A DNA stretch of 64,000 nucleotides from Naumovozyma dairenensis CBS 421 (taxonomy: Eukaryota > Ascomycota > Saccharomycetes > Saccharomycetales > Saccharomycetaceae), in assembly GCF_000227115.2 (NCBI RefSeq), contig NC_016479.1, positions 1,672,686-1,736,685 on the forward strand, written 5' to 3'. Within the stretch, counting starts at the first letter, position 1; each line of letters opens with the position of its first letter. Under the pieces are notes generated by a model that ran no database searches, had not been told where the DNA came from, and saw only the letters and a list, made by a program, of their open reading frames with translations. Shown piece by piece: positions 1 through 64,000 of this stretch. Position numbers and translations under genes: made by a program.

Positions 1-432
1 AATTCCAGTAATGTAACCACCAACATCATTGCCACTCGCGCGATTACCACTATTATCATAATCTAAGAATGGTTCATCTGGTAATAGTTTCAGTTTTTGA
101 CTAGTTCTGGAACTTCGCTGTGCTCCAATCCTATTCATACTCGTACCACCCTTAATCATATTACTATTATTATTGGGATAAGATCGCATTTTCGTATTCC
201 TATCCTTCATACTCCCATTATTATTATTGCGACAATTACTATGTCTCGATAATGTTGACGATATTCGTGGTGGACCATCCATGTATGGTATATACTTATT
301 CGTACTTTTCTGCGATCTTGATATTAAAGGATCTTCCTTCTTTAATAGCGACTGTTCTTGTTCTTCTTCTGGCTGTTCTAGATCTGTAGTAGCATAATGA
401 CCGTCTTCGTTTCTATTGTCATCTTTTTTCAT
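1..432 (-). CDS. RMD1: RMD1-like protein, N-terminal part (gene runs off the left edge)
   Basis: An open frame on the minus strand runs from the ATG at 432-430 to the window edge without a stop, giving 144 residues. It is hydrophilic and low in complexity: a Glu/Gln-rich start, Asn-rich middle, and a Ser/Arg-rich stretch followed by QKLKLLPDEP. No domain is reached. The identity rests mainly on context: it is divergent from NHP10 with a 354-bp shared upstream region, as RMD1 (YDL001W) and NHP10 (YDL002C) are in S. cerevisiae. Rmd1 is a DUF155 family protein required for meiotic nuclear division, and a disordered N-terminal region before the DUF155 domain is expected. The diagnostic domain would lie to the left of this window, so the name remains a synteny inference. 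Confidence 0.6.
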   Translation of the reverse strand, partial: MKKDDNRNEDGHYATTDLEQPEEEQEQSLLKKEDPLISRSQKSTNKYIPYMDGPPRISSTLSRHSNCRNNNNGSMKDRNTKMRSYPNNNSNMIKGGTSMNRIGAQRSSRTSQKLKLLPDEPFLDYDNSGNRASGNDVGGYITGI

Positions 433-786
433 TGTCTATCAAAAATGGGAATCAATATTCTAATCTGTAGTTGCTCCACTCTGCTCCTGTTGCTTTTCTT
501 GAACGGTTGCTTTTTATTTCACCTCTTCTTCTTTATCTTGTATATATATAATATTCCATATTTGTTTATTATAGTTCCTTGTTCCCTTACAATGTCTCTG
601 TCTATGCGAATTGCAAATGAATTGAAAAGTGAAATAAAGAAACCAACCTTCAACAAAGAGAAAAAAAAAAAAACCAAAGAAGACATCAAACCCATCAAAT
701 ATAGAAAGAACATTATTACATTCATCTCAGAATCCGACATATATATTTATATCAAATCATAACAACAACGTAGCTTTCAATCCACG
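433..786. promoter_or_regulatory. Shared upstream region between RMD1-like gene and NHP10
   Basis: This 354-bp stretch separates two divergent start codons, so it must hold both promoters. It contains TATA-like stretches (about 539-550 and 738-752) and a 12-base A-tract near 660. Small open frames in it (397-762 plus, 519-740 minus) overlap each other and resemble nothing. Confidence 0.5.
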
Positions 787-1527
787 ATGAATACAAACAA
801 CGATCCTAGCGAACTTAAAAGGAAGATTGAAGAATTGAAACAAAACAATGAAACATTAGGCCTAGTAGTACAAAGAACAAGAAAATCAGTGAAAAGACTT
901 AGATTAGAATATGGGATCCTCTTGGAAAGATTAGAATCCAGAATTGACATTGATCCAGAATTAAGTTCTGAAATTCCCCTACCAAATTTAGAATCTTTCA
1001 AAACTGACTTATTAAATAAACCATTGAAAAAAGGGAAAAGTAAAAGAATTAAGAATAAATTAAGAGATCCAAATCTACCCAAAAGACCAACGAATGCATA
1101 TCTTATCTTTTGTGAAATGAATAAGGAAAATTTAAGATCAAATGGATCATTGGACGTCACCAGGGATTTATCTGAATTATGGAAGAGTCTGGATGAAACA
1201 GGGAGAAGCCCTTATTTCGATCTTTATAATCAAGATAGAGAAAGATATAGATCTGAAATGGAAACTTATAATAAAAATTTGGAAAATTCAAATAATATCG
1301 TCCCAGCTTTAACTTCAGCTACAACGTCAGCTACAAATACAACTGCTAAAACAACACCGATGAAAGTGACAAAATTACTACCAATATCCGATGATTTAAA
1401 GACACAAGAACTTACAACTTCCACCAATGGTATCAATAATGTTAATGGTAGCAAACCAAAATTAAATCACGTAACAAAAGATGGCCCTATTGGTGACAAA
1501 ATAGACCACGAAGATACAAACGATATC

Positions 1528-1562
<35 letters not shown>

Positions 1563-2040
1563 GGAAGTAGAAGAAGAGGAAGATGACGATGAAGAAAATG
1601 AAGAAAATGAAGAAAACGAAGAAGACGAGGAAGATGATGACGATGATGATGATGATGATGATGATGAAGAAGAAAACGATCATGATGATAATAGTGAAGA
1701 AGAAGATGGATTTAACAAAGTGGGTAGCAGTCGCGGCGAACAAGAAGACGAGGAACTTGAAGATGAAGAAGACGATGAAAAAGCAGAAGATATTATAGAT
1801 CAAGATGAAAATGTTGAAGAAGAAGAAGACGATGAACACCCAGGAGAAGGAGATGAACAAGCAGAGGAGGAAGCGGAAGCAGAAGAGGAAGAAGAGGAAG
1901 TTGATGATGACGATGATGACGACAACGATGACGATGTGATGCAAATCCATACAATAGCTAAACAAGATGACCCAGATGCATCAGAAACTGATACTACCGA
2001 AGAACATTTAACAACTTCTGGGCTTCCTAGTGGAGCTTAA
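787..2040 (+). CDS. NHP10: HMG-box subunit of the INO80 chromatin remodeller, with a long acidic tail
   Basis: Nhp10 is an HMG-box DNA-binding subunit of the INO80 nucleosome-remodelling complex and acts in the nucleus. Residues 1-60 are a charged helical segment (VKRLRLEYGILLERLESRI) closely matching Nhp10. Residues about 95-163 form one HMG box, entered by DPNLPKRPTNAYLIFCEMNK and followed by GSLDVTRDLSELWKSL. From about residue 180 the chain becomes low in complexity, and residues about 249-383 are almost pure Glu/Asp, encoded by GAA/GAT repeats. The protein is 417 aa against roughly 203 aa in S. cerevisiae, and nearly all the extra length is this tail. Position next to the RMD1-like gene supports the assignment. 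A 167-codon minus-strand frame across the acidic tract is a by-product of the repeats. Confidence 0.93.
1527..1935 (+). repeat. GAA/GAT trinucleotide-rich tract inside NHP10
   Basis: Imperfect GAA, GAG, GAT and GAC triplets run through the C-terminal third of NHP10 and encode long Glu and Asp runs. Pure stretches lie around 1531-1570 (GAA/GAG) and 1635-1668 (GAT). Such tracts change length easily by slippage. Confidence 0.9.
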
Positions 2041-2822
2041 TTTGGTAATTTCGGAACGGAAATAATATATACCTATGTATCAATAAGACTGTTATCAATC
2101 ATTAACTATCACAAATTTTTTTTCAGTCGACAACGACTTCACATCTTAAGCATATATAAGTAATAATCGACAAAATCGTCGGAGATTAAACAATTTCCCA
2201 ATATAATGATATTTCATGTAAATTAAATGGCATTAAAACTGGTGACTCTGAATAATTCTTGAGAAAGATGCATCAAAATTGATAAAGAATAACGGGCTTC
2301 TAATGGTTTGTCACCAAACTGACAGATCTAGTAAAGCGGCCGCTACTAGCGTCAGACATAGGATTACTAATTGTTATTTATATAAGCCTTTTCAGCGTTC
2401 CTTGTTTTATATCTGAAACACAAATATCTAGGTCTAGTCCACTGACACAATTATGGGAGACGTACACACCTCAAGAATCAGTTGACTCCCTCGCTCCAAG
2501 TGATATTGTAGGAATAGATTAACGCTTAGTACTCGGATGCTCGACAGCCTCACTTGAGACATATCTTATAGTTTTAAATTCTTCCTTGACAAACTAAAAC
2601 TACGAGACCAACCAGCTCATCTAGATGAACGCAATTGCTGAATCTGCTTTACAACATTTTGAAACCTATCCGATTCAGACTAACAATTATTGAAGCATCA
2701 GAACTATTTCTATTTTATTTTAGTTTTGTATGTCATGGATCATTGTGGAATTAGAAGACACAGAGCGTGATGATACCACTCTGATATCATAACTAGATAT
2801 TTGCTATTTTTTATAATAATAT
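2041..2822. other. Intergenic stretch before tRNA-Val, no gene seen
   Basis: 782 bp with no supported gene. A TATA-like segment (about 2378-2388) and mixed sequence upstream of the tRNA gene could be a worn LTR, but no TG...CA ends with a target duplication could be paired. A NotI site lies at about 2336-2343. Confidence 0.4.
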
Positions 2823-2896
2823 GGTTTCGTGGTCTAGTCGGTTATGGCATCTGCTTAACACGCAGAACGTCCCCAGTTCGATCCTGGGCGAAATCA
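2823..2896 (+). tRNA. tRNA-Val, anticodon AAC
   Basis: The 74-nt sequence folds as a standard cloverleaf. The acceptor arm GGTTTCG pairs with CGAAATC, followed by discriminator A. The D arm carries TGGTCTAGTCGGTTATGGC, the anticodon loop reads TTAACAC with anticodon AAC, and the T arm is CCCAGTTCGATCCTGGG. No intron is present. A T-run (from about 2897) follows as the Pol III terminator. The sequence looks essentially identical to S. cerevisiae tRNA-Val(AAC). Confidence 0.97.
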
Positions 2897-3255
2897 TTTT
2901 TTAATTTAATTTTTTATTTGTCTTTATTGGAATTGTTGAAAACCCAAAACTACAGCTCCCATTAGACTCTCCATAAATAAGTAGAGAGGGAAGCTGCTGT
3001 ATTTTTTTTGCACTAGCCGCGTATGTTCCAGATTTAGTTAGTAAAGGATTCAATTTGGGCAAGACGCCTGGCGTCTTGATGTTTAAAGGCAGCCAGAGTC
3101 GGATTATATAAACTACAGAAAGTTAGTAAAGAAAATACTAAACCTTTCGTTTCTTTTATTAGAAAGAAAAATATTGTTCATGTCTATATATTAGATCGGC
3201 TCTATAGCCAAGCTAAATATATTATATATGCATTCTATTTCTTCCTCTTCCGAGT
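2897..3255. other. Intergenic stretch between tRNA-Val and the F-box gene
   Basis: 359 bp holding the tRNA T-run terminator and the 3' flank of the minus-strand F-box gene. A short dyad, AAGACGCCTGGCGTCTT, lies at about 3061-3077 and may act in transcript ending. No gene seen. Confidence 0.4.
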
Positions 3256-5634
3256 TTACTTTTGATTAATATTACCGTATGAATATAAAACGAAACCATC
3301 CTTATCTCTTACTTCTACGGGGACATTAACATTCAATACTGGTTTTAGTAACAGTTCCCAATCATACCTTGTTCTTGGAGTACAAAATAACAAATTTCTC
3401 AACAAGCGAATTTTCACAGATTTAAATTTCGATAATGATTTAAGGAAACACCAAAGATTCAAATTTGGGATATCTTTAAAATATTTAAAATTTTGGTAAT
3501 TGTTAATTATTTCATCATCCATATCATTAACGGTTTCATCTACAGACAAGCCATGATATTGTTGGTTTTGATTTTTCAAAACGGAAAGACAATCCTTGAA
3601 ACAGTTTCTCACTGATGTGTTCCAATAATAATCATTATGGAAATGATCATCGATTTCATTATTATCAGTGGGATGCGTGTTTCTACCATGCACTGGTACA
3701 TTAGATCGAGTGGAGTTATGATCCGTCCTGTAGCCAATCAATGTTTCTTGGTCTGCAATATCATTATCTGCCAATGAGTTCATCATTTTTTCCCAAAACA
3801 CTATTGGTGATAGCGGGTAAACATTTCTAAAGGGGATATTAATAATATTGATGTTGATATTCTTATGAGGTAACCTATCCCATAGTAATTTATAGTAATG
3901 GTAAAAGTAGTGGAATTCTGGTATACTTGAATGTTTGAAAAAGTCTCCTTGACTTTTGGTTAGAGTAGCAGGTTTCCTTCTATTATTTTGGAGATTATTA
4001 TTATTATTGTCTGTTGTTGTGGTCCTTGAAATATACTTTAAATTCAATGATAATACTATTGATGATGTAGCTGGTGGGGCTTGCAATGTATAATCTACAG
4101 TAGAATCTAGCAGAGTTTCACTTAGTGAATTACAGTCATGTTCTAAGATCGCTTCATTATTATGAGGTGGATTTTCATAATAATATTCATCATCCACTAA
4201 TGTTTCATTCATGAAACATATACTACTGCAATCAATTGATAAATCAGTCAATGCTGAAAAGCAATTACATAGCAGAAGGTCATATTTACTTGTAATTTGT
4301 AGCAATTCTAAATTCTTAACGCATTTAAAATATGGATTGAAAAGTTTCAAAATTCCATTACCTGGTATGATACTACATGACTTTAAAGTCAAAGCATGGA
4401 ATGGTGCATGAAGTTGATACAGCCCTGTCGGTTCCAATCTTAAATGTAACGGTAAAAATTCCATTGGTGTATCTAAGGATTCTGTATCTATGATAATGTT
4501 TTCTAAAATCAATTCATTTATTATACCAAAGCAACATAAAAGATTAGGTCTTAAACGGACAACATTATTTCCTGTTTTTTTATCTTTTGATGCTCTAATT
4601 TCCAAAGTTTTAATTCTTTGCAATGAATAAAACTTTCTTTCATATTCAGAGACAAATTGCTTAGATATTTCAAACGTTCGAAGATCATTGCTATTAATAG
4701 ATTGTTGGCCCTTGATAATTTTTTTAAAGAAATCCCTTGACCCGTCGTTGAATACAGAGTACCATAATGGGATTTTAAAATTAGATTCCACATTACTTAG
4801 AATCACATGTGTTAAATTAGGGAGATAATCAATGATATCTAACATTAATTCAATGTAAGTATAATGAGAATATTTATTTTCCATTTTATCGATGGTTTTG
4901 AAACAAGACTGGCAAAATATGTCATTGTTATTGTATTTCCGGGGACTATTTGTATTACCATTATATGAATCCGAAGTAGGTTGTTCTTCAATTGTGGTAG
5001 GAATATTATTTTTATTAGATATATTTTTCATAGCGGAAGACGTTGATAAACTTGATGTTGACTCATAAACGTATGAGCCTGCAATGGTCTGATCATTTTT
5101 ATTATGAAACTTGGAATATTTAAATAAAGAATCTTGGCATTGTGGGTTAACGAATTCAATAGATCGAACTAAAAATCTAACGTTTTGTGAAACCGTATCA
5201 TCCTGCTTATTATTATTAACAATATTATTATTACTGTTGTTGTTTATAGCGTTTGATGTGTGAAATTCTGAATGGATGATTGCATTGAATTTCAATAATG
5301 ACAATTTTGTATCTAGTACCACATGATTATAAAGGAAATTGTTACTAATAATATTGTATAATGTCGAGTTCACCTCGCATAGAGATAATAATGTTCTGGT
5401 GTCCAAATTTTGCAGAATAAGTAATAATAGCTTCTTCGGTAGTTTCAACAAATGTAAAGGAGGGTATTCTTGAACAACTTTAGAATTAGAAATGGACGTT
5501 GAACATCGCGGGAGGTTTCCGGATTTTTCGTCATCAAACCCATTTTTCTTCAGGAGTGGAGATGTACTAGTATTATCTTCTTTCGATGACAATGAAAGGT
5601 ATTTCGACCTTCCTAGTAGTTGTAAACGCTTCAT
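3256..5634 (-). CDS. F-box protein, probable SCF ubiquitin-ligase adaptor
   Basis: The 792-aa product has an F-box at about residues 62-106 (LKLPKKLLLLILQNLDTRTL, then LCEVNSTLYNIIS). F-box proteins bind Skp1 and present substrates to the SCF ubiquitin ligase. Beyond it are a CQSC motif near residue 240 and a long region of Leu/Ile-rich segments (LTHVILSNVE, IKTLEIRASK, INELILENIIID) that reads like irregular leucine-rich repeats. Asn-rich linkers, common in this yeast group, break up the protein. I could not place it on one S. cerevisiae gene: YLR352W has similar length, while YDR306C and MFB1 are shorter. Its position between NHP10 and the YBR054W-like gene does not match S. cerevisiae order, so this is a likely synteny breakpoint. 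Confidence 0.75.
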   Translation of the reverse strand: MKRLQLLGRSKYLSLSSKEDNTSTSPLLKKNGFDDEKSGNLPRCSTSISNSKVVQEYPPLHLLKLPKKLLLLILQNLDTRTLLSLCEVNSTLYNIISNNFLYNHVVLDTKLSLLKFNAIIHSEFHTSNAINNNSNNNIVNNNKQDDTVSQNVRFLVRSIEFVNPQCQDSLFKYSKFHNKNDQTIAGSYVYESTSSLSTSSAMKNISNKNNIPTTIEEQPTSDSYNGNTNSPRKYNNNDIFCQSCFKTIDKMENKYSHYTYIELMLDIIDYLPNLTHVILSNVESNFKIPLWYSVFNDGSRDFFKKIIKGQQSINSNDLRTFEISKQFVSEYERKFYSLQRIKTLEIRASKDKKTGNNVVRLRPNLLCCFGIINELILENIIIDTESLDTPMEFLPLHLRLEPTGLYQLHAPFHALTLKSCSIIPGNGILKLFNPYFKCVKNLELLQITSKYDLLLCNCFSALTDLSIDCSSICFMNETLVDDEYYYENPPHNNEAILEHDCNSLSETLLDSTVDYTLQAPPATSSIVLSLNLKYISRTTTTDNNNNNLQNNRRKPATLTKSQGDFFKHSSIPEFHYFYHYYKLLWDRLPHKNININIINIPFRNVYPLSPIVFWEKMMNSLADNDIADQETLIGYRTDHNSTRSNVPVHGRNTHPTDNNEIDDHFHNDYYWNTSVRNCFKDCLSVLKNQNQQYHGLSVDETVNDMDDEIINNYQNFKYFKDIPNLNLWCFLKSLSKFKSVKIRLLRNLLFCTPRTRYDWELLLKPVLNVNVPVEVRDKDGFVLYSYGNINQK

Positions 5635-8303
5635 ATATTGTTACTTTAGGGCTCTTTAGCTTTAGTATATGTGCTGTATGGTGGCAAAAGAAACGATCTT
5701 TTCTTCAGTAATCTTCAAACGTTTTGGCAGATAAGTAATGTATATGTCGAGAATTAATCTCAGGGATAGTAACCTAGACTATAGTTCTTGCAATGTAAAG
5801 GTTAAGTGCCTAGGTCGGATACCTTTCTTACCCTTCTTATTCTTCTTATTAAGTTTTGCCCATTTTCCATCTCTTTCTCCGTTGATATCATTTTTAAGAT
5901 ATGACTTTACCTCGAGAAAGGGAGCAATCTGCATTAGGTCTTCGCGAGACACCCGGACTTCTCTTTTCTTTTGTCAAGGGCTGAAGCCACATCTCTTTAC
6001 CTATTACCCTACTTAATTTTACAAAGCCCTATAAGCCACAGTTATCACTTCGATAACTGAACTTCCACCAAGTCATATCAAAACATCCTACGTATTACAT
6101 GTGAATTACCCATTAGCTCACATCGACTACGTGCGTACAAACATATAAAAAGCTTTCATTTTACTATTCTTTTTAGAAATAACGATGCATGTGCTGTCAC
6201 GTTTTGTTGTACACCTGGGTTTTATCCATGCTCTTATCTGAATTCCATCTAGTATCTCTTTATTGATTTATAGTGTAACCCCGTATAAGTTTAATCAAGT
6301 AGTAGGAATTTTAGAGTATGATACCTACATAGTGTAACCCATACCTCTCAGTTTATGATATCTGAGTTCATAGGCTTTTTTAAGATTTACTGTTTGGAAA
6401 GAATATAGCGTATGTACGTATGTAGTCAAATGTTTTCGAAAAGAATAGGTCTCAAATTAAGGCTGTTTGTAGGAATAACATAATTCAGACCATAACGAAA
6501 CTACTAGTGGACACTGATCAACTTTTCATCTCAAGTGGGGGCTGCAACGATTAAAGTTCAAGTTAAAGAGCTCAACTGATACCCGTTCATGAATATTAGA
6601 CTTTAAGTTTAACACGGCAACATTCTTCCCGAAGGTTCTATAACAAGAGCTAAGCAATCGAGTCCCCTAAAAATCGAATGGCTTTTGGAAAGCCATATAC
6701 TTAAGTACGTAATTGTTAAAAACTGCTGAAGAATAACTTAATCTGGTTTTTGTTTTTTAAATTTAACTGAGTTCAACTCCATTGAATGATCTTACTTTGG
6801 TTCACTGATTTGTTTACTTTTACCTAAAAAAGCTTAAGTAGGGAGGTCTCAGTATAAGCGCCGTTCAATCGCGGCATATTCTGACCCTAACTTTACATAT
6901 TACCTTAATGGAAAATTTTCGAGTGAAAAATTACGATGAGTGTAAAAGATCATTCGTACCTACGGGTAGTTTACTCGACACGGTCTGAAAATCGGAAAAA
7001 AAGGACGCAATTGTTACAGCTTACCGTACGTTACGGACAAGCTTCATGAAATAGAGCAATAACATTTATTATCACACCAATTTGGTCTGATTTTTGATTT
7101 GTACAAAAAAAAAACATCGCTCCGTTTATTCTTGCTTTCTTGAAACTCTTTGCCCGAAGGGCGTCTGTCTGTCTGGCTGGCGTTAACAGCTTGTGCATAC
7201 ACAATTATATAATTGAAGAAAAACTAGCCCTACGTATAAATCGTTAGAAGTAAGATACGACAAGGATGCTTAGTCGTAAGCAGAGAAACTAGTTGAATTG
7301 GTTCGGCACAGTTCTAAAATTGCTGAAAGCTCCCATCTTCTCTATGTACCTATCGTTATAACGTTTTCCTTGGAAGAAAACGTGACTGGAAGTTCTGTCG
7401 ATAAGACGAACGTAGAAAATTTTTTTAACTCGGAGATTAGTAATTTTCTATTTTTTATTCCGAAAATCTTGAGATTTTTCCGAGAATCCAATTTAACTAA
7501 AAAATGCCACGGCATTCTAATGATAAGATAAATGACAAAATGGATGGCATTTATTTTCTGGCTTCCACTCCTTGAAAAGATAAAATTGAACTCGAGTTAA
7601 TTATTCGGAGTATCCTTAGTCCTTACTAAGGTAACTAAAGACTCCTTAGTTAGGCACTTCCCAATGATTTTTTTGAGGATCGGTAGAGTATGAATAGAAT
7701 TTGTACGCACGTTCGTTAGTAACTTATACTCCCTGTAAAAAAATACCAACAAGTTTGTTGCCTCATCCTTAATCTATTTGAGGGAAATAATAAACACCAA
7801 ATACCCTTCTAGGATAATTATAAATAAACAGTAACCGATGAGTTCAATTGGCTCCCTTGAGGGAAACCTTTCTCTCAGAACGTTACGTAATTGGAATTGC
7901 TAACTCCGTCCAACCTCTACTCTGCTAATATTTGGACGCACTTACGTTTATTAGGGACACCTTTATGCCTGTAAGAAACCTGAAGAAAAAAGAAGGTATC
8001 GCCATTTCCTCGTAGGCTCTAATACCAATTCCAATTCCAATCCCAATTTACGTAATTATATGCCTCAAAAGGGTAACTAGGATATCCTTTCAATGAAATA
8101 ACGCTCACGATTGAAACACTTGAGGAATTTGGTCTTGATATATAAAAATGTTTCTTCGTTCGAGGAAATATGGGCTTGCTATTTTCTGTCTGTCTGTCAA
8201 ACTTTGTCTTTTGTCATCTTGTTCCTTTTTATAATCAAAAATAATTAAGAATATTTAATAAAGAAATCATCTAAACTTAATATTTAAAAACTAATAAAAA
8301 GTA
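5635..8303. other. 2.7-kb gene-free stretch upstream of the rhodopsin-like gene
   Basis: No convincing coding region. Small frames at 5738-6016 and 7298-7531 resemble nothing known. Visible structure: CTGT repeats near 7166-7180 and 8190-8202, a CCAATT-type tandem at about 8027-8047, and a dyad of CCTTAGT units around 7613-7655. The last few hundred bases are the promoter of the downstream gene. Confidence 0.4.
8139..8147 (+). promoter_or_regulatory. TATA box of the YRO2-type gene
   Basis: TATATAAAA lies about 157 bp before the ATG at 8304, a usual distance for a yeast TATA element. TATA-containing promoters fit the stress-regulated behaviour of the YRO2/MRH1/HSP30 family. Confidence 0.6.
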
Positions 8304-9267
8304 ATGTCAGAGTTCACAGAACTTTATAAAAGAGCCGGTAACGAAGCTATCAAGCTAAACCCTCCAACTGGGTCAGATTTCCATTTAACCGCTCGTGGTT
8401 CAGATTGGTTATGGGCTGCTTTCTGTCTTTTCCTTTTTTCAGCAATGCTACTGATTGTATTGATGTTCAGAAAGCCAATCAATGAAAGATTGTTCTACTA
8501 TACGGCAATTGCTCCATGTGCTTTCATGGCTATCGCATACTTCACAATGGCTTCCGATTTAGGTTCTACTCCAATTAGAGCTAAGTACGACCATGTTAAG
8601 ACAAGTACACAAAAAGAACACCCAGGTTACAGACAAGTCTTCTACAGTAGATTTATTGGTTGGTTCTTAGCTTTACCATGGCCAATTATTCAAGCTTCTT
8701 TGTTTGGTAAAACTCCATTGTGGCAAATTGCTTTCAACGTTTGTATGACCGAATTCTTTGTTGTTTGCTTCTTAATTGCTTCTTTGGTCCATTCCACCTA
8801 CAAGTGGGGTTACTACTCCTTTGGTATTGCTGCTAGTATTGTTGTTATGATTAGTGTCATGACTACAACAAAAAATTAGTTGCTCAAAAAGGTAATGACA
8901 TTAAGACAGTCTTTACTTGTTTCTTGGTGTTCAAATGTTCTTGTGGTTAGTTTACCCAATTTCCTTTGGTTTATGTGAAGGTGGTAATGTCTTGCAAACG
9001 GATTCTGAACAGATTTTCTATGGTATCTTAGATGTTTTAATGATGTGTGTTATTCCAGTGTTATTCGTTCCATTAGCCTCTAACTTTGGTCTAGACAGAT
9101 TAGGTTACCACTTCGATGTCGAAGCTGCTCCAGCCACTAGCCACCCAGCTCCTTTACCAAAGGAAAAGAGTGATAGTAGTTTGGACTCTGAAAAGTCATC
9201 CTCAGCTATAGGTAAAGCTACCAAGAAATTAAAGAAAACTAAAAAGTCAAAGAAGTCTAAGAAATAA
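8304..9267 (+). pseudogene. YRO2: YRO2/MRH1-type seven-helix plasma-membrane protein, disrupted by two frameshifts
   Basis: Yro2, Mrh1 and Hsp30 are microbial-rhodopsin-like seven-helix proteins of the yeast plasma membrane that lack the retinal lysine. Codons from 8304 to about 8870 encode an excellent family match (NEAIKLNPPTGSDFH, HPGYRQVFYSRFIGWFLALP, VHSTYKWGYYSFG). This frame then meets TAG at 8877. Homology continues one frame over (VAQKGNDIKTVFTC, about 8876-8916), then in a third frame to 9267, ending in a Lys/Ser-rich tail typical of the family. Each break fits loss of one base, at the A-run near 8870 and at TTGGTG near 8922. Unbroken, the protein would be about 321 aa, close to Mrh1 (320). 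Sequence beyond the breaks is not decayed, so sequencing error or a very recent pseudogene are both possible. The YRO2 label follows its place before YBR056W. Confidence 0.85.
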
Positions 9268-10571
9268 ACTGGAAAGTTAAGAACATGAAAACAAGTTATA
9301 GAATCCAATTGTTTTTTTTTAGTCTCATTTATTCTTTGAATTTTCTAATTTCATTTTCCCTCCCTACCTTTCATAATAACTGCCTTCTCCAAGAGCAAAA
9401 TAATTAATGGACAGTATTATTTCTTTTTTATTCAAATATTGTTCACACAATTTTTTCCTTTAACTATTCGAAGGAAAAACATGCATTTTTTTTTTGGTAT
9501 TGTTTTTCTTTTCGAAAGTAATAATACCAAACACAGCTTTGACGTCATTTCTAATAATCATATACCGTAATATCTTTCCATTCTTAATAGTTATACATTT
9601 TTTTACTATTTTCTAATTAATTTTTAATTTATAATAAAGAACATTGTTTTTCATACTTTTTTTTATGAGGTGTAGTACTTGATCTGTAATGAGAAAGAGT
9701 TTCATGTTGTATCGAATTATTCTGTTCCAATGCATATGTTCCATATTCGATGTAAAGAACGCGGCAATAACTCCAAGTATTGATTCCCTCTTATTGTTTC
9801 TTTATGTCTTTGTATTGATCGCCTCTTATGTCAAGCGACGCAATTCTTAAGGCACGAAGGAATATCGTCGTAAATCAAAGAGTTTTCATTATAGGAAGGG
9901 CAACACCTATAGTAAAGACTTCTTCATACAATTTATAGACATATTTTAGTTCACTTTAAAAGAGGAAAAGATTATTATATCATAATTATGTACAAGTAAG
10001 TTTACACCCTAGGTTGAGGTGTATTGTAAACCGTAATAAGGTATGTAGACGTCAAAGAGAACACGTTATTGAGTTTTATTACCTGTACTAGAAATCTCTA
10101 AAAGAAAATGTTATAATTTAGGAAAACGAAATATTAGAACCTTCGAAAGATATGATTGAATAGGAAACATATTGGCAACTACGTTAATTAGAATAACCAT
10201 TGAGTAGTCAGGTTTTCTCAAGAAGATATCGGAAACTATGGAATTCCTTAGAGTTTTCCAAGACATAAAAAAGACACTTATTAGCTAGTTCAAATGGAAT
10301 AAGTTCTCTGTTTTAGACAAAGTTTTATAAAGAAAGTATGAAAAGTAATATAATCTCAAGGTTTAGAATAAGTGACTCAAGACTGCATTACAAGTTGTGA
10401 TTTACAACCAAAAAATATTGTAAATAGACTGCCGATACGCCAACAGCCTGTGAATATAGAAGACGCGACATTGAAGATAAAACCAGTAAACGTCGAGTCT
10501 CCATTATAAAGAGACGTATATATTAAGGTATACTCATAAGTCAGAAGGCACTCAAGCTACATAGTAATTAT
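9268..10571. other. Intergenic stretch before the LTR element
   Basis: 1.3 kb, very AT-rich, without a supported gene. A TGACGTCAT motif (ATF/CREB type) lies at about 9540-9548, downstream of the YRO2-type gene. The 5-bp target duplication of the LTR element follows at 10572-10576. Confidence 0.4.
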
Positions 10572-10576
10572 ATATC

Positions 10577-10827
10577 TGTCGGAATTATAATGTATCTGGC
10601 ACATAGTGTACAGACACGTGGTTTCGTACAACACGATATATGTTTTCTATATAAGAAAATTTTTATTCCATATGTAAAGTGTATAATATATATTACTCTC
10701 CTGTCCTAGGACGGGGAGGAGCAATTCTGCAACGAATCTACCTATAAGGTCAGGTCCTGCAGTCTAATCTGCATCCAATATATGGTTTAATATGTTATAT
10801 TCCCTAAAAAGCAATATGCTTCGAATA
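10577..10827 (+). repeat. Left (5') LTR of the non-autonomous element
   Basis: 251 bp beginning TGTCGGAATT and ending CGAATA, bounded by the target duplication on the left and the primer site on the right. It carries TATATAAG at 10648-10655, a likely promoter. The 3' end is TA rather than the usual CA, but both the primer site and the target duplication fix this boundary. Confidence 0.92.
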
Positions 10828-10835
10828 TGGTAGCG
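10828..10835 (+). other. Primer binding site for initiator tRNA-Met
   Basis: TGGTAGCG immediately follows the left LTR. The same start is found in Ty1, where it pairs with the 3' end of initiator tRNA-Met. Complementarity beyond 8 nt is not evident. Confidence 0.8.
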
Positions 10836-11194
10836 TTTAAAGTTGCACCCTGACCGCAAGGGTTGTTAAGATTTGAGGATCAATAGATGGTGCGTAGTAA
10901 CTGATTGCTGCTACGGAATTACATATACCCTTTGGATGCTACTGGAAATATCCAACCTTCTGTGACCTATTAAGTTAGAGATCACAACTATTTGTGTCCA
11001 GCCCTCTATTTTTGGACAATCCATAGATAGGCATGAATAGGCCTAGATTATGTCTTTGAAACAATCACATACACATTCAGATCAGAACGGTTACAAGTCA
11101 CATATTAGTATAAGTGCTACAACGAACCTAACATAAGTCACTATCAGACAATAAGGAGTTCATTGAATAACGTATTCTATTGCACAGGACCATT

Positions 11195-11540
11195 AGAGTC
11201 AGTGTCCGAAGGCTGACGAGCCAATAGAGCCAGCGTTCACAGGCTGCCGAGCCAATATAGCCATTGTTCAAAAGCTGCCGAGCCATTATAGCCAAGAGTC
11301 ATAGAGCCATGCACCAATATTGCCAGAGTCACAGAGCATATTGAGTTTCCCAGAGCCCGAGAGCCGGAACCATATCGCCAAGCACTAGATGCACACATGA
11401 GTGCCACCGCCAAGTACTAGATGCTCATATGAGCCAACAAGCTGCGAACCAGATGCACAAGCGCCAACAAGCTGAGAACCAGACGCCTACATGCGCCAAA
11501 TAGCCAAGGACCAGAATACCTACATGAGTAAGATTGCCAA
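11195..11540 (+). repeat. GCCAA-rich tandem repeat field inside the LTR element
   Basis: Three clear 31-bp units lie at 11195-11225, 11226-11256 and 11257-11287, each ending close to GAGCCAAT. They are followed by looser units of about 24-34 bp starting with GCCAA (about 11380-11540). The 31-bp period is not a multiple of three, so the repeats do not encode repeated peptides. An RNA role, such as packaging or structure, or neutral expansion is possible. Confidence 0.75.
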
Positions 11541-12130
11541 GAAACCAATTATCAATATCTGCCAAATTGCTCACATACACGTTACTAGTGGTACCAGCGA
11601 GCCCATCCATTAAGTTATCTAAACTATGGTATACGATGGGGGACACGAGTCGTCAACTATACGAATCCCTCTCACCGTATTTACCTTAAGATATCGAAAG
11701 ACTATCAAGACCACTGACCCGAATCCGAAAACCCATTTTTCACTTGCGGGTGATTGAAACATTCAACTCATAACTAGTTTTTAACATCTTTTGCAATGAA
11801 AACTAAAAAAATTACGACATTGCAAACGCATCATCTACGGACGCTAACTATAAAAAAAAAAACCCAATAGTTCCGTTGACAAGTATCCACTATTTGTTAC
11901 CTCTGCCATGATAAATTTATGACCGTCTAAGTCTAATTTTTTTTGAGTGGGGTGGTATATGTCATTACCCATACTTCGTAACGTTTATTTCAATCTTCTA
12001 ACTCAACTACAAGCTTCGAACAGGCGCTGCCCAGCTTCTAATTCGGGTGGTAGAGTTGGAATATATGGAATTAAAAGTGGAATCGCTAAAGGTATAATAA
12101 TACCGAACGATTTCGCCAATATCGATTGTA

Positions 12131-12138
12131 GGGTGGTA
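12131..12138 (+). other. Polypurine tract of the LTR element
   Basis: GGGTGGTA abuts the right LTR, where plus-strand DNA synthesis starts in Ty1. Further copies of the same octamer lie at 11950-11957 and 12045-12052. Confidence 0.8.
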
Positions 12139-12388
12139 TGTCGGAATTATAATGTATCTGGCACATAGTGTACAGACACGTGGTTTCGTACAACACGATA
12201 TATGTTTTCTATATAAGAAAATTTTTATTCCATATGTAAAGTGTATAATATATATTACTCTCCTGTCCTAGACGGGGAGGAGCAATTCTGCAACGAATCT
12301 ACCTATAAGGTCAGGTCCTGCAGTCTAATCTGCATCCAATATATGGTTTAATATGTTATATTCCCTAAAAAGCAATATGCTTCGAATA
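12139..12388 (+). repeat. Right (3') LTR of the non-autonomous element
   Basis: 250 bp, identical to the left LTR except for a single-base deletion (CCTAGACG versus CCTAGGACG). Followed by the ATATC target duplication at 12389-12393. Confidence 0.92.
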
Positions 12389-12538
12389 ATATCGTGTATA
12401 GAATACAACCAAGCAATAAGATTATCAAAAGTAGACGTCAGCTATAGAAGTATTAGAACCGTATATTATAGTTAGAAGAACCAGATTTAGAACAATCATA
12501 CTACCAGTTACAATTACAACTGAAAAACAACAACATTT

Positions 12539-12622
12539 GGAGGGTTGGCCGAGTGGTCTAAGGCGGCAGACTTAAGATCTGTTGGACGGTTGTCCGCGCG
12601 AGTTCGAACCTCGCATCCTTCA
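12539..12622 (+). tRNA. tRNA-Leu, anticodon TAA
   Basis: This 84-nt class II tRNA begins GGAGGGTTGGCCGAGTGG, with a matching 3' acceptor strand ATCCTTC plus discriminator A. The anticodon loop is CTTAAGA with anticodon TAA, the variable arm is long (TGGACGGTTGTCCGCGC) and the T arm carries GTTCGAACC. No intron. As I recall it, S. cerevisiae also has tRNA-Leu(UAA) just upstream of YBR056W, so the gene appears syntenic. The non-autonomous LTR element ends 150 bp upstream. Confidence 0.97.
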
Positions 12623-12920
12623 TTATTTTTTTACATTATTTTATCATGCCATTCTAACCTGTAAGGTTCTTGAATGATCCCCTATTTTCCCTTCTCGTTG
12701 TTTAATGGCAAAATGTAATATCATAGGCTGTATGACGCCATACAAAACTGTAGAAACTTTATACTAGAAAGTAAAGTAAAGAATTCCTTATTTGCATTTG
12801 AGAATCACTAGTTACATTTCTTTTAAGAAGATGAACTAAGTGCTGTTTAGGTTTCCTTATTTTCGAAAACAAAATTATTGCAAATCAAAAAGCAAAAAAC
12901 AAACAAGCAAACAAGCCATA

Positions 12921-14402
12921 ATGTTCGACAAACTGAAAGAAAAGTTAGAGAAAGTTCACATTTCGCCCCCCTCTCAAAAGATTAAGGTCATCCCACCAAC
13001 GATTAATACTATAGATGAAAAATTCATTTATAGAAATAGATATAATACCGGTGTAAACCTTGGGGCATTGTTTGTTCTGGAGAAATGGATCTTCAATTCA
13101 GTATTTGATGATGTTGACGGAGAAACAGAATACGATGCAGTAACTAACCGTGTAAAGAAATTTGGGAAAGATGACGCCATTAACAAATTAAAGTCCCATT
13201 ATGATGATTACATATCAAGAATTGACTGGAAATGGCTAAATGAATCTGCTGGAGTTACAGCATTAAGAGTTCCCATTGGATTTTGGCATGTAGGGAATGG
13301 GAAATTCCTAAATGGTTTACCATTCGAATCTTTGAAAGAAGTATATGAGAAGGCAAAAGCATGGGAGAAATTAAAAGAACTTATTAAAAAAGCAAAGGAA
13401 CATCATATTGGTATTTTAATCGATATGCATGGTTTACCAGGAGGAGCAAATCCAGATTCTCATAGTGGTGGTTCTATTGAAAAAGGTGGATTTTTCAAAA
13501 ATAAAAAATATGTTGATAAAATGTGCTATGAAGTGTTCCCATTCATCGTGAATGACATATGCACCAGTAATGATAATGTGATTGGATTACAGATTGTGAA
13601 CGAAGCAGCATTCAGTAATGAAGCAAAAGAGGAGAAGGATTACCATAAGAAGGCAATCAAGGCCATATCTGAGATTGACTCAAATTTGCCAATTATCATT
13701 TCAGATGGTTGGTGGCCACAACAATGGGTTGATTGGTTGAAAGAACAAAAGTTAAATGCAACAGTCGTTATCGATGCTCATGTATACCGTTGCTTCTCTG
13801 ATGATGATAAAAACAAACAAGCACAACAAATTTGTAATGATTTACCCGTAACAATCAACTTTCCTACAGAAGAAGCAGATTTCATGGTAGGGGAGTTTTC
13901 TTGCAATCTAGCCGAGGAGGCATGGGATAAAACATCAGGTAACAGAGAAGACTACCTTAGGAAATTGGGCCAAGTCCAAACCTCAGTATTTCATCAGAAA
14001 GCAAGTTTTGGGTATTTTTTCTGGACCTTACAATTTCAATATGGTGATGGTGGTGCTTGGGGCTTCGTTCCTATGACAAAACTGGGAGCTTTGCCAGTCA
14101 GTGGGAATAACAAGACGCATAATGTTGGAGAGAAAGATATTAAGGCAGTTGTCTCCCAACACGTAGATTATTGGAAATCGAAAGGTGGTGATAAGTTTGA
14201 ACACTGGAGATTTCAAGATGGTGTTCAGCAAGCTGCAGCCGATATTCAGGAATTCTCTGCATTTAATGGATCACGTCTAGGTAGATGGCAAAGTGTTAAA
14301 TCTATTCGTAGAAAAGAATACCTTTCCCAAAAAGGTGATAGCGAATATATGTGGGAATGGGACCAAGGTTATGACCAAGGTTTATTCCAATTTAATAACT
14401 GA
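12921..14402 (+). CDS. YBR056W: Glycoside hydrolase family 5 protein, YBR056W ortholog
   Basis: The 493-aa protein has the (beta/alpha)8 glycosidase signature of exo-beta-1,3-glucanase relatives. GVNLGALFVLEKW near the N-terminus and RVPIGFWH are family blocks. IVNEAAF holds the likely acid/base Glu228, and VGEFSCNL the likely nucleophile Glu325. Unlike the secreted exoglucanases (Exg1, Spr1) it has no signal peptide, which fits S. cerevisiae YBR056W (501 aa), an intracellular protein reported in the mitochondrial intermembrane space. The frame is open upstream from a GTG at 12840, but the ATG at 12921 is the first in frame and gives the expected N-terminus (KVHISPPSQKIKVIPPT). It lies between tRNA-Leu(UAA) and tRNA-Gln(UUG). 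The natural substrate cannot be told from sequence. Confidence 0.93.
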   Translation: MFDKLKEKLEKVHISPPSQKIKVIPPTINTIDEKFIYRNRYNTGVNLGALFVLEKWIFNSVFDDVDGETEYDAVTNRVKKFGKDDAINKLKSHYDDYISRIDWKWLNESAGVTALRVPIGFWHVGNGKFLNGLPFESLKEVYEKAKAWEKLKELIKKAKEHHIGILIDMHGLPGGANPDSHSGGSIEKGGFFKNKKYVDKMCYEVFPFIVNDICTSNDNVIGLQIVNEAAFSNEAKEEKDYHKKAIKAISEIDSNLPIIISDGWWPQQWVDWLKEQKLNATVVIDAHVYRCFSDDDKNKQAQQICNDLPVTINFPTEEADFMVGEFSCNLAEEAWDKTSGNREDYLRKLGQVQTSVFHQKASFGYFFWTLQFQYGDGGAWGFVPMTKLGALPVSGNNKTHNVGEKDIKAVVSQHVDYWKSKGGDKFEHWRFQDGVQQAAADIQEFSAFNGSRLGRWQSVKSIRRKEYLSQKGDSEYMWEWDQGYDQGLFQFNN

Positions 14403-15582
14403 ATTAATTATATTTTTCTGTTGGGTTTTTTAGAGTAGTATGTTATATGCTATGTATTTCCAAAGATACCACGTTTTGAGGAACGAGGAATAGTTTCCCA
14501 GGTGACGCATTATTTTGGCACATACTGGATATATTCAGTTCTCTATATTTTACTCCTGATATGTAGAAATAATATTCTGAAAGGGTTACAAATTTCGACC
14601 TAATTCTTAGCAGTTGTCTGAATATTTTCTAATCATTATCCTATCTTGGAAAACTCTTAAACTTGCAAAGATAGAACACAAATCGTTGACGAAAAGTAGG
14701 CATAATCTTCCACTCTTGGTTTCCGCTGAATTGAAGAACAGGCTAAATCGAAATCCTAAAATATTTATAAAAAAATGAACGATTTTAAAAATTTGTGATG
14801 AAGGGTTTTTTACATTTAATTGTTGGCTAAAGGAGAACCAAAAAGGTCCCATAGATAAATCATTCAAGCAATTGAAAACCTTTAGCAACTTCCGAGCCAC
14901 CCTGTAATGTAAATGAGGATGGATCAACTGGATTCTATCGAATATATGGAAAACCTAAAATGTTTTGAAGAATGCAATGATGTTGTATTTAACCTAAACC
15001 TGACTATTTAATATCCATGATAGGGCCGCGATTAGTTTGTTGTCAGATCAAGAAGGATCATACTTTCGATCAGGAAGAATAACAAGCAGTAAAATTACCC
15101 ATAAATACGAACACGATTCGCAAGTCCTTTCGATTAGGTGTTCCCAAGACACTTTAAATACCTATACGCTTGATACTAATCGAAAACACACAAAGATACC
15201 GTCCAACATAACTGACCCAATACATAACTCTTGTACGCATGGCCGGCCGAAACCTGGCTGCAATCAAAACAATCTTAATAATAATAAGATAACACTTTCA
15301 TTGCATTCGACTTAATTCAACAAAAGATATTCAATTATAATTCAATAAACGTTATACAGGTACAAACATGTACGGTGCATAACGTAGTTCGAGTCATTAC
15401 TTCGAACCTCACAACTTCATAATAATTCATAACTCAACTTGACTGATAACTAACGACTCATAATTTCGTGACAGTAATTACTCAATTAATAATAAAATAA
15501 ATATACTTCTTTGTGACACTTGGACCTGATATTAATACTTCGTTATCCCAATCGGATATCTCCCCAAAAAACAAGTTGTTAT
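14403..15582. other. Intergenic stretch between YBR056W and tRNA-Gln
   Basis: 1.2 kb without a supported gene. Small frames at 14607-14927 (minus) and 15037-15315 (plus) resemble nothing. I looked for the small cysteine-rich gene that follows YBR056W in S. cerevisiae and did not find it. Confidence 0.4.
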
Positions 15583-15654
15583 GGTCCTATAGTGTAGTGG
15601 TTATCACTTTCGGTTTTGATCCGGACAACCCCGGTTCGAATCCGGGTAGGACCT
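15583..15654 (+). tRNA. tRNA-Gln, anticodon TTG
   Basis: 72 nt with acceptor stem GGTCCTA / TAGGACC and discriminator T. The anticodon loop is TTTTGAT with anticodon TTG and the T arm is CCCCGGTTCGAATCCGGG. A run of T follows as terminator. Two solo LTRs lie 38 bp and more downstream. S. cerevisiae also has a tRNA-Gln(UUG) close to YBR056W, as I recall it. Confidence 0.97.
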
Positions 15655-15692
15655 TTTTTATTTCTAATTTTTTTAAATTATATCTTAAAACT

Positions 15693-15900
15693 TGTCACGT
15701 TCTAGGCTATTTGGCCTTTTCCGTGGCGCGTTTCTCGAAGGTGACCAACGAAGTGAACGAGTGAAAATTTTTCCATGGCATCGCTTTCTGAATGGGTTCG
15801 ATNNNNNNNNNNNNNNNNNNNNAGTTGACTTATAGTCGGCTGTTAAATAAGAGTGCGGTTTATATATTATCGCGAGGTAATATATCACAAAATCGTGACA
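15693..15900 (-). repeat. Solo LTR, minus orientation, interrupted by an assembly gap
   Basis: On the plus strand the unit starts TGTCACGTTCTAG and ends CGTGACA, so both ends fit TG...CA in either reading. It is flanked by AAACT on both sides (15688-15692 and 15901-15905), a 5-bp target duplication. The first 110 bp are about 96% identical to the reverse complement of the end of the neighbouring LTR (16062-16171). Twenty N lie inside at 15803-15822. Comparison with the neighbour suggests about 60 real bases are missing there. Confidence 0.88.
15803..15822. other. Assembly gap (20 N)
   Basis: Twenty unknown bases inside the minus-oriented LTR, exactly where its inverted similarity to the next LTR breaks off. 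N count is probably nominal rather than true size. Confidence 0.98.
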
Positions 15901-15922
15901 AAACTTCAAAACTTCTAGTAGT

Positions 15923-16171
15923 TGGCACGATTTTGTGATATATGTCACGTTCTAGTTGTATGTTTTCTTTTCTTCTCTTCTATAAATGAGCATCAAGATA
16001 ACTTCAGATTCAAATTTCCCATTTCAATGTCTCTATATATGTATGGTATTCGCTGAAACTCATCGAACCCCATTCAGAAAGCGATGACATGGAAAATTTT
16101 CACTCGTTCACTTCGTTGGTCACCTTCGAGGAACGCGCCACGGAAAAGGCCAAATAGCCTAGAACGTGACA
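15923..16171 (+). repeat. Solo LTR, plus orientation, same family as its neighbour
   Basis: 249 bp beginning TGGCACGATTTTGTGATATA (first bases of the family are TGTCACG, so one change) and ending CTAGAACGTGACA. GTAGT flanks it on both sides (15918-15922 and 16172-16176). It contains TATAAAT near 15981, a candidate promoter. It differs from the 10.6-12.4 kb element's LTRs, so the locus holds a second retrotransposon family. The 5' thirds of the two family copies differ after the first 21 bases. Confidence 0.88.
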
Positions 16172-16176
16172 GTAGT

Positions 16177-17499
16177 TATCCATTGCCGATAACATATCCA
16201 TTGGCTGGTTGAAATACAAAATTGAGCCAATTTAGTTCGTTGCAAGTAGTGATGTCTGCTTTATTGATTGACACTATTTTAGGGGTGCGCGTTTGGTCAT
16301 TTGAAAATTATGAAATAATGGGATAACGGCAACAGTAATTAAAGCATGAATAATTTGTTTTGGTTAAATACTTTACATATGTAGGTACTTAGAATAATTA
16401 TCTTCATTTACTCTCAATCTTGAAACAACGTCTTTATTTTCTTTTTGAGACGTCCATACAGATGACAACCTTGAGTCGAAATCTAGCAATTAAGTGTGTA
16501 AGCCGAAAGTTCCAAAGGTGTGCTGCCGTTATCCTTTAGTATTCTTTTAAAATTTTAAGTGAGCACTTTTTTGTTTATATTTCAGTTTTGGGCTGGTAGG
16601 CGTAAGACCTGTAAGTAAGTGACGGAGAAAACACTTTTTGGGGACATAAAATTTGTCGTTAGCCTGACTTTGGCCTTGACTTTGGTTTTGATATTTTACT
16701 AAGAATAAGACAATTCTAAGCACACATAAATCTCGGAGATGTTTTTTTGTCCTGTCAAGAATTCATAAGGAATCACTACCACTTCATTGCTGTAAAATTG
16801 TATAGTAAAAGGAATGAATACAACAGCTGAATACCGTGTAGAGAACCTCTTTGATGTTCTCGAGGATGGCTCATAATAAAACAACCACTTGTCCCTACAG
16901 GGATATCTCCTCCTCCAGTATCTTGTGCTATGAACAACCTAATGCTTGATCATTGGTTGTGACAGTTGAACAACCACATAAAATTGACAGTTAACGCATT
17001 TTCTCCTTCATTTTATAGATTGTTTTTTTTGTATTGGGAATCACATTCTGTTGGTAGTTTTGTTAGGGACCGTTGGCCCAGAGGGTGCTTATGGTTGTTT
17101 ACAGAACCTGTTCTTTCGTAATTTTGCCCGGAATAATGGATACCATAATTTGGCATGCATTAATTAATGTTTAAAAAACCATAGGCCCACCATCAAGTTC
17201 TCTTAAATTTTCTTTCGCTTTCTTCTATTAAATCTTTAAATTTTTGATGTTTCATTGATAATATTAGTTCTTTGGGTAGATAGCTACTATGTCGTGATAT
17301 AAATAAATTTTATATAATATGCAATATGTTCTTATAATTATGTTCTTTGATTTTGTTTTACGAATTGTCTCTCTTTAAATGATCAGAGTCTCGACGAAGC
17401 ATTACATGCAAAGGCTCTTTCTTATCTCTGCCAAACGTTTTTTTATAGTTTTATAGCTTATTGAACTGGTTAACAATGAACTCATCAAACTTTAGTCTT
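16177..17499. other. Intergenic stretch downstream of MUM2
   Basis: 1.3 kb with no supported gene. The 61-codon minus frame at 16699-16884 has no recognisable features. MUM2 ends at the right border. Confidence 0.4.
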
Positions 17500-18405
17500 C
17501 TAACCTTGAATCTTCTCTCGTAACTCGGCATTTTCCATATCAAGTAATAACAACTCAACATCTATCTCTTTAGACCTTCCGTAGGACAACATTCTTGCCA
17601 TATCATCATTTTCCTTACTCAATGTTTCAAATCGGATTATCATTTTATGCATCATAGTTTCTACATCATATCGTCCATTCTTAGTTATTGAATTTGAGCT
17701 TGTCGACATTGTTACTTTTAAGTATAATTCTTCGTATTTGTCATTTAACTCTTTTAATTCCCTATCTTTAATGCATATTTTCTCAACAAGCTCCTTTGTC
17801 TTTTTTTCCAAATTTGCACTAATAAACGTATCGCCTGAACTAGAATCGTCCGTGCATGATTCATTTATTTTATCGTTATATGTGATGGTATGGCCTAAAA
17901 GGCTTTTTAAATGTTGAATTTCATCATCTAATTTCCCTACTTGTATATCCTTAATTGATAATTTCTCCTTCAAAGATTCTAATGACTTCTGTTCTTCGAG
18001 ACTTGAATTCCTTTGATTCGATGGGTCCTTGTCAAACTGCTTTGTTTTCTGTCTTATTATGTTACCTCCTTGTTGACTGATATTATTAGAATTCCAATAA
18101 TTATTGTTACTGCTGTTCATTCCACCGTAGTTAGGCGTACTACGAAAAGCATATGATGTTGGATAATTCTGATCCGTCGCATTTAATTGATTGAATTGGT
18201 GTTGCTGCTGCTGCAGATGGGTATTATTCGGTATGGTTGTGTATGGTGCTACTTTATCAGGTCTATTCTCCTTAGTATCAGTTTTGTTACTGTTGATAAA
18301 CGGTGGGTGGGCAAATGGCTGATTATTATTATTATTGAATGTTAAGTTGGAAAAGGCAGACTCCAAACCTTGATTAGGGTCGTACAAATAATTTGTGTAG
18401 TTCAT
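17500..18405 (-). CDS. MUM2: Mum2, subunit of the meiotic mRNA methyltransferase complex
   Basis: Mum2 works with Ime4 and Slz1 in the complex that makes N6-methyladenosine in meiotic mRNA, and is needed for premeiotic DNA replication and sporulation. The 301-aa product starts MNYTNYLYDPNQGLESAFSN, as Mum2 does, then has an Asn/Gln-rich disordered half. The C-terminal half is predicted coiled coil: about residues 135-170 (SLEEQKSLESLKEKLSIKDI), 195-225 and 255-300. S. cerevisiae Mum2 is longer (366 aa), mostly through the disordered part. It lies between YBR056W and UBP14, as in S. cerevisiae (YBR057C). Confidence 0.88.
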   Translation of the reverse strand: MNYTNYLYDPNQGLESAFSNLTFNNNNNQPFAHPPFINSNKTDTKENRPDKVAPYTTIPNNTHLQQQQHQFNQLNATDQNYPTSYAFRSTPNYGGMNSSNNNYWNSNNISQQGGNIIRQKTKQFDKDPSNQRNSSLEEQKSLESLKEKLSIKDIQVGKLDDEIQHLKSLLGHTITYNDKINESCTDDSSSGDTFISANLEKKTKELVEKICIKDRELKELNDKYEELYLKVTMSTSSNSITKNGRYDVETMMHKMIIRFETLSKENDDMARMLSYGRSKEIDVELLLLDMENAELREKIQG

Positions 18406-19167
18406 TACTTCGAAACGGTTTTCAAAAAAAGTAATGATGCTTGTATATGTTATGCTATGCTATTAGATGGAATTATTAAATGATCCTGACTCTCGGAGCT
18501 GCTTTTTCTTAGCTCGAAGAGATATGTTATGCTAAAGAAGCTTGTAGTCCACAATGAAGGAATAGTGCAACTTAATGTAGAAGAGAATAAACTGTCAATT
18601 GCTTCAAATTTGATTTTAGTTAGGTTTGAGACAGACCAGATGCAGCTTTATAGAATAACTTTAATTTTAGCCTAGTTTAAGCTTTAAGATATTCGGGCGA
18701 TATATTATGTGGCGAATCGAAGTTTTAAAATTCTATGACTTGCCGACACTATTAATACTTCGATAAAGAAAACTGCTGGATATATGTTTGCATTGATGCG
18801 AATTTTGTTTATGAAATGAAATAGAGCTAGGTATATTACTGAAGTACAAAAGAAAGACAGCATTGCTGCTGGTTTTCCTAGACGAACTGAAACAATTCCT
18901 AATATTACACTTTAGTCGAACTATATTACTGCAAGAGTAAAAGTAGTTGGAACAATCTCTGCGAGGCGTTTGCTAACTTATTTATGTAGCTAACTTTTTC
19001 CAGGTATTAAATCACTAGTTATATAAAAAATACACATCCGTTTTCAATAAGACGGCTATCCTTGAAATTAGATCATTACATTGTAGCTTTGATCGAATAA
19101 AAAGAATTAGATGCTTGAAGCTATGGCTAGAATGGAACTATCAGATGCTCCATAGCAACAGACCGTA
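18406..19167. other. Intergenic stretch between MUM2 and UBP14
   Basis: 762 bp carrying the MUM2 promoter and UBP14 3' flank. No gene or repeat recognised. Confidence 0.4.
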
Positions 19168-21600
19168 CTACAAGTTATCTCTAGAATAAATGTAAATGTA
19201 CCCATTCCTTTTAATTTCGTCCATATTTTCACTTATGACAATTTTCTCATCATTGTAAAGGACCCACTTCCTTTCATTATCAATTAGTTTTCTTATGAAA
19301 GCAACATAATGCCCTGAATGTACTGAAGTACCTTTATGGCAAATAACGGCAGTAAGCTTGTAAGGTTTGTTGTCGAGATTTCCTGGTTCGGAGCCACCTT
19401 CAGTTCTTTCTTCGACCTCTTCATGAACACTCTCTAATTCACCATCATCATCTAAATTATTGAAAACCCATTCAGTACTAGCTGCAACATCTCCAGAATA
19501 GATAGTTAATGCCTTTCTTGATAATTTCGCATCAAGTCCCATAGCTAACATCGTCTGTAACGAACTTTGATCAACTTCTGCAGTTTTAGATTTTGATGTT
19601 GATGGGGCAACAAATTCAGAATTAAGATCCGGATCATCAATGTGCTGAAATAACCAATTCATTGCTACTTCTGTGTCTTTATTCCCGGTTTCGTACAATG
19701 ATCTTTTGATAGCGTTCGGAGTGAAACCCATTTCCTGTAATTGGGCCATTGAATTCTCGTCTGGGACAAACTGTGTTCCTTGATCCGTTTCAGGGAATAA
19801 TATCTCTATTTCTGCATCAAATCCCTTAGATTGGAAGTTAGCTATATCTAAGAACTCACAATTTGCGTCATCTAAATCAGGGATGACTAAACTGTCTGAC
19901 GTTTTAACTGGTACCCATTTGTCTAATTTAATTCTCAATGGGTTTATGATAAGAGTATTTGGGAACGTCTTGAAACTTTGCTTTTTAACTGCCTTAGTCA
20001 TCCTCTTACATGTGGGACAACTGAATTCAATCTCTTCGCCTTGGAAATAATCAGTAATCAATTCCATCAAATTTTGAGTGGTAGTACCTACGAGATCGTT
20101 ACCTTCTTTCAATGGTAATTGAATGCATTCGTTCGGTTGATATGTGTATTTAACGTTTTTACATTCAACACATTGTAATTTATCCTCCATGATAAATTTC
20201 AATAAATTATTGGGATTTATACTAGCGTCTTGAATCTTAGGAAAGAGGCCTTTCTCTAGTTCCTCAGTAACAAATGTTAAAAATTCCATAGAATCTTGCT
20301 GATTATTTGTTTTAAATTCTGCATTATGCTTCCCGACACATTCTTTAAATGATCTTGGTCTTATACCTTCCTCGTAGTCTTCAGGATTCAACTTGAAGGC
20401 ATTCAAAAGTTTAATCATTTGACATCTCAAGTTTCCTGTTGGATAGATAACATCCTTCGGGAAATCATGCCCAATGATATTACCCAGTTTGTCTGACCAA
20501 TTTGGAACACCGCCATTCAATAAGCATTGCATAACTGAATTCAAATAACAGGAATTTCCTAAATTAATCAACCCACAACCTAAACCTTTACTTGGGGACA
20601 ATCTTAAGAGGCTTCTGCCCTGTGCGTCTACCATTTTGAAATCCCAATTCATATTTTGTTCAATCTGCAGCTCAATTAAAGATTTTTCATTACCAAACGC
20701 ATTACTATTTATATTAATTTTAAAGTTTTTACTCAAATAATTGGATAGGAACTCTGGAGTTCCAAACTTTACTTCGTCGTCACACGAATAGCAATATAAA
20801 TCATTGGATAAAGTGGACAAAGAACCTAATTTTATAGCTAACGAATGTTCTTTATTGGTGTTGAAATGGGCTAACGCATGAGAATGTCCATCAATACCAA
20901 CTTGGTTTCTACCGCACCCCACATTACCACAATGTAAACATAGCCATAAATTGGAAGGCAAATCACAGTCATGACACTTTTCCAAATTTAATGAAGATTC
21001 AGGAATCGAAATGGTCGATGCAGTCGCCTCTAAATTGTGTGTGTGTTGGCAAGACTTCATTTGCAATTCCCATGCCTGCTTTTCATCAACTAGAACTTTT
21101 GATTTCGCATTAATGATCTGAGGTATTTTTTCATTGATATTATCTCCTTCAATCGGTGATAATTTGCCGTCTCTAAATGTACCTTTATTGATGGTATCTT
21201 GGGATAATGACCCGTCGCCTAAAACCTTAACTTCCACGGTGGACCAATTAGTATCGTATAATTCATCCTCACTTTTATCAACAATCTGTAATTTTATCTT
21301 CTTATTCTTCTCTTGGGATGGACCTGTAATGCTATTTTTACTGTCATTTTCTTCCCTAGAAATTTTTGCCAAATTCAAGTAGTGTTTATGAGAGAACTCA
21401 CAATTTTGTTCAGTAACTTTATGATGCAAACCAGTGTGCTTTTTGCAAACAGCTTGGAAACAAGATAGGCATATATTCAAACTGTGACGGGTCTCCTTCT
21501 CTGGATTATTGTTATATAACGATTCAAAACAATAGATACATTCATCTTTTGCAATTACTGTTGGAACACTTAACGATTTGAAAATTTCTTCAAAGGACAT
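19168..21600 (-). CDS. UBP14: Ubiquitin-specific protease 14, disassembles free ubiquitin chains
   Basis: Ubp14 (human USP5/isopeptidase T type) cleaves unanchored polyubiquitin chains and so keeps the proteasome clear. The 810-aa protein has an N-terminal Cys-rich variant zinc finger (residues about 20-75), then a UBP-type zinc finger at about 205-275 (CHDCD, WLCLHCGNVGCGR, GHSHALAHF) that binds the free ubiquitin C-terminus. The USP catalytic domain opens with GLINLGNSCYLNSVMQCLL (catalytic Cys351) and closes with GTSVHSGHYVAFIRK (catalytic His764). Two UBA domains are inserted at about 615-655 and 680-720. All family parts are present; length is close to S. cerevisiae (781 aa). Next to MUM2 and TSC3, as in YBR057C-YBR058C-A. 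Confidence 0.96.
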   Translation of the reverse strand: MSFEEIFKSLSVPTVIAKDECIYCFESLYNNNPEKETRHSLNICLSCFQAVCKKHTGLHHKVTEQNCEFSHKHYLNLAKISREENDSKNSITGPSQEKNKKIKLQIVDKSEDELYDTNWSTVEVKVLGDGSLSQDTINKGTFRDGKLSPIEGDNINEKIPQIINAKSKVLVDEKQAWELQMKSCQHTHNLEATASTISIPESSLNLEKCHDCDLPSNLWLCLHCGNVGCGRNQVGIDGHSHALAHFNTNKEHSLAIKLGSLSTLSNDLYCYSCDDEVKFGTPEFLSNYLSKNFKININSNAFGNEKSLIELQIEQNMNWDFKMVDAQGRSLLRLSPSKGLGCGLINLGNSCYLNSVMQCLLNGGVPNWSDKLGNIIGHDFPKDVIYPTGNLRCQMIKLLNAFKLNPEDYEEGIRPRSFKECVGKHNAEFKTNNQQDSMEFLTFVTEELEKGLFPKIQDASINPNNLLKFIMEDKLQCVECKNVKYTYQPNECIQLPLKEGNDLVGTTTQNLMELITDYFQGEEIEFSCPTCKRMTKAVKKQSFKTFPNTLIINPLRIKLDKWVPVKTSDSLVIPDLDDANCEFLDIANFQSKGFDAEIEILFPETDQGTQFVPDENSMAQLQEMGFTPNAIKRSLYETGNKDTEVAMNWLFQHIDDPDLNSEFVAPSTSKSKTAEVDQSSLQTMLAMGLDAKLSRKALTIYSGDVAASTEWVFNNLDDDGELESVHEEVEERTEGGSEPGNLDNKPYKLTAVICHKGTSVHSGHYVAFIRKLIDNERKWVLYNDEKIVISENMDEIKRNGYIYIYSRDNL

Positions 21601-21971
21601 GGCTCAACAGGTATATAATTATGGAGCAGTCAATCCTTTACTTTAGCCCTGAGGTTGCTAACAAAATTCAATCAAAGATATTACTTTCTTTAGTGGTTAT
21701 TAGCTATTTGTATTTCCTTTTACTTGCCACCTTGTTTTGAGCGGCGTACTTCGAAGTTGGGGCTCGGCCCAGTCCCACTACATAATTAATTATATGAGTG
21801 TCATGAATAAAAAGATATATGAAAAAAGAGAGGTAAGTATATCAATTATATAGAAAAAATTTGCAATGTTATTGTCAGTCTATTATGTAATGACCATATA
21901 TATATATATATATATTATATGGCTCTTTGTTAGTTTTTATTGTTTTTGATTTTTGTGTAGAGCAATTTCGT
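21601..21971. other. Intergenic stretch between UBP14 and TSC3
   Basis: 371 bp with the UBP14 promoter and TSC3 3' flank, including an alternating TA tract. No gene seen. Confidence 0.4.
21894..21922. repeat. TA dinucleotide microsatellite downstream of TSC3
   Basis: An alternating AT tract framed by CC and GG forms a near-perfect palindrome about 50 bp past the TSC3 stop. It is prone to length change and may help end transcription. Confidence 0.8.
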
Positions 21972-22235
21972 TCAAAGAAAGCAGTATTTAATAACTCCAA
22001 AAACACTTAAACTAAATATCGTTAGAAAAAAAACATGCAAACAAAATGAGTCAAACGATGTCATCAAGTAATATGGTAGGTGAATATAGTACATCCAATA
22101 GAGCTTCTCTACAATTTCTTCAATCTTTTCGGTAATAGAAGCTTTGCCATTTACACCTCGTCTTTTCTCCTTTATCTCTTTGTTCGTAGGAACATAGGTC
22201 ATTGTACATGTCGAACTAGATACCGTTTCGCTCAT
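21972..22235 (-). CDS. TSC3: Tsc3, small activating subunit of serine palmitoyltransferase
   Basis: Tsc3 is a small ER-membrane protein that stimulates the Lcb1/Lcb2 serine palmitoyltransferase, the first step of sphingolipid synthesis. The 87-aa product matches the known protein closely across its C-terminal half: EEIVEKLYWMYYIHLPYYLM followed by SFDSFCLHVFFLTIFSLSVF and an ending GVIKYCFL. This half contains the single membrane-spanning segment. The N-terminus is hydrophilic and basic. S. cerevisiae Tsc3 is 80 aa and is also located beside UBP14 (YBR058C-A). AKL1, the next gene in S. cerevisiae, is missing here. Confidence 0.95.
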   Translation of the reverse strand: MSETVSSSTCTMTYVPTNKEIKEKRRGVNGKASITEKIEEIVEKLYWMYYIHLPYYLMTSFDSFCLHVFFLTIFSLSVFGVIKYCFL

Positions 22236-22650
22236 TTTATCTTATTCCAGTTATATGTGTGTGTTGCCAATCGCTGTACTTCTCGAGTAGTTGATGTGTG
22301 ATGTCGATTGGATTCACTATCTTGTATAGTTTGTAGATGATTGTTCTATAGCATATGCACTTCAGTTAGTTGTTTTTCCAAAAAGCTCAATACGCTAAAA
22401 TTTGGTGTCATTTATTTTCTCAATAATGCGCGTCACATTACGAATGTAAACTAGGACCATTGACAGACAATTCAGTCTACGGTCTACTGAAGAAGCAAGA
22501 TATTGCAATCCGCTTTATGTCTAGACAGGCAGGGCCCCAGTAAAGAAACTTAAAAGTAAATAATACAAGAAAGAATGTTCTATAAAAGCAACTGAAAGTC
22601 TGAAGTTTTCAATTAATAAGCATTATAATACAATATCCTGGAGTTAAAGC
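22236..22650. other. Intergenic stretch between TSC3 and ORC2
   Basis: 415 bp containing the TSC3 promoter and the ORC2 3' flank. This is where AKL1 lies in S. cerevisiae; no trace of a kinase frame is visible. Confidence 0.45.
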
Positions 22651-24852
22651 TCATTGCAAATCCGAAAGAACATTTTGCAATAACTTTTTCATTTCAGAAT
22701 AATTGAATGGTACCCAAAGGTATTCGGAACCATTCTTATCCTTTTGAAGTAGTGCCATTTTATGTTCTACATATTCCACTAGCATACTTCTTAGGGAAAT
22801 TTCATTAGACGCGATGAATCTCTCTGTACACGATGTTACAAATTCCTTAAACTCAATGGCAACTTCTAGACAACCACGTCTCATACCACGCACTTTTATC
22901 TGTTTATTATTCTTTGCCTCTGTCTCCATATTATCAATCATTTTCTCCAACAATAATTTGTACATTTTCTTAGAATTCAAAGTCAATGACTGCAGAACGT
23001 ATTTAACTCCTTCAACACCAGTACTTGCCTCTTTCCGTCCAAGGTTCATAACATCATAGAAAGATGATTCTATTTCATTAGCACGATAATCAGTTACGTC
23101 ATGGAAGATGAAATTATAGTTCTGTGCCCTCGTATTATCCCACAGTAATGGAGCATAAATGTGATCAACAGACGCCACTATTGCAATCTGTCTAATCATG
23201 GCCAAACTACTCAGCATTGTTTGGAACGCAGCTTTTCTCAAAACAGGACCATCTAAATTATGAACGACAATTATTAGTTTGATGTCAGGTGGTTGTGTCT
23301 TATAAAACTCATTCATCTTCTGAATTTGTAAGATCACAAGATTGCCCCAAAATTTCAAATCATTTCTAGTTAAGTCTGCAGGATATAAAATAGAAGAAAT
23401 GTCACTAAACACTTCTCTATAGTTAATTGTAGGATTATAACCATTAATTACTACACAAGGGATACCATCTGTGGGTGGCTTGATGATATCGGATAGAGAC
23501 AAAGATTCATTTTTTTGATTATTTGCTTCCCTCACATAGGCCAATTTGGGTGAGAGATACTTTAAACTAAATTCCTCTAATAATGATTTTTTGGATCCAA
23601 TACCGTAAAATAATAAGGTGAACCCCTGTGATAATTCGAACCAATATTGTGGGAACATTTTCCTTTGAAGTAAATGAAGCTTCTCTCTTGGTTTCTTTAA
23701 GTATTCTTTATTGAAAATATTCGTAACAAGAGCAAATTCCTCTCTTGTCACATCTGGTGCCAGTGCCATTGTGCTAGTAGATCTACTGGATTTTTGGACA
23801 GTTTTCTTTTGCGCAAAATAGCCTTCAGCTGTATCGAAAAAAGTAGAGGAGGAATTATTCTTCCAGTTTATTTTTTTATATTGTGTATCATTTGGTAGTG
23901 CCGTAGGAATAAAATCTTTATTTAGATTTAACTTCGACTTCGAGCTAACATTTTTATAGTGCTTCAAATTATCCATTATTACCTTCTTCAAAGGTGATGT
24001 AAAATCATGAGCAGTACTCGACGATTTGTTGGGGGTATCTGGTGAATTCTGCTCCTCATCTTCATGTTCATTATCAGAGCCAGTTTCTCCCTGTTCTTGA
24101 TATTTCCTTTTCTTTGATTGCTTTCTCTTCTTTTCTGATTGCTTCTCATTTGAAGAAGCTCTAGATTTCTTCCGTGTGACTTTCAACTGCTTCGCAGATG
24201 GCGGTGGAAAAAAAGACTGTATTTTTTTGATATCAACTTCTGGTTCTGAAACCACAGGTGAACTGACTTCATCTTCTGTCATGTCACCGTCAGATGTTGC
24301 GCCACTATCATCACTTGAAACAAGAACATTTCTTTGGGTTATTTTTCTGGGTATTCTTTTGGAGTGTGGTAATATATTATCTGCTGAAATTCTTGCACTT
24401 AGTGGGCTAGTGCTCCTCTTTTCCTTACTGTCTGTTTTTTTTCTTTCTTCTCGTTGTTCTTGTTCTTCTTCTTCCTTTGGAGGCTCTTTTTTATGAATTT
24501 TCCTTGGTCTGCCTCTTTTTTTAGGAGTTGGCGACTTCACCTCAGGAAGCTCAGTAGGTTCCTTTCTTGGTCTACCTCTTTTCTTAGGAATTGTTGAAGG
24601 AATTTCCTCTTCAACCTTGCTCGATTCATTTCTTACCTTTGGTATTAGATTTTCCCTTTCCTCGGTAGGTCTTTCTAAATGAATTCGTTCGTTCGTATTC
24701 TTTTTCGATGGAGATACGGTTCTTCTTTTTCTTGGGCTATTTAAAATGTGCCTATTTTGTGATCCAGAATTAGCATATATTCTCAAATATTGAGTTGATT
24801 TCACTGGCGAGGCTAAAATATCGTCATGCCCAATGATATCATCTGATATCAT
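22651..24852 (-). CDS. ORC2: Origin recognition complex subunit 2
   Basis: Orc2 is a core subunit of the six-protein complex that marks replication origins. The ATG at 24852 gives MISDDIIGHDDILASPVKS, aligning with the known Orc2 start and a 733-aa protein; the frame is open further upstream only from non-ATG codons (to 24975). The N-terminal half is disordered and basic and carries two AT-hook-like KKRGRPRK motifs. The conserved C-terminal half begins around HDFTSPLKKVIMDNLK, has the Orc2 block APDVTREEFALV, a degenerate AAA+ P-loop region FYGIGSKKSLLEEF, and VVHNLDGPVLRKAAFQTMLS, DHIYAPLLWDN and a winged-helix end. S. cerevisiae Orc2 is 620 aa; the excess is in the disordered part. Confidence 0.96.
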   Translation of the reverse strand: MISDDIIGHDDILASPVKSTQYLRIYANSGSQNRHILNSPRKRRTVSPSKKNTNERIHLERPTEERENLIPKVRNESSKVEEEIPSTIPKKRGRPRKEPTELPEVKSPTPKKRGRPRKIHKKEPPKEEEEQEQREERKKTDSKEKRSTSPLSARISADNILPHSKRIPRKITQRNVLVSSDDSGATSDGDMTEDEVSSPVVSEPEVDIKKIQSFFPPPSAKQLKVTRKKSRASSNEKQSEKKRKQSKKRKYQEQGETGSDNEHEDEEQNSPDTPNKSSSTAHDFTSPLKKVIMDNLKHYKNVSSKSKLNLNKDFIPTALPNDTQYKKINWKNNSSSTFFDTAEGYFAQKKTVQKSSRSTSTMALAPDVTREEFALVTNIFNKEYLKKPREKLHLLQRKMFPQYWFELSQGFTLLFYGIGSKKSLLEEFSLKYLSPKLAYVREANNQKNESLSLSDIIKPPTDGIPCVVINGYNPTINYREVFSDISSILYPADLTRNDLKFWGNLVILQIQKMNEFYKTQPPDIKLIIVVHNLDGPVLRKAAFQTMLSSLAMIRQIAIVASVDHIYAPLLWDNTRAQNYNFIFHDVTDYRANEIESSFYDVMNLGRKEASTGVEGVKYVLQSLTLNSKKMYKLLLEKMIDNMETEAKNNKQIKVRGMRRGCLEVAIEFKEFVTSCTERFIASNEISLRSMLVEYVEHKMALLQKDKNGSEYLWVPFNYSEMKKLLQNVLSDLQ

Positions 24853-25251
24853 TCTTTTTCGTGGTCTATAGGTTGACTGATAAACAAGTCCTTTGAAACA
24901 ATCAGGTGAACTCCGTTCAGTAGCGATAGCTAGTGACGATTGTAAACTTTGAGGTGCCGTTATTGCTATTTCCAAAATTTAAGATTCGATCATTATAAAA
25001 TCAAGATTGTTCAAATTGCTGAAAGATCAATTTTCAATATTTTTAAGACCGCTCGAAGAAATTCGCGATTGGAAACTAAATATTTCAATTGTGAAGAGAA
25101 TCGAAGGGCATCAATCACTTAATAGGAAGAAAGAATTTATATTGAAAACTTATTCCAGCCTATTTCAGTGAATTATTACGAAATAAAAAATCTATTTTTA
25201 TAGTCTATTATAAGATATATTTATACTCTTCATAAAATATAAAGTTCTGAA

Positions 25252-26181
25252 CTATATAGCTCGCGTAAGCTTACCACTCCTTTTCAATTCCAATGCTTTC
25301 TTATATGGAGGATTTGTCGGACTTTGAACAGGATCCAAAGATAGAATGGAATCACCTTTAAAATCATCCAGACGATATGTCGCATCAGAGTCAAAACTTT
25401 GTAGATCTCCGCAAGACATGAATGGTGCAATCTTACGCTCTTCTTCGTGCCAATCTTGTAGTTTATCCGATATTTGTAATTTATTCAAATTGCATGTACT
25501 GAAAAACTCTTCCACAGAGAAGTCTACATCTAACCTTGGTTTCCAATTGGAAGGTGGCTTGTACCCAAGACAAACAATAAATGCTTCTAATGACGTACCT
25601 CTAGATGATTTTGGTTTTGCACATACGACGTTTTCAAAAAGGTATCCTAGCTGGGAATACAGCATGTCAATATCCCTACCTCTAAAAATCTTGGCCACAA
25701 AAGTACCACCTTCTTTCAAGATACATGTCGTTAATTGAAGAGCACTCATAATTAATTGTTGTTGCACATATTCATCCAAATCATGCAGACCTGTGACATC
25801 TGGTGCCCCGTCACTGCAAACGAAGTCTGCCTTTTCATTTCCGAATATCTCTAGAATTCTCTTTAAAGTCTTGGGGTGTGTAATATCAGCTTGTAACGTA
25901 ACAACATGGTCGATAGGAGACATTGGTTGTAAATCTACAGCAACAATTTTCCTTTCATTTTGTTGCTCAAGGGTAGTATCATTGAACAATTTCTTTGATA
26001 ACACTTGTGACCATGACCCTGGTGCTGCACATAAGTCTACCACTCTTTTCAAGTTTGTATCATCCAGGAAATGAAATTGATCATTTAATTGCAATAATTT
26101 AAATGCAGATCTCGCTCTGTAACCTTGCTCTTTCGCTTTCCGATAATATAAATCTCTCTTATCTTTACTACTTTTACCCAT
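25252..26181 (-). CDS. TRM7: tRNA 2'-O-ribose methyltransferase (anticodon loop positions 32 and 34)
   Basis: Trm7 transfers methyl groups from S-adenosylmethionine to the ribose of residues 32 and 34 in the anticodon loop of tRNA-Phe, tRNA-Trp and tRNA-Leu, with partners Trm732 and Rtt10. The 309-aa product is a standard RrmJ/FtsJ fold: [13 protein letters not shown] carries catalytic Lys28, [13 protein letters not shown] (residues 49-61) is the AdoMet loop, SDGAPDVTG carries Asp124, FVAKIFRG Lys164, and [12 protein letters not shown]lu199. The complete K-D-K-E tetrad is therefore in place. Length matches S. cerevisiae (310 aa) and the gene follows ORC2 in the same orientation, as YBR060C-YBR061C do. 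Confidence 0.97.
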
Positions 26182-26860
26182 AGTTCTTCCTTTGGTTACT
26201 CACCTCATTGCAAACCCAATGAAACCCAATTGAGAATTACCATATTGCTCTAGTTTACAGATCAAATGTCAGTGAGCCATCGATTTAACGATAGCAATCA
26301 ATTAATTATTCAATATGGGAAATTTTTCTTTCTTGCCCCGGGTAAGTGGTGACAAATAGTATTGAAAAATAACTTTATTTTTGATAGTAGATACAAGAAG
26401 ACAAAAACGATATCTTATAATTAAATTTACCTTCTTTCCGTTGTTGATGGAAGTTATGATAAATTGAAGTATGTAAATTATTTGTCTATAGAGACACTTA
26501 TTGGTTAGTATTTTCGTAAAATAATGAGATATCTCGGTCTAAAACCAGAGACTTTTCCTTGATCAAGATCGAGATTTCTTTTAATGTCATAGAAATTATG
26601 TGAAAGAGTCAAGACAAAACATTTGATTTTTACATTTCAACGTGGCTCGTTTGACTTTGCTCGTTTTCATTACAATTAACTATACAGACTTGTTATGTTG
26701 TGATATCCATCACGTGCATGGTCTATATAATACATAATAACTCTACAACTACCTCTGTACGAATCTAGATTCGACATAATCATTCAAGCCGCCTATTTTA
26801 AAGTACAATATTCCCTTCTGGTAAAATTTGTTCCCATTCCCAAAAGGAAAAGGTACTGCA
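26182..26860. other. Intergenic stretch between TRM7 and YBR062C
   Basis: 679 bp with the TRM7 promoter and YBR062C 3' flank. ATCACGTG at 26709-26716 is a Cbf1-type E-box. No gene seen. Confidence 0.45.
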
Positions 26861-27480
26861 CTAACCATACATCCCCCAATCTTCCTCCATTTCGGTTTTA
26901 CTGACATCAATATCTGTCTTATGGCTTAACACACTATCTCTACATAGTGGACATGTATCACTCTTGGAAAGCCAAACGGAAATACATTCAAGGTCAAATC
27001 GATGTCCACAATGTGGTAATTCGGCCACTAGGGGGTATTTATCTTCAAGAAATTTGCAGAAACAGATTGCACATTCAGCATTTTTATCCTTAATCGAGTT
27101 CGCCTTAATTCTGGGCAAGGAGTCTATAAATTCTTTGGAACATGACTTTCGATTCTTAGAATCGATCTGTTCAAACCATTCTTGCTGTAAGTCTTCAGGT
27201 ATCAGTTCTGATAACATTTGTAATAAAATAACGTTATCATTATTACCATTCCTTGAATTGTTTGATCCGTATGCCTGGAATAATTCCCGAAATTCATTCC
27301 TCAATTCTCTTCTTTCCGTATTCCTATGATTTCCTGTTTCATCGCTGTCATTTAGACCGTGTTCCTCTGCATTTAATAGATTATGAGCATCCTCATCATA
27401 ATGTTACGTTAGTAAATTTATTAATAAACTGATACGTTACGTTAGATGCATAGTAGCCACTTACCTTCATATGTTGACAT
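26861..27480 (-). CDS. YBR062C: RING-H2 finger protein, YBR062C ortholog, with one intron
   Basis: Two exons on the minus strand: 27480-27465 (16 nt) and 27366-26861, joined across a 98-nt intron, giving 173 aa. The joined start reads MSTYEEEHGL, matching YBR062C, which also has an intron here. The RING-H2 is at the C-terminal half: CAICFCKFLEDKYPL, then ELPHCGHRFDLECISVWL and DTCPLCRD supply the C3H2C3 zinc ligands. The protein ends EEDWGMYG, like the S. cerevisiae protein. The RING implies ubiquitin-ligase (E3) activity; substrates are unknown to me. Without the splice, only a 147-aa frame from an internal Met is seen. Confidence 0.92.
27367..27464 (-). other. Spliceosomal intron of YBR062C
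   Basis: Minus strand: 5' splice site GTAAGT directly after codon fragment GAAG (27464 downward), branch site TACTAAC at 27414-27408, and 3' splice site TGCAG ending at 27367. A closer GAG ends at 27392, but using it puts a stop a few codons in; yeast spliceosomes also disfavour GAG as acceptor. Only intron recognised in the window. Confidence 0.9.
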
Positions 27481-27777
27481 ATTATTTTAGCTTCTCAACG
27501 TTCACTTAGTTTTGTTTGTTTGCAAGGAACTCTAGAATCGGTCTATTAACATATATACTGCCAAAAGTCTAAAACACTTCTTGTTCGCTTCTTGTCAACG
27601 CCTCGAAGTGATTGATAAATTTATAGCGCTAATATTTAATTAGGGTGGCAAAATACATGGCATCGAATGATACTAGTTATGTGTAAGACAATAAAGAAGT
27701 GATTAAATACAGACAGTAACACGTATACATACGGAGCAAATAGTATAGTATATTTATTACTTATATTTAGTACAGTT

Positions 27778-28863
27778 TTATAAGGTTAAGTTGGGAATAC
27801 GCTTCTTTTTGGGTTTCGTAACGCGATTTTTTTTCGATACAGCTGAATTCTTTCCTTTCATCTTGTTATTAGTGCTGTCTTCCTTTCTTGAACTACTGTT
27901 TTCCAACTGAAGTAACTTATCTAAACTTAATCTAAGTTTGATGTTCTCGTTAACATTGTTACCAAATGAGCCTGAAGAAAATCCTGATTCCCATGGAATA
28001 ACAAATACCTCGAAATGATCAATTTTCAAGATTCCTCTCTGTAAATTAGAATCTCTTACGGAACATATGATTGATTTCATTGATATCAATTTCTGTATGA
28101 ATTTTAGGCCCAGTTCCTCCGTTTTAAACCTAAGACCACCACATTTCGCCTTATAATTCACTATTAAGGATACAGACGAGGGATCCATCCAATCTTTCAT
28201 CTGAGTAACAGTTGCTATATGATCTGAAATTTTCCACTCAGGAATGGAAGGGTCAATATTGTAAAGGAAGAAAGACTTGGTTGGTTTTGACATCTCTGAA
28301 AATGAGCTCTTTAACGGTAATTTTTTAAGAACATGGGAAATATCGATATGTTTATATCTAGAGGCATCAATATTTTTGGGAGCGGTAATTTTATTGATAT
28401 TGTGGTTGTTTGCATCAGCAGTTCTTGTCTCAGTAGACAAGATATTTCGAAGTTTATCTAGTAATAAGTTATTTTGTTCAGCATCTCCGGATATTTGTGC
28501 ACCACCTAGCCTACCTTTTTTCAACGCTAGATATCTTTTCATAATATCATTTTTGGCCTCTTTTGTTATCATGCCTTTATCGTCATTAACTAAGGAGATT
28601 ATTTGATCACGTAGCATGATCGGGATATGCCAGCTAATATCTCGCATACAACACTGACAGGCATTACGCTGCCTCGCACATCTTTCACAGATAAATGTTT
28701 TCGATAGAGTTGATGATCTTTCTTGTGGTTTAAAATGATATAAAGTATATGACATTGTACATATTTTGCACTGTCCACCATTCGGTATCTTAGTTAACTT
28801 AACCTTCTGTTTATTCTCTAAACATTGGTTACAAATCAAGGGCAGTTGTGAACCAGATTCCAT
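27778..28863 (-). CDS. ECM2: Ecm2, spliceosome catalytic-activation factor
   Basis: Ecm2 (Slt11) is a pre-mRNA splicing factor that contacts U2/U6 helix II and the catalytic core with Cwc2. The 361-aa protein has an N-terminal zinc-binding region with several CxxC pairs (LICNQCLENK, GGQCKICTMSY, TFICERCARQRNACQCC, residues about 9-72), a middle linker, and an RRM-like domain at about 200-300 (KSFFLYNIDPSIPEWKISDH). The C-terminus is Lys/Arg-rich. Size agrees with S. cerevisiae Ecm2 (364 aa). YBR063C and YBR064W, which lie between YBR062C and ECM2 (YBR065C) in S. cerevisiae, are absent here. Confidence 0.94.
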   Translation of the reverse strand: MESGSQLPLICNQCLENKQKVKLTKIPNGGQCKICTMSYTLYHFKPQERSSTLSKTFICERCARQRNACQCCMRDISWHIPIMLRDQIISLVNDDKGMITKEAKNDIMKRYLALKKGRLGGAQISGDAEQNNLLLDKLRNILSTETRTADANNHNINKITAPKNIDASRYKHIDISHVLKKLPLKSSFSEMSKPTKSFFLYNIDPSIPEWKISDHIATVTQMKDWMDPSSVSLIVNYKAKCGGLRFKTEELGLKFIQKLISMKSIICSVRDSNLQRGILKIDHFEVFVIPWESGFSSGSFGNNVNENIKLRLSLDKLLQLENSSSRKEDSTNNKMKGKNSAVSKKNRVTKPKKKRIPNLTL

Positions 28864-29349
28864 TTTTTCAGTTGTTCAAAGATGTCTTGCTATGGAACGT
28901 GATGAATTTCTAAAAGTTCTTTTTACCCAGTTGGTATATTTTAGCTATCGTATTGCTGTGATCTCTTTTGTTATAACGTATGTGGCAGAATACACAAATC
29001 TGTCTTAATATCAGTCGTTAGGTTACGTTTTTCGTAGACTACAGTTACTTCAAGTGTTTGTTCAATAAGCTTTCCAGAAAATTCAAATTTTTCAATTTCC
29101 AACGGAAGATCAGACATTAGCGGCTATGATCCCGGACTACCACTTCCGCACTAAAATAAAGCGCTGAAATAATTATATGAATTAAAATTGAGGCAAAGCA
29201 CTCTAAGTGTCTCCGCTTTATGATAATTTTCATTAATGAATATATAATTTATGTTTGATCGTTGTTACATAGTGGCAAGCTAAATGTCAGGAGAACTATA
29301 TAAGAAATAAATCTATATCTATGAAGTCCACATCCTGTTTGAGAACAGT
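28864..29349. other. Intergenic stretch between ECM2 and NRG2
   Basis: 486 bp, the ECM2 promoter and NRG2 3' flank. No gene or repeat recognised. Confidence 0.4.
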
Positions 29350-30141
29350 TTATTTCTTCTTCTTCAAATGGGTTCTATAATGCTGCAAACAATTATCGTG
29401 CCTACTGAACTTCTGGTTGCAACCTTTATATGGACAACTGTGGTTTTTTTCACCGGTGTGAATTCGGTTATGTCTTGAAAGATGACCTGAAGTAGTAAAG
29501 CCCATAGAACAAGTCTTACAAATGTGACTTCTACGAGTTGGTTGTTTCTTTTTTGTAACTTTCTTATGCTTTTTGATCCTTATGACAATTGGTTGTTTAT
29601 TTGTTGTGATCTTCTCCTGCCACGTTTTGTTATTTATATTAGTACTAATTGTCTTCATTTGAGTAGAAGGAGAAGGAGAAGGACTCAATAATTGGAACGA
29701 TGATATTGGAGATGCTGGTGCAGGTGTCGAGACGGGTGTCACTGAGGGAGAAATAGTTGGTGTGGCCATTGGAGTAGGAGGCAATAAATAACCCATGGTA
29801 CAATTTTTGTCCCTAGACCTTTCTTGTTTCAAAGACCAACTTGTGGTATCTGAATGTGTTAACACTATGTTAGGCCTCCTAGCATGTTGTACTGCATTCA
29901 CAGAAGAAAAATTAAATGCGAAATAGTTCAATTTTGTCTTTAGTTCGTGCTCAATGGTAATTGAACTATTCACAGCTGGAAGCAAGGTCTGAAATTTTTT
30001 ATCAGAAGAAATTGTGATGCTATTTATAGTGTTGTCAATAACATAGGGTATCACTGTATGCGTAACCCCATTCTTATCTGATGCTTCATACCTGTTAGTG
30101 GGAATGGAGACTGTTGTGCCATTGGAACTGTGAGGATGCAT
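29350..30141 (-). CDS. NRG2: C2H2 zinc-finger repressor of the Nrg1/Nrg2 type
   Basis: Nrg1 and Nrg2 are DNA-binding repressors that recruit Ssn6-Tup1 to glucose-repressed, alkaline-response and filamentation genes. The 263-aa protein has two adjacent C2H2 fingers at its extreme C-terminus: HICKTCSMGFTTSGHLSRH and HSCPYKGCNQKFSRHDNCLQ, joined by NRIHTGEKN, and ends in KKKK. A basic region of Lys/Arg lies before the fingers, and a Pro/Ser/Thr-rich segment (LLPPTPMATPTISPSVTPV) in the middle. The position before TIP1 and after ECM2 equals NRG2 (YBR066C); its S. cerevisiae sister NRG1 is in the matching chromosome IV block. The 7.5-kb distance to TIP1 is mostly the hAT element and its surroundings. 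Confidence 0.88.
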   Translation of the reverse strand: MHPHSSNGTTVSIPTNRYEASDKNGVTHTVIPYVIDNTINSITISSDKKFQTLLPAVNSSITIEHELKTKLNYFAFNFSSVNAVQHARRPNIVLTHSDTTSWSLKQERSRDKNCTMGYLLPPTPMATPTISPSVTPVSTPAPASPISSFQLLSPSPSPSTQMKTISTNINNKTWQEKITTNKQPIVIRIKKHKKVTKKKQPTRRSHICKTCSMGFTTSGHLSRHNRIHTGEKNHSCPYKGCNQKFSRHDNCLQHYRTHLKKKK

Positions 30142-31591
30142 TTTAGTATATCTGGTTTTAGGTAGCGCCGATTGCTGTGGATGTTTTGGCGTTTTCTGGA
30201 GTAGTTACTTATGAAAACAGTTTGTGCTTGTACTTCTTTTTCCATATATTATACTCTTACGTAGTATATATATATATATATAGATATATTGGCTTAAAGA
30301 CGATCATCCAAAATTTGAACTCCATACGAGAGCCTTATAAGACGAATGAACGTAATGAGCTTGCAGTGGCATCCCGTGTCCCACCTGAGTACGTACTTAT
30401 GGTTATGTTGGCTGTGTTAGAAGCCATTTTTATTTTTATCCCAGGTATTATATTTTTACATTGTAGTACGTTCGTATATAGACCTTTTACGAAAGTCGCT
30501 TTTTGAAAACGTACAACATACGGAGTTGTTTAAATGGATGCATACTTGTTGTTTTTATTGTTCTACCTATGTATTGTGTAACAAAACCGTACGCGACATA
30601 TGTACATAAGTACCTACGGATATGCCAAGGACTTCGTTTATGATAAGATTAAATTTTGAAGAGGGTCCTTCACGGACGGTCCCTGTTATTGACCTAGTAA
30701 ACTCGTTTCCGTTCTGTAAGAAAATCCGCAACACAAAAACCATTCTTTTTAGAAAAAACGTGTACACTTACACTTTTCCTCTGTACGAACGAATAATTAA
30801 TGTACGTAAAGTTTACGTACAGTAATTATTCACGAAGTATCAACAGTACGTATCTATGGAAAGTATCCCACAGTGAATACCTGCAGGGAACATGCAAAAT
30901 ATTATTTAGAAGCATACGTCCCAGGGACGTGTACATGCGTACAAACTTTAATCTTCCATAAAAAGTTTCAGTACTGTTGTACGAGACAGTTTTGTTGACA
31001 CCCTTAACCGTCTTCACAGAGTTGTTGAAAGCCCACATGTAAGATTCTCGTATGCTTCATTTGCAACTTGTGGAAAAGGCTACATTGGTTCAGATGTAGG
31101 AAAGTATGGTACGTATGTGGTTAAAATTGGGACCGAGAAAGTGTGAGGTTTAAAGCTTTGACGTAAGTTATGTTTTTTGATGTAACCTATACCTTCTGAC
31201 GATGACAGTATATCCCGGCTTCGTTAGGAATAACTAGAATAAGGGAAGAAAAAAAATTCAAGCCAGCTTTAGAAAGGACAATTGAGTTTGATTTTCAAAC
31301 ATTGCGCCGTTTTTGCTGCCAAATCATTTAAAATTGTTACAACCTTCCTCAAAGGAATGTTGCCCTCCCCAACTCTATACGTACAGTTATTAACTTTGTG
31401 CGACTATTTTCCGTTATCGAAGACGTTCATTTTGTTTTTCAACCTTGTGAAAAAATATACCTTTATGGCGTCTTGTTAGACCCTATCTGGGCAATCCCTA
31501 GAATCATAAAAATCGGCTTGGTATTGGGAGGAAACTACCTAAACACTAAATACTACGTATCTACCTTTGTAAATTTAGGTTATAGTCGTTA
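30142..31591. other. Intergenic stretch between NRG2 and the hAT element
   Basis: 1.45 kb including the NRG2 promoter. A TA tract lies near 30262-30281 and a 41-bp near-perfect palindrome at 30791-30831. TACGTA motifs are frequent. Several overlapping small frames (30177-31592) resemble nothing and are not called. Confidence 0.4.
30791..30831. repeat. 41-bp near-perfect palindrome
   Basis: Two 20-bp arms around a central G at 30811 are reverse complements with one mismatch. The core is TGTACGTAAA-G-TTTACGTACA. It could extrude as a cruciform or bind a dimeric protein such as a bZIP factor. Confidence 0.8.
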
Positions 31592-31599
31592 ACGACAAC

Positions 31600-31621
31600 C
31601 AGGCCTGTGACGGATTACGAT
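31600..31621 (+). repeat. Left terminal inverted repeat of the hAT element
   Basis: Starts CAGGCCTGTGACGGATTACG. First 11 bases equal the right end; later positions agree partly. Confidence 0.85.
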
Positions 31622-31921
31622 TAATGGATTGAAAAAGCTAGGATTGGGAGGGCGGAATTTTGAGAAAAAGGTAGGGTATAAATCGAAATTTATGGATAGA
31701 AAATAGGGTTGGTTGATTCTGGTCATGGATTGGGACAAGAATTGAAATTAAAATGAAATAATACTAGTGGCATAATATGATTTTATAGTATAACTTTAAT
31801 AGATTATATATTGTACATTTTTCTTAACTCATTTCCATTGATCTCTATTTCTTAGTGCTTTGCAATAAATCTTTTAAAGGTGCATCCAGTTCTTTCAAGG
31901 AAGTAGAAAGATTAAACGTTT

Positions 31922-34665
31922 TTACCATTCCAGAAATAAGTAATCCGGCGGGAATAGAAAGATTAGAAAGACTGTGTCTGTTATCCCAATTCGTTGATTA
32001 AGATTACTGAATGATCTTTCACAGTTAACTGATGTGGCAGACATGGACAAAGTGAAAGAGAGAAGACTTGGTAAAACTGTGTGGTGGTAGAACTTTGAAG
32101 ATGGAACTGCAGTTAGCGTCTGGTATTCCCCAACAATCTCCAGAGATACAATCCGTAAGAATGGTAGTGTTCCCATACACGAGAGCTCTTTTACACTTAA
32201 ACCATTCTCTTTTGTTAGAACGTATGGCAGCACGTTCTTGTTGAAATTAATGTTTGCTTGAGGGGTAGTTTCGTTAACATCGTTTCAATGTTTTCCACTA
32301 CAAAAGTATTGTACTCTTCTAACCCCTTGGCTAGCAATCTTTCCAAAATTGGTTCAACTTTAAGCTTGCCATCAGTTCTCTTTATCTGGCCTTTAACAGG
32401 CTCACTTACCTCCTTATTACTCTTCTTCTTTAGTACCTTTCTTAAACGTTCCTTATAGAAATTTTCACCAGATTTTTCGTTGTTAGCTCTATTAGTAAAA
32501 TCAAACATCCCCAGTTTCAAAGCCACATTGATTCCATACTTCTGGACAGCCAAATGGTTCTCTATGTGAAAAAAGATGGCAAGCCAACAATAGGATATTT
32601 TTCTTTTATAGCCATGATATACTTATTAACGTTAGCTAATGGAATCTTTTCATCAAACGGTCTATTTAACAAAGACATCCTTTCACTCAACTTTACAATA
32701 TGTTCTCGTACAGCTAGTAGAATAGGTGCGTACGCCGGAATTAAAGAAACGTGGTATTGAATAAGTTTTGTTAATATTGCCAAGGGTTGTAAAGTTTCGA
32801 ATAATATTTCTAGGGCATCAATATCAGCAGAGCTAAGAATATTTCTGATTGTAAGGTTTCTTTGCTTCTTCCAAAAAACTTAAAATGAGGTTCTTATTGT
32901 TCCAAAAAAATTCAATGATATAAAATTCAATATGCCAACGAATAGCTGCGAAATGAAGGAATTGCCTCTTGACAATCTTTGAAAATAGCCCATACTTCTT
33001 ACTGGACTTCCGAACTTCAATCGAAAACTTTATCGATATTGCTAAAAGGTCGATGCTCCGCCCATTAAAAGGATCAGTTAAATAATCTTTGACACTTATT
33101 TTACCACTAACACTATCTCTGTAATCTTCTCTCTTGTTGATTCTTTTTACCAATGTCTCTATAGCCATTTATAATTGACTTCTCTTTATCGATTTGGGAA
33201 CGGTTTAATAATTTGTCCCCTGTAGTTTCATAGGTGACCCCATTTTTCTGCTCTAGTTCATCGTCAATCAGTTCATCGCCGTCAATCTCGGTCACATTAC
33301 CAAAAGCTTGAATATTTCCGTTCCCATTCGCCATTTCAACATTAAGGGAAAGGTCCTCATCGGGACCAATTTCTTCGTACTCTTCTTCAGGAATATCGCA
33401 ATCTTCATTTTGTGTTTGTAAAAGACCTTCTAGTTCTGAATCTGGAGTAGTTTTGAATGATATTGACAAAGCTACAATGGTATCATTTGATATGAGTGAT
33501 AGTTGGTGTCCTAGGCAGGCAATGTGCGCAGCAAAGACCGGAGATTCCTTTTTACCCTTAAATTCATCAGCAGCCCCCAATACAGATGAACAATTATCAG
33601 TAGTACATGATGACGAAAGTTTGGAATATCCATATTTAATATCAGTACTCGTTAGCAGCGCAGCATGTGCATCTTTTCTTTTGTTATGAACTTCAAAAAC
33701 CTGGACAGTTATTGGAAGTTTTGTTTCTTACCAAGGAAATTCAGATTAATGCCTGTATATTCCTGATTGGTATTTGATAACCAGTCATCGCTTTTACAAT
33801 TAATAAAAAAAGATCTTGCATTTCTTATAATCCTAAATTTCTCCAAAATTGCTGTTTCTATTTGCGATTCTGTACAATTCATATCTATTTCAGTTTCCTC
33901 AACAATCTTAGAAATTTCTGTTAGGTTATCTTTGAGAAAAGTTCTGATGCTGTTCCCAAAACTGACTACTTTCGAGCTCAGGCTTTTACGATTCCATTTC
34001 GAAGAAGATTCTGGAACATGTAAATCAAAGCCATTTTTGAAAGTAGGTTTGTCAATTGCACTGTATGAGGTCATAGTATTAGCAAACTAGATAGAGCATT
34101 CCTCCAAAACTTTACGTTTGACAACTTGGTTGGCGGTAAAACTTAAAATTGCACAACTTTCCTTCCCAATTCCTCTTACTCCTGACCATGTACAAAGAAA
34201 ATCGGAAGGGTTGGTGATCTTATCGGGATCAATATGTTCGTGAGTGGTTTCTAAATGTTTTTTCAAACAATTATTTGAGTAAGTCGTTTTATCCTTCCAA
34301 GTAATACGGTAGTTACATATTGTTTTCTCAGCTGCATTATAAACCTGACAAAAGTTGTGGACTTCATTGGAAGTTTCTTCCTTCGTAATTAGTTCGGCAA
34401 ATAATGCGGAAGATGGATGACTGTGATTTCCAGGTTTGAGCATAGTAAGCATCTCAAAGGTGGTATTTGGATTATGCGTTACCGAAGAGACAACTACTTC
34501 AACAGCTTGGTCTAAAAGTTTAGCATTGTCGATAACTGGTTTGTCGTTGTTTGGTTCAAGTAAGTCGATGGTTGCCTTTTCTGTAGATCCTCTTGTAGTT
34601 GGTCACGAGTCCTCAAATGCTATTTTTCTTTTATCTTTTGAAGAAAATTCACCGATCTTCGCCAT
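31922..34665 (-). pseudogene. hAT transposase, broken by stops and frameshifts
   Basis: Starting from a plausible ATG at 34665, coding similarity runs on the minus strand for about 915 codons. A stop TGA at 34605-34603 and a TAG at 34089-34087 interrupt the first frame. The reading then changes frame several times: near 33700, 33150, 32800, 32555 and 32230. Recognisable parts are a BED-type zinc-finger region (about 34087-34452, WKDKTTYSNNCLKKHLETTH), the RNase H-like catalytic middle (about 33113-33700, with CTTDNCSSVLGAAD and HIACLGHQLSLIS), and the C-terminal hAT dimerisation block (SMSATSVNCERSFSNLNQR, about 31922-32160). No intact product can be made, so this copy is immobile unless served in trans. 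Confidence 0.85.
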
Positions 34666-35595
34666 TCCTGTTGATATTGTTACAATTTTTAGAGAAAATG
34701 CTAACAAAGCCTGTTATTCCATTAAAAGTTTATGAACTTGTTCCAGAACATGTCTTACAACATGATGTGATGTGATGTGCTATTAAATTTTATGAGCGAT
34801 AAACGAGGAACTTTTCTTCCATATATGGTTTATATAAGTAAATACTTTCTCTCATCTATAACACGGAAAGGAGCATAGTACCCCAAAGGGTCGCATCTGG
34901 AATAAATGGCAACTCCAACATCCATGTACTGTACCATACACTTCGATTATCAACAAGAACAGTAAATAGAAGTAATTTGTAATTTTCCTTTTGTAAAAAA
35001 TACGAATATTCATTTCTAGAAATTAAAAGAGTAATCTTACGTTAACAGATATATTCTCTTCAAAAATTGAGGGTGTAACCCAATAAAATAGCATCCTTGA
35101 GCAGTAAAATGCAAGGCAACATCACCTATTCAAACCAATTTCTTAATGAAATTCTTAACTAGTTTATGTTTTGGAAGATTAAGTATGCAGAATATTTCAG
35201 AAACAACTAATTAAGAATAAAAAATAAGTAAAATATGTAAGAAATTATCTTTACTTTTTTTTCAGTAGTAAATTGTGAATCACTAACCAAAAACCAAACA
35301 GAAGTACAATTATATATTTGTTAACCTTCAAAACATTTAAAACTTTCAAGCAGATAAAAAATATGGGCTATTATCCATTTAAATACTATATGTACAGATG
35401 ACAAGACATTTGAGACATATTGTACTGTCATGAAACACTTAATATGGCACTACTAAGAAGCTCTCATGGAATACTGGAAAAAATGGATTGGATTAGGATA
35501 GACTTTAGGTTAGGATAGGATTAGGGTTGGATTGAAGATTTTCGGGGGATTGAAAAAAGGTAGGGTAGGCCAGAAATCCCTTAGGGTAGACCAAA

Positions 35596-35617
35596 AATCC
35601 TATCCATCACAGGCCTG
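35596..35617 (-). repeat. Right terminal inverted repeat of the hAT element
   Basis: Read on the minus strand from 35617 it begins CAGGCCTGTGATGGATAGGA, matching the left end. The 8-bp target duplication follows at 35618-35625. Confidence 0.85.
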
Positions 35618-35625
35618 GCGACAAC

Positions 35626-37637
35626 TACCAGATTTGAACCCATGCTCGTTCTTCCCCTAAAATGCCTTACTTCCTAAACGTTTTGCACTGTAAGATATCT
35701 ACGTAACGTTCTTACGTGGGTACCCACAAAACTCTAAACCCTTGCTTATTAACGTTGCCAAGAACGTGTGGTTCCACTGGAGGTGTAATGTACTACCTAA
35801 CTTCGTTTGTAGGCTTAAACTGTATGGTGTGTAAGTAGGGACCCAGAACAGTGAGTTAGTGGAAAATCCAAATTAGGGTGTAACCTTACAAATCTAAGAA
35901 CTTAGTGTGGTGATAGTTATTCAAGGTAAGAGCAAAGTGTCTAAATCATAGGGCTTTTCTGAAGCCGCGAACCTTTAATTTGAAAATGGATATTGATAGC
36001 AATAAAAAAAAATTACAAATAAAAGGAAACTAACATCAAGAAACAAGATCAGTTTCAAAAAATATATTCTTCCCAGGAACATATGAGAAGTAACTTATGT
36101 CCATTCCTTTTTTTTTTAGGTATACTAAGGGATATTTTTGATGGAAGGCCCTGTACTGTATTATTTGACCAATTCCTTCCCTGGTAGTCATATCGAAAAG
36201 TTTAGGGTTTATGATTAAGGAATCCGAATGAACAATAAAAGTTATAAAACTTTTCCCCTCCAGTTGATAAAGAAACGAGAGGGTTACCGATTTCTAAAAA
36301 AGACCAGACCAGTTTTCAAAAGCTCTCTACCTCTTTTTCTGAGTGCAGATTACCCCGCGGTATTATTAAGGGTAATACAGTATGTCTGTTGTTAATATTT
36401 GGCTGTATGCTCGTTTATGAAAATGAACTTACACCTACCTAAATTTTGTTGAGAATACGTAACGTTACGTACGAAAAATCAATTGCTGTCTCTACCATGA
36501 TTGCTTACATCCCTCGTGTAATTCAGAACAAGTTGAAGTTTATGACCTAAAGAGGTAAAGACAGGGACTCTTGAGCCACGGAACGAGCATGTGCAAACGA
36601 CAAGAAACTCTGCCCTTTTTCTCTGCCTTCATTTTGTCGTAAGTTACTAGTAACGCGTTACCGCCCGTATGTACCCAGGTGCGACAGAAGTGTGGCCGCT
36701 TGAGAAACTCGGTAACCGGGAGAGCACAGAGAACACTGGAGAACAACCCACGTTCAGATTTTGAAGCAGCTGAAAGTGGCCACACTACTGTCCCACCTAG
36801 TACGTACGAACGTACGTAATCCACCTGTAAGTAGAGGTGCTTCTCTTACTTACATGATGTAGCAAGTTGTAATATAGAGTCTGGAAGAAAGTCACCTTTG
36901 TCAATATAGCTGTCGTCTACATGCTTACATAATTACATATACTTCCGTAAAATTATGGGTTATACGACCGAGCTTTGAAAGATTGTTAATATCAACACTG
37001 ATCACCTATATTGTCTATCTTGAAAAAAAAATGAAGCAACTGAGATATAGCCGTGTCTATATTACGTATACAAAAATTACATATGTAAATGTCACTAGCA
37101 ACACGGTTCGGTAGTTCGTGGTTCGTAGCGAGTCATGTTACATATACACAATTCTAGTTGGTTCATATGTAACGTTTTATGCCGGTAGTCCAGATAAGTT
37201 AGTAAAATTCAATACAATTATTTCCGGCCTTTCAAGAAACATTTGAAGTTTGAGGTTAAAAGAGAAGTCCAAGTTTGTGTCATAATTTTCACACTGGCTC
37301 TCTAAGCTTGAATAAATTCTAGTTATATAGAAGGTATTTTTTTCTGGAAGTGTGACGCAGGACCTGGCACGGAAACACGTTCCAACTTACACGACATATT
37401 TAGCATACCTTTTTAATATAAGGTATGTTGCGTTAGACTAGTTAGTATTATCACAAAGTTATATAAAGCTACACCATAAAAAGAATGCAATAAAAATATA
37501 TTACGAAAAAGTATTACATCTAATTATTTTCTTTAAAATGTATCTAGATAAATGATTTTATTTAGAGGTATAAGTAAAACGAGTGAAGAACAGCCTTTGG
37601 TTTTGGGAAGCTGTCACGAACTTTGTATATTCACACA
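35626..37637. other. Intergenic stretch between the hAT element and TIP1
   Basis: 2.0 kb without a supported gene. TACGTA motifs cluster at 36456-36471 and 36801-36818. The 94-codon minus frame at 36540-36824 has no family features. Confidence 0.4.
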
Positions 37638-38270
37638 TTATAACAACAAGGCAGCAGCACCGGCAACAGCAGCACCAACACCGAAGGAGCCTAGTTTACC
37701 GGCACCATTTGTACTTTGTTGGGAAACAGTTCGGGTAGCTTGAGCTTGACCATCTGTAATTTCGGAAACAGCATTGGCTGTAGCGGAAGAGGTAGCTGCA
37801 GTTGCAGATGAGGATGCTCTGGTTGAAGCAGCAGCAGAGGAGGTAGCAGCAACAGAAGAAGAAGCAGCAGCAGAAGAAGAAGCAGCAGCGGTACTTGAGC
37901 TCCTGGCAGCTTCAGATGTAGTAGAAGCCCTGGCGGATGAGGTTGGAACTGCCCTTTCAATAGCTGGTAATAATCTTGAAGAATACCATGGCAAGTTGGT
38001 GATAGTTTCAGTAATAGCATCAAAATCTAAAGCAGTGAATAAAGAAGTATAAGAATCATCGGTGTAGGTCATAACTTGTTGATAAACTCTCAAGACAGCT
38101 GGAGGAATTGTGAAACCAGAGTTACCGGTCTCAAGTCCTAAATAGTCAGAGAGATTGGAGTTAATATCCTCGATAATAGCTTGTAGTTCGGCAGTCTGTT
38201 GGGCCTCATCTAAGGCTGAGACCATGGAAACGGAAGCGAAGGTAGCTAAAAGAACAGCGAATTTAGACAT
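37638..38270 (-). CDS. TIP1: Tip1-type GPI-anchored cell-wall mannoprotein (SRP1/TIP1 family)
   Basis: Tip1 is a major cell-wall mannoprotein of the temperature-shock-inducible (TIR/PAU) family. The 210-aa protein has a signal peptide (MSKFAVLLATFASVSMVSA, residues 1-19), the SRP1/TIP1 domain at about 20-118 (EAQQTAELQAIIEDINSNLS, SDYLGL, PPAVLRVYQQVMTYTDDSYT, LPWYSSRLLP), a Ser/Ala/Thr-rich O-mannosylated region (about 119-180), and a C-terminal GPI signal (NGAGKLGSFGVGAAVAGAAA). Length equals S. cerevisiae Tip1 (210 aa), and order NRG2-TIP1-BAP2 equals YBR066C-YBR068C. Long antisense frames across the Ala/Ser repeats are by-products. Confidence 0.9.
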   Translation of the reverse strand: MSKFAVLLATFASVSMVSALDEAQQTAELQAIIEDINSNLSDYLGLETGNSGFTIPPAVLRVYQQVMTYTDDSYTSLFTALDFDAITETITNLPWYSSRLLPAIERAVPTSSARASTTSEAARSSSTAAASSSAAASSSVAATSSAAASTRASSSATAATSSATANAVSEITDGQAQATRTVSQQSTNGAGKLGSFGVGAAVAGAAALLL

Positions 38271-40362
38271 TTAGAACGATTGATTATTTTATTTTTTTTG
38301 AGTTTGATTTTCTTACAATTCAAAGCAAATATACGATATAAACTGAGACACTTACAGAATTGTCACAAGATTCAAAATCTATTGGTCCTTTATATACTAC
38401 AATTTCTGGCAGAGATAATCGAGTCAAATTTAATTATTCTGAAGGTAAAAAATTGGAGTGACATCTCGGTTTGGATGACTGCCTCCAACTAAGGGGACTC
38501 TAATCGGTTGAAGTACACAGTTCATACCAATTACCAGTTTGTAATGCATTATCATAAAGGTGCCGGCTTTGTACCGAAAGTTATCGGTAGTACAGGTATT
38601 CTTAGCATTTTGAAATGTTTCGAGACAACATTACATAAAATTGTCCCTTCGGATGTTCCTAAAGCTATCATTCATTCCAACTTCAGACCAATTTAGGAAT
38701 TTAAAAATAGAGGGACCTGGGCATATTTTCCTCTTTGGGATCACATCAATCTCAAACTGGGAGATTGTTGGGAGGTCGTTGAGTCTGTTGAGTCAAGGAA
38801 CGCAGCCCGCCAATAAAGCGCCGCAGTATCTTACCGCCTATGTAATAACCCCGTTCTTCCGGCCATTCCAAAGTACATTTGTTTCCTTTACTTGGCAACT
38901 AATAGCCATCTAGGAACCATGAGAAAAGGCTTCTTGGAGAGTTTTCAGTGGAAACTAATGGAGGTCGAGATATTTCGGCTTCATTATTTGTTGGATTTCA
39001 GTGTGGAATTTCCATAGCCAAGTCTCGAATGTGAGTGTAAAAGTCAGGATTGAAACTTTCTCCAATCTTCCTGTTCCTGTCAACTTGGCATTTTCCTTTT
39101 TTATATCACCTTATACATGTGCTTACATAGGAACATTTTCCTAGTCCCAAGAATAAGATTGTGGACTGTTTCTTAGTTCGGAAGCTCGATGCCAAGCTCC
39201 GTTCCTAACAAATCTTGTACTATGGGGTCTCAATAGGTAGATAATACTGCAAATTTATTCATGTTGAATGGCCCTAAAAGGATAACATTTATAAATATTG
39301 TCCACGTAGAGTTTAAGTTAGTAATTTGAGCATATACAGTCTATTTACCCAATTCATTTCTCCGGATGTCCCAATTAGGACATTGTAACCCACAATTGGT
39401 AATCATACAGTAATCAAGAAACAAAATCTCCTTAGTAACAAATCGGTAAAGTTTAGGAACAGTTTATTTTGGAAACAGATGATTTCTACGTACAGCTATG
39501 TAGACTCCTCTACTAGGCTCTTGAATACTGAGGGGGGGGGTATTGCTTTAACATCTTAAAGAGAAAAGTTCGATATAAGGAGTTAACAGGTATTTTTGGC
39601 TCCTGCATTATCTAGTTGCATCACCTCATAAAAATATAGACTGTTTTATGTAGCTTATTTTCCGCCATCTAGAATATTTGAATGAGAGTATCTAGAGATT
39701 TTGGATCTTCTCTGGTAAGTGCATAGGAACCACTTAGAACACTCATTTCAAGATTACATTTTTTAGAGAGTGTTATAAAAAATACTATTCTGACTGGTTT
39801 ACGCGGATTTTCGTTTATGAAGGTGGTTTTTTTAAATTCCTACACATCGATGAGCACAAATGTGTCTCCGATATTGCCAAGACTTAAAAGTTGCTCGCCG
39901 TCTCCAGTTATTAACAAGTTATGAATTCCGAACTTCCGTACATATTGCATGGAGGTGACATTACCCAACAATCGTACTGACATCTTGTATTAAGGAACCC
40001 TTTTGTTAAATATAATGCCTACGTTCTCCTTACATTCGATCACATAGTTGAATTATTTTGGATATTAAAACCGAGGTTCGAAGTATCTGTGGACCAACTG
40101 AATTGATTCAATGGAAATAACAGATGTTGACGAAGAAAGTACAGAACATTCTTGTAGTTTTGATACTTTATTAGGCTTTTTTGTCTATGACCACGTTATC
40201 GTACATTAGTTGGATTTGTCCACAGGATGCCTAAGTTATTAAAGATGATTACTATTAAACTCGTATTTCTCGATGTATAAATATATAGTTTAAGAATAGA
40301 TTATAGAATGTAGAGAAAAATCATGAATATTAAAGTGCTAATTATATGCGATGTGACCTTTT
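38271..40362. other. Intergenic stretch between TIP1 and BAP2
   Basis: 2.1 kb; its left part is the TIP1 promoter and its right end the BAP2 3' flank. A run of nine or ten G lies near 39531-39540. Small frames at 38280-38913 have no recognisable features. Confidence 0.4.
38389..38396 (-). promoter_or_regulatory. TATA box of TIP1
   Basis: TATATAAA on the minus strand, about 120 bp before the TIP1 start codon, as in highly regulated cell-wall genes. Confidence 0.6.
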
Positions 40363-42153
40363 CTAGCACCAGAAACTACGTAGTCTAGCCAACCAGCCGG
40401 AATTTCTTAGCCTTTCTTTAGTTTCCGCGTCTTCTTGTCTTAATAATTCAGGATCATATATGCGTCTATGGAAATCCAAATCAATCTTATCCAGAGGTGT
40501 TAAGAACGTAAAATCTCTCGAATATATCATATATCCGAAATAGAATACTAACCATAATGGAGCAGCCAAATAACTTTCGAAAAATCCTTCTGCATCATAT
40601 TTACCATTACTTTTTGGTGGAGATAAAGCCACCCAGAATTGAGCAATGAACACTAGCATATTGAAGAAAACACTATAAACGGACCCCCAGATACCTGTTG
40701 TTGCCCTGTATCCTAATTCTTCTAATGATTTACCTTGAACTTTCATAGCCATTCTGAATCGTATATGAGATATGAAAATAGAAGACCATGTAAATAATTC
40801 ACTTAACCCAGCAATGGCAGCTAACCATGTGAAAGCTTGTTCTTCTTGTGGTGAACATGCAACGAAACCGATGACACCAAATAGACCACATATACATAAT
40901 GCACGTAATGGTCTCCCTTCTCTATCGACGTAATTAAACCATTTAGGAGCATAACCTTGTTCTGCTAAAGAACGCATTAATCTAGGTGAGGCATATAATG
41001 CAGAGTTTGCAACGGAAACAACAGAAATTAAAATGACGGCATTGATGAAATGTGGAACAACCTTCACACCATGTAAAGATGCAGCAAGGACGTATGGAGA
41101 AGCATGAGTTGCAGAGCCTCCAGCACCCATCAATTGATCACTATCATGAGGAACGTTGAACCCAATTAGAATCATCGTTAGTAAGTAAATTATAAGGATA
41201 CGGTAGATACTTTGTTTGGCAGCAGCAGGGGTGGATTTTCTTGGGTTCTTTTGTTCATTGACAGACAAGGAAAACAATTCAGTACCACCGTAAGAGAAAT
41301 AACCAGTAACTAAGATGTATGCAACACCTTTGAATCTTGCAGCTGGGCTCTCTGAAGCGAACGCACCAGGATTTATCCAATATTTATTACCAATATAACC
41401 GTCTCTACCGGCACCACCACAATTAATGACGATAGAAAGGATGATGAAACCTGCGATCATTAGAATCTTACAACTATTAAAGATAAATTCGGTCTCACCG
41501 TAAGCTTTGACACCAAAGAAATGGATGAATAGTAAAAAGACGTAGAATATGACAATGAATACATCTGGATTTATTGTATCATTCCAATACTTAATGGTCA
41601 TTGAAGCGGTAATTAATTCTAAAGGTAAAACTGTTAACCATTGGATACAGAATAGCCACACAGTAGCAAACCCAAAAGGTTTAGAGACGAAAATAGAAGC
41701 GTATGTATTAAAACTTGCAGGCATTGTAGGATATGTGACAGCCATTTCACCTGCTGCTTGAATCATGAAGTATGTGACAAATGAAACTAACCCATAACCA
41801 AGTACTAAAGGTGCTGGACCTGCCAATGCTAAACCTTTCCCGTTTGCAACTAAAAGACCTGTACCAATACCTGTACCAAGGGTCATCATAATGACATGCC
41901 TTGATTTCATGGCCTTTTTCATGTGATCGTCGTCTGATGTTATAGATTTGGAACCATCTTCTAAGTCTGAATCTGCATGTTTGTCTTCTGCTCTTCTAAA
42001 GGAGTCTACGAATTTAGTGAAATGGGTCCTTCTCTTTAAAGTGGAGTCTAATGGGAAAACTGGTGTAGATTTTTCAGTTATTTCCGAAAGTTTTACAGAG
42101 GAATCAAAGGTCTTTATTTCGGGAGACCCGCCTTCCTTTGATGAGCTAGGCAT
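40363..42153 (-). CDS. BAP2: Branched-chain amino-acid permease
   Basis: Bap2 imports leucine, isoleucine and valine at the plasma membrane with proton symport and is induced through the Ssy1-Ptr3-Ssy5 sensor. The 596-aa product is a typical yeast amino-acid permease: a hydrophilic N-terminus of about 85 residues, then [20 protein letters not shown] at the first helix, about 12 membrane segments, the family block [20 protein letters not shown], and a C-terminal tail ending SFWC. The terminal FWC is the palmitoylation signal of this family. The neighbour is TAT1 in the same orientation, as YBR068C-YBR069C. It could equally be described as the BAP2/BAP3 ancestor-type gene, since BAP3 lies in the sister block. 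Confidence 0.92.
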
Positions 42154-42394
42154 TCTTTTAGTAGTATTTTTGTTTTTAGATTTTAATTTAGAAAAACTAA
42201 TGTAATTTGTCCTATCCTATTTTTTAATTCTTTTTAGGAAACCTTCTTACTATATGAAATAAGTGTCCTTTAGATTTTGTTAATCAATATATTTATGATA
42301 TTATTGTTATCTTTTGTTATTATTCTGAGTACGAATCCAAGGCCAAAAGAAAGAAAAGACCAAGAAAAAAATTACAACTTTAAATGACCTTCAT

Positions 42395-42403
42395 CCTTAT
42401 ATA
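42395..42403 (-). promoter_or_regulatory. TATA box of BAP2
   Basis: TATATAAGG on the minus strand, about 245 bp before the BAP2 ATG. Confidence 0.5.
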
Positions 42404-42779
42404 GAAAGTAGCAGTACAGTGAGTGAAAAAATATACAGATTTCAGTCTACGTATTGGTTGACTCACATTGACGTCGAAAAAAAGGATTGCTTGCTTGCTT
42501 CCTTGATCGAATCTCATCTTTCAAGGTATATTTCAGGATTTTACGTATTGTTCTTCGTGGAAGGGACCCCTCCTCCCGGTTCAGGATTACAAATTTTGTA
42601 AAAAGAATAAAAAATTTCATTGTCATTGAAGGGGTCTGCGGGAGTTTCTTCTAGCCACACCCTCCCTAACTACTCCGTTAGCGGTATTTTCACAGAAAAG
42701 AAGAAAAAAATGCCCTTTTCTTCTTTTCTCCACTCCAAAAGTGCCGTTCCAGAGGCTTTTTTGAAAGGCTGAGATATTT

Positions 42780-42843
42780 CGGCGGCGCGGATTGGGACAG
42801 CGGCTTGTACAAATTTTTTCAAACCGGCTAAATGCTTTGCCGG
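42780..42843 (-). promoter_or_regulatory. CGGC-motif cluster, candidate amino-acid-responsive element of BAP2
   Basis: Within 64 bp are CGGCGCGG, GCGGCTTG and an inverted pair CCGGC-N10-GCCGG (42824-42828 and 42839-42843). Stp1/Stp2 bind CGGC-containing sites in permease promoters, and Leu3 binds CCGG half-sites. The block is about 630-690 bp upstream of BAP2 and stands out in an AT-rich region. Assignment is inference. Confidence 0.35.
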
Positions 42844-43140
42844 TGTCCCTTATTAAGTACGCCGCTCCAATTCCGGAAAAACTCAAAGTCCGGGTTCAAA
42901 ATACACCCTTTTGTATCCACCCTCGCCCTCCCCACATATTAACTTGAAAGTATAAGGAAGTTATAGACACTATTTACCCATTTCTCGACAACATATTAAT
43001 TATTAGTAATGCCTAAGCTATGAAAAATAAAACTAATCTCAAAACAGAAGTAAAGTGTATATAAAAAAATTACGACAGAAATAATTCTTGTTTGACTTAC
43101 GTATTATTTTCTTGGCGTTTATTATCAAGGAAAGTGCTCT

Positions 43141-45000
43141 TTAATTTGAGTATACGGATTTCTTGTCGTGTTCTTTAGTGACATTGTCATTAAGCCCCTC
43201 TTCTTTTCCTGACTTTTCAAATATAGTCTCACCAGATGTCTGTAATTCAATTTCAGTAATTTCTTCTGGCGAATATATTTTTCTATGAGAGTCTAAATCT
43301 ATTTTGGAAAGAGGAATTAAAGGGCACCAATTACCGTAGTAAAGTTTGTGTCCAAAATATGCAACCAACACAATAGGGAAAGCTAGATAGTTTTGAAAAA
43401 AACTCATAACGTCCAATTTACCATTCTTGTCAACAGGGGCAATAGCCACCCAGAATTGTGTCACTAAACTGAACAACCCTATTAATACAGCTACCCATGA
43501 TCCCCAATAACCTGTTTGAGCTTTATAACCAACTTCATCCATCGATTTCTTTTGGGTTTTCATTGCGTCTCTAAATCTTATGTGAGATAAACAAATAGCC
43601 AACCAAATGAAGAGTTGTGAAAGACCAGATATGGCTAATAACCAGGTGAATACATCTTGTCTTTTCTCGCTCGAAGCAACAAATCCAATCAAACCAAATG
43701 TAAGAGATATTACAAAACAACGTATTGGGCGTCCTCTTTGGTCAATGTAGTTTAAAAACTGAGGAAAAGTTCCTTGTTCGCTTAAGGATAATAAAAGTCT
43801 TCCTGAAGAATATACTGATGAATTAGCAACGGAAATGACAGAAATTAATATTACAGCGTTAATAAAATGGGGAACAACTTTAACACCATGAGACTCAACT
43901 GCAATTACAAACGGTGATGCATGAGACCCTGAATTTTCACCCTTATTCAATGATCCTAGTAATTGAGGGCTCGTATAAGGGACTAAAAAACAAACCAGAA
44001 TTGTTGTCAACAAATATATGAATAAAATCCTATAAGCCACTTTTTTGCAACAATTTGGCACAACCTTTATGGGATTTTCTTGTTCATCGATGCTCAATAC
44101 AAGAACTTCAATACCACCATAACTAAATGCCGCATAGGTGAATACTGTGCATACACCTTTGAATCCATTAGCAAAAGCACCAGGATTTTTCCAATATTTT
44201 GCACCGATGTATCCATCATTACCAGCACCACCAGAAATTATGATTATAGATAATATAATAAACCCAATAATCATTAATATCTTGCATAGATTACAAAAAA
44301 ACTCTGCTTCTGCGTACCCTCTTGCACCAAAAAGATTTACAACAATAACAACAATAAATATTATTGCAACAAATATATCAGGGTTTAAATCTGTCCAGAA
44401 TTCAATGGTGATAGCAGCAGTAACCAATTGTAAAGGTAAGACAGTCAACCATTGGAAAGTGTATAAGATAGAAAGAGCAAATCCCAATGATGGATCAATT
44501 AATAGAGAGGAATATCTTGTAAAGTTTCCCACCAATCCACGGTAACAAATTCCAAGTTCTCCAGCACTCTGAATCATACAATAAATCATTACAGAGGAGA
44601 TAAAATATCCAATGACCAGACCACCTGGACCAGCTTTAGAGAGAACTTGACCATTCCCTACTAATAAACCTGTAGCAATACCAGTGCCCAAACTTATCAT
44701 TAGTAAGTGACGAGCCTTGATTGTTTTTGAAAGTTGGGTGTCTTGCATTTCTAAGTCAGCACCCTCTTCATTTTGCTTTTGTCTTTTAAAACCGTTTAAG
44801 AAATTTTTGAAATGAGTTATTGGATTATACTCACATTTTTGAGTATGTGCCTCTGGTTTTTCATTAAGAGTCTCGTTCGATGCTTCTTCAATTGAAATAT
44901 GTTTGACAGTTTCTTCTGCATTTTCTTTGAAAGAATCATCTTCTTGGTTTTCTTGTAGTGTAGTTTCTTTATGTGGAGTAGTAGTCAACATGTCGCCCAT
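43141..45000 (-). CDS. TAT1: Tat1-type amino-acid permease (valine, leucine, isoleucine, tyrosine)
   Basis: Tat1 is a broad plasma-membrane permease for tyrosine, tryptophan and branched-chain amino acids. The 619-aa product (S. cerevisiae 619) has a Glu-rich N-terminus of about 90 residues, then ARHLLMISLGTGIATGLLVG, about 12 membrane helices, AAFSYGGIEVLVLSIDEQEN and [20 protein letters not shown]. It is clearly a paralog of the adjacent BAP2 product and arose by the same old tandem duplication seen in S. cerevisiae. Unlike its neighbour it lacks a C-terminal FWC, ending in a charged tail (EHDKKSVYSN). ALG14, YBR071W and HSP26, which follow TAT1 in S. cerevisiae, are absent here. Confidence 0.9.
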   Translation of the reverse strand: MGDMLTTTPHKETTLQENQEDDSFKENAEETVKHISIEEASNETLNEKPEAHTQKCEYNPITHFKNFLNGFKRQKQNEEGADLEMQDTQLSKTIKARHLLMISLGTGIATGLLVGNGQVLSKAGPGGLVIGYFISSVMIYCMIQSAGELGICYRGLVGNFTRYSSLLIDPSLGFALSILYTFQWLTVLPLQLVTAAITIEFWTDLNPDIFVAIIFIVVIVVNLFGARGYAEAEFFCNLCKILMIIGFIILSIIIISGGAGNDGYIGAKYWKNPGAFANGFKGVCTVFTYAAFSYGGIEVLVLSIDEQENPIKVVPNCCKKVAYRILFIYLLTTILVCFLVPYTSPQLLGSLNKGENSGSHASPFVIAVESHGVKVVPHFINAVILISVISVANSSVYSSGRLLLSLSEQGTFPQFLNYIDQRGRPIRCFVISLTFGLIGFVASSEKRQDVFTWLLAISGLSQLFIWLAICLSHIRFRDAMKTQKKSMDEVGYKAQTGYWGSWVAVLIGLFSLVTQFWVAIAPVDKNGKLDVMSFFQNYLAFPIVLVAYFGHKLYYGNWCPLIPLSKIDLDSHRKIYSPEEITEIELQTSGETIFEKSGKEEGLNDNVTKEHDKKSVYSN

Positions 45001-45944
45001 ATTTGCTTACTCCTCTTTTTCGTTCCAATTTTTTGAGATGACTATTATTTTGAGAAAAACATTTATTCGAAACACCCTCTTGCAGTTCGATGGTATTATA
45101 TATGATCGAGCTGCCATACTTTTTTGTCCATTGTCTGATTATTGAGGCTCCCTTAAATTTATGAAAGTAATCAATATGACAGACACATCAAAATTACAAA
45201 AAAAAAAAAAAAAAAATAAAATAATAATAAAATTTCCCGCCGTATCATATATCTTCTACAATATTCAATGTCTATAATGTATGTAAGTAACAATCAATAA
45301 CAAATTAAAAAGAGTCTTGAGAACTGGTATTTTAATACATGCAACACATTTCTATGTGTTCTTTGGTCTTTAAGAAACTTATACTGGGATAGGTCACCTT
45401 TTTCTTCAGATTGAATGTTCTTCTCAATCATACATTTCTTACCATTCACTAATTGCTACTCGGATAGAAATCGTTTTACTGTGTCTGTGTGAGATTAAAA
45501 CCCAGATAAAACGGATTGTAAAGACTTTTAATATTTTCCAGTTTTTTATTTACTTTTAACTTGGTACATTGTTACTTTTGATAAAATCTAGAAGTAATTT
45601 AATATTTTGGTAGAAGAAGGAAAATATAAACAAATTTACAGAATTTTACTTTCTTTACACCAAACTCCACGGCAGACACTACCAGATATCTCTTATAAAA
45701 AAGATGAATATTTTCTGACAGGAAATTGTTTAATCTTTAAATTCACCTCTCGAATGTCCTCGAGTGACAATTTTAGCCGTAAAGACCTCAGCGCTTATTT
45801 ACTTTTATTTTTTTAAAATACGTTAACAATTAAATCAAGAAAAAAGAAACAAACAACACTCTAGTCGGGATAATTTCCTTCTAAACATCCCTCTCAACCA
45901 ATACTTTAGGACCTATCTATCCTGTACTATATGGGAGCTGTCCG
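45001..45944. other. Shared upstream region of TAT1 and RDH54
   Basis: 944 bp between two divergent genes. It contains a 20-base A-tract near 45198-45217 and no gene. The 69-codon frame at 45607-45816 is not recognisable and looks like chance. Confidence 0.45.
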
Positions 45945-45948
45945 ATGA
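45931..45948 (+). promoter_or_regulatory. Six-codon upstream ORF overlapping the RDH54 start
   Basis: ATG GGA GCT GTC CGA TGA ends inside the RDH54 initiation region: its stop at 45946-45948 overlaps the ATG at 45945-45947. If the message begins upstream of 45931, scanning ribosomes meet this ATG first and could re-initiate at the overlapping start. Confidence 0.45.
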
Positions 45949-48545
45949 TGAATTTACCTAAATACGAGAATAAACCTTTCAAACCACCAAGAAAGTTGAC
46001 ATTAACTGGCAATGCAAAGACATCAACAGTAAAAAGATCAATCAGTAGAACTCAAATTACTGCGTCCCCATTGACTAAGAGGACCAAAACTTGTGCTACC
46101 CTAACAGAGACTCCCTCTGCTCTCCCAAACCAATCAGACAATAATAAACTGTTCACCATCATGTATAGAAAACCATCGATGAAAAAACATAAAACATGGG
46201 ATAAGGATGGTTATGCAGAGTTGAAACAATCTGGTATACTGATTTTCTATAATGAATCAGGTGCTAGAATTGGGAGGGTTAGTAAAATAGAGCCTCTTCT
46301 GGAAACGATACATAAGGCAGGATCATGGGAGGTTCAATTAGATTATGAGTTGACTGACACAAAGGAAATTACGAAAATACGTACTTTATTAAAGAATAAT
46401 TTCGAATCTGCTTCGATTACCCCCCCTTCTACAGCGAGCTCAACAGCATCTAATGTGTTACCTTCCACATCGAAGGCGCAAATCCCAATAACACAACTAT
46501 TTACGGTCCAAACTGTAAAGAAATTTAAGACAGTTCTTCCTAAACCAAATGAACATACATCGTTATCAACCACAGTAAATCAGGATACCAATTCGACGAG
46601 GAGAAACTATTTACCTGTGTTCGTTCAAACAAAAATCAAGAATCCACTCGTAATGAATAAATCAATCGACGCAGATGTGGACGTCATTGTAGATCCATTA
46701 ATAAGTAAATTTTTACGGAAACATCAAAGGGAAGGTGTAAAATTTATATATGATTGTATCAATGGGTTATCCCAAGTAGAAGCCTCTACCGCTGTGGTTG
46801 ATCCGACACAACAAAGTATGATTTTAGAAAAGAATTCCGATATCAATGGTTGTCTATTAGCTGATGAAATGGGACTAGGTAAAACGTTGATGACGATAGC
46901 TGTAATATGGACATTATATAAACAGACGCCACTTGTTAAAAATATCCCATGTTCACAATCCGGAGTTCCATTGAGTGGTCTCTGTAAGAAATTCTTGATC
47001 ATCTGTCCAGTTACTTTGATTGGAAATTGGAAAAGAGAATTTAAAAAATGGCTGAATTTAAATCGAATTGGTATTCTTACCTTAAACTCAAATAACACTC
47101 CAGAGATGGATAGAAATGCCGTAAAAAACTTTCTTAAAGTTCAAAGAACTTACCAAGTACTTATTATGGGCTATGAAAAAGTACTTAGTGTTTCAGCGGA
47201 ATTAACCAATCAAAAAAATCTCATTGACATGTTGGTTTGTGATGAGGGGCATCGATTAAAGAGTGGAACATCAAAAGTACTTCAAGTGCTAAAGAACCTA
47301 GATGTGAAACGCAAAATCCTACTTTCTGGGACACCAATTCAAAATGATCTTAATGAATTTTATACAATAATTGACTTTATAAACCCGGGCATATTAGGAA
47401 GCTTTCCTTACTTCAAGAAAAGGTACATGGTACCAATAACAAGGGCAAGAGATACTTCAAATAGATACAACGAGGAAATTTTAGAACTCGGAGAAGAAAG
47501 GTCGAGGGAAATGATCGAGATAACAAAGCAGTTCACCCTACGAAGGACAAATTCTATCTTAACAGAGTATCTTCCACCCAGGACAGATATTATATTATTC
47601 TGCAAACCGACGGAAACTCAATTGCAAGCTTTTGACAATGCAATACGGGGTGCGAAACTAGATTTCAATACTGCGTCATTCAACTCTACTCTAGGATTAA
47701 TAACTCTTCTCAAAAAAATATGCAATTCACCTTCCTTGATAAAGAATGATAGTTACTTCACATCAAAAATAGACCATTCTCAGTATCAACGAGCAAATTT
47801 TAATGTTTTAAACTCTGGAAAGCTAATGGTATTAATGTCATTATTGAAGCATCTTAGAACTAATTGTCCCGAAGAGAAAATTGTTATTGTATCCAACTAT
47901 ACGCAAACATTAGACATCATTGAAAATTTACTTCTGTCAGAGCAAATGATATTTTGTAGATTAGATGGGTCAACTTTACCGAAACAACGAGACTCAATCG
48001 TTATGTCTTTCAATAGGAATCCGTCCACTTTTGCATTTCTCCTAAGTGCGAAATCTGGTGGAGTAGGTCTAAATTTAGTTGGCGCATCCAGATTAGTTCT
48101 TTTCGATAATGATTGGAACCCATCTATTGATTTACAAGCAATGTCTAGGATTCACAGAGATGGACAAAAGAGGCCATGCTATATTTATAGACTTATCACT
48201 ACCGGGTGCATCGATGAAAAAATCCTACAGAGACAGTTAATGAAGCATAACCTTAGCCAAAAGTTCCTTGATTCCTCGATTGAGAATACCAATGTTAACG
48301 ACGATTTATTTGATAAACAGGATTTAAGAGATTTATTTTCAATTAACCATCACACAAAAAGTAATACGCATGATTTAATATGTACTTGTGACGGGCTGGG
48401 AGATGAGATACAATATGATACTGAAGCACCGGACTCCGTTCCTCCTAACGGAAAGAAATGCACCACTTGGAACCAACGCGTTAACAATTATCAGAGGAGA
48501 TCGAAAAAGTGGACAAGCTTACACAAGAAAAAAAGGCAACTTTAA
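45945..48545 (+). CDS. RDH54: Rdh54/Tid1, Swi2/Snf2-family recombination translocase
   Basis: Rdh54 is a Rad54-related DNA translocase that removes Rad51 and Dmc1 from duplex DNA and aids meiotic and mitotic recombination. The 866-aa protein has a basic N-terminus with KPFKPPRKLTL, typical of this family, and a conserved early domain (FTIMYRKPSMKKHKTWDKDG). The helicase core follows: motif I DEMGLGKTLMT (Lys313), motif II CDEGHRLK (about 433), SGTPIQND, and C-terminal motifs including SAKSGGVGLNLVGASRLVLF and QAMSRIHRDGQKRPCYIYRL. It lies between TAT1 and PFF1, as YBR073W does. S. cerevisiae Rdh54 is somewhat longer (about 924-958 aa). ATG codons at 45945 and 45948 are adjacent; the first is used here. 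Confidence 0.95.
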   Translation: MMNLPKYENKPFKPPRKLTLTGNAKTSTVKRSISRTQITASPLTKRTKTCATLTETPSALPNQSDNNKLFTIMYRKPSMKKHKTWDKDGYAELKQSGILIFYNESGARIGRVSKIEPLLETIHKAGSWEVQLDYELTDTKEITKIRTLLKNNFESASITPPSTASSTASNVLPSTSKAQIPITQLFTVQTVKKFKTVLPKPNEHTSLSTTVNQDTNSTRRNYLPVFVQTKIKNPLVMNKSIDADVDVIVDPLISKFLRKHQREGVKFIYDCINGLSQVEASTAVVDPTQQSMILEKNSDINGCLLADEMGLGKTLMTIAVIWTLYKQTPLVKNIPCSQSGVPLSGLCKKFLIICPVTLIGNWKREFKKWLNLNRIGILTLNSNNTPEMDRNAVKNFLKVQRTYQVLIMGYEKVLSVSAELTNQKNLIDMLVCDEGHRLKSGTSKVLQVLKNLDVKRKILLSGTPIQNDLNEFYTIIDFINPGILGSFPYFKKRYMVPITRARDTSNRYNEEILELGEERSREMIEITKQFTLRRTNSILTEYLPPRTDIILFCKPTETQLQAFDNAIRGAKLDFNTASFNSTLGLITLLKKICNSPSLIKNDSYFTSKIDHSQYQRANFNVLNSGKLMVLMSLLKHLRTNCPEEKIVIVSNYTQTLDIIENLLLSEQMIFCRLDGSTLPKQRDSIVMSFNRNPSTFAFLLSAKSGGVGLNLVGASRLVLFDNDWNPSIDLQAMSRIHRDGQKRPCYIYRLITTGCIDEKILQRQLMKHNLSQKFLDSSIENTNVNDDLFDKQDLRDLFSINHHTKSNTHDLICTCDGLGDEIQYDTEAPDSVPPNGKKCTTWNQRVNNYQRRSKKWTSLHKKKRQL

Positions 48546-49471
48546 TGGAAAAGTGTCTTAGCAGGTTACAAACATATAGACCCGACCAAAACAGACATAT
48601 TTGATTCCATTGTTTCTGAAGTTATAGATGCAACAAACAGTCGTGTCTCTTATGTACTTATTAAACCAGGGGAGGTCGAAATTCCCGAGGAAAGTGACGT
48701 CATGTGATTTTTTTGTCAGGAATATATAGAGCTCTTTTTTTCAACTATTTTTATTACCATATCTATGGCCTAAGTGATTTACGCATTGATACGATGTATC
48801 AATAGTCCCCGTTTCTACTTGCAAACTATTTTTCCAAAATAGTCGAGCTACCAGAGGTATTCGATAATTCACATTCGTCTGGATTTCTTTTATTCTTGCT
48901 GAAAATATATATTACGCTAGCATTTTCTTTCCATTTTATATTGATTAACATGTTTAGCAACGTCTCTTTCTACATTTTTTTAGAGTTACTATTAACATTC
49001 AACGGATAACATCGAGCCGTCGACATGGGATATTTAGCACAAGTTAAACATTAATTATATTAATACTCAACACACACCTATTTGTTCTTTTACCGCTGGT
49101 CGTTAATAGTCATATAACTTAGTCCAATGTTGTAAAAACAAACCTTTGTTATTGAAGTGGAGGGAAATTCTGTCTTCAAATATAGGGTAGATTTTCAAAC
49201 CAGGGTTAGATATCGATACCCTAGCCTTTACTGACCCCCTAGTTCTAAGTATGCAAGCGCTGAAATCTAGAAGTCTATGTTAGAACATATGAACTATACT
49301 GGTTATTATCTGGTGTCCCACTATAGATATTACATTTTGGTTAGCCTTTGTTAAATACTCTATAGATTAAATAATTTAATAGACATAAAATACCTTAATC
49401 ACAGTCCTATTATCGTCAAGTAATTCTATCATAGGCTGTAGAGCAGACAAAAAGGAGTACGCCTTCGTCTT
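48546..49471. other. Intergenic stretch between RDH54 and PFF1
   Basis: 926 bp containing the PFF1 promoter. A TGACGTCATGTG motif (ATF/CREB plus E-box-like) lies near 48696-48708. No gene seen. Confidence 0.45.
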
Positions 49472-52360
49472 ATGCAATCATCTCATAACTCGATGCCAAC
49501 TTTGAAGTCAATTTTTAGATTCAGGAAAACAAATGTAAGCTTCCTTTTTCAAATAACAATTTGTGGAATTTTTCTTCTCTATGTTTATGATCAAACGCGA
49601 TATAAGTACACGCTGCCCTCTCAATCAGAAAAGGTTCACCAGCGCTTACTCCAAACGGCATGGTCAGATTTGCAGAATATAACTCTTAAGCCACATCCAT
49701 ATACTTCACGAGATAATGACAGAGTTCATGATTATATTTTGGAGAGGGCAATGAAAATCACTCAAAAAATTGAATATGCTAACATCTCCGATGATTATGA
49801 AACACAAACCGATACATTTTTCAGACAACCTGATGTGTTTAATTTATCATCTACAAGGACTAGAGTAATATATTTTCAATCCTCGAACATTATCGTAAAA
49901 TTAGAAGGGAAGGACAAGGCACTACCAGGCTTACTACTATCTTCTCATTTCGATTCAGTGCCTACAAGTACAGGAGCAACTGATGATGGGAAGGGGATTG
50001 CATCATTGTTAGCTCTACTAGAATATTTTTGCCAAAAACAACCTGAAAGAACTTTAATATTTAATTTTAATAATAATGAGGAATTCGGTCTCCTTGGAGC
50101 GTCAGTGTTCTTCGAGCACCCATGGTCAAAACTGGTCCATTATTTTCTGAATCTTGAAGGAACGGGTGTTGGGGGAAAAGCGGTCCTATTTAGAACTTCC
50201 GATGTATCTACAGCTCAAATGTATAAAGAAGCAGTTCTAAAACAGCCCTTTGGGAATTCGGTTTATCAGCAGGGGTTTTATAACCGTTACATTCATAGTG
50301 AAACGGACTACAAAGTTTACGAAGAAAATGGATTAAGAGGATGGGATATCGCTTTTTACAAACCCCGTGCCTTGTATCATACTGTGAATGATTCAATATC
50401 ATACACCTCAAGAGAAGCTCTTTGGCATATGCTACATACCTCACTTCAACTTTCAAATTATGTAGCATTTAACAATGAAGATCCTCATGCTTATACTCCA
50501 GCAATTTATTTCGATATTGTTGGCTACAACTTCTTTGTTATTAATTCTAAGTCATTATTTGCACTGAATTGCATTTTACTAGTAGCAGCACCAGTTATCA
50601 TTCTTGTACTGCAGCTGCTACGGTCACGTAAAAATAGTAGTACCAATCGAGTCTCGCTATTGTTGGCTGTCAGACTCCCATTTTCTTTAGCGATAACGTG
50701 TATTATCCTCAAGATAACTGAATCTGCTCTCTTTCAAATTAACCCTTTCATCTCTTCGAGGAACCACCTCTCTCCGCTAATAACTTTTGGTGCTGAGTTT
50801 TTATTTATAAACTACTTGCTATTAACTCTATTTGAAACGCTCTCACCTTCGAGTGATTTTAAGAGAATAGCATTAGGCGAAATTTTATCAATTTTATGGG
50901 TTCTTTTGTTGTCTCTTACCTATAGGATGCATAAAAATGAATACCGGGACACTGGGATATATCCATTCACAATTCTTTACGTTTGCATCCTTATGGGCAT
51001 ATTATTCGATTATTTTGCTAAGTCGCTTAAACAAACACCCAAAGTATTCTTTTCCAGAGAAGTGGATGGAGTTTCCGGAAGTAGTAACCAAGAACTACAT
51101 GATGGTGAACTAGAGGCTGCAGGTGCTTATACTTCTGATGTAGAAAGAGCTTCACCTACTAATTCGGATAATTCATCTCCACATACTGCCAACCAAACAA
51201 TTCCTGCCTTTGAGCCAGATGAGAGAGCTCCATTATTGGAGACTAACGCACACTATCCTGTGAAAGAAGTGAATACAATCCCCAAGAAACCGACCAATTA
51301 TAGTTGGGCCCTTCAGTTCTTACTGACGGTCCCGATTGGCATTTTCATAATGTTTAATAGTTTTGACTTAATTCTTGATGCTTTGAATCAAACAAGCCAA
51401 GAGAGTTTAAAATCAACATCTGACGTCCTCAACATATCATTATTAGGAGGTATTTTAGTAGTGCTGCCGGTAATCCCGTTTGTTTACAAATTTAATGTTG
51501 TTACCGCTATTGCATTGTTTTTGACGTTCTCTATTGGAGCCATACAAATATTTTTTTCATCACCATTTACTATCGAGGCACCGTTAAAGGTTAGATTCTC
51601 ACAGGATTTAAAGTGGTCGAATGGAGCCATCGAATCTGTTGTTCACATATCTGGAAGGCAAGGCTTTTTGGAGCCTCTTATACACGATCTTCCAAGTGTA
51701 AAACGTGAGTATCTTGCTGTAGATTGTGAAGATAAATATGACGGAAATGAAGTATGCAGTTATTCCGGAGAACTACCAAATCCTATAGATACCTATAATT
51801 CAAATTTCACAATTGATAAGCTCTTTTCTATTGATGTTCTTAAAAATGACAGGAATTCGAAGTACAAGTCACCATATGAACCGATAAATGCAGAAGTCTT
51901 GATAAATGTAGTCGAAAACAGGGCATGTACTATTCTCTTTACTAACCCACTAGAAGACAAATCTTCGCCTGTTAAACAGATACAAATATTTGCCGATGAA
52001 AATAACAATACGGATGTGACGGATGATAAGATAATAAGATGGAGAGATGGGATTGATGAATTACAATTACATAAACTTGATTTTGAAAAAAAATTTTATC
52101 ATATCGGGATTCAATGGTATCCAAAAATTTTAAACGATAACGAGTCGAATAGTGATTCGCCAGCCGATATTGATGATAATGCGTTAAACTTGAGAGTTAT
52201 TTGCTACTGGGGAGAATACGATTCTGAGTCAATAGTGAACGGTAAACATAAGAAAAAGATCCCGGCTTATGATGAGTTACTAACATATGCTCCTTTAAAT
52301 TATTCCATCTCTAATTTAAATAAAGGGTTGATTACAATGGAAAGATCAATTGAATTGTGA
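49472..52360 (+). CDS. PFF1: Vacuolar membrane metalloprotease Pff1 (M28 family)
   Basis: Pff1 (YBR074W) is a multispanning vacuolar-membrane zinc protease. The 962-aa protein opens with a short cytoplasmic tail and a membrane anchor at about residues 22-42. The M28 peptidase domain follows in the lumen: LLLSSHFDSVPTSTGATDDG (zinc-ligand His159 and nearby Asp), NFNNNEEFGLLGA (catalytic Glu pair) and NLEGTGVGGKAVLF. About eight further hydrophobic segments lie between residues 350 and 700, with a disordered loop near 525-600, then a C-terminal lumenal domain with many potential N-glycosylation sites. Length agrees with S. cerevisiae (976 aa). Order RDH54-PFF1 equals YBR073W-YBR074W. Confidence 0.95.
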   Translation: MQSSHNSMPTLKSIFRFRKTNVSFLFQITICGIFLLYVYDQTRYKYTLPSQSEKVHQRLLQTAWSDLQNITLKPHPYTSRDNDRVHDYILERAMKITQKIEYANISDDYETQTDTFFRQPDVFNLSSTRTRVIYFQSSNIIVKLEGKDKALPGLLLSSHFDSVPTSTGATDDGKGIASLLALLEYFCQKQPERTLIFNFNNNEEFGLLGASVFFEHPWSKLVHYFLNLEGTGVGGKAVLFRTSDVSTAQMYKEAVLKQPFGNSVYQQGFYNRYIHSETDYKVYEENGLRGWDIAFYKPRALYHTVNDSISYTSREALWHMLHTSLQLSNYVAFNNEDPHAYTPAIYFDIVGYNFFVINSKSLFALNCILLVAAPVIILVLQLLRSRKNSSTNRVSLLLAVRLPFSLAITCIILKITESALFQINPFISSRNHLSPLITFGAEFLFINYLLLTLFETLSPSSDFKRIALGEILSILWVLLLSLTYRMHKNEYRDTGIYPFTILYVCILMGILFDYFAKSLKQTPKVFFSREVDGVSGSSNQELHDGELEAAGAYTSDVERASPTNSDNSSPHTANQTIPAFEPDERAPLLETNAHYPVKEVNTIPKKPTNYSWALQFLLTVPIGIFIMFNSFDLILDALNQTSQESLKSTSDVLNISLLGGILVVLPVIPFVYKFNVVTAIALFLTFSIGAIQIFFSSPFTIEAPLKVRFSQDLKWSNGAIESVVHISGRQGFLEPLIHDLPSVKREYLAVDCEDKYDGNEVCSYSGELPNPIDTYNSNFTIDKLFSIDVLKNDRNSKYKSPYEPINAEVLINVVENRACTILFTNPLEDKSSPVKQIQIFADENNNTDVTDDKIIRWRDGIDELQLHKLDFEKKFYHIGIQWYPKILNDNESNSDSPADIDDNALNLRVICYWGEYDSESIVNGKHKKKIPAYDELLTYAPLNYSISNLNKGLITMERSIEL

Positions 52361-53602
52361 TCAACCGGCTTTTACTACGAATGAATTGGAGCATTAGTTT
52401 TAAAACTTCATTGAGTATTTATCTAGACAAGGTCAATATAAGTAACTATATAATGATTCTTTTAGAGCCTAATAAGAATGGGGGTTTCTATATAGGGATG
52501 AAAAAGTCTGTTGCCCCAATAAAGGATATAAATTATAATAGATTATAAATCGGAATATTCTTGAGCTTTGAAGGTAGAATGATGCAGTGCGTTCTGAAAA
52601 TCATATAAACGAGAATCATATCATGAACATAATGGAACAAATACATGAATATAAGTTTACCTTCTACTTATTAAGAACACTGCGGTACTAAAGCCAACTA
52701 AAACGTCGTGCAGCTGATTACTAAGGTCCTTACCGTTGTGCTCAGATCTTTCTCTGGGGCCGAGCTGTAACCGGAAACGCATATGCATGAGTTGTTCATA
52801 AATAGTCTAAAGAAAAAGCCGTAGAGAAATTGACAAAGTGGGACGTCTTGAATAGGCTAGAAGAACCCTGAAAGGTTCGCTTATTTTTTTGGGGGGAAGT
52901 TGAAAAGTTTTGGGGGACTTGGGGTGTCCGTATTGGGGTCTCAAATTTTTTATGTTCTTCTACGTAACTTCTTGGAACCAAGATGGGTCATGGGAAGACC
53001 TTTTCTGAGTGTAGGGTGGGCCTATTTTCAAACTGCACCTTGATTGGAAAACTTTTATAAAACATTAGGGTCTACCGTGGCCTAGTCCCTAGCACAGGGA
53101 GCCAAAAGGCGACCATCCAGCGATGATAAGCCCTTTTAACAAGGCATACTGTCCTTTTGGGAAAGTTCATATTATTTAACTAACTAAAGTTACACCGTCG
53201 GAAAAAAATAGTGTTTTCAAATAATATCAAGAAACAGAATAGTGATGTTGTGCCTCGGAGGGCTAGCTAATTTTGTTTTTTTGGCTGTACAACAGGGTCG
53301 CTGTTGTCCGTCACCATACCTCACTTAGGAAAGCTATCGTTGGAATCACAACTCGAGTTGAAAGGCTTTGGCAGAGACCACGACCTCAGTAGTACATTCT
53401 TTGTAGCCTCCCACATATATACTATTACTTCGACAGTCAGATGTTCCACGGTATTCGAGTAAAGAACGGCGCGACATCTATGAGTTGACGACACAAATAT
53501 TAATATTGAGAATATGGATTGCCTCGATATATTCAGAACAAGAATATGAATATCCAATTATTTTTAACAAAAAGCTTATAATACAGGAACAAAAAATCAA
53601 GT
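52361..53602. other. Intergenic stretch between PFF1 and the ECM8-like gene
   Basis: 1.24 kb without a supported gene. A relatively GC-rich island with several short hairpins lies at about 53070-53170, including CCCT-N5-AGGG and AAAAGGC paired with GCCCTTTT. Confidence 0.4.
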
Positions 53603-54691
53603 ATGAACGGAAGTTTAGATTTTGCTAATCATGGAGATTGCTTTGCTAGTAACATCGATTTTTGGATTGACACCAACAGTACAGAATTAAGAGAAGAATC
53701 GAAATCAACCTTATCTTTATTTTCATTGAATAAAAGTTTCCTTGATATCACAAATATTTCTAATGGGGCTGAAACATTGAGAAGGAAGACACCCAAAAAA
53801 GCTTTGAAGAAGAAGGAAGAAAACAATAGTCAACTCATTCAAAGGGAAGATAGTAGATACATTCAATTAAGAAAAGTTGATACAACTTGTAAAGATTCAA
53901 CCATTTGTTCAAAAAATTGTCTTGTTTATTTACCAAGAACGTTTCAACACCACAAGATACATAAACTCGTCAAACAGAGACAGTTTGAACTTGGTTATTC
54001 GTTAAGAAAGAACATACAGTGCCCCTTATCAGCTTGTTCAAATGTGAAAGAGTCTTCGGCATTAGCCAACAATAAATACGAGTCCGCTTTGAATTGGGTT
54101 TCGTATAAATATATTAGAAGTAAAGAAGGTAAGAAGGATGTTATGTGCAGATTCTGTTTGGGGAGTAACTGGATAGAAGGTGTTCATTTTTTTAGACATC
54201 TTTTTTTGGCACACGGAATTATAACAGAAATAAATCAAGAAGGGAAAGCAAAACTTCCTTACAAGTTAATAAACAAAGAAATAAATCAGAATACTACTTT
54301 ATACATTGAGCAACTGAATATTCCTAAGTTTTCCAGAACGTTGCTACCTTTTCTTTCTGTCAGCTTTATTCCAATGCCATTTAAGTATTATTCAAGGAGA
54401 TTAAACGGAGGTTTCAGAAGAACGCATGTTTTATGCCCTAGTTGTTCAAACTGGGTTCATTTGGGATGGTTTGAACATGATGAGATCATCAAAGAAGGCT
54501 ATCAAAATTTTGATTCCATTAGAAATTTTAACATTGATTATCAGAATATTTCTTACATTCAGGAAAGAGATAGACGATTAATTGAAGGTTTATATGAAAA
54601 TTATTTTATTCATTATATTCATTGCGGTCTCTCAAGGCTTTCATCAAAATGTATGTTTGTAGAAATCTCAACGACTGAAGACGAAAGTTAG
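53603..54691 (+). CDS. ECM8: ECM8-like protein with Rua1-type C-terminal zinc domain
   Basis: The 362-aa protein has no signal peptide. Its C-terminal half (about residues 170-345) resembles the fungal Rua1 C-terminal domain: VMCRFCLGSNWIEGVHFFRH followed by LFLAHG, then HVLCPSCSNWVHLGW. These CxxC and His residues likely bind zinc. The N-terminal half is charged and disordered. S. cerevisiae ECM8 (YBR076W, 354 aa) is similar in length and follows PFF1 on the same strand, so position supports the name. Proteins of this type in other fungi act as transcription regulators, for example Rua1 in Ustilago. The function in this yeast is unknown to me; nuclear regulation is an inference from the domain. 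Confidence 0.68.
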   Translation: MNGSLDFANHGDCFASNIDFWIDTNSTELREESKSTLSLFSLNKSFLDITNISNGAETLRRKTPKKALKKKEENNSQLIQREDSRYIQLRKVDTTCKDSTICSKNCLVYLPRTFQHHKIHKLVKQRQFELGYSLRKNIQCPLSACSNVKESSALANNKYESALNWVSYKYIRSKEGKKDVMCRFCLGSNWIEGVHFFRHLFLAHGIITEINQEGKAKLPYKLINKEINQNTTLYIEQLNIPKFSRTLLPFLSVSFIPMPFKYYSRRLNGGFRRTHVLCPSCSNWVHLGWFEHDEIIKEGYQNFDSIRNFNIDYQNISYIQERDRRLIEGLYENYFIHYIHCGLSRLSSKCMFVEISTTEDES

Positions 54692-57600
54692 AGATGAAGA
54701 TCGGTTGGGTACTATTCAATAGTTCTATAAAAAAATTTCATAGGTTATAACTAAAGTTTAATATTATTGGATATTATCCCACAAGATTACTGTTTTGTAA
54801 TAGCTTTCTGTGGCCTATTTGCAACTTAACATATTCCCTTTAGTTGGTACTCTTTCACTACTGCCAAGATCAACATGTAATGTGATAGCCACAACTGAAC
54901 CACATATACTTTAAGAGTAAAAACTAAAAGTGGGTTATATTCTACATAGAAAAAATATTGAAATGCAAGTACGTCGCACCTTCGTTTCGAGAGATATTTA
55001 TTCATAGGGGGTTGAAGTTTTGACGTTACTCTAATTAGAAAGTTTCCTCCTCCAATCTATCTTACGACTTATAACTGAATGGACGCTTTCGAAATCTCGC
55101 CTAAAGACTAATTACGAAAGAGTGCTGTGAAACTAGGTACTGCTCAAAAATTAAAAAAATGGTACTTAAATTTTGTTTGTTATTACCTATGCGTAATATC
55201 TATATTATTAGCCTTAGTACCATAATAAGTTTACGTTGGTGCGTTAAATAAAGGTCGATTTACGATATACGTTGAAAAAGGCACATAACACATAAACAGG
55301 ATTTTCTCATCAATTTTAGCGAAGGCGCCTAAACTTATCATTCATATACTTTTGATGGGAATTTATCGGACTGATGTTATTTTTTATGGCTTCGCCGTCT
55401 TTACGTACGCAAACGAGCAAATTCTTCAGTCAATTTTTTTTGTTCCATATACGTACGTACATTCTGGCAACGGAACAACTTCATATCAGTTTCATGTAAT
55501 AGTAAAGTTATGTATGGAGCGTAGAATTGAGGGGAATACCCTGAAAACAAAAGCTTGCTTACGTACGCAGACATTATCCAACACACATGCGAAACATTAG
55601 TTTCGCATGTGAAAACATTTTTGCTGATCAACAATCCTGCTTCGAAGAATAATCAATGAGATCCCCTCGGAGATACATAGCTTTGTAAATGAGTTGAAGA
55701 AAGCCATAAGGAGCAACCGCCAGCGTCCCGTAGGTATGTTACGTAAAGATGCATGTGATTATTAATCATCAATTATTTAGTGGACCTATTTTCCTATAAA
55801 AGGCACGTAGGAAAAATGGCTAAAACGATATTGTGGTGGACCGATACTTCCTCACAAAAAAATTCTGGAAAGAAAATTCTCGATAAAAATTCAATTCCAC
55901 TTAAGGCCCTTACTGCGAAGACTTAGTCGGTCTAGAATTCTCTATTCACCCAATTTCCGTGAGAAAATAGAATGAAACTGTCCGAGCGAATGAGAGCGTT
56001 ACTAGATAGACTCTACTGGATGGCATCAGAAAGTGGGTTACCTTCATAACGAGGCTTCATCGACGTACCACTTTGGGAGTTCCAGATCCAAAGAAGTGGT
56101 ATTCTTACGTATACATACACACCAATCAGTACCTGTAGCAGAGGGAATATATGAAGTTATCTTCAAAAATACTCATTGCAATAACTTCAGTTTGTTCAAA
56201 TTAGTATGCCTACCACATCTTTTATCTTAATGGTACTACATAGCTACTTACGTAGATAGAATGATTATTCTGCGAACAAATATCACTATAGCTATACATC
56301 ATTGTGCATTAAATCATAGAGTTTTCGTATAATACCTACGCTGACCTTAGTAATGATACTTTTTTTACAAGCGAAACCTCCGTGACACTACTATGTCTTC
56401 TGTATCTACGCAGAGAACTTGTTGAAATAATATGGTATATTTTATCGGAGAAGTACGATGAATCGAACAAAATCGCATGTGATTTTTCGTTCTTTTGAAT
56501 TATAAATTATTTTGTAAGATTCTTCGAGCACTTTTAATTCTGGAATACCAGAGACAAAAGAACAAAAGAACGTAAAGACGTTCAACAATTTCTGCATAAA
56601 GTCTGTAGATCGTTTCACTTCTGTTTGATTGTTTGACATATAATTATAGATCACCAAGTTTTTCTTATGCACATTGCGTCATTCTTCTCACAATATATTT
56701 GCATGAGTTGCTTGAGCTGATCTTAATAAAATGTCAAATAATGACTTTAATGAGCTCCACCCTGACGAAAACTATGTTAAATTCAAGTAATTCTATTACT
56801 ACTAAATATCGAAATACATAATAGTTCTTAATTTAGTGGGGCTTTCGTGATTAGGCTTGCTGCACTATGTAATCCATACATGTAGGTAAAAAATTAATAT
56901 GTAACATTACGTTAGAACGTATAATGCACCTTTTAAAATATGTGCGTCTTTGTGTTTACAATAAATTCTTACATAACCCTGTTTTAGGCCAGAGTCCAGA
57001 GCCACATTTCTATATGCGGGCGAAAATAAAAGAACCCTATGTATTTTTTGTACAGTTTTTTTTACACTGATAGTGTCTTTGGTTACTGTGTGCGTTATGA
57101 AACCTTGCCGCAAAGGGGAGGGATGATCTTTACAAGTGTGAGTTAAGAGCATTGGGCAGAAACTTTTATGCATGGCAAATAAAGTCGTACCAAACTACCA
57201 CTACGTAGGCTTTTTCCACAAGGACGTATCCCCTCTCTTCTATTTGAACGTACAGTGTATACTGTACACTGTACAGTGCCTAAAACAAATCTGCAAGAAT
57301 TTCTTTCTTTTCTATTTGTCAGGAAAGCTAAGGGAGGCTGCGCAGAGAAAAGGAAGGAAACAATCGAACTTGCATATGCACCTTTCCTGCATAAAAAAGA
57401 ATATTTTAAACAATATATCATCGCAGGTACATCTGGCCGGTTCGAGTTAATGGCCAAATTACGTTAACTCCCTCAATATACAGAATCTCGAGCTTGATTT
57501 CTGTACGAAGCTATCTCTGAGATTAAACCATAATGTTACGTAAGATGTACTTCGACCAAGATAGAAAACGGACCCTTTGTCTCTGTTAATTTTTCATTTC

Positions 57601-57872
57601 TGGTAATTGAAGTAGTGACGATAAGTCTACAGAATGGACGTAGGGATTGTTCTCGAATCGTGTACGTAGATTTAGGTGATAAATTCTGGAGTAAGAAAGG
57701 TCCAACTTTGAGTCTCGAACTTATATAAATAAGGTGGCCTTTCCTCATTGTGTTTGGAATCCAGGCACTGTCCAACCTTTGAAAACTTTCCTTTAACATT
57801 ATAAGTAGTAAAACGTAAACAAAAAGTATAAGAAAATATTATAAAAAATTTTTATCGCTAAAATATTCAAAC
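54692..57872. other. 3.2-kb gene-free stretch
   Basis: The longest interval without a gene. Small frames (55352-55600, 56033-56230, 56907-57173, 57143-57467, 57536-57799) have no recognisable features. It contains a perfect 12-bp-stem hairpin at 55584-55611, a cluster of TACGTA motifs at 55402-55565, and nested dyads at 57249-57279. No LTR or transposon ends were paired. The right end is the promoter of the C2H2 gene. Confidence 0.4.
55584..55611. repeat. Perfect inverted repeat, 12-bp arms, 4-nt loop
   Basis: CACATGCGAAAC and GTTTCGCATGTG around ATTA. Could form a stable hairpin in DNA or RNA. Confidence 0.85.
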
Positions 57873-58985
57873 ATGCAATATATTAATGAGAACAACCAGG
57901 AATTTGAAGGGGGTACATATCCTCCCTTTGAGGAATATGTTTCAACTTTTACCCAAGATAGTACCATGCAATATTACTCATCGCCAGCTCAATTCATGGT
58001 AAAAGGTTCATACTCACCTTCATTTTTCAAACAGGCAACCATACATGGTAAATCTTATCGTTCACCGAATAGCTTATCTTCAAATAATATAACTGGAGAT
58101 GGAGAGCAAAGTAACTTACTTTCTACCAAGTTACCAACTATTCCGAAATTCGATTCGTACAAGGAAGCGTACACTAAATTGGAAGATAACTTAAGTTTAC
58201 CCGCCGAGTGGGAGGAATCCGTTTCAACACCGATGCAAGAAGAAAATAATATAAGACCGTCATTATACAGACGGTTCACTGATTCTGCTCTGCCATTCTC
58301 CGGTTCTTTTGTTGGTAAGTCTGACTACCCAAGTCCAGATTCTTCTCTAATAAACTCACCTTTATCAGGGATATCAAATGAACCCTCTTTAGCATTTAAA
58401 GTCCCAACGAATGAGGCGTCCACCAATTTTTCTAATGACCCTTTTTCAAATACCGTAGCTAACTATACATCTATGTCGAAAATAAGGCCGGGATTATTAC
58501 AACTGCATTCAGAACCTTTATTACAAGATATGCTACCCCAAATGGAAGAAGTCCCTAGGCTGGCTAATCCAACGATACATAGATCTAAAAGAAGTAATTT
58601 AAGATATAACAGCGGTCCTTCCATATCGGAGGAAATTGCAAAGTATGGATGTAAGCACTGTAATAAAAGATTTAAGAGACCATCTTCATTGAACACACAC
58701 ATGAATATTCACACTGGAAATAAACCCTACGTGTGTCCTTATGAAGAATGCCGTAAATCTTTTAATGCAAAATCAAATATGTTGAGACATTACAAGCTTC
58801 ATTTCAAACTTAACTCAGGTGCATATATTTTACCAAACGGTGAAATAAGTGCAGAAAAGCCTACTTCGAAGCAGCTTTTCGGCTCGAAAAGAAACGAAGA
58901 ACAAGAACTATCGTCAAGCGAAGAATCCGATTCTAATGGCTTACTTCGATTAATTAAGAAAATGCCCGATATCACAACTCGTTAA
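57873..58985 (+). CDS. C2H2 zinc-finger transcription factor, unassigned
   Basis: The 370-aa protein is Ser/Pro/Asn-rich and disordered for its first 250 residues, with several SP motifs (YSPSFF, YPSPDSS, SPLSG), as in yeast activators. Two C2H2 fingers lie at about 258-282 (YGCKHCNKRFKRPSSLNTHM) and 288-313 (YVCPYEECRKSFNAKSNMLR), joined by a linker with NIHTGNKP. A Ser/Glu-rich segment follows (EEQELSSSEESDSNG). The finger pair, with RPSSLNTHMNIHTG, resembles the Cmr3/YPR015C and Cas5-like group, but this is from memory. No such gene lies between ECM8 and DBF4 or SLM4 in S. cerevisiae. It is probably a real regulator with a lineage-specific position. Confidence 0.8.
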   Translation: MQYINENNQEFEGGTYPPFEEYVSTFTQDSTMQYYSSPAQFMVKGSYSPSFFKQATIHGKSYRSPNSLSSNNITGDGEQSNLLSTKLPTIPKFDSYKEAYTKLEDNLSLPAEWEESVSTPMQEENNIRPSLYRRFTDSALPFSGSFVGKSDYPSPDSSLINSPLSGISNEPSLAFKVPTNEASTNFSNDPFSNTVANYTSMSKIRPGLLQLHSEPLLQDMLPQMEEVPRLANPTIHRSKRSNLRYNSGPSISEEIAKYGCKHCNKRFKRPSSLNTHMNIHTGNKPYVCPYEECRKSFNAKSNMLRHYKLHFKLNSGAYILPNGEISAEKPTSKQLFGSKRNEEQELSSSEESDSNGLLRLIKKMPDITTR

Positions 58986-59199
58986 TGGGATACCTTGATA
59001 CGAATATACCTCCACTTTGCATACTAGCTACATATAATTTTATACAGGCGCATACTTGTAAGCTAGACTAAATAATTAATAAGTAATAAGTATACTATAA
59101 GTACTAATAGAACCAACATATTTATTTTTGCTACTACGTTTTTTGTTGTTATAGTTTTCAAGTTGAATACTTCAATATAATATTATTGTTAAATTTTGT
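58986..59199. terminator. Convergent 3' region of the C2H2 gene and DBF4
   Basis: 214 bp between two converging stop codons. It is AT-rich with TATATA-like and T-rich segments on both strands, as expected for back-to-back polyadenylation regions. No discrete terminator can be fixed. Confidence 0.4.
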
Positions 59200-60630
59200 T
59201 TAACGGCATCGTCTCCGAACTAGTTCAATGAGGGAGTCTATCCGGGCGTAAAACTCTTCATGCTGCAAACGAAGGCTGGCCTTTTGTGAAGACGCTTGCG
59301 CTTGTATTGGGGTTTCAGTATCCATTCCTATTTTCTTATTACATGTATTTGTATTAGCATTCGAAAAACCACTTGCATGGTGTTCGCCGATAATCTCTGC
59401 AAAATGCTGGTCTGGAATAGACAACTCATTAATTCCTCTCACTAAGTTGCTGTCAAAATACACGTCTGATAAGGAAGTATTATTCTGTTCTTGATGTTTT
59501 TTTGCCAATGTCAAAACGTCACGCTCTTTTCGCAGTCTTTCCACACATTTTTTAGAATCCATTGTTGTATGAGGGATAATTGGAGGAATACTTGAAACCT
59601 TTAGAGGTTTCGCACGGTTACAATATAACTGCCGCAGTCTCATAGCATATTTCTTCTTATTCATATCTCTTTCATATCTTCTAACGATCCACATGACAGC
59701 GTGTCGATTATTTCTCCCATCATCTACGAATGGACAACTTCCATATGTTCCATATTTTAGTGTTGGATATGGCAAGGCATTCATGTTAGAGAAATGTTTT
59801 GGGTCCCATTCCACTTTCACCAACGGAGCCCAGATTTGTTGGAAGTCATATATATAGAGATAAGGGCGAAATTCTCTCAAATAGAAAATCTCACTTTTTG
59901 AATCACTATTATCCCTTCCAAGGGGCACACCCTTAAAGTTAAAAGACATCACATAACTTACATCAATCTCTAATTTTTGAAAGAATCTTAATGCCTTTTC
60001 ATAATCCCAAACTTTTATACTTCTGTTTTCAAAGGCCTGGAAGAGCTCAGGCATAGCAGAAAAGGGACGTTCCGACAAAATAAGTGTCACTGTATTATCG
60101 AAATAAGGCATTATTTTTGTATTCAAGCATAGGAACTTATTTTTCAGCATATTTTTCTTTTTATCTAATTTCATTTTTATTGAACGGTTCATGCTCGAAG
60201 TTGGGTACTTAGTATCAAAATAAATTACTGTCTCTTCTTTTAGAATTTTCTTCCATTTTAACTGCCAAAGTAAAAGTTCTTCTTCTTTTGTTTGTGGATT
60301 GCTCCTAGTCAATATATCGTTACAACAATGTATTGGATCTTTTATCACTGCACCTGATATCTGGCGAGAATATTTTCTTGGTCTTTCATCTTCCGCCTGG
60401 TCCAAGCCATCTCCTCGTTCCTTATCGATTTGTCTCTTCCCAACTATGTTTGCAGATATGGACCACACGTGTCTTTTAGGAATCGGAACCGTGATCTCTT
60501 CGTTCTCACCAATTGGTTTCAAAGGGCAACCTTGGTCATCATGGACTAAATTTTCTGAACTTAAGTCTACAATGGTTATAGAAGATAGTTGTGCTCTTTC
60601 ATAAAGAGAATCATCTTCAGAGTCTGACAT
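59200..60630 (-). CDS. DBF4: Dbf4-type regulatory subunit of Cdc7 kinase, lacking the motif-C zinc finger
   Basis: Dbf4 activates Cdc7 kinase, which phosphorylates MCM helicase to start DNA replication. The 476-aa protein shows the N-terminal BRCT-like domain (about 122-225: LKWKKILKEETVIYFDT, KIMPYFDNTVTLILSERP, IKVWDYEKALRFF). Motif M is at about 252-302 (REFRPYLYIYDFQQIWAPLV, ALPYPTLKYGTYGSCPFV). S. cerevisiae Dbf4 is about 704 aa and carries a C-terminal CCHH zinc finger, motif C. Here no CxxC or paired His is present in the last 170 residues, yet the final FYARIDSLIELVRRR resembles the extreme Dbf4 C-terminus (SLIENLR). The finger therefore seems lost internally. Neighbours SLM4 and CDC34 are on the same strand. 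Confidence 0.88.
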   Translation of the reverse strand: MSDSEDDSLYERAQLSSITIVDLSSENLVHDDQGCPLKPIGENEEITVPIPKRHVWSISANIVGKRQIDKERGDGLDQAEDERPRKYSRQISGAVIKDPIHCCNDILTRSNPQTKEEELLLWQLKWKKILKEETVIYFDTKYPTSSMNRSIKMKLDKKKNMLKNKFLCLNTKIMPYFDNTVTLILSERPFSAMPELFQAFENRSIKVWDYEKALRFFQKLEIDVSYVMSFNFKGVPLGRDNSDSKSEIFYLREFRPYLYIYDFQQIWAPLVKVEWDPKHFSNMNALPYPTLKYGTYGSCPFVDDGRNNRHAVMWIVRRYERDMNKKKYAMRLRQLYCNRAKPLKVSSIPPIIPHTTMDSKKCVERLRKERDVLTLAKKHQEQNNTSLSDVYFDSNLVRGINELSIPDQHFAEIIGEHHASGFSNANTNTCNKKIGMDTETPIQAQASSQKASLRLQHEEFYARIDSLIELVRRRCR

Positions 60631-61028
60631 TTTCTACCAACTGACTGACAGTTTGCGTTCTTCTTTCCTTTTCTCCTCTTATGAGAGAAAGGCTGACCAT
60701 AATATACATTCAATGAAAGTACAATGTTACTTGACAACAATCTTGAAAAATTTCTGGTTTACGTACGCGTTTCTACAACTTCTTCTGATGCAAAGTTTCT
60801 AGCTGCACCGGAGGCGCGTCAACGTTACGTTACGTAAACAGCAGATGGTAACCATGAGATACATATGCAACTAAAGGATGATTGCCTGTATTATTTAGTG
60901 CTAAAAAATAATTAACTTCACATGCTACACAAAATATACATAGAAAAAAAATGTACATGTTAATGCCTCTGTCTTTTATCTGCGCTGTTGTTACCCTAGG
61001 GGGAATGTAATAAGATTTAGTACAATGT
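60631..61028. promoter_or_regulatory. DBF4 upstream region
   Basis: 398 bp between DBF4 and the SLM4 stop. It holds an MCB element and TACGTA motifs at 60760-60765 and 60831-60836. No gene seen. Confidence 0.5.
60765..60770 (-). promoter_or_regulatory. MCB element (ACGCGT) upstream of DBF4
   Basis: ACGCGT lies 135 bp before the DBF4 ATG. This is the MBF (Mbp1-Swi6) site of G1/S genes, and DBF4 is cell-cycle regulated, so the match is sensible. A single site is only suggestive. Confidence 0.5.
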
Positions 61029-61694
61029 TTATCCCAATTTATAACCATATAAATCTGTAACTGCAGAAACCAAAGCTTTCATTTTGAGAACTAGTAAACC
61101 ATACGGATATGAATTATCTGCTATGAACAACAGTAGTAGATCGCTTCGTGGAATTTCTGTCACACAAGCATGTAGATCTTCCACAGCATACGTATATATT
61201 CTAATTGAACTACTCTTATCATTAACATTACCTTCAACGGTAGGTAAAGGAGTAGGTTTTTGTAAACTAGAACCGCCATCCGTTGTTTGGTGTTGTTCAA
61301 CTTTCTCTTGTTGGTCTGTGATATTTTCATCCTTATTCTGTTTCTCTTTAAGATCATAAATGTAACAAGAATTAGTCGTTTGCGCCTCTGGATTCTTTTC
61401 ATCTTCAGACCATTTATCTTTAATCAACAAGCTCATCATTTTCAAATTATTCATTGTAGTGGCTTGGCTTGTTGTATTTTGAGTTTCTTCGTCCGTATCC
61501 TGGGTATCATCTTCATCATCTTTAAAAATAGCTCCGCTATCTGTATCGGCATTTGCATATGCCATTATTGCTCCATTAAGAGCCGACAGTAGTAAGGAGG
61601 ATTTCAAACAAGGTGTTTCAATGGGGAGAGTCCTTATCTTTATAGGTTTTAGTGTAGCCTCTAGGACTTGCCTTATGTTATCTGCATGTATCAT
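61029..61694 (-). CDS. SLM4: Slm4/Ego3, EGO (Ragulator-like) complex subunit
   Basis: Ego3 is part of the EGO complex that tethers Gtr1/Gtr2 GTPases to the vacuole and activates TORC1 in response to amino acids. The 221-aa product has the roadblock-type pieces of Ego3: an N-terminal helix (ADNIRQVLEATLKP), SLLLSALNGAIMAYAN, the nearly invariant NLKMMSLLIKDKWSEDE, then IYTYAVEDLHACVTEIP and SDLLLLFIADNSYPYGLLVL with the C-terminus DLYGYKLG. It exceeds S. cerevisiae Slm4 (162 aa) through two acidic or Gln-rich insertions (about residues 52-75 and 105-155). S. cerevisiae SLM4 is YBR077C, directly after ECM8. Confidence 0.94.
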   Translation of the reverse strand: MIHADNIRQVLEATLKPIKIRTLPIETPCLKSSLLLSALNGAIMAYANADTDSGAIFKDDEDDTQDTDEETQNTTSQATTMNNLKMMSLLIKDKWSEDEKNPEAQTTNSCYIYDLKEKQNKDENITDQQEKVEQHQTTDGGSSLQKPTPLPTVEGNVNDKSSSIRIYTYAVEDLHACVTEIPRSDLLLLFIADNSYPYGLLVLKMKALVSAVTDLYGYKLG

Positions 61695-62102
61695 GGTGAA
61701 AGTCTCGAAAAGGGCCTTCGAGATTGTTTTGCTTTTTATGAAATTGAAGAGCTCCTTTTAATTGAAGCAATTCACACTAACTTAGATTATAGTTTTCAGA
61801 TAAGATATACCGCAGTAGTTTCTTACGCATTCTTACTTAAAGCGTTGTAGACTAAGGTAGTTGAAACACCTTGAAATCAGATTTAGAAATTCCAGTTATT
61901 TATGGCACGTGCCCTGTTAAAATAGGAACAATAGAAACTCAAATAGAAGATTATTTATCTAGAGGAAACACTTCCAGGAGTGAAGTTTATAATACAGAAG
62001 GTATCATTGGGACTAATTAATAAATGCATGACTATTATTTATGTTCGGAAAATATTTTTATAGGTGTTTTTTCTTTTTTTTCGACTCCTATTTCTCGTAA
62101 TG
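61695..62102. other. Interval between SLM4 and CDC34
   Basis: 408 bp with the SLM4 promoter and the CDC34 3' flank. Contains a coding-like relic on the plus strand, listed separately. Confidence 0.45.
61738..62020 (+). pseudogene. Possible relic of an arrestin-domain (ART-type) protein gene
   Basis: Two plus-strand segments in different frames read like the end of an alpha-arrestin C-domain. The first (to 61850) contains LDYSFQIRYTAVVSYAFLLK, resembling a beta-strand pair. The second, shifted by a frame, reads SDLEIPVIYGTCPVKIG and ends at TAA 62018-62020. Arrestin C-domains commonly end with a strand of the form LxIPVIIGT. Stops and a frameshift lie between the segments. S. cerevisiae has no such gene between SLM4 and CDC34. 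The match is short and from memory, so this is tentative. Confidence 0.3.
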
Positions 62103-62822
62103 TCAATCTTCTTCGAACAATAATGGTTCTTCTTCGTATTCGCTATCATCCAAACTATCTAGTTCCTTTTCTTCGTTCCAGAAATCATCAGTCAAATCAG
62201 ATGTAAGTATTTCATTTTCCTTTTCATTCAATTTCTGCATCAAATAATCATTTTTCTTTGAAACATAAGCAGACGACGTAGATGTGGGCATTATGAAACC
62301 TTCAGGTATATCTTGTTTAGATCTTTCCACTTGTAATCTGACTTTCCTTTTATATTCTTGAAAATTCTTCCTGTACTCTACGGAAGCATCCACATTAGCT
62401 GGTGATGAAATATTTGGATCTTCCAATAACGAAATAATGGAAATGAGAACGCTCTCTACACTTTGTACGGGAGACCACGTTTCATTATCTGGCTCACTTG
62501 TCATAGAATCACCACTTTGATGTAATATTGATATGCATAATTTACCATCTTTATAAACGTTTGGATGATATATTGGTGGTACGAATTTGAAATGTGGAGG
62601 AGAATATGGGAAATTTGATGGGAATTTCATTTCTGATTTGAAATATCCACCGTTATATATGGAATCTTCGTTGAGAATTATGAAACCAATATGCCAAACG
62701 AATATATTAGAGTCATTTTCCAATTCAATATGGAATGAAGGAATGGCCCTTTTCGGATCTGTAAGTTCCCGATACTGTCTTAAAAGTAGGTTTGCCGCAG
62801 ATGTTTTATTTGTTTTATCCAT
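62103..62822 (-). CDS. CDC34: Cdc34, ubiquitin-conjugating enzyme of SCF ligases
   Basis: Cdc34 is the E2 that works with SCF ligases to ubiquitinate Sic1, cyclins and other regulators at G1/S. The 239-aa protein has the full UBC fold: LLLRQYRELTDPKRAIPSFH, the HPN motif in PIYHPNVYKDGKLCISILHQ with catalytic Cys96, and the Cdc34-specific acidic loop just after it (SGDSMTSEPDNETWSPVQSV). The C-terminal tail (about 170-239) is acidic and ends EEEPLLFEED; it recruits the SCF cullin. S. cerevisiae Cdc34 is 295 aa, so the tail is shorter here. In S. cerevisiae it is YDR054C, two genes from DBF4 (YDR052C); here SLM4 lies between them. Confidence 0.97.
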   Translation of the reverse strand: MDKTNKTSAANLLLRQYRELTDPKRAIPSFHIELENDSNIFVWHIGFIILNEDSIYNGGYFKSEMKFPSNFPYSPPHFKFVPPIYHPNVYKDGKLCISILHQSGDSMTSEPDNETWSPVQSVESVLISIISLLEDPNISSPANVDASVEYRKNFQEYKRKVRLQVERSKQDIPEGFIMPTSTSSAYVSKKNDYLMQKLNEKENEILTSDLTDDFWNEEKELDSLDDSEYEEEPLLFEED

Positions 62823-64000
62823 AGTATTTCTGATTTTGGTGTTGTGTACGTGTACGCGTATGTGTAGGTATATATGTGGTTAATAAATGTTTAAAGTTTA
62901 GTGATATGCACTTAGAACCTTGAGAATGAAATTAGCAAATGAATTATGTTCATATCTTAATTTGTCAGAATCCTGCTATCTACTTATATAAACGTATTAA
63001 TTAGTTAGTACCTAGTATATTTTTTTTCCCCATTGCATTCGACAATAGAGAATATGCCAATAGGCAGACGTATATTCTCCACTTCATTCAGTACCATATC
63101 TACACAGTTGCTGAAATCAGAGGTCAATAGCATTGTTGTTCCTGTTTGCAGTATATACGTATGGACGTAGAGGCTTTGTTACTCCATTAATAAGGTGGAC
63201 TCCGAATACTGGATTCTTCACTGTGTAGAGGAGAGTTGGGGGTGGGCGGGGTAAATTGACGGCGCTAATAGTTTTAGAGGGGGAGGTCAGGCCTAGGGTG
63301 TGAACCTTTTACAGCATAAAGCCCTAACAAAGAATTCATCCAGAAACGCTACCCTAATTTCTGCTCTCACTTCATACGATTGAAAATATATGATTTCTCG
63401 TCTCGTTTCGAATGTTTTTTGTTTTGTTTTGTTTTGTTTTGTTTTGTTTCCGTCTCTGTTTCTGTTTCTGTTTTTCCTCGAGGCATTCTCGCGCGTCAGC
63501 TCTTCTCAGCTTCCTTCGGCTGTTTCTGCTTCTGAAAGCAGATCGTTTGTGGTGTAAACAATAACGACGCGAACTTTCCTCGAGGAGTAGTGGGCCTACG
63601 GGATTTTCTCGAAGAAAAGGTGTGAAAAACTTTTCCAGGTATATTTCCTCATTACCGTTTTCGGTACTAAACATAATACTCGATATTCGACGTTCACGAC
63701 CGCGGGATCTATCACTTGACGATATTTTACGTGTTCCATATATAATCTTTAAACTTTCTCAATAGCTGTTTCTTTCCTTTTCCGAAAAGTTTGATTATTG
63801 TTCGTTTTTTTTCTCTTTTTGATTAAGCTGGTTTTGTTGCATTTAAAGACTAACGTAGGTCCTCAGAAAAATCATAACTCAGTCACTCGTTCAATTTCCT
63901 TCGTTGATTATCTCACGAAACTACCCATATATTATTTTTTATCTAGTTTAAGATATTTTTTAGTTTCACCTAATAATATCCCAACCCACAACCAAGCCAC
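62823..64000. promoter_or_regulatory. Upstream region of CDC34 and probably of a gene beyond the right edge
   Basis: 1.2 kb without a supported gene. The first part is the CDC34 promoter. A GTTTT pentanucleotide repeat (about 63417-63448) runs into GTTTCT-type repeats, and GC-rich blocks with CCTCGAGG-like motifs follow. In S. cerevisiae ECM33 follows SLM4 and its sister PST1 follows CDC34, so an ECM33/PST1 gene may start past 64000. The 100-codon minus frame at 63372-63674 comes from the simple repeats. Confidence 0.4.
63417..63448 (+). repeat. GTTTT tandem repeat
   Basis: About six copies of GTTTT in a row, followed by GTTTCT/CTGTTT units. A simple repeat in a likely promoter. Confidence 0.85.

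What the first reader, a model, noticed from the sequence alone, without database searches (positions are those of the whole stretch)
10572..12393. A coding-free but structurally complete LTR retroelement in a yeast
Seen in sequence: near-identical LTRs (one indel in about 250 bp), an exact ATATC target duplication, a TGGTAGCG primer site directly after the left LTR, a GGGTGGTA tract directly before the right LTR, and no gag or pol in 1.3 kb. Established: these cis parts are the minimum a Ty1-type element needs when its proteins come from elsewhere; plants have such elements (TRIM/LARD), and I know of few in yeasts. Inference: it was mobilised recently, in trans, by an autonomous Ty1/copia relative with the same LTR and primer use, and targeted upstream of tRNA-Leu. 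This is the strongest candidate for an undescribed system here.
Basis: partly seen in the sequence, partly recalled or inferred. Interest (0 to 1): 0.92.

Follow-up and report, generated by a model that had tools for sequence, protein, structure and literature searches.

The report
Coding-free tRNA-seeking yeast LTR retroelement family
This yeast stretch is one copy of a small jumping element that carries no genes of its own, is present in several near-identical copies, lands in front of tRNA genes, and must borrow the copying machinery of larger elements.

Summary
In detail: 10572-12393 has LTRs of 251 and 250 bp differing by one indel, an ATATC duplication, TGGTAGCG after the left LTR, GGGTGGTA before the right LTR, and no coding frame beyond chance in the 1.3-kb interior. 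It is a family. The same genome (13.5 Mb, 11 contigs) shows the interior in seven places (three gap-free copies with their own 5-bp duplications; four nested, cut or gapped) and the LTR at 30 loci. Twelve insertions have LTRs at least 99% like the window's; five of these are solo LTRs. At 23 of 30 loci a tRNA gene lies within 1.5 kb, at 22 of them with the LTR on its 5' side. Ty1-type priming signals are kept: 8 nt of initiator-tRNA primer site, and an 11-nt stretch that can pair with the same tRNA segment as a stretch of a complete copia element. The best-fitting helper is the L049 type (same PPT octamer, tRNA targeting, non-CA LTR end), not proven. The kind is known (TRIM-like elements, coding-free Tca1 of Candida albicans, laboratory mini-Ty1); my searches found no report from this yeast.

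The parts
10572..10576 (+). target-site duplication ATATC, left copy
10577..10827 (+). 5' LTR, 251 bp, TGTCGGAA...TTCGAATA (non-canonical TG..TA ends)
   Evidence: same ends at 5-bp duplications of other copies
10828..10835 (+). primer-binding site TGGTAGCG, 8 nt complementary to the 3' end of the tRNA-Met (initiator type, recalled) gene in L047
10870..10880 (+). Box 1-like stretch GATTTGAGGAT that can pair (with G-U) with tRNA-Met positions 45-55, the segment that GATCCGAGGAC of the complete copia element L050 pairs with
   Evidence: Ty1 Box 1 spacing from passages of PMC5454406
10917..10929 (+). weak candidate cyclisation arm, 13 nt with one mismatch to 11955-11967
   Evidence: 8 of 200 shuffles reach it; no such pairing in L049 or L050
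11190..11520 (+). degenerate 30-31-nt tandem repeats of the interior
11950..11957 (+). first GGGTGGTA, internal
12045..12052 (+). second GGGTGGTA, internal; altered in the copy at C2:1371412
12053..12130 (+). stretch resembling the start of the LTR of copia element L047
   Evidence: score 50.5, reached by 4 of 1000 shuffles; other three LTRs 182, 616 and 701 of 1000
12131..12138 (+). polypurine tract GGGTGGTA directly before the right LTR
12139..12388 (+). 3' LTR, 250 bp
12389..12393 (+). target-site duplication ATATC, right copy
12538..12623 (+). tRNA-Leu(TAA) gene next to which the element sits

Best explanation
The window holds one copy of a multi-copy, non-autonomous, non-coding LTR retrotransposon family of the Ty1/copia type in a Saccharomycetaceae yeast (probably Naumovozyma dairenensis; name recalled, not tested). 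Shown: LTR pair, target duplication, primer site, polypurine tract, several near-identical copies of the interior, placement on the 5' side of tRNA genes. Inferred: RNA polymerase II copies it from the LTR; its RNA is packaged by particles of an autonomous copia element; initiator tRNA-Met primes on the 8-nt site with help from the Box 1-like stretch; plus-strand synthesis starts at GGGTGGTA; a tRNA-gene-seeking integrase inserts it; LTR-LTR recombination leaves solo LTRs. The helper is most likely the L049-type element, which shares no LTR sequence with it.
For: Interior in 7 places, LTR at 30 loci. Exact 5-bp duplications at 20 of 30 loci. tRNA gene within 1.5 kb at 23 of 30 loci, LTR on the 5' side at 22. 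Against a list of 63 scored tRNAs: this family 10 of 30 loci, L049 type 8 of 26 (7 on the 5' side), L050 type 0 of 18, random places 344 of 20000. PPT-LTR pattern: 9 exact + strand hits, 4 of this family, 2 L049 type with the same octamer, 3 L050 type with GGGCGGTA, control pattern 0. L049-type LTRs also end without CA (TG..CG) at intact duplications. Box 1-like match to the exact tRNA segment used by L050: 5 of 5000 shuffles, and once in both strands of the window. In Ty1, 380 nt from the 5' end and 357 nt from the 3' end suffice with proteins in trans (PMC4974528, passages).
Against: No helper is shown. No element with the same LTR was found. The features that point to a helper are split: the primer site and Box 1-like stretch resemble L050, targeting and PPT fit L049, a subterminal stretch resembles L047. 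L049's own primer region pairs with tRNA-Met only from its fourth base after the LTR. The general test for long pairing with the tRNA is weak (71 of 1000 shuffles reach 11 nt), and the copy at C1:1360175 has a substitution in that stretch. No excess RNA structure in two interior pieces (z 0.53 and 1.74). The window copy has 14-17 indel events against the other copies although its LTRs differ by one, so LTR identity may misjudge age, or the assembly is noisy there.
Confidence: 0.88

Rival explanations
1. A relic family: derivative of an autonomous element with this LTR that is now extinct in this genome; the interior is decayed or replaced sequence and the last burst used the now lost parent.
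For: 19 older LTR loci (about 84-98% like the young LTR) exist without any interior, so the LTR family predates the copies that carry the interior; nothing ties the interior to the older insertions.
Against: Neither a young nor an old LTR query brings up a bracketed gag-pol; interior frames do not resemble gag-pol. Does not exclude a parent in other strains or in assembly gaps.
Confidence: 0.35
2. The helper is the L050-type element (iMet primer site and Box 1 alike) and not the L049 type.
For: TGGTAGCG plus a stretch at +50 to +60 pairing with the same tRNA segment as this element's +43 to +53; L050 LTRs of its complete copy are 100% identical, so recently active.
Against: L050-type LTRs are not found next to the 63 scored tRNAs (0 of 18); of 8 of the 18 loci fetched with about 0.8-kb flanks, 2 have a tRNA and both are on its 3' side; PPT differs by one base; canonical TG..CA ends.
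Confidence: 0.15
3. Segmental duplication or assembly artefact rather than retrotransposition.
For: Gaps of N lie inside two copies and beside a third; the window copy has many private single-base indels.
Against: Different flanks and different 5-bp duplications at each copy, and solo LTRs with duplications.
Confidence: 0.02

Closest known systems
TRIM (terminal-repeat retrotransposons in miniature), plants and some animals
   Same: two LTRs of 100-350 bp, PBS and PPT, non-coding interior, 5-bp duplications and Met-tRNA primer in plants, partner often not found (passages of PMC3532108, and PMC6934838)
   Different: 1.8 kb in all against under 1 kb; tRNA-gene targeting; no sequence relation tested
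Helenus (fungal TRIMs with tRNA-derived LTRs, Pucciniales)
   Same: non-autonomous fungal LTR element, 5-bp duplications, copia-type mobilisation proposed (passages of PMC10886601)
   Different: no tRNA-like sequence in the LTR: Rfam scan of the element gives nothing better than E 9.6, not tRNA
Tca1 of Candida albicans
   Same: yeast LTR retrotransposon without coding frames (one passage of PMC7175516)
   Different: 5.6 kb; not compared by sequence here
Laboratory mini-Ty1 with helper Ty1
   Same: coding region removed, 5' and 3' cis regions kept, moved by proteins in trans (passages of PMC5454406, and PMC4974528)
   Different: natural, with an interior unrelated to gag-pol and an LTR unrelated to the presumed helper

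Membership tests
Non-autonomous LTR retrotransposon | LTR pair, target duplication, PBS, PPT | tested here: met
Non-autonomous LTR retrotransposon | no gag-pol | tested here: met
Non-autonomous LTR retrotransposon | several copies sharing the interior | tested here: met
Non-autonomous LTR retrotransposon | mobilised in trans | not testable with these tools
   needs a bench test; only inferred
TRIM | LTR 100-350 bp, non-coding interior | tested here: met
TRIM | total length under 1 kb | tested here: not met
   1812 bp in the window, 1797 and 1798 bp in the two other gap-free copies; hence TRIM-like, not filed as TRIM
Helenus | tRNA-derived sequence in the LTR | tested here: not met
Ty1/copia-type cis signals | initiator tRNA-Met primer site and further pairing with the tRNA | tested here: met
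   8-nt site; Box 1-like stretch is suggestive
Ty1/copia-type cis signals | CYC5-CYC3 complementarity | tested here: inconclusive
   8 of 200 shuffles
Ty1-type targeting | insertion upstream of tRNA genes | tested here: met

The most novel reading that the evidence does not exclude
A chimeric retro-satellite: an element whose cis signals were assembled from several copia families (primer region like L050, PPT and LTR-end type like L049, a subterminal LTR scrap like L047) and which is moved across family lines by a helper sharing no LTR with it. Helper choice would then rest on a few short signals and not on LTR kinship.
Probability: 0.3. Interest if true: 0.65.

Novelty: new member of a known kind. 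Interest (0 to 1): 0.45.

Why it matters
Partners of TRIM-like elements are often not found. Here the whole genome is 13.5 Mb, with few complete copia elements and a natural counterpart of the mini-Ty1 constructs, so the question which signals a helper reads can be narrowed by comparison, strain surveys and helper-gene removal in a yeast. It also adds a tRNA-gene-seeking non-coding element to a family of yeasts in which Ty biology is best known.

Tried and rejected
Internal deletion of one autonomous copy: rejected, interior multi-copy and without gag-pol likeness. Same-LTR autonomous partner: searched with a young (38 matches) and an old LTR (36 matches), not found; flanks of fetched LTR loci searched with copia frames gave only one relic into which a copy of this family had inserted. 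Not followed up: Ty3-type integrase or RT hits lie 2-5 kb from three LTR loci (C7:975303, C8:649626, C7:865832), each with a single LTR of this family. The four partial copia RT places (C11:254881, C1:61159, C4:291770, C2:169337) were not checked for their LTRs; the C2 one is L050-like. LTR homology with L047-L050: local scores 69-77.5 for all four, so no signal. Ty1-like pairing of the R start with the leader: nothing beyond 9 nt with two G-C pairs. RNA structure: none beyond shuffles. Papers: searches; only open-licence PMC texts, so subscription papers are not covered. Species name is recalled; a window protein matches PDB entry 6jp6 (Trm7, yeast, recalled) at E 3.2e-172.

Full report
What is there. 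The element spans 10577-12388 between ATATC duplications, with LTRs of 251 and 250 bp, TGGTAGCG at 10828 and GGGTGGTA at 12131. GGGTGGTA is present two more times inside (11950, 12045). The interior shows no frame beyond chance and no likeness to the gag-pol frames of four copia elements of the genome.

It is a family. The window lies at G000:C1:1672686-1736685 of a 13,527,580-base genome in 11 contigs. The LTR has 38 matches there, which I merged to 30 loci; an old LTR as query gives 36 matches at the same loci. The interior matches in seven places: the window; C2:1371663 and C2:1442498, both gap-free with duplications GAACT and AATAG; C1:1360427, inserted in the LTR of a minus-strand copy at C1:1362067 which itself sits in a copia relic with TATGT on both sides, the two separated by a run of N; C7:974016, gapped, with TGTAG on both sides; and C3:495796, cut by a gap. 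Twelve insertions have LTRs at least 99% like the window's; seven carry interior and five are solo LTRs with exact duplications. At the other 19 loci the LTR is 84-98% alike and no interior is found. Exact duplications are seen at 20 of 30 loci. Search counts are lower bounds by the tool's own note.

Age and quality. Among the four long copies, pairs differ by 12-15 substitutions over about 1,530-1,800 sites; indel events are 3-5 among the other three but 14-17 with the window copy. As its LTRs differ by one indel only, the window's extra indels may be sequencing or assembly noise; I do not give an age.

Targeting. ARAGORN in two settings and Rfam's tRNA model put a tRNA gene within 1.5 kb at 23 of 30 loci; at 22 the LTR is on the 5' side, at C1:207047 on the 3' side; seven loci have none. 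With a partial list of 63 scored tRNAs (of 963 first-look candidates) the family has 10 of 30 loci within 1.5 kb, all on the 5' side, the L049 type 8 of 26 (7 on the 5' side), the L050 type 0 of 18, and random places 344 of 20000. Distances are mostly 120-650 bp, as far as 1,267 bp.

Priming and polypurine signals. The tRNA-Met gene in L047 predicts the primer site TGGTAGCGCCGC; the element has the first eight bases. At +43 to +53 it has GATTTGAGGAT, which can pair with tRNA positions 45-55; L050 has GATCCGAGGAC at +50 to +60 for the same segment, and the three differences keep pairing through G-U. The chance of matching that exact segment is 5 of 5000 shuffles, and the match occurs once in both strands of the window; but 11-nt runs with any part of the tRNA occur in 71 of 1000 shuffles, and one copy has a substitution there. 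In Ty1 Box 1 lies at nucleotides 144-149 with the primer site at 95-104 (PMC5454406, passages), so the spacing is alike. PPT octamer: shared with L049 type, one base off L050 type.

Helper. Copia RT has nine matches in the genome, of which four belong to complete elements that I fetched (L047-L050) with RVT_2 and integrase domains. Their LTRs differ from this family's and from each other. L049: same PPT octamer, pairing with tRNA-Met but offset by three bases from its LTR, upstream-of-tRNA placement, LTR ends TG..CG at intact duplications, 12 LTRs at 99-100%. L050: primer and Box 1-like region alike, but not tRNA-targeted. L047: tRNA-adjacent, other primer site, LTR start resembling 12053-12130. 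The L049 type fits most points; this is inference.

Known kinds. TRIM-like elements lack coding regions and often have no known partner (passages of PMC3532108 and PMC6934838). Fungal Helenus has tRNA-derived LTRs (passages of PMC10886601); not met here. C. albicans Tca1 is a coding-free yeast LTR element (passage of PMC7175516). Searches for Naumovozyma with retrotransposon or TE terms and for non-autonomous yeast elements listed no report of this family. The species name is recalled.

Noticed in passing
L049:1578-2140 and 7170-7731 (C2:1493077-1499230): Copia element with LTR ends TG..CG and a tRNA-Met-complementary stretch that starts three bases after the LTR, not directly at it.
   Followed up: partly
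L047 (C7:78104-84449): A complete copia element sits inside an LTR of this family, with 33 bp of that LTR missing and no clean duplication seen.
   Followed up: partly
C7:239771-240589: An L049-type solo LTR is inserted in an LTR of this family with GGTTT duplicated.
   Followed up: yes
L050-type LTRs, e.g. C6:1700, C10:2359, C11:695925, C9:784679: Several L050-type LTR pieces lie close to contig ends, perhaps subtelomeric.
   Followed up: no
window 12053-12130: Piece after the second GGGTGGTA resembles the start of the L047 LTR, as if an older PPT-LTR junction were fossilised inside the element.
   Followed up: partly
C3:66949-66964 (-): One-mismatch PPT-LTR-start motif near a solo LTR, without a longer LTR match.
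   Followed up: partly
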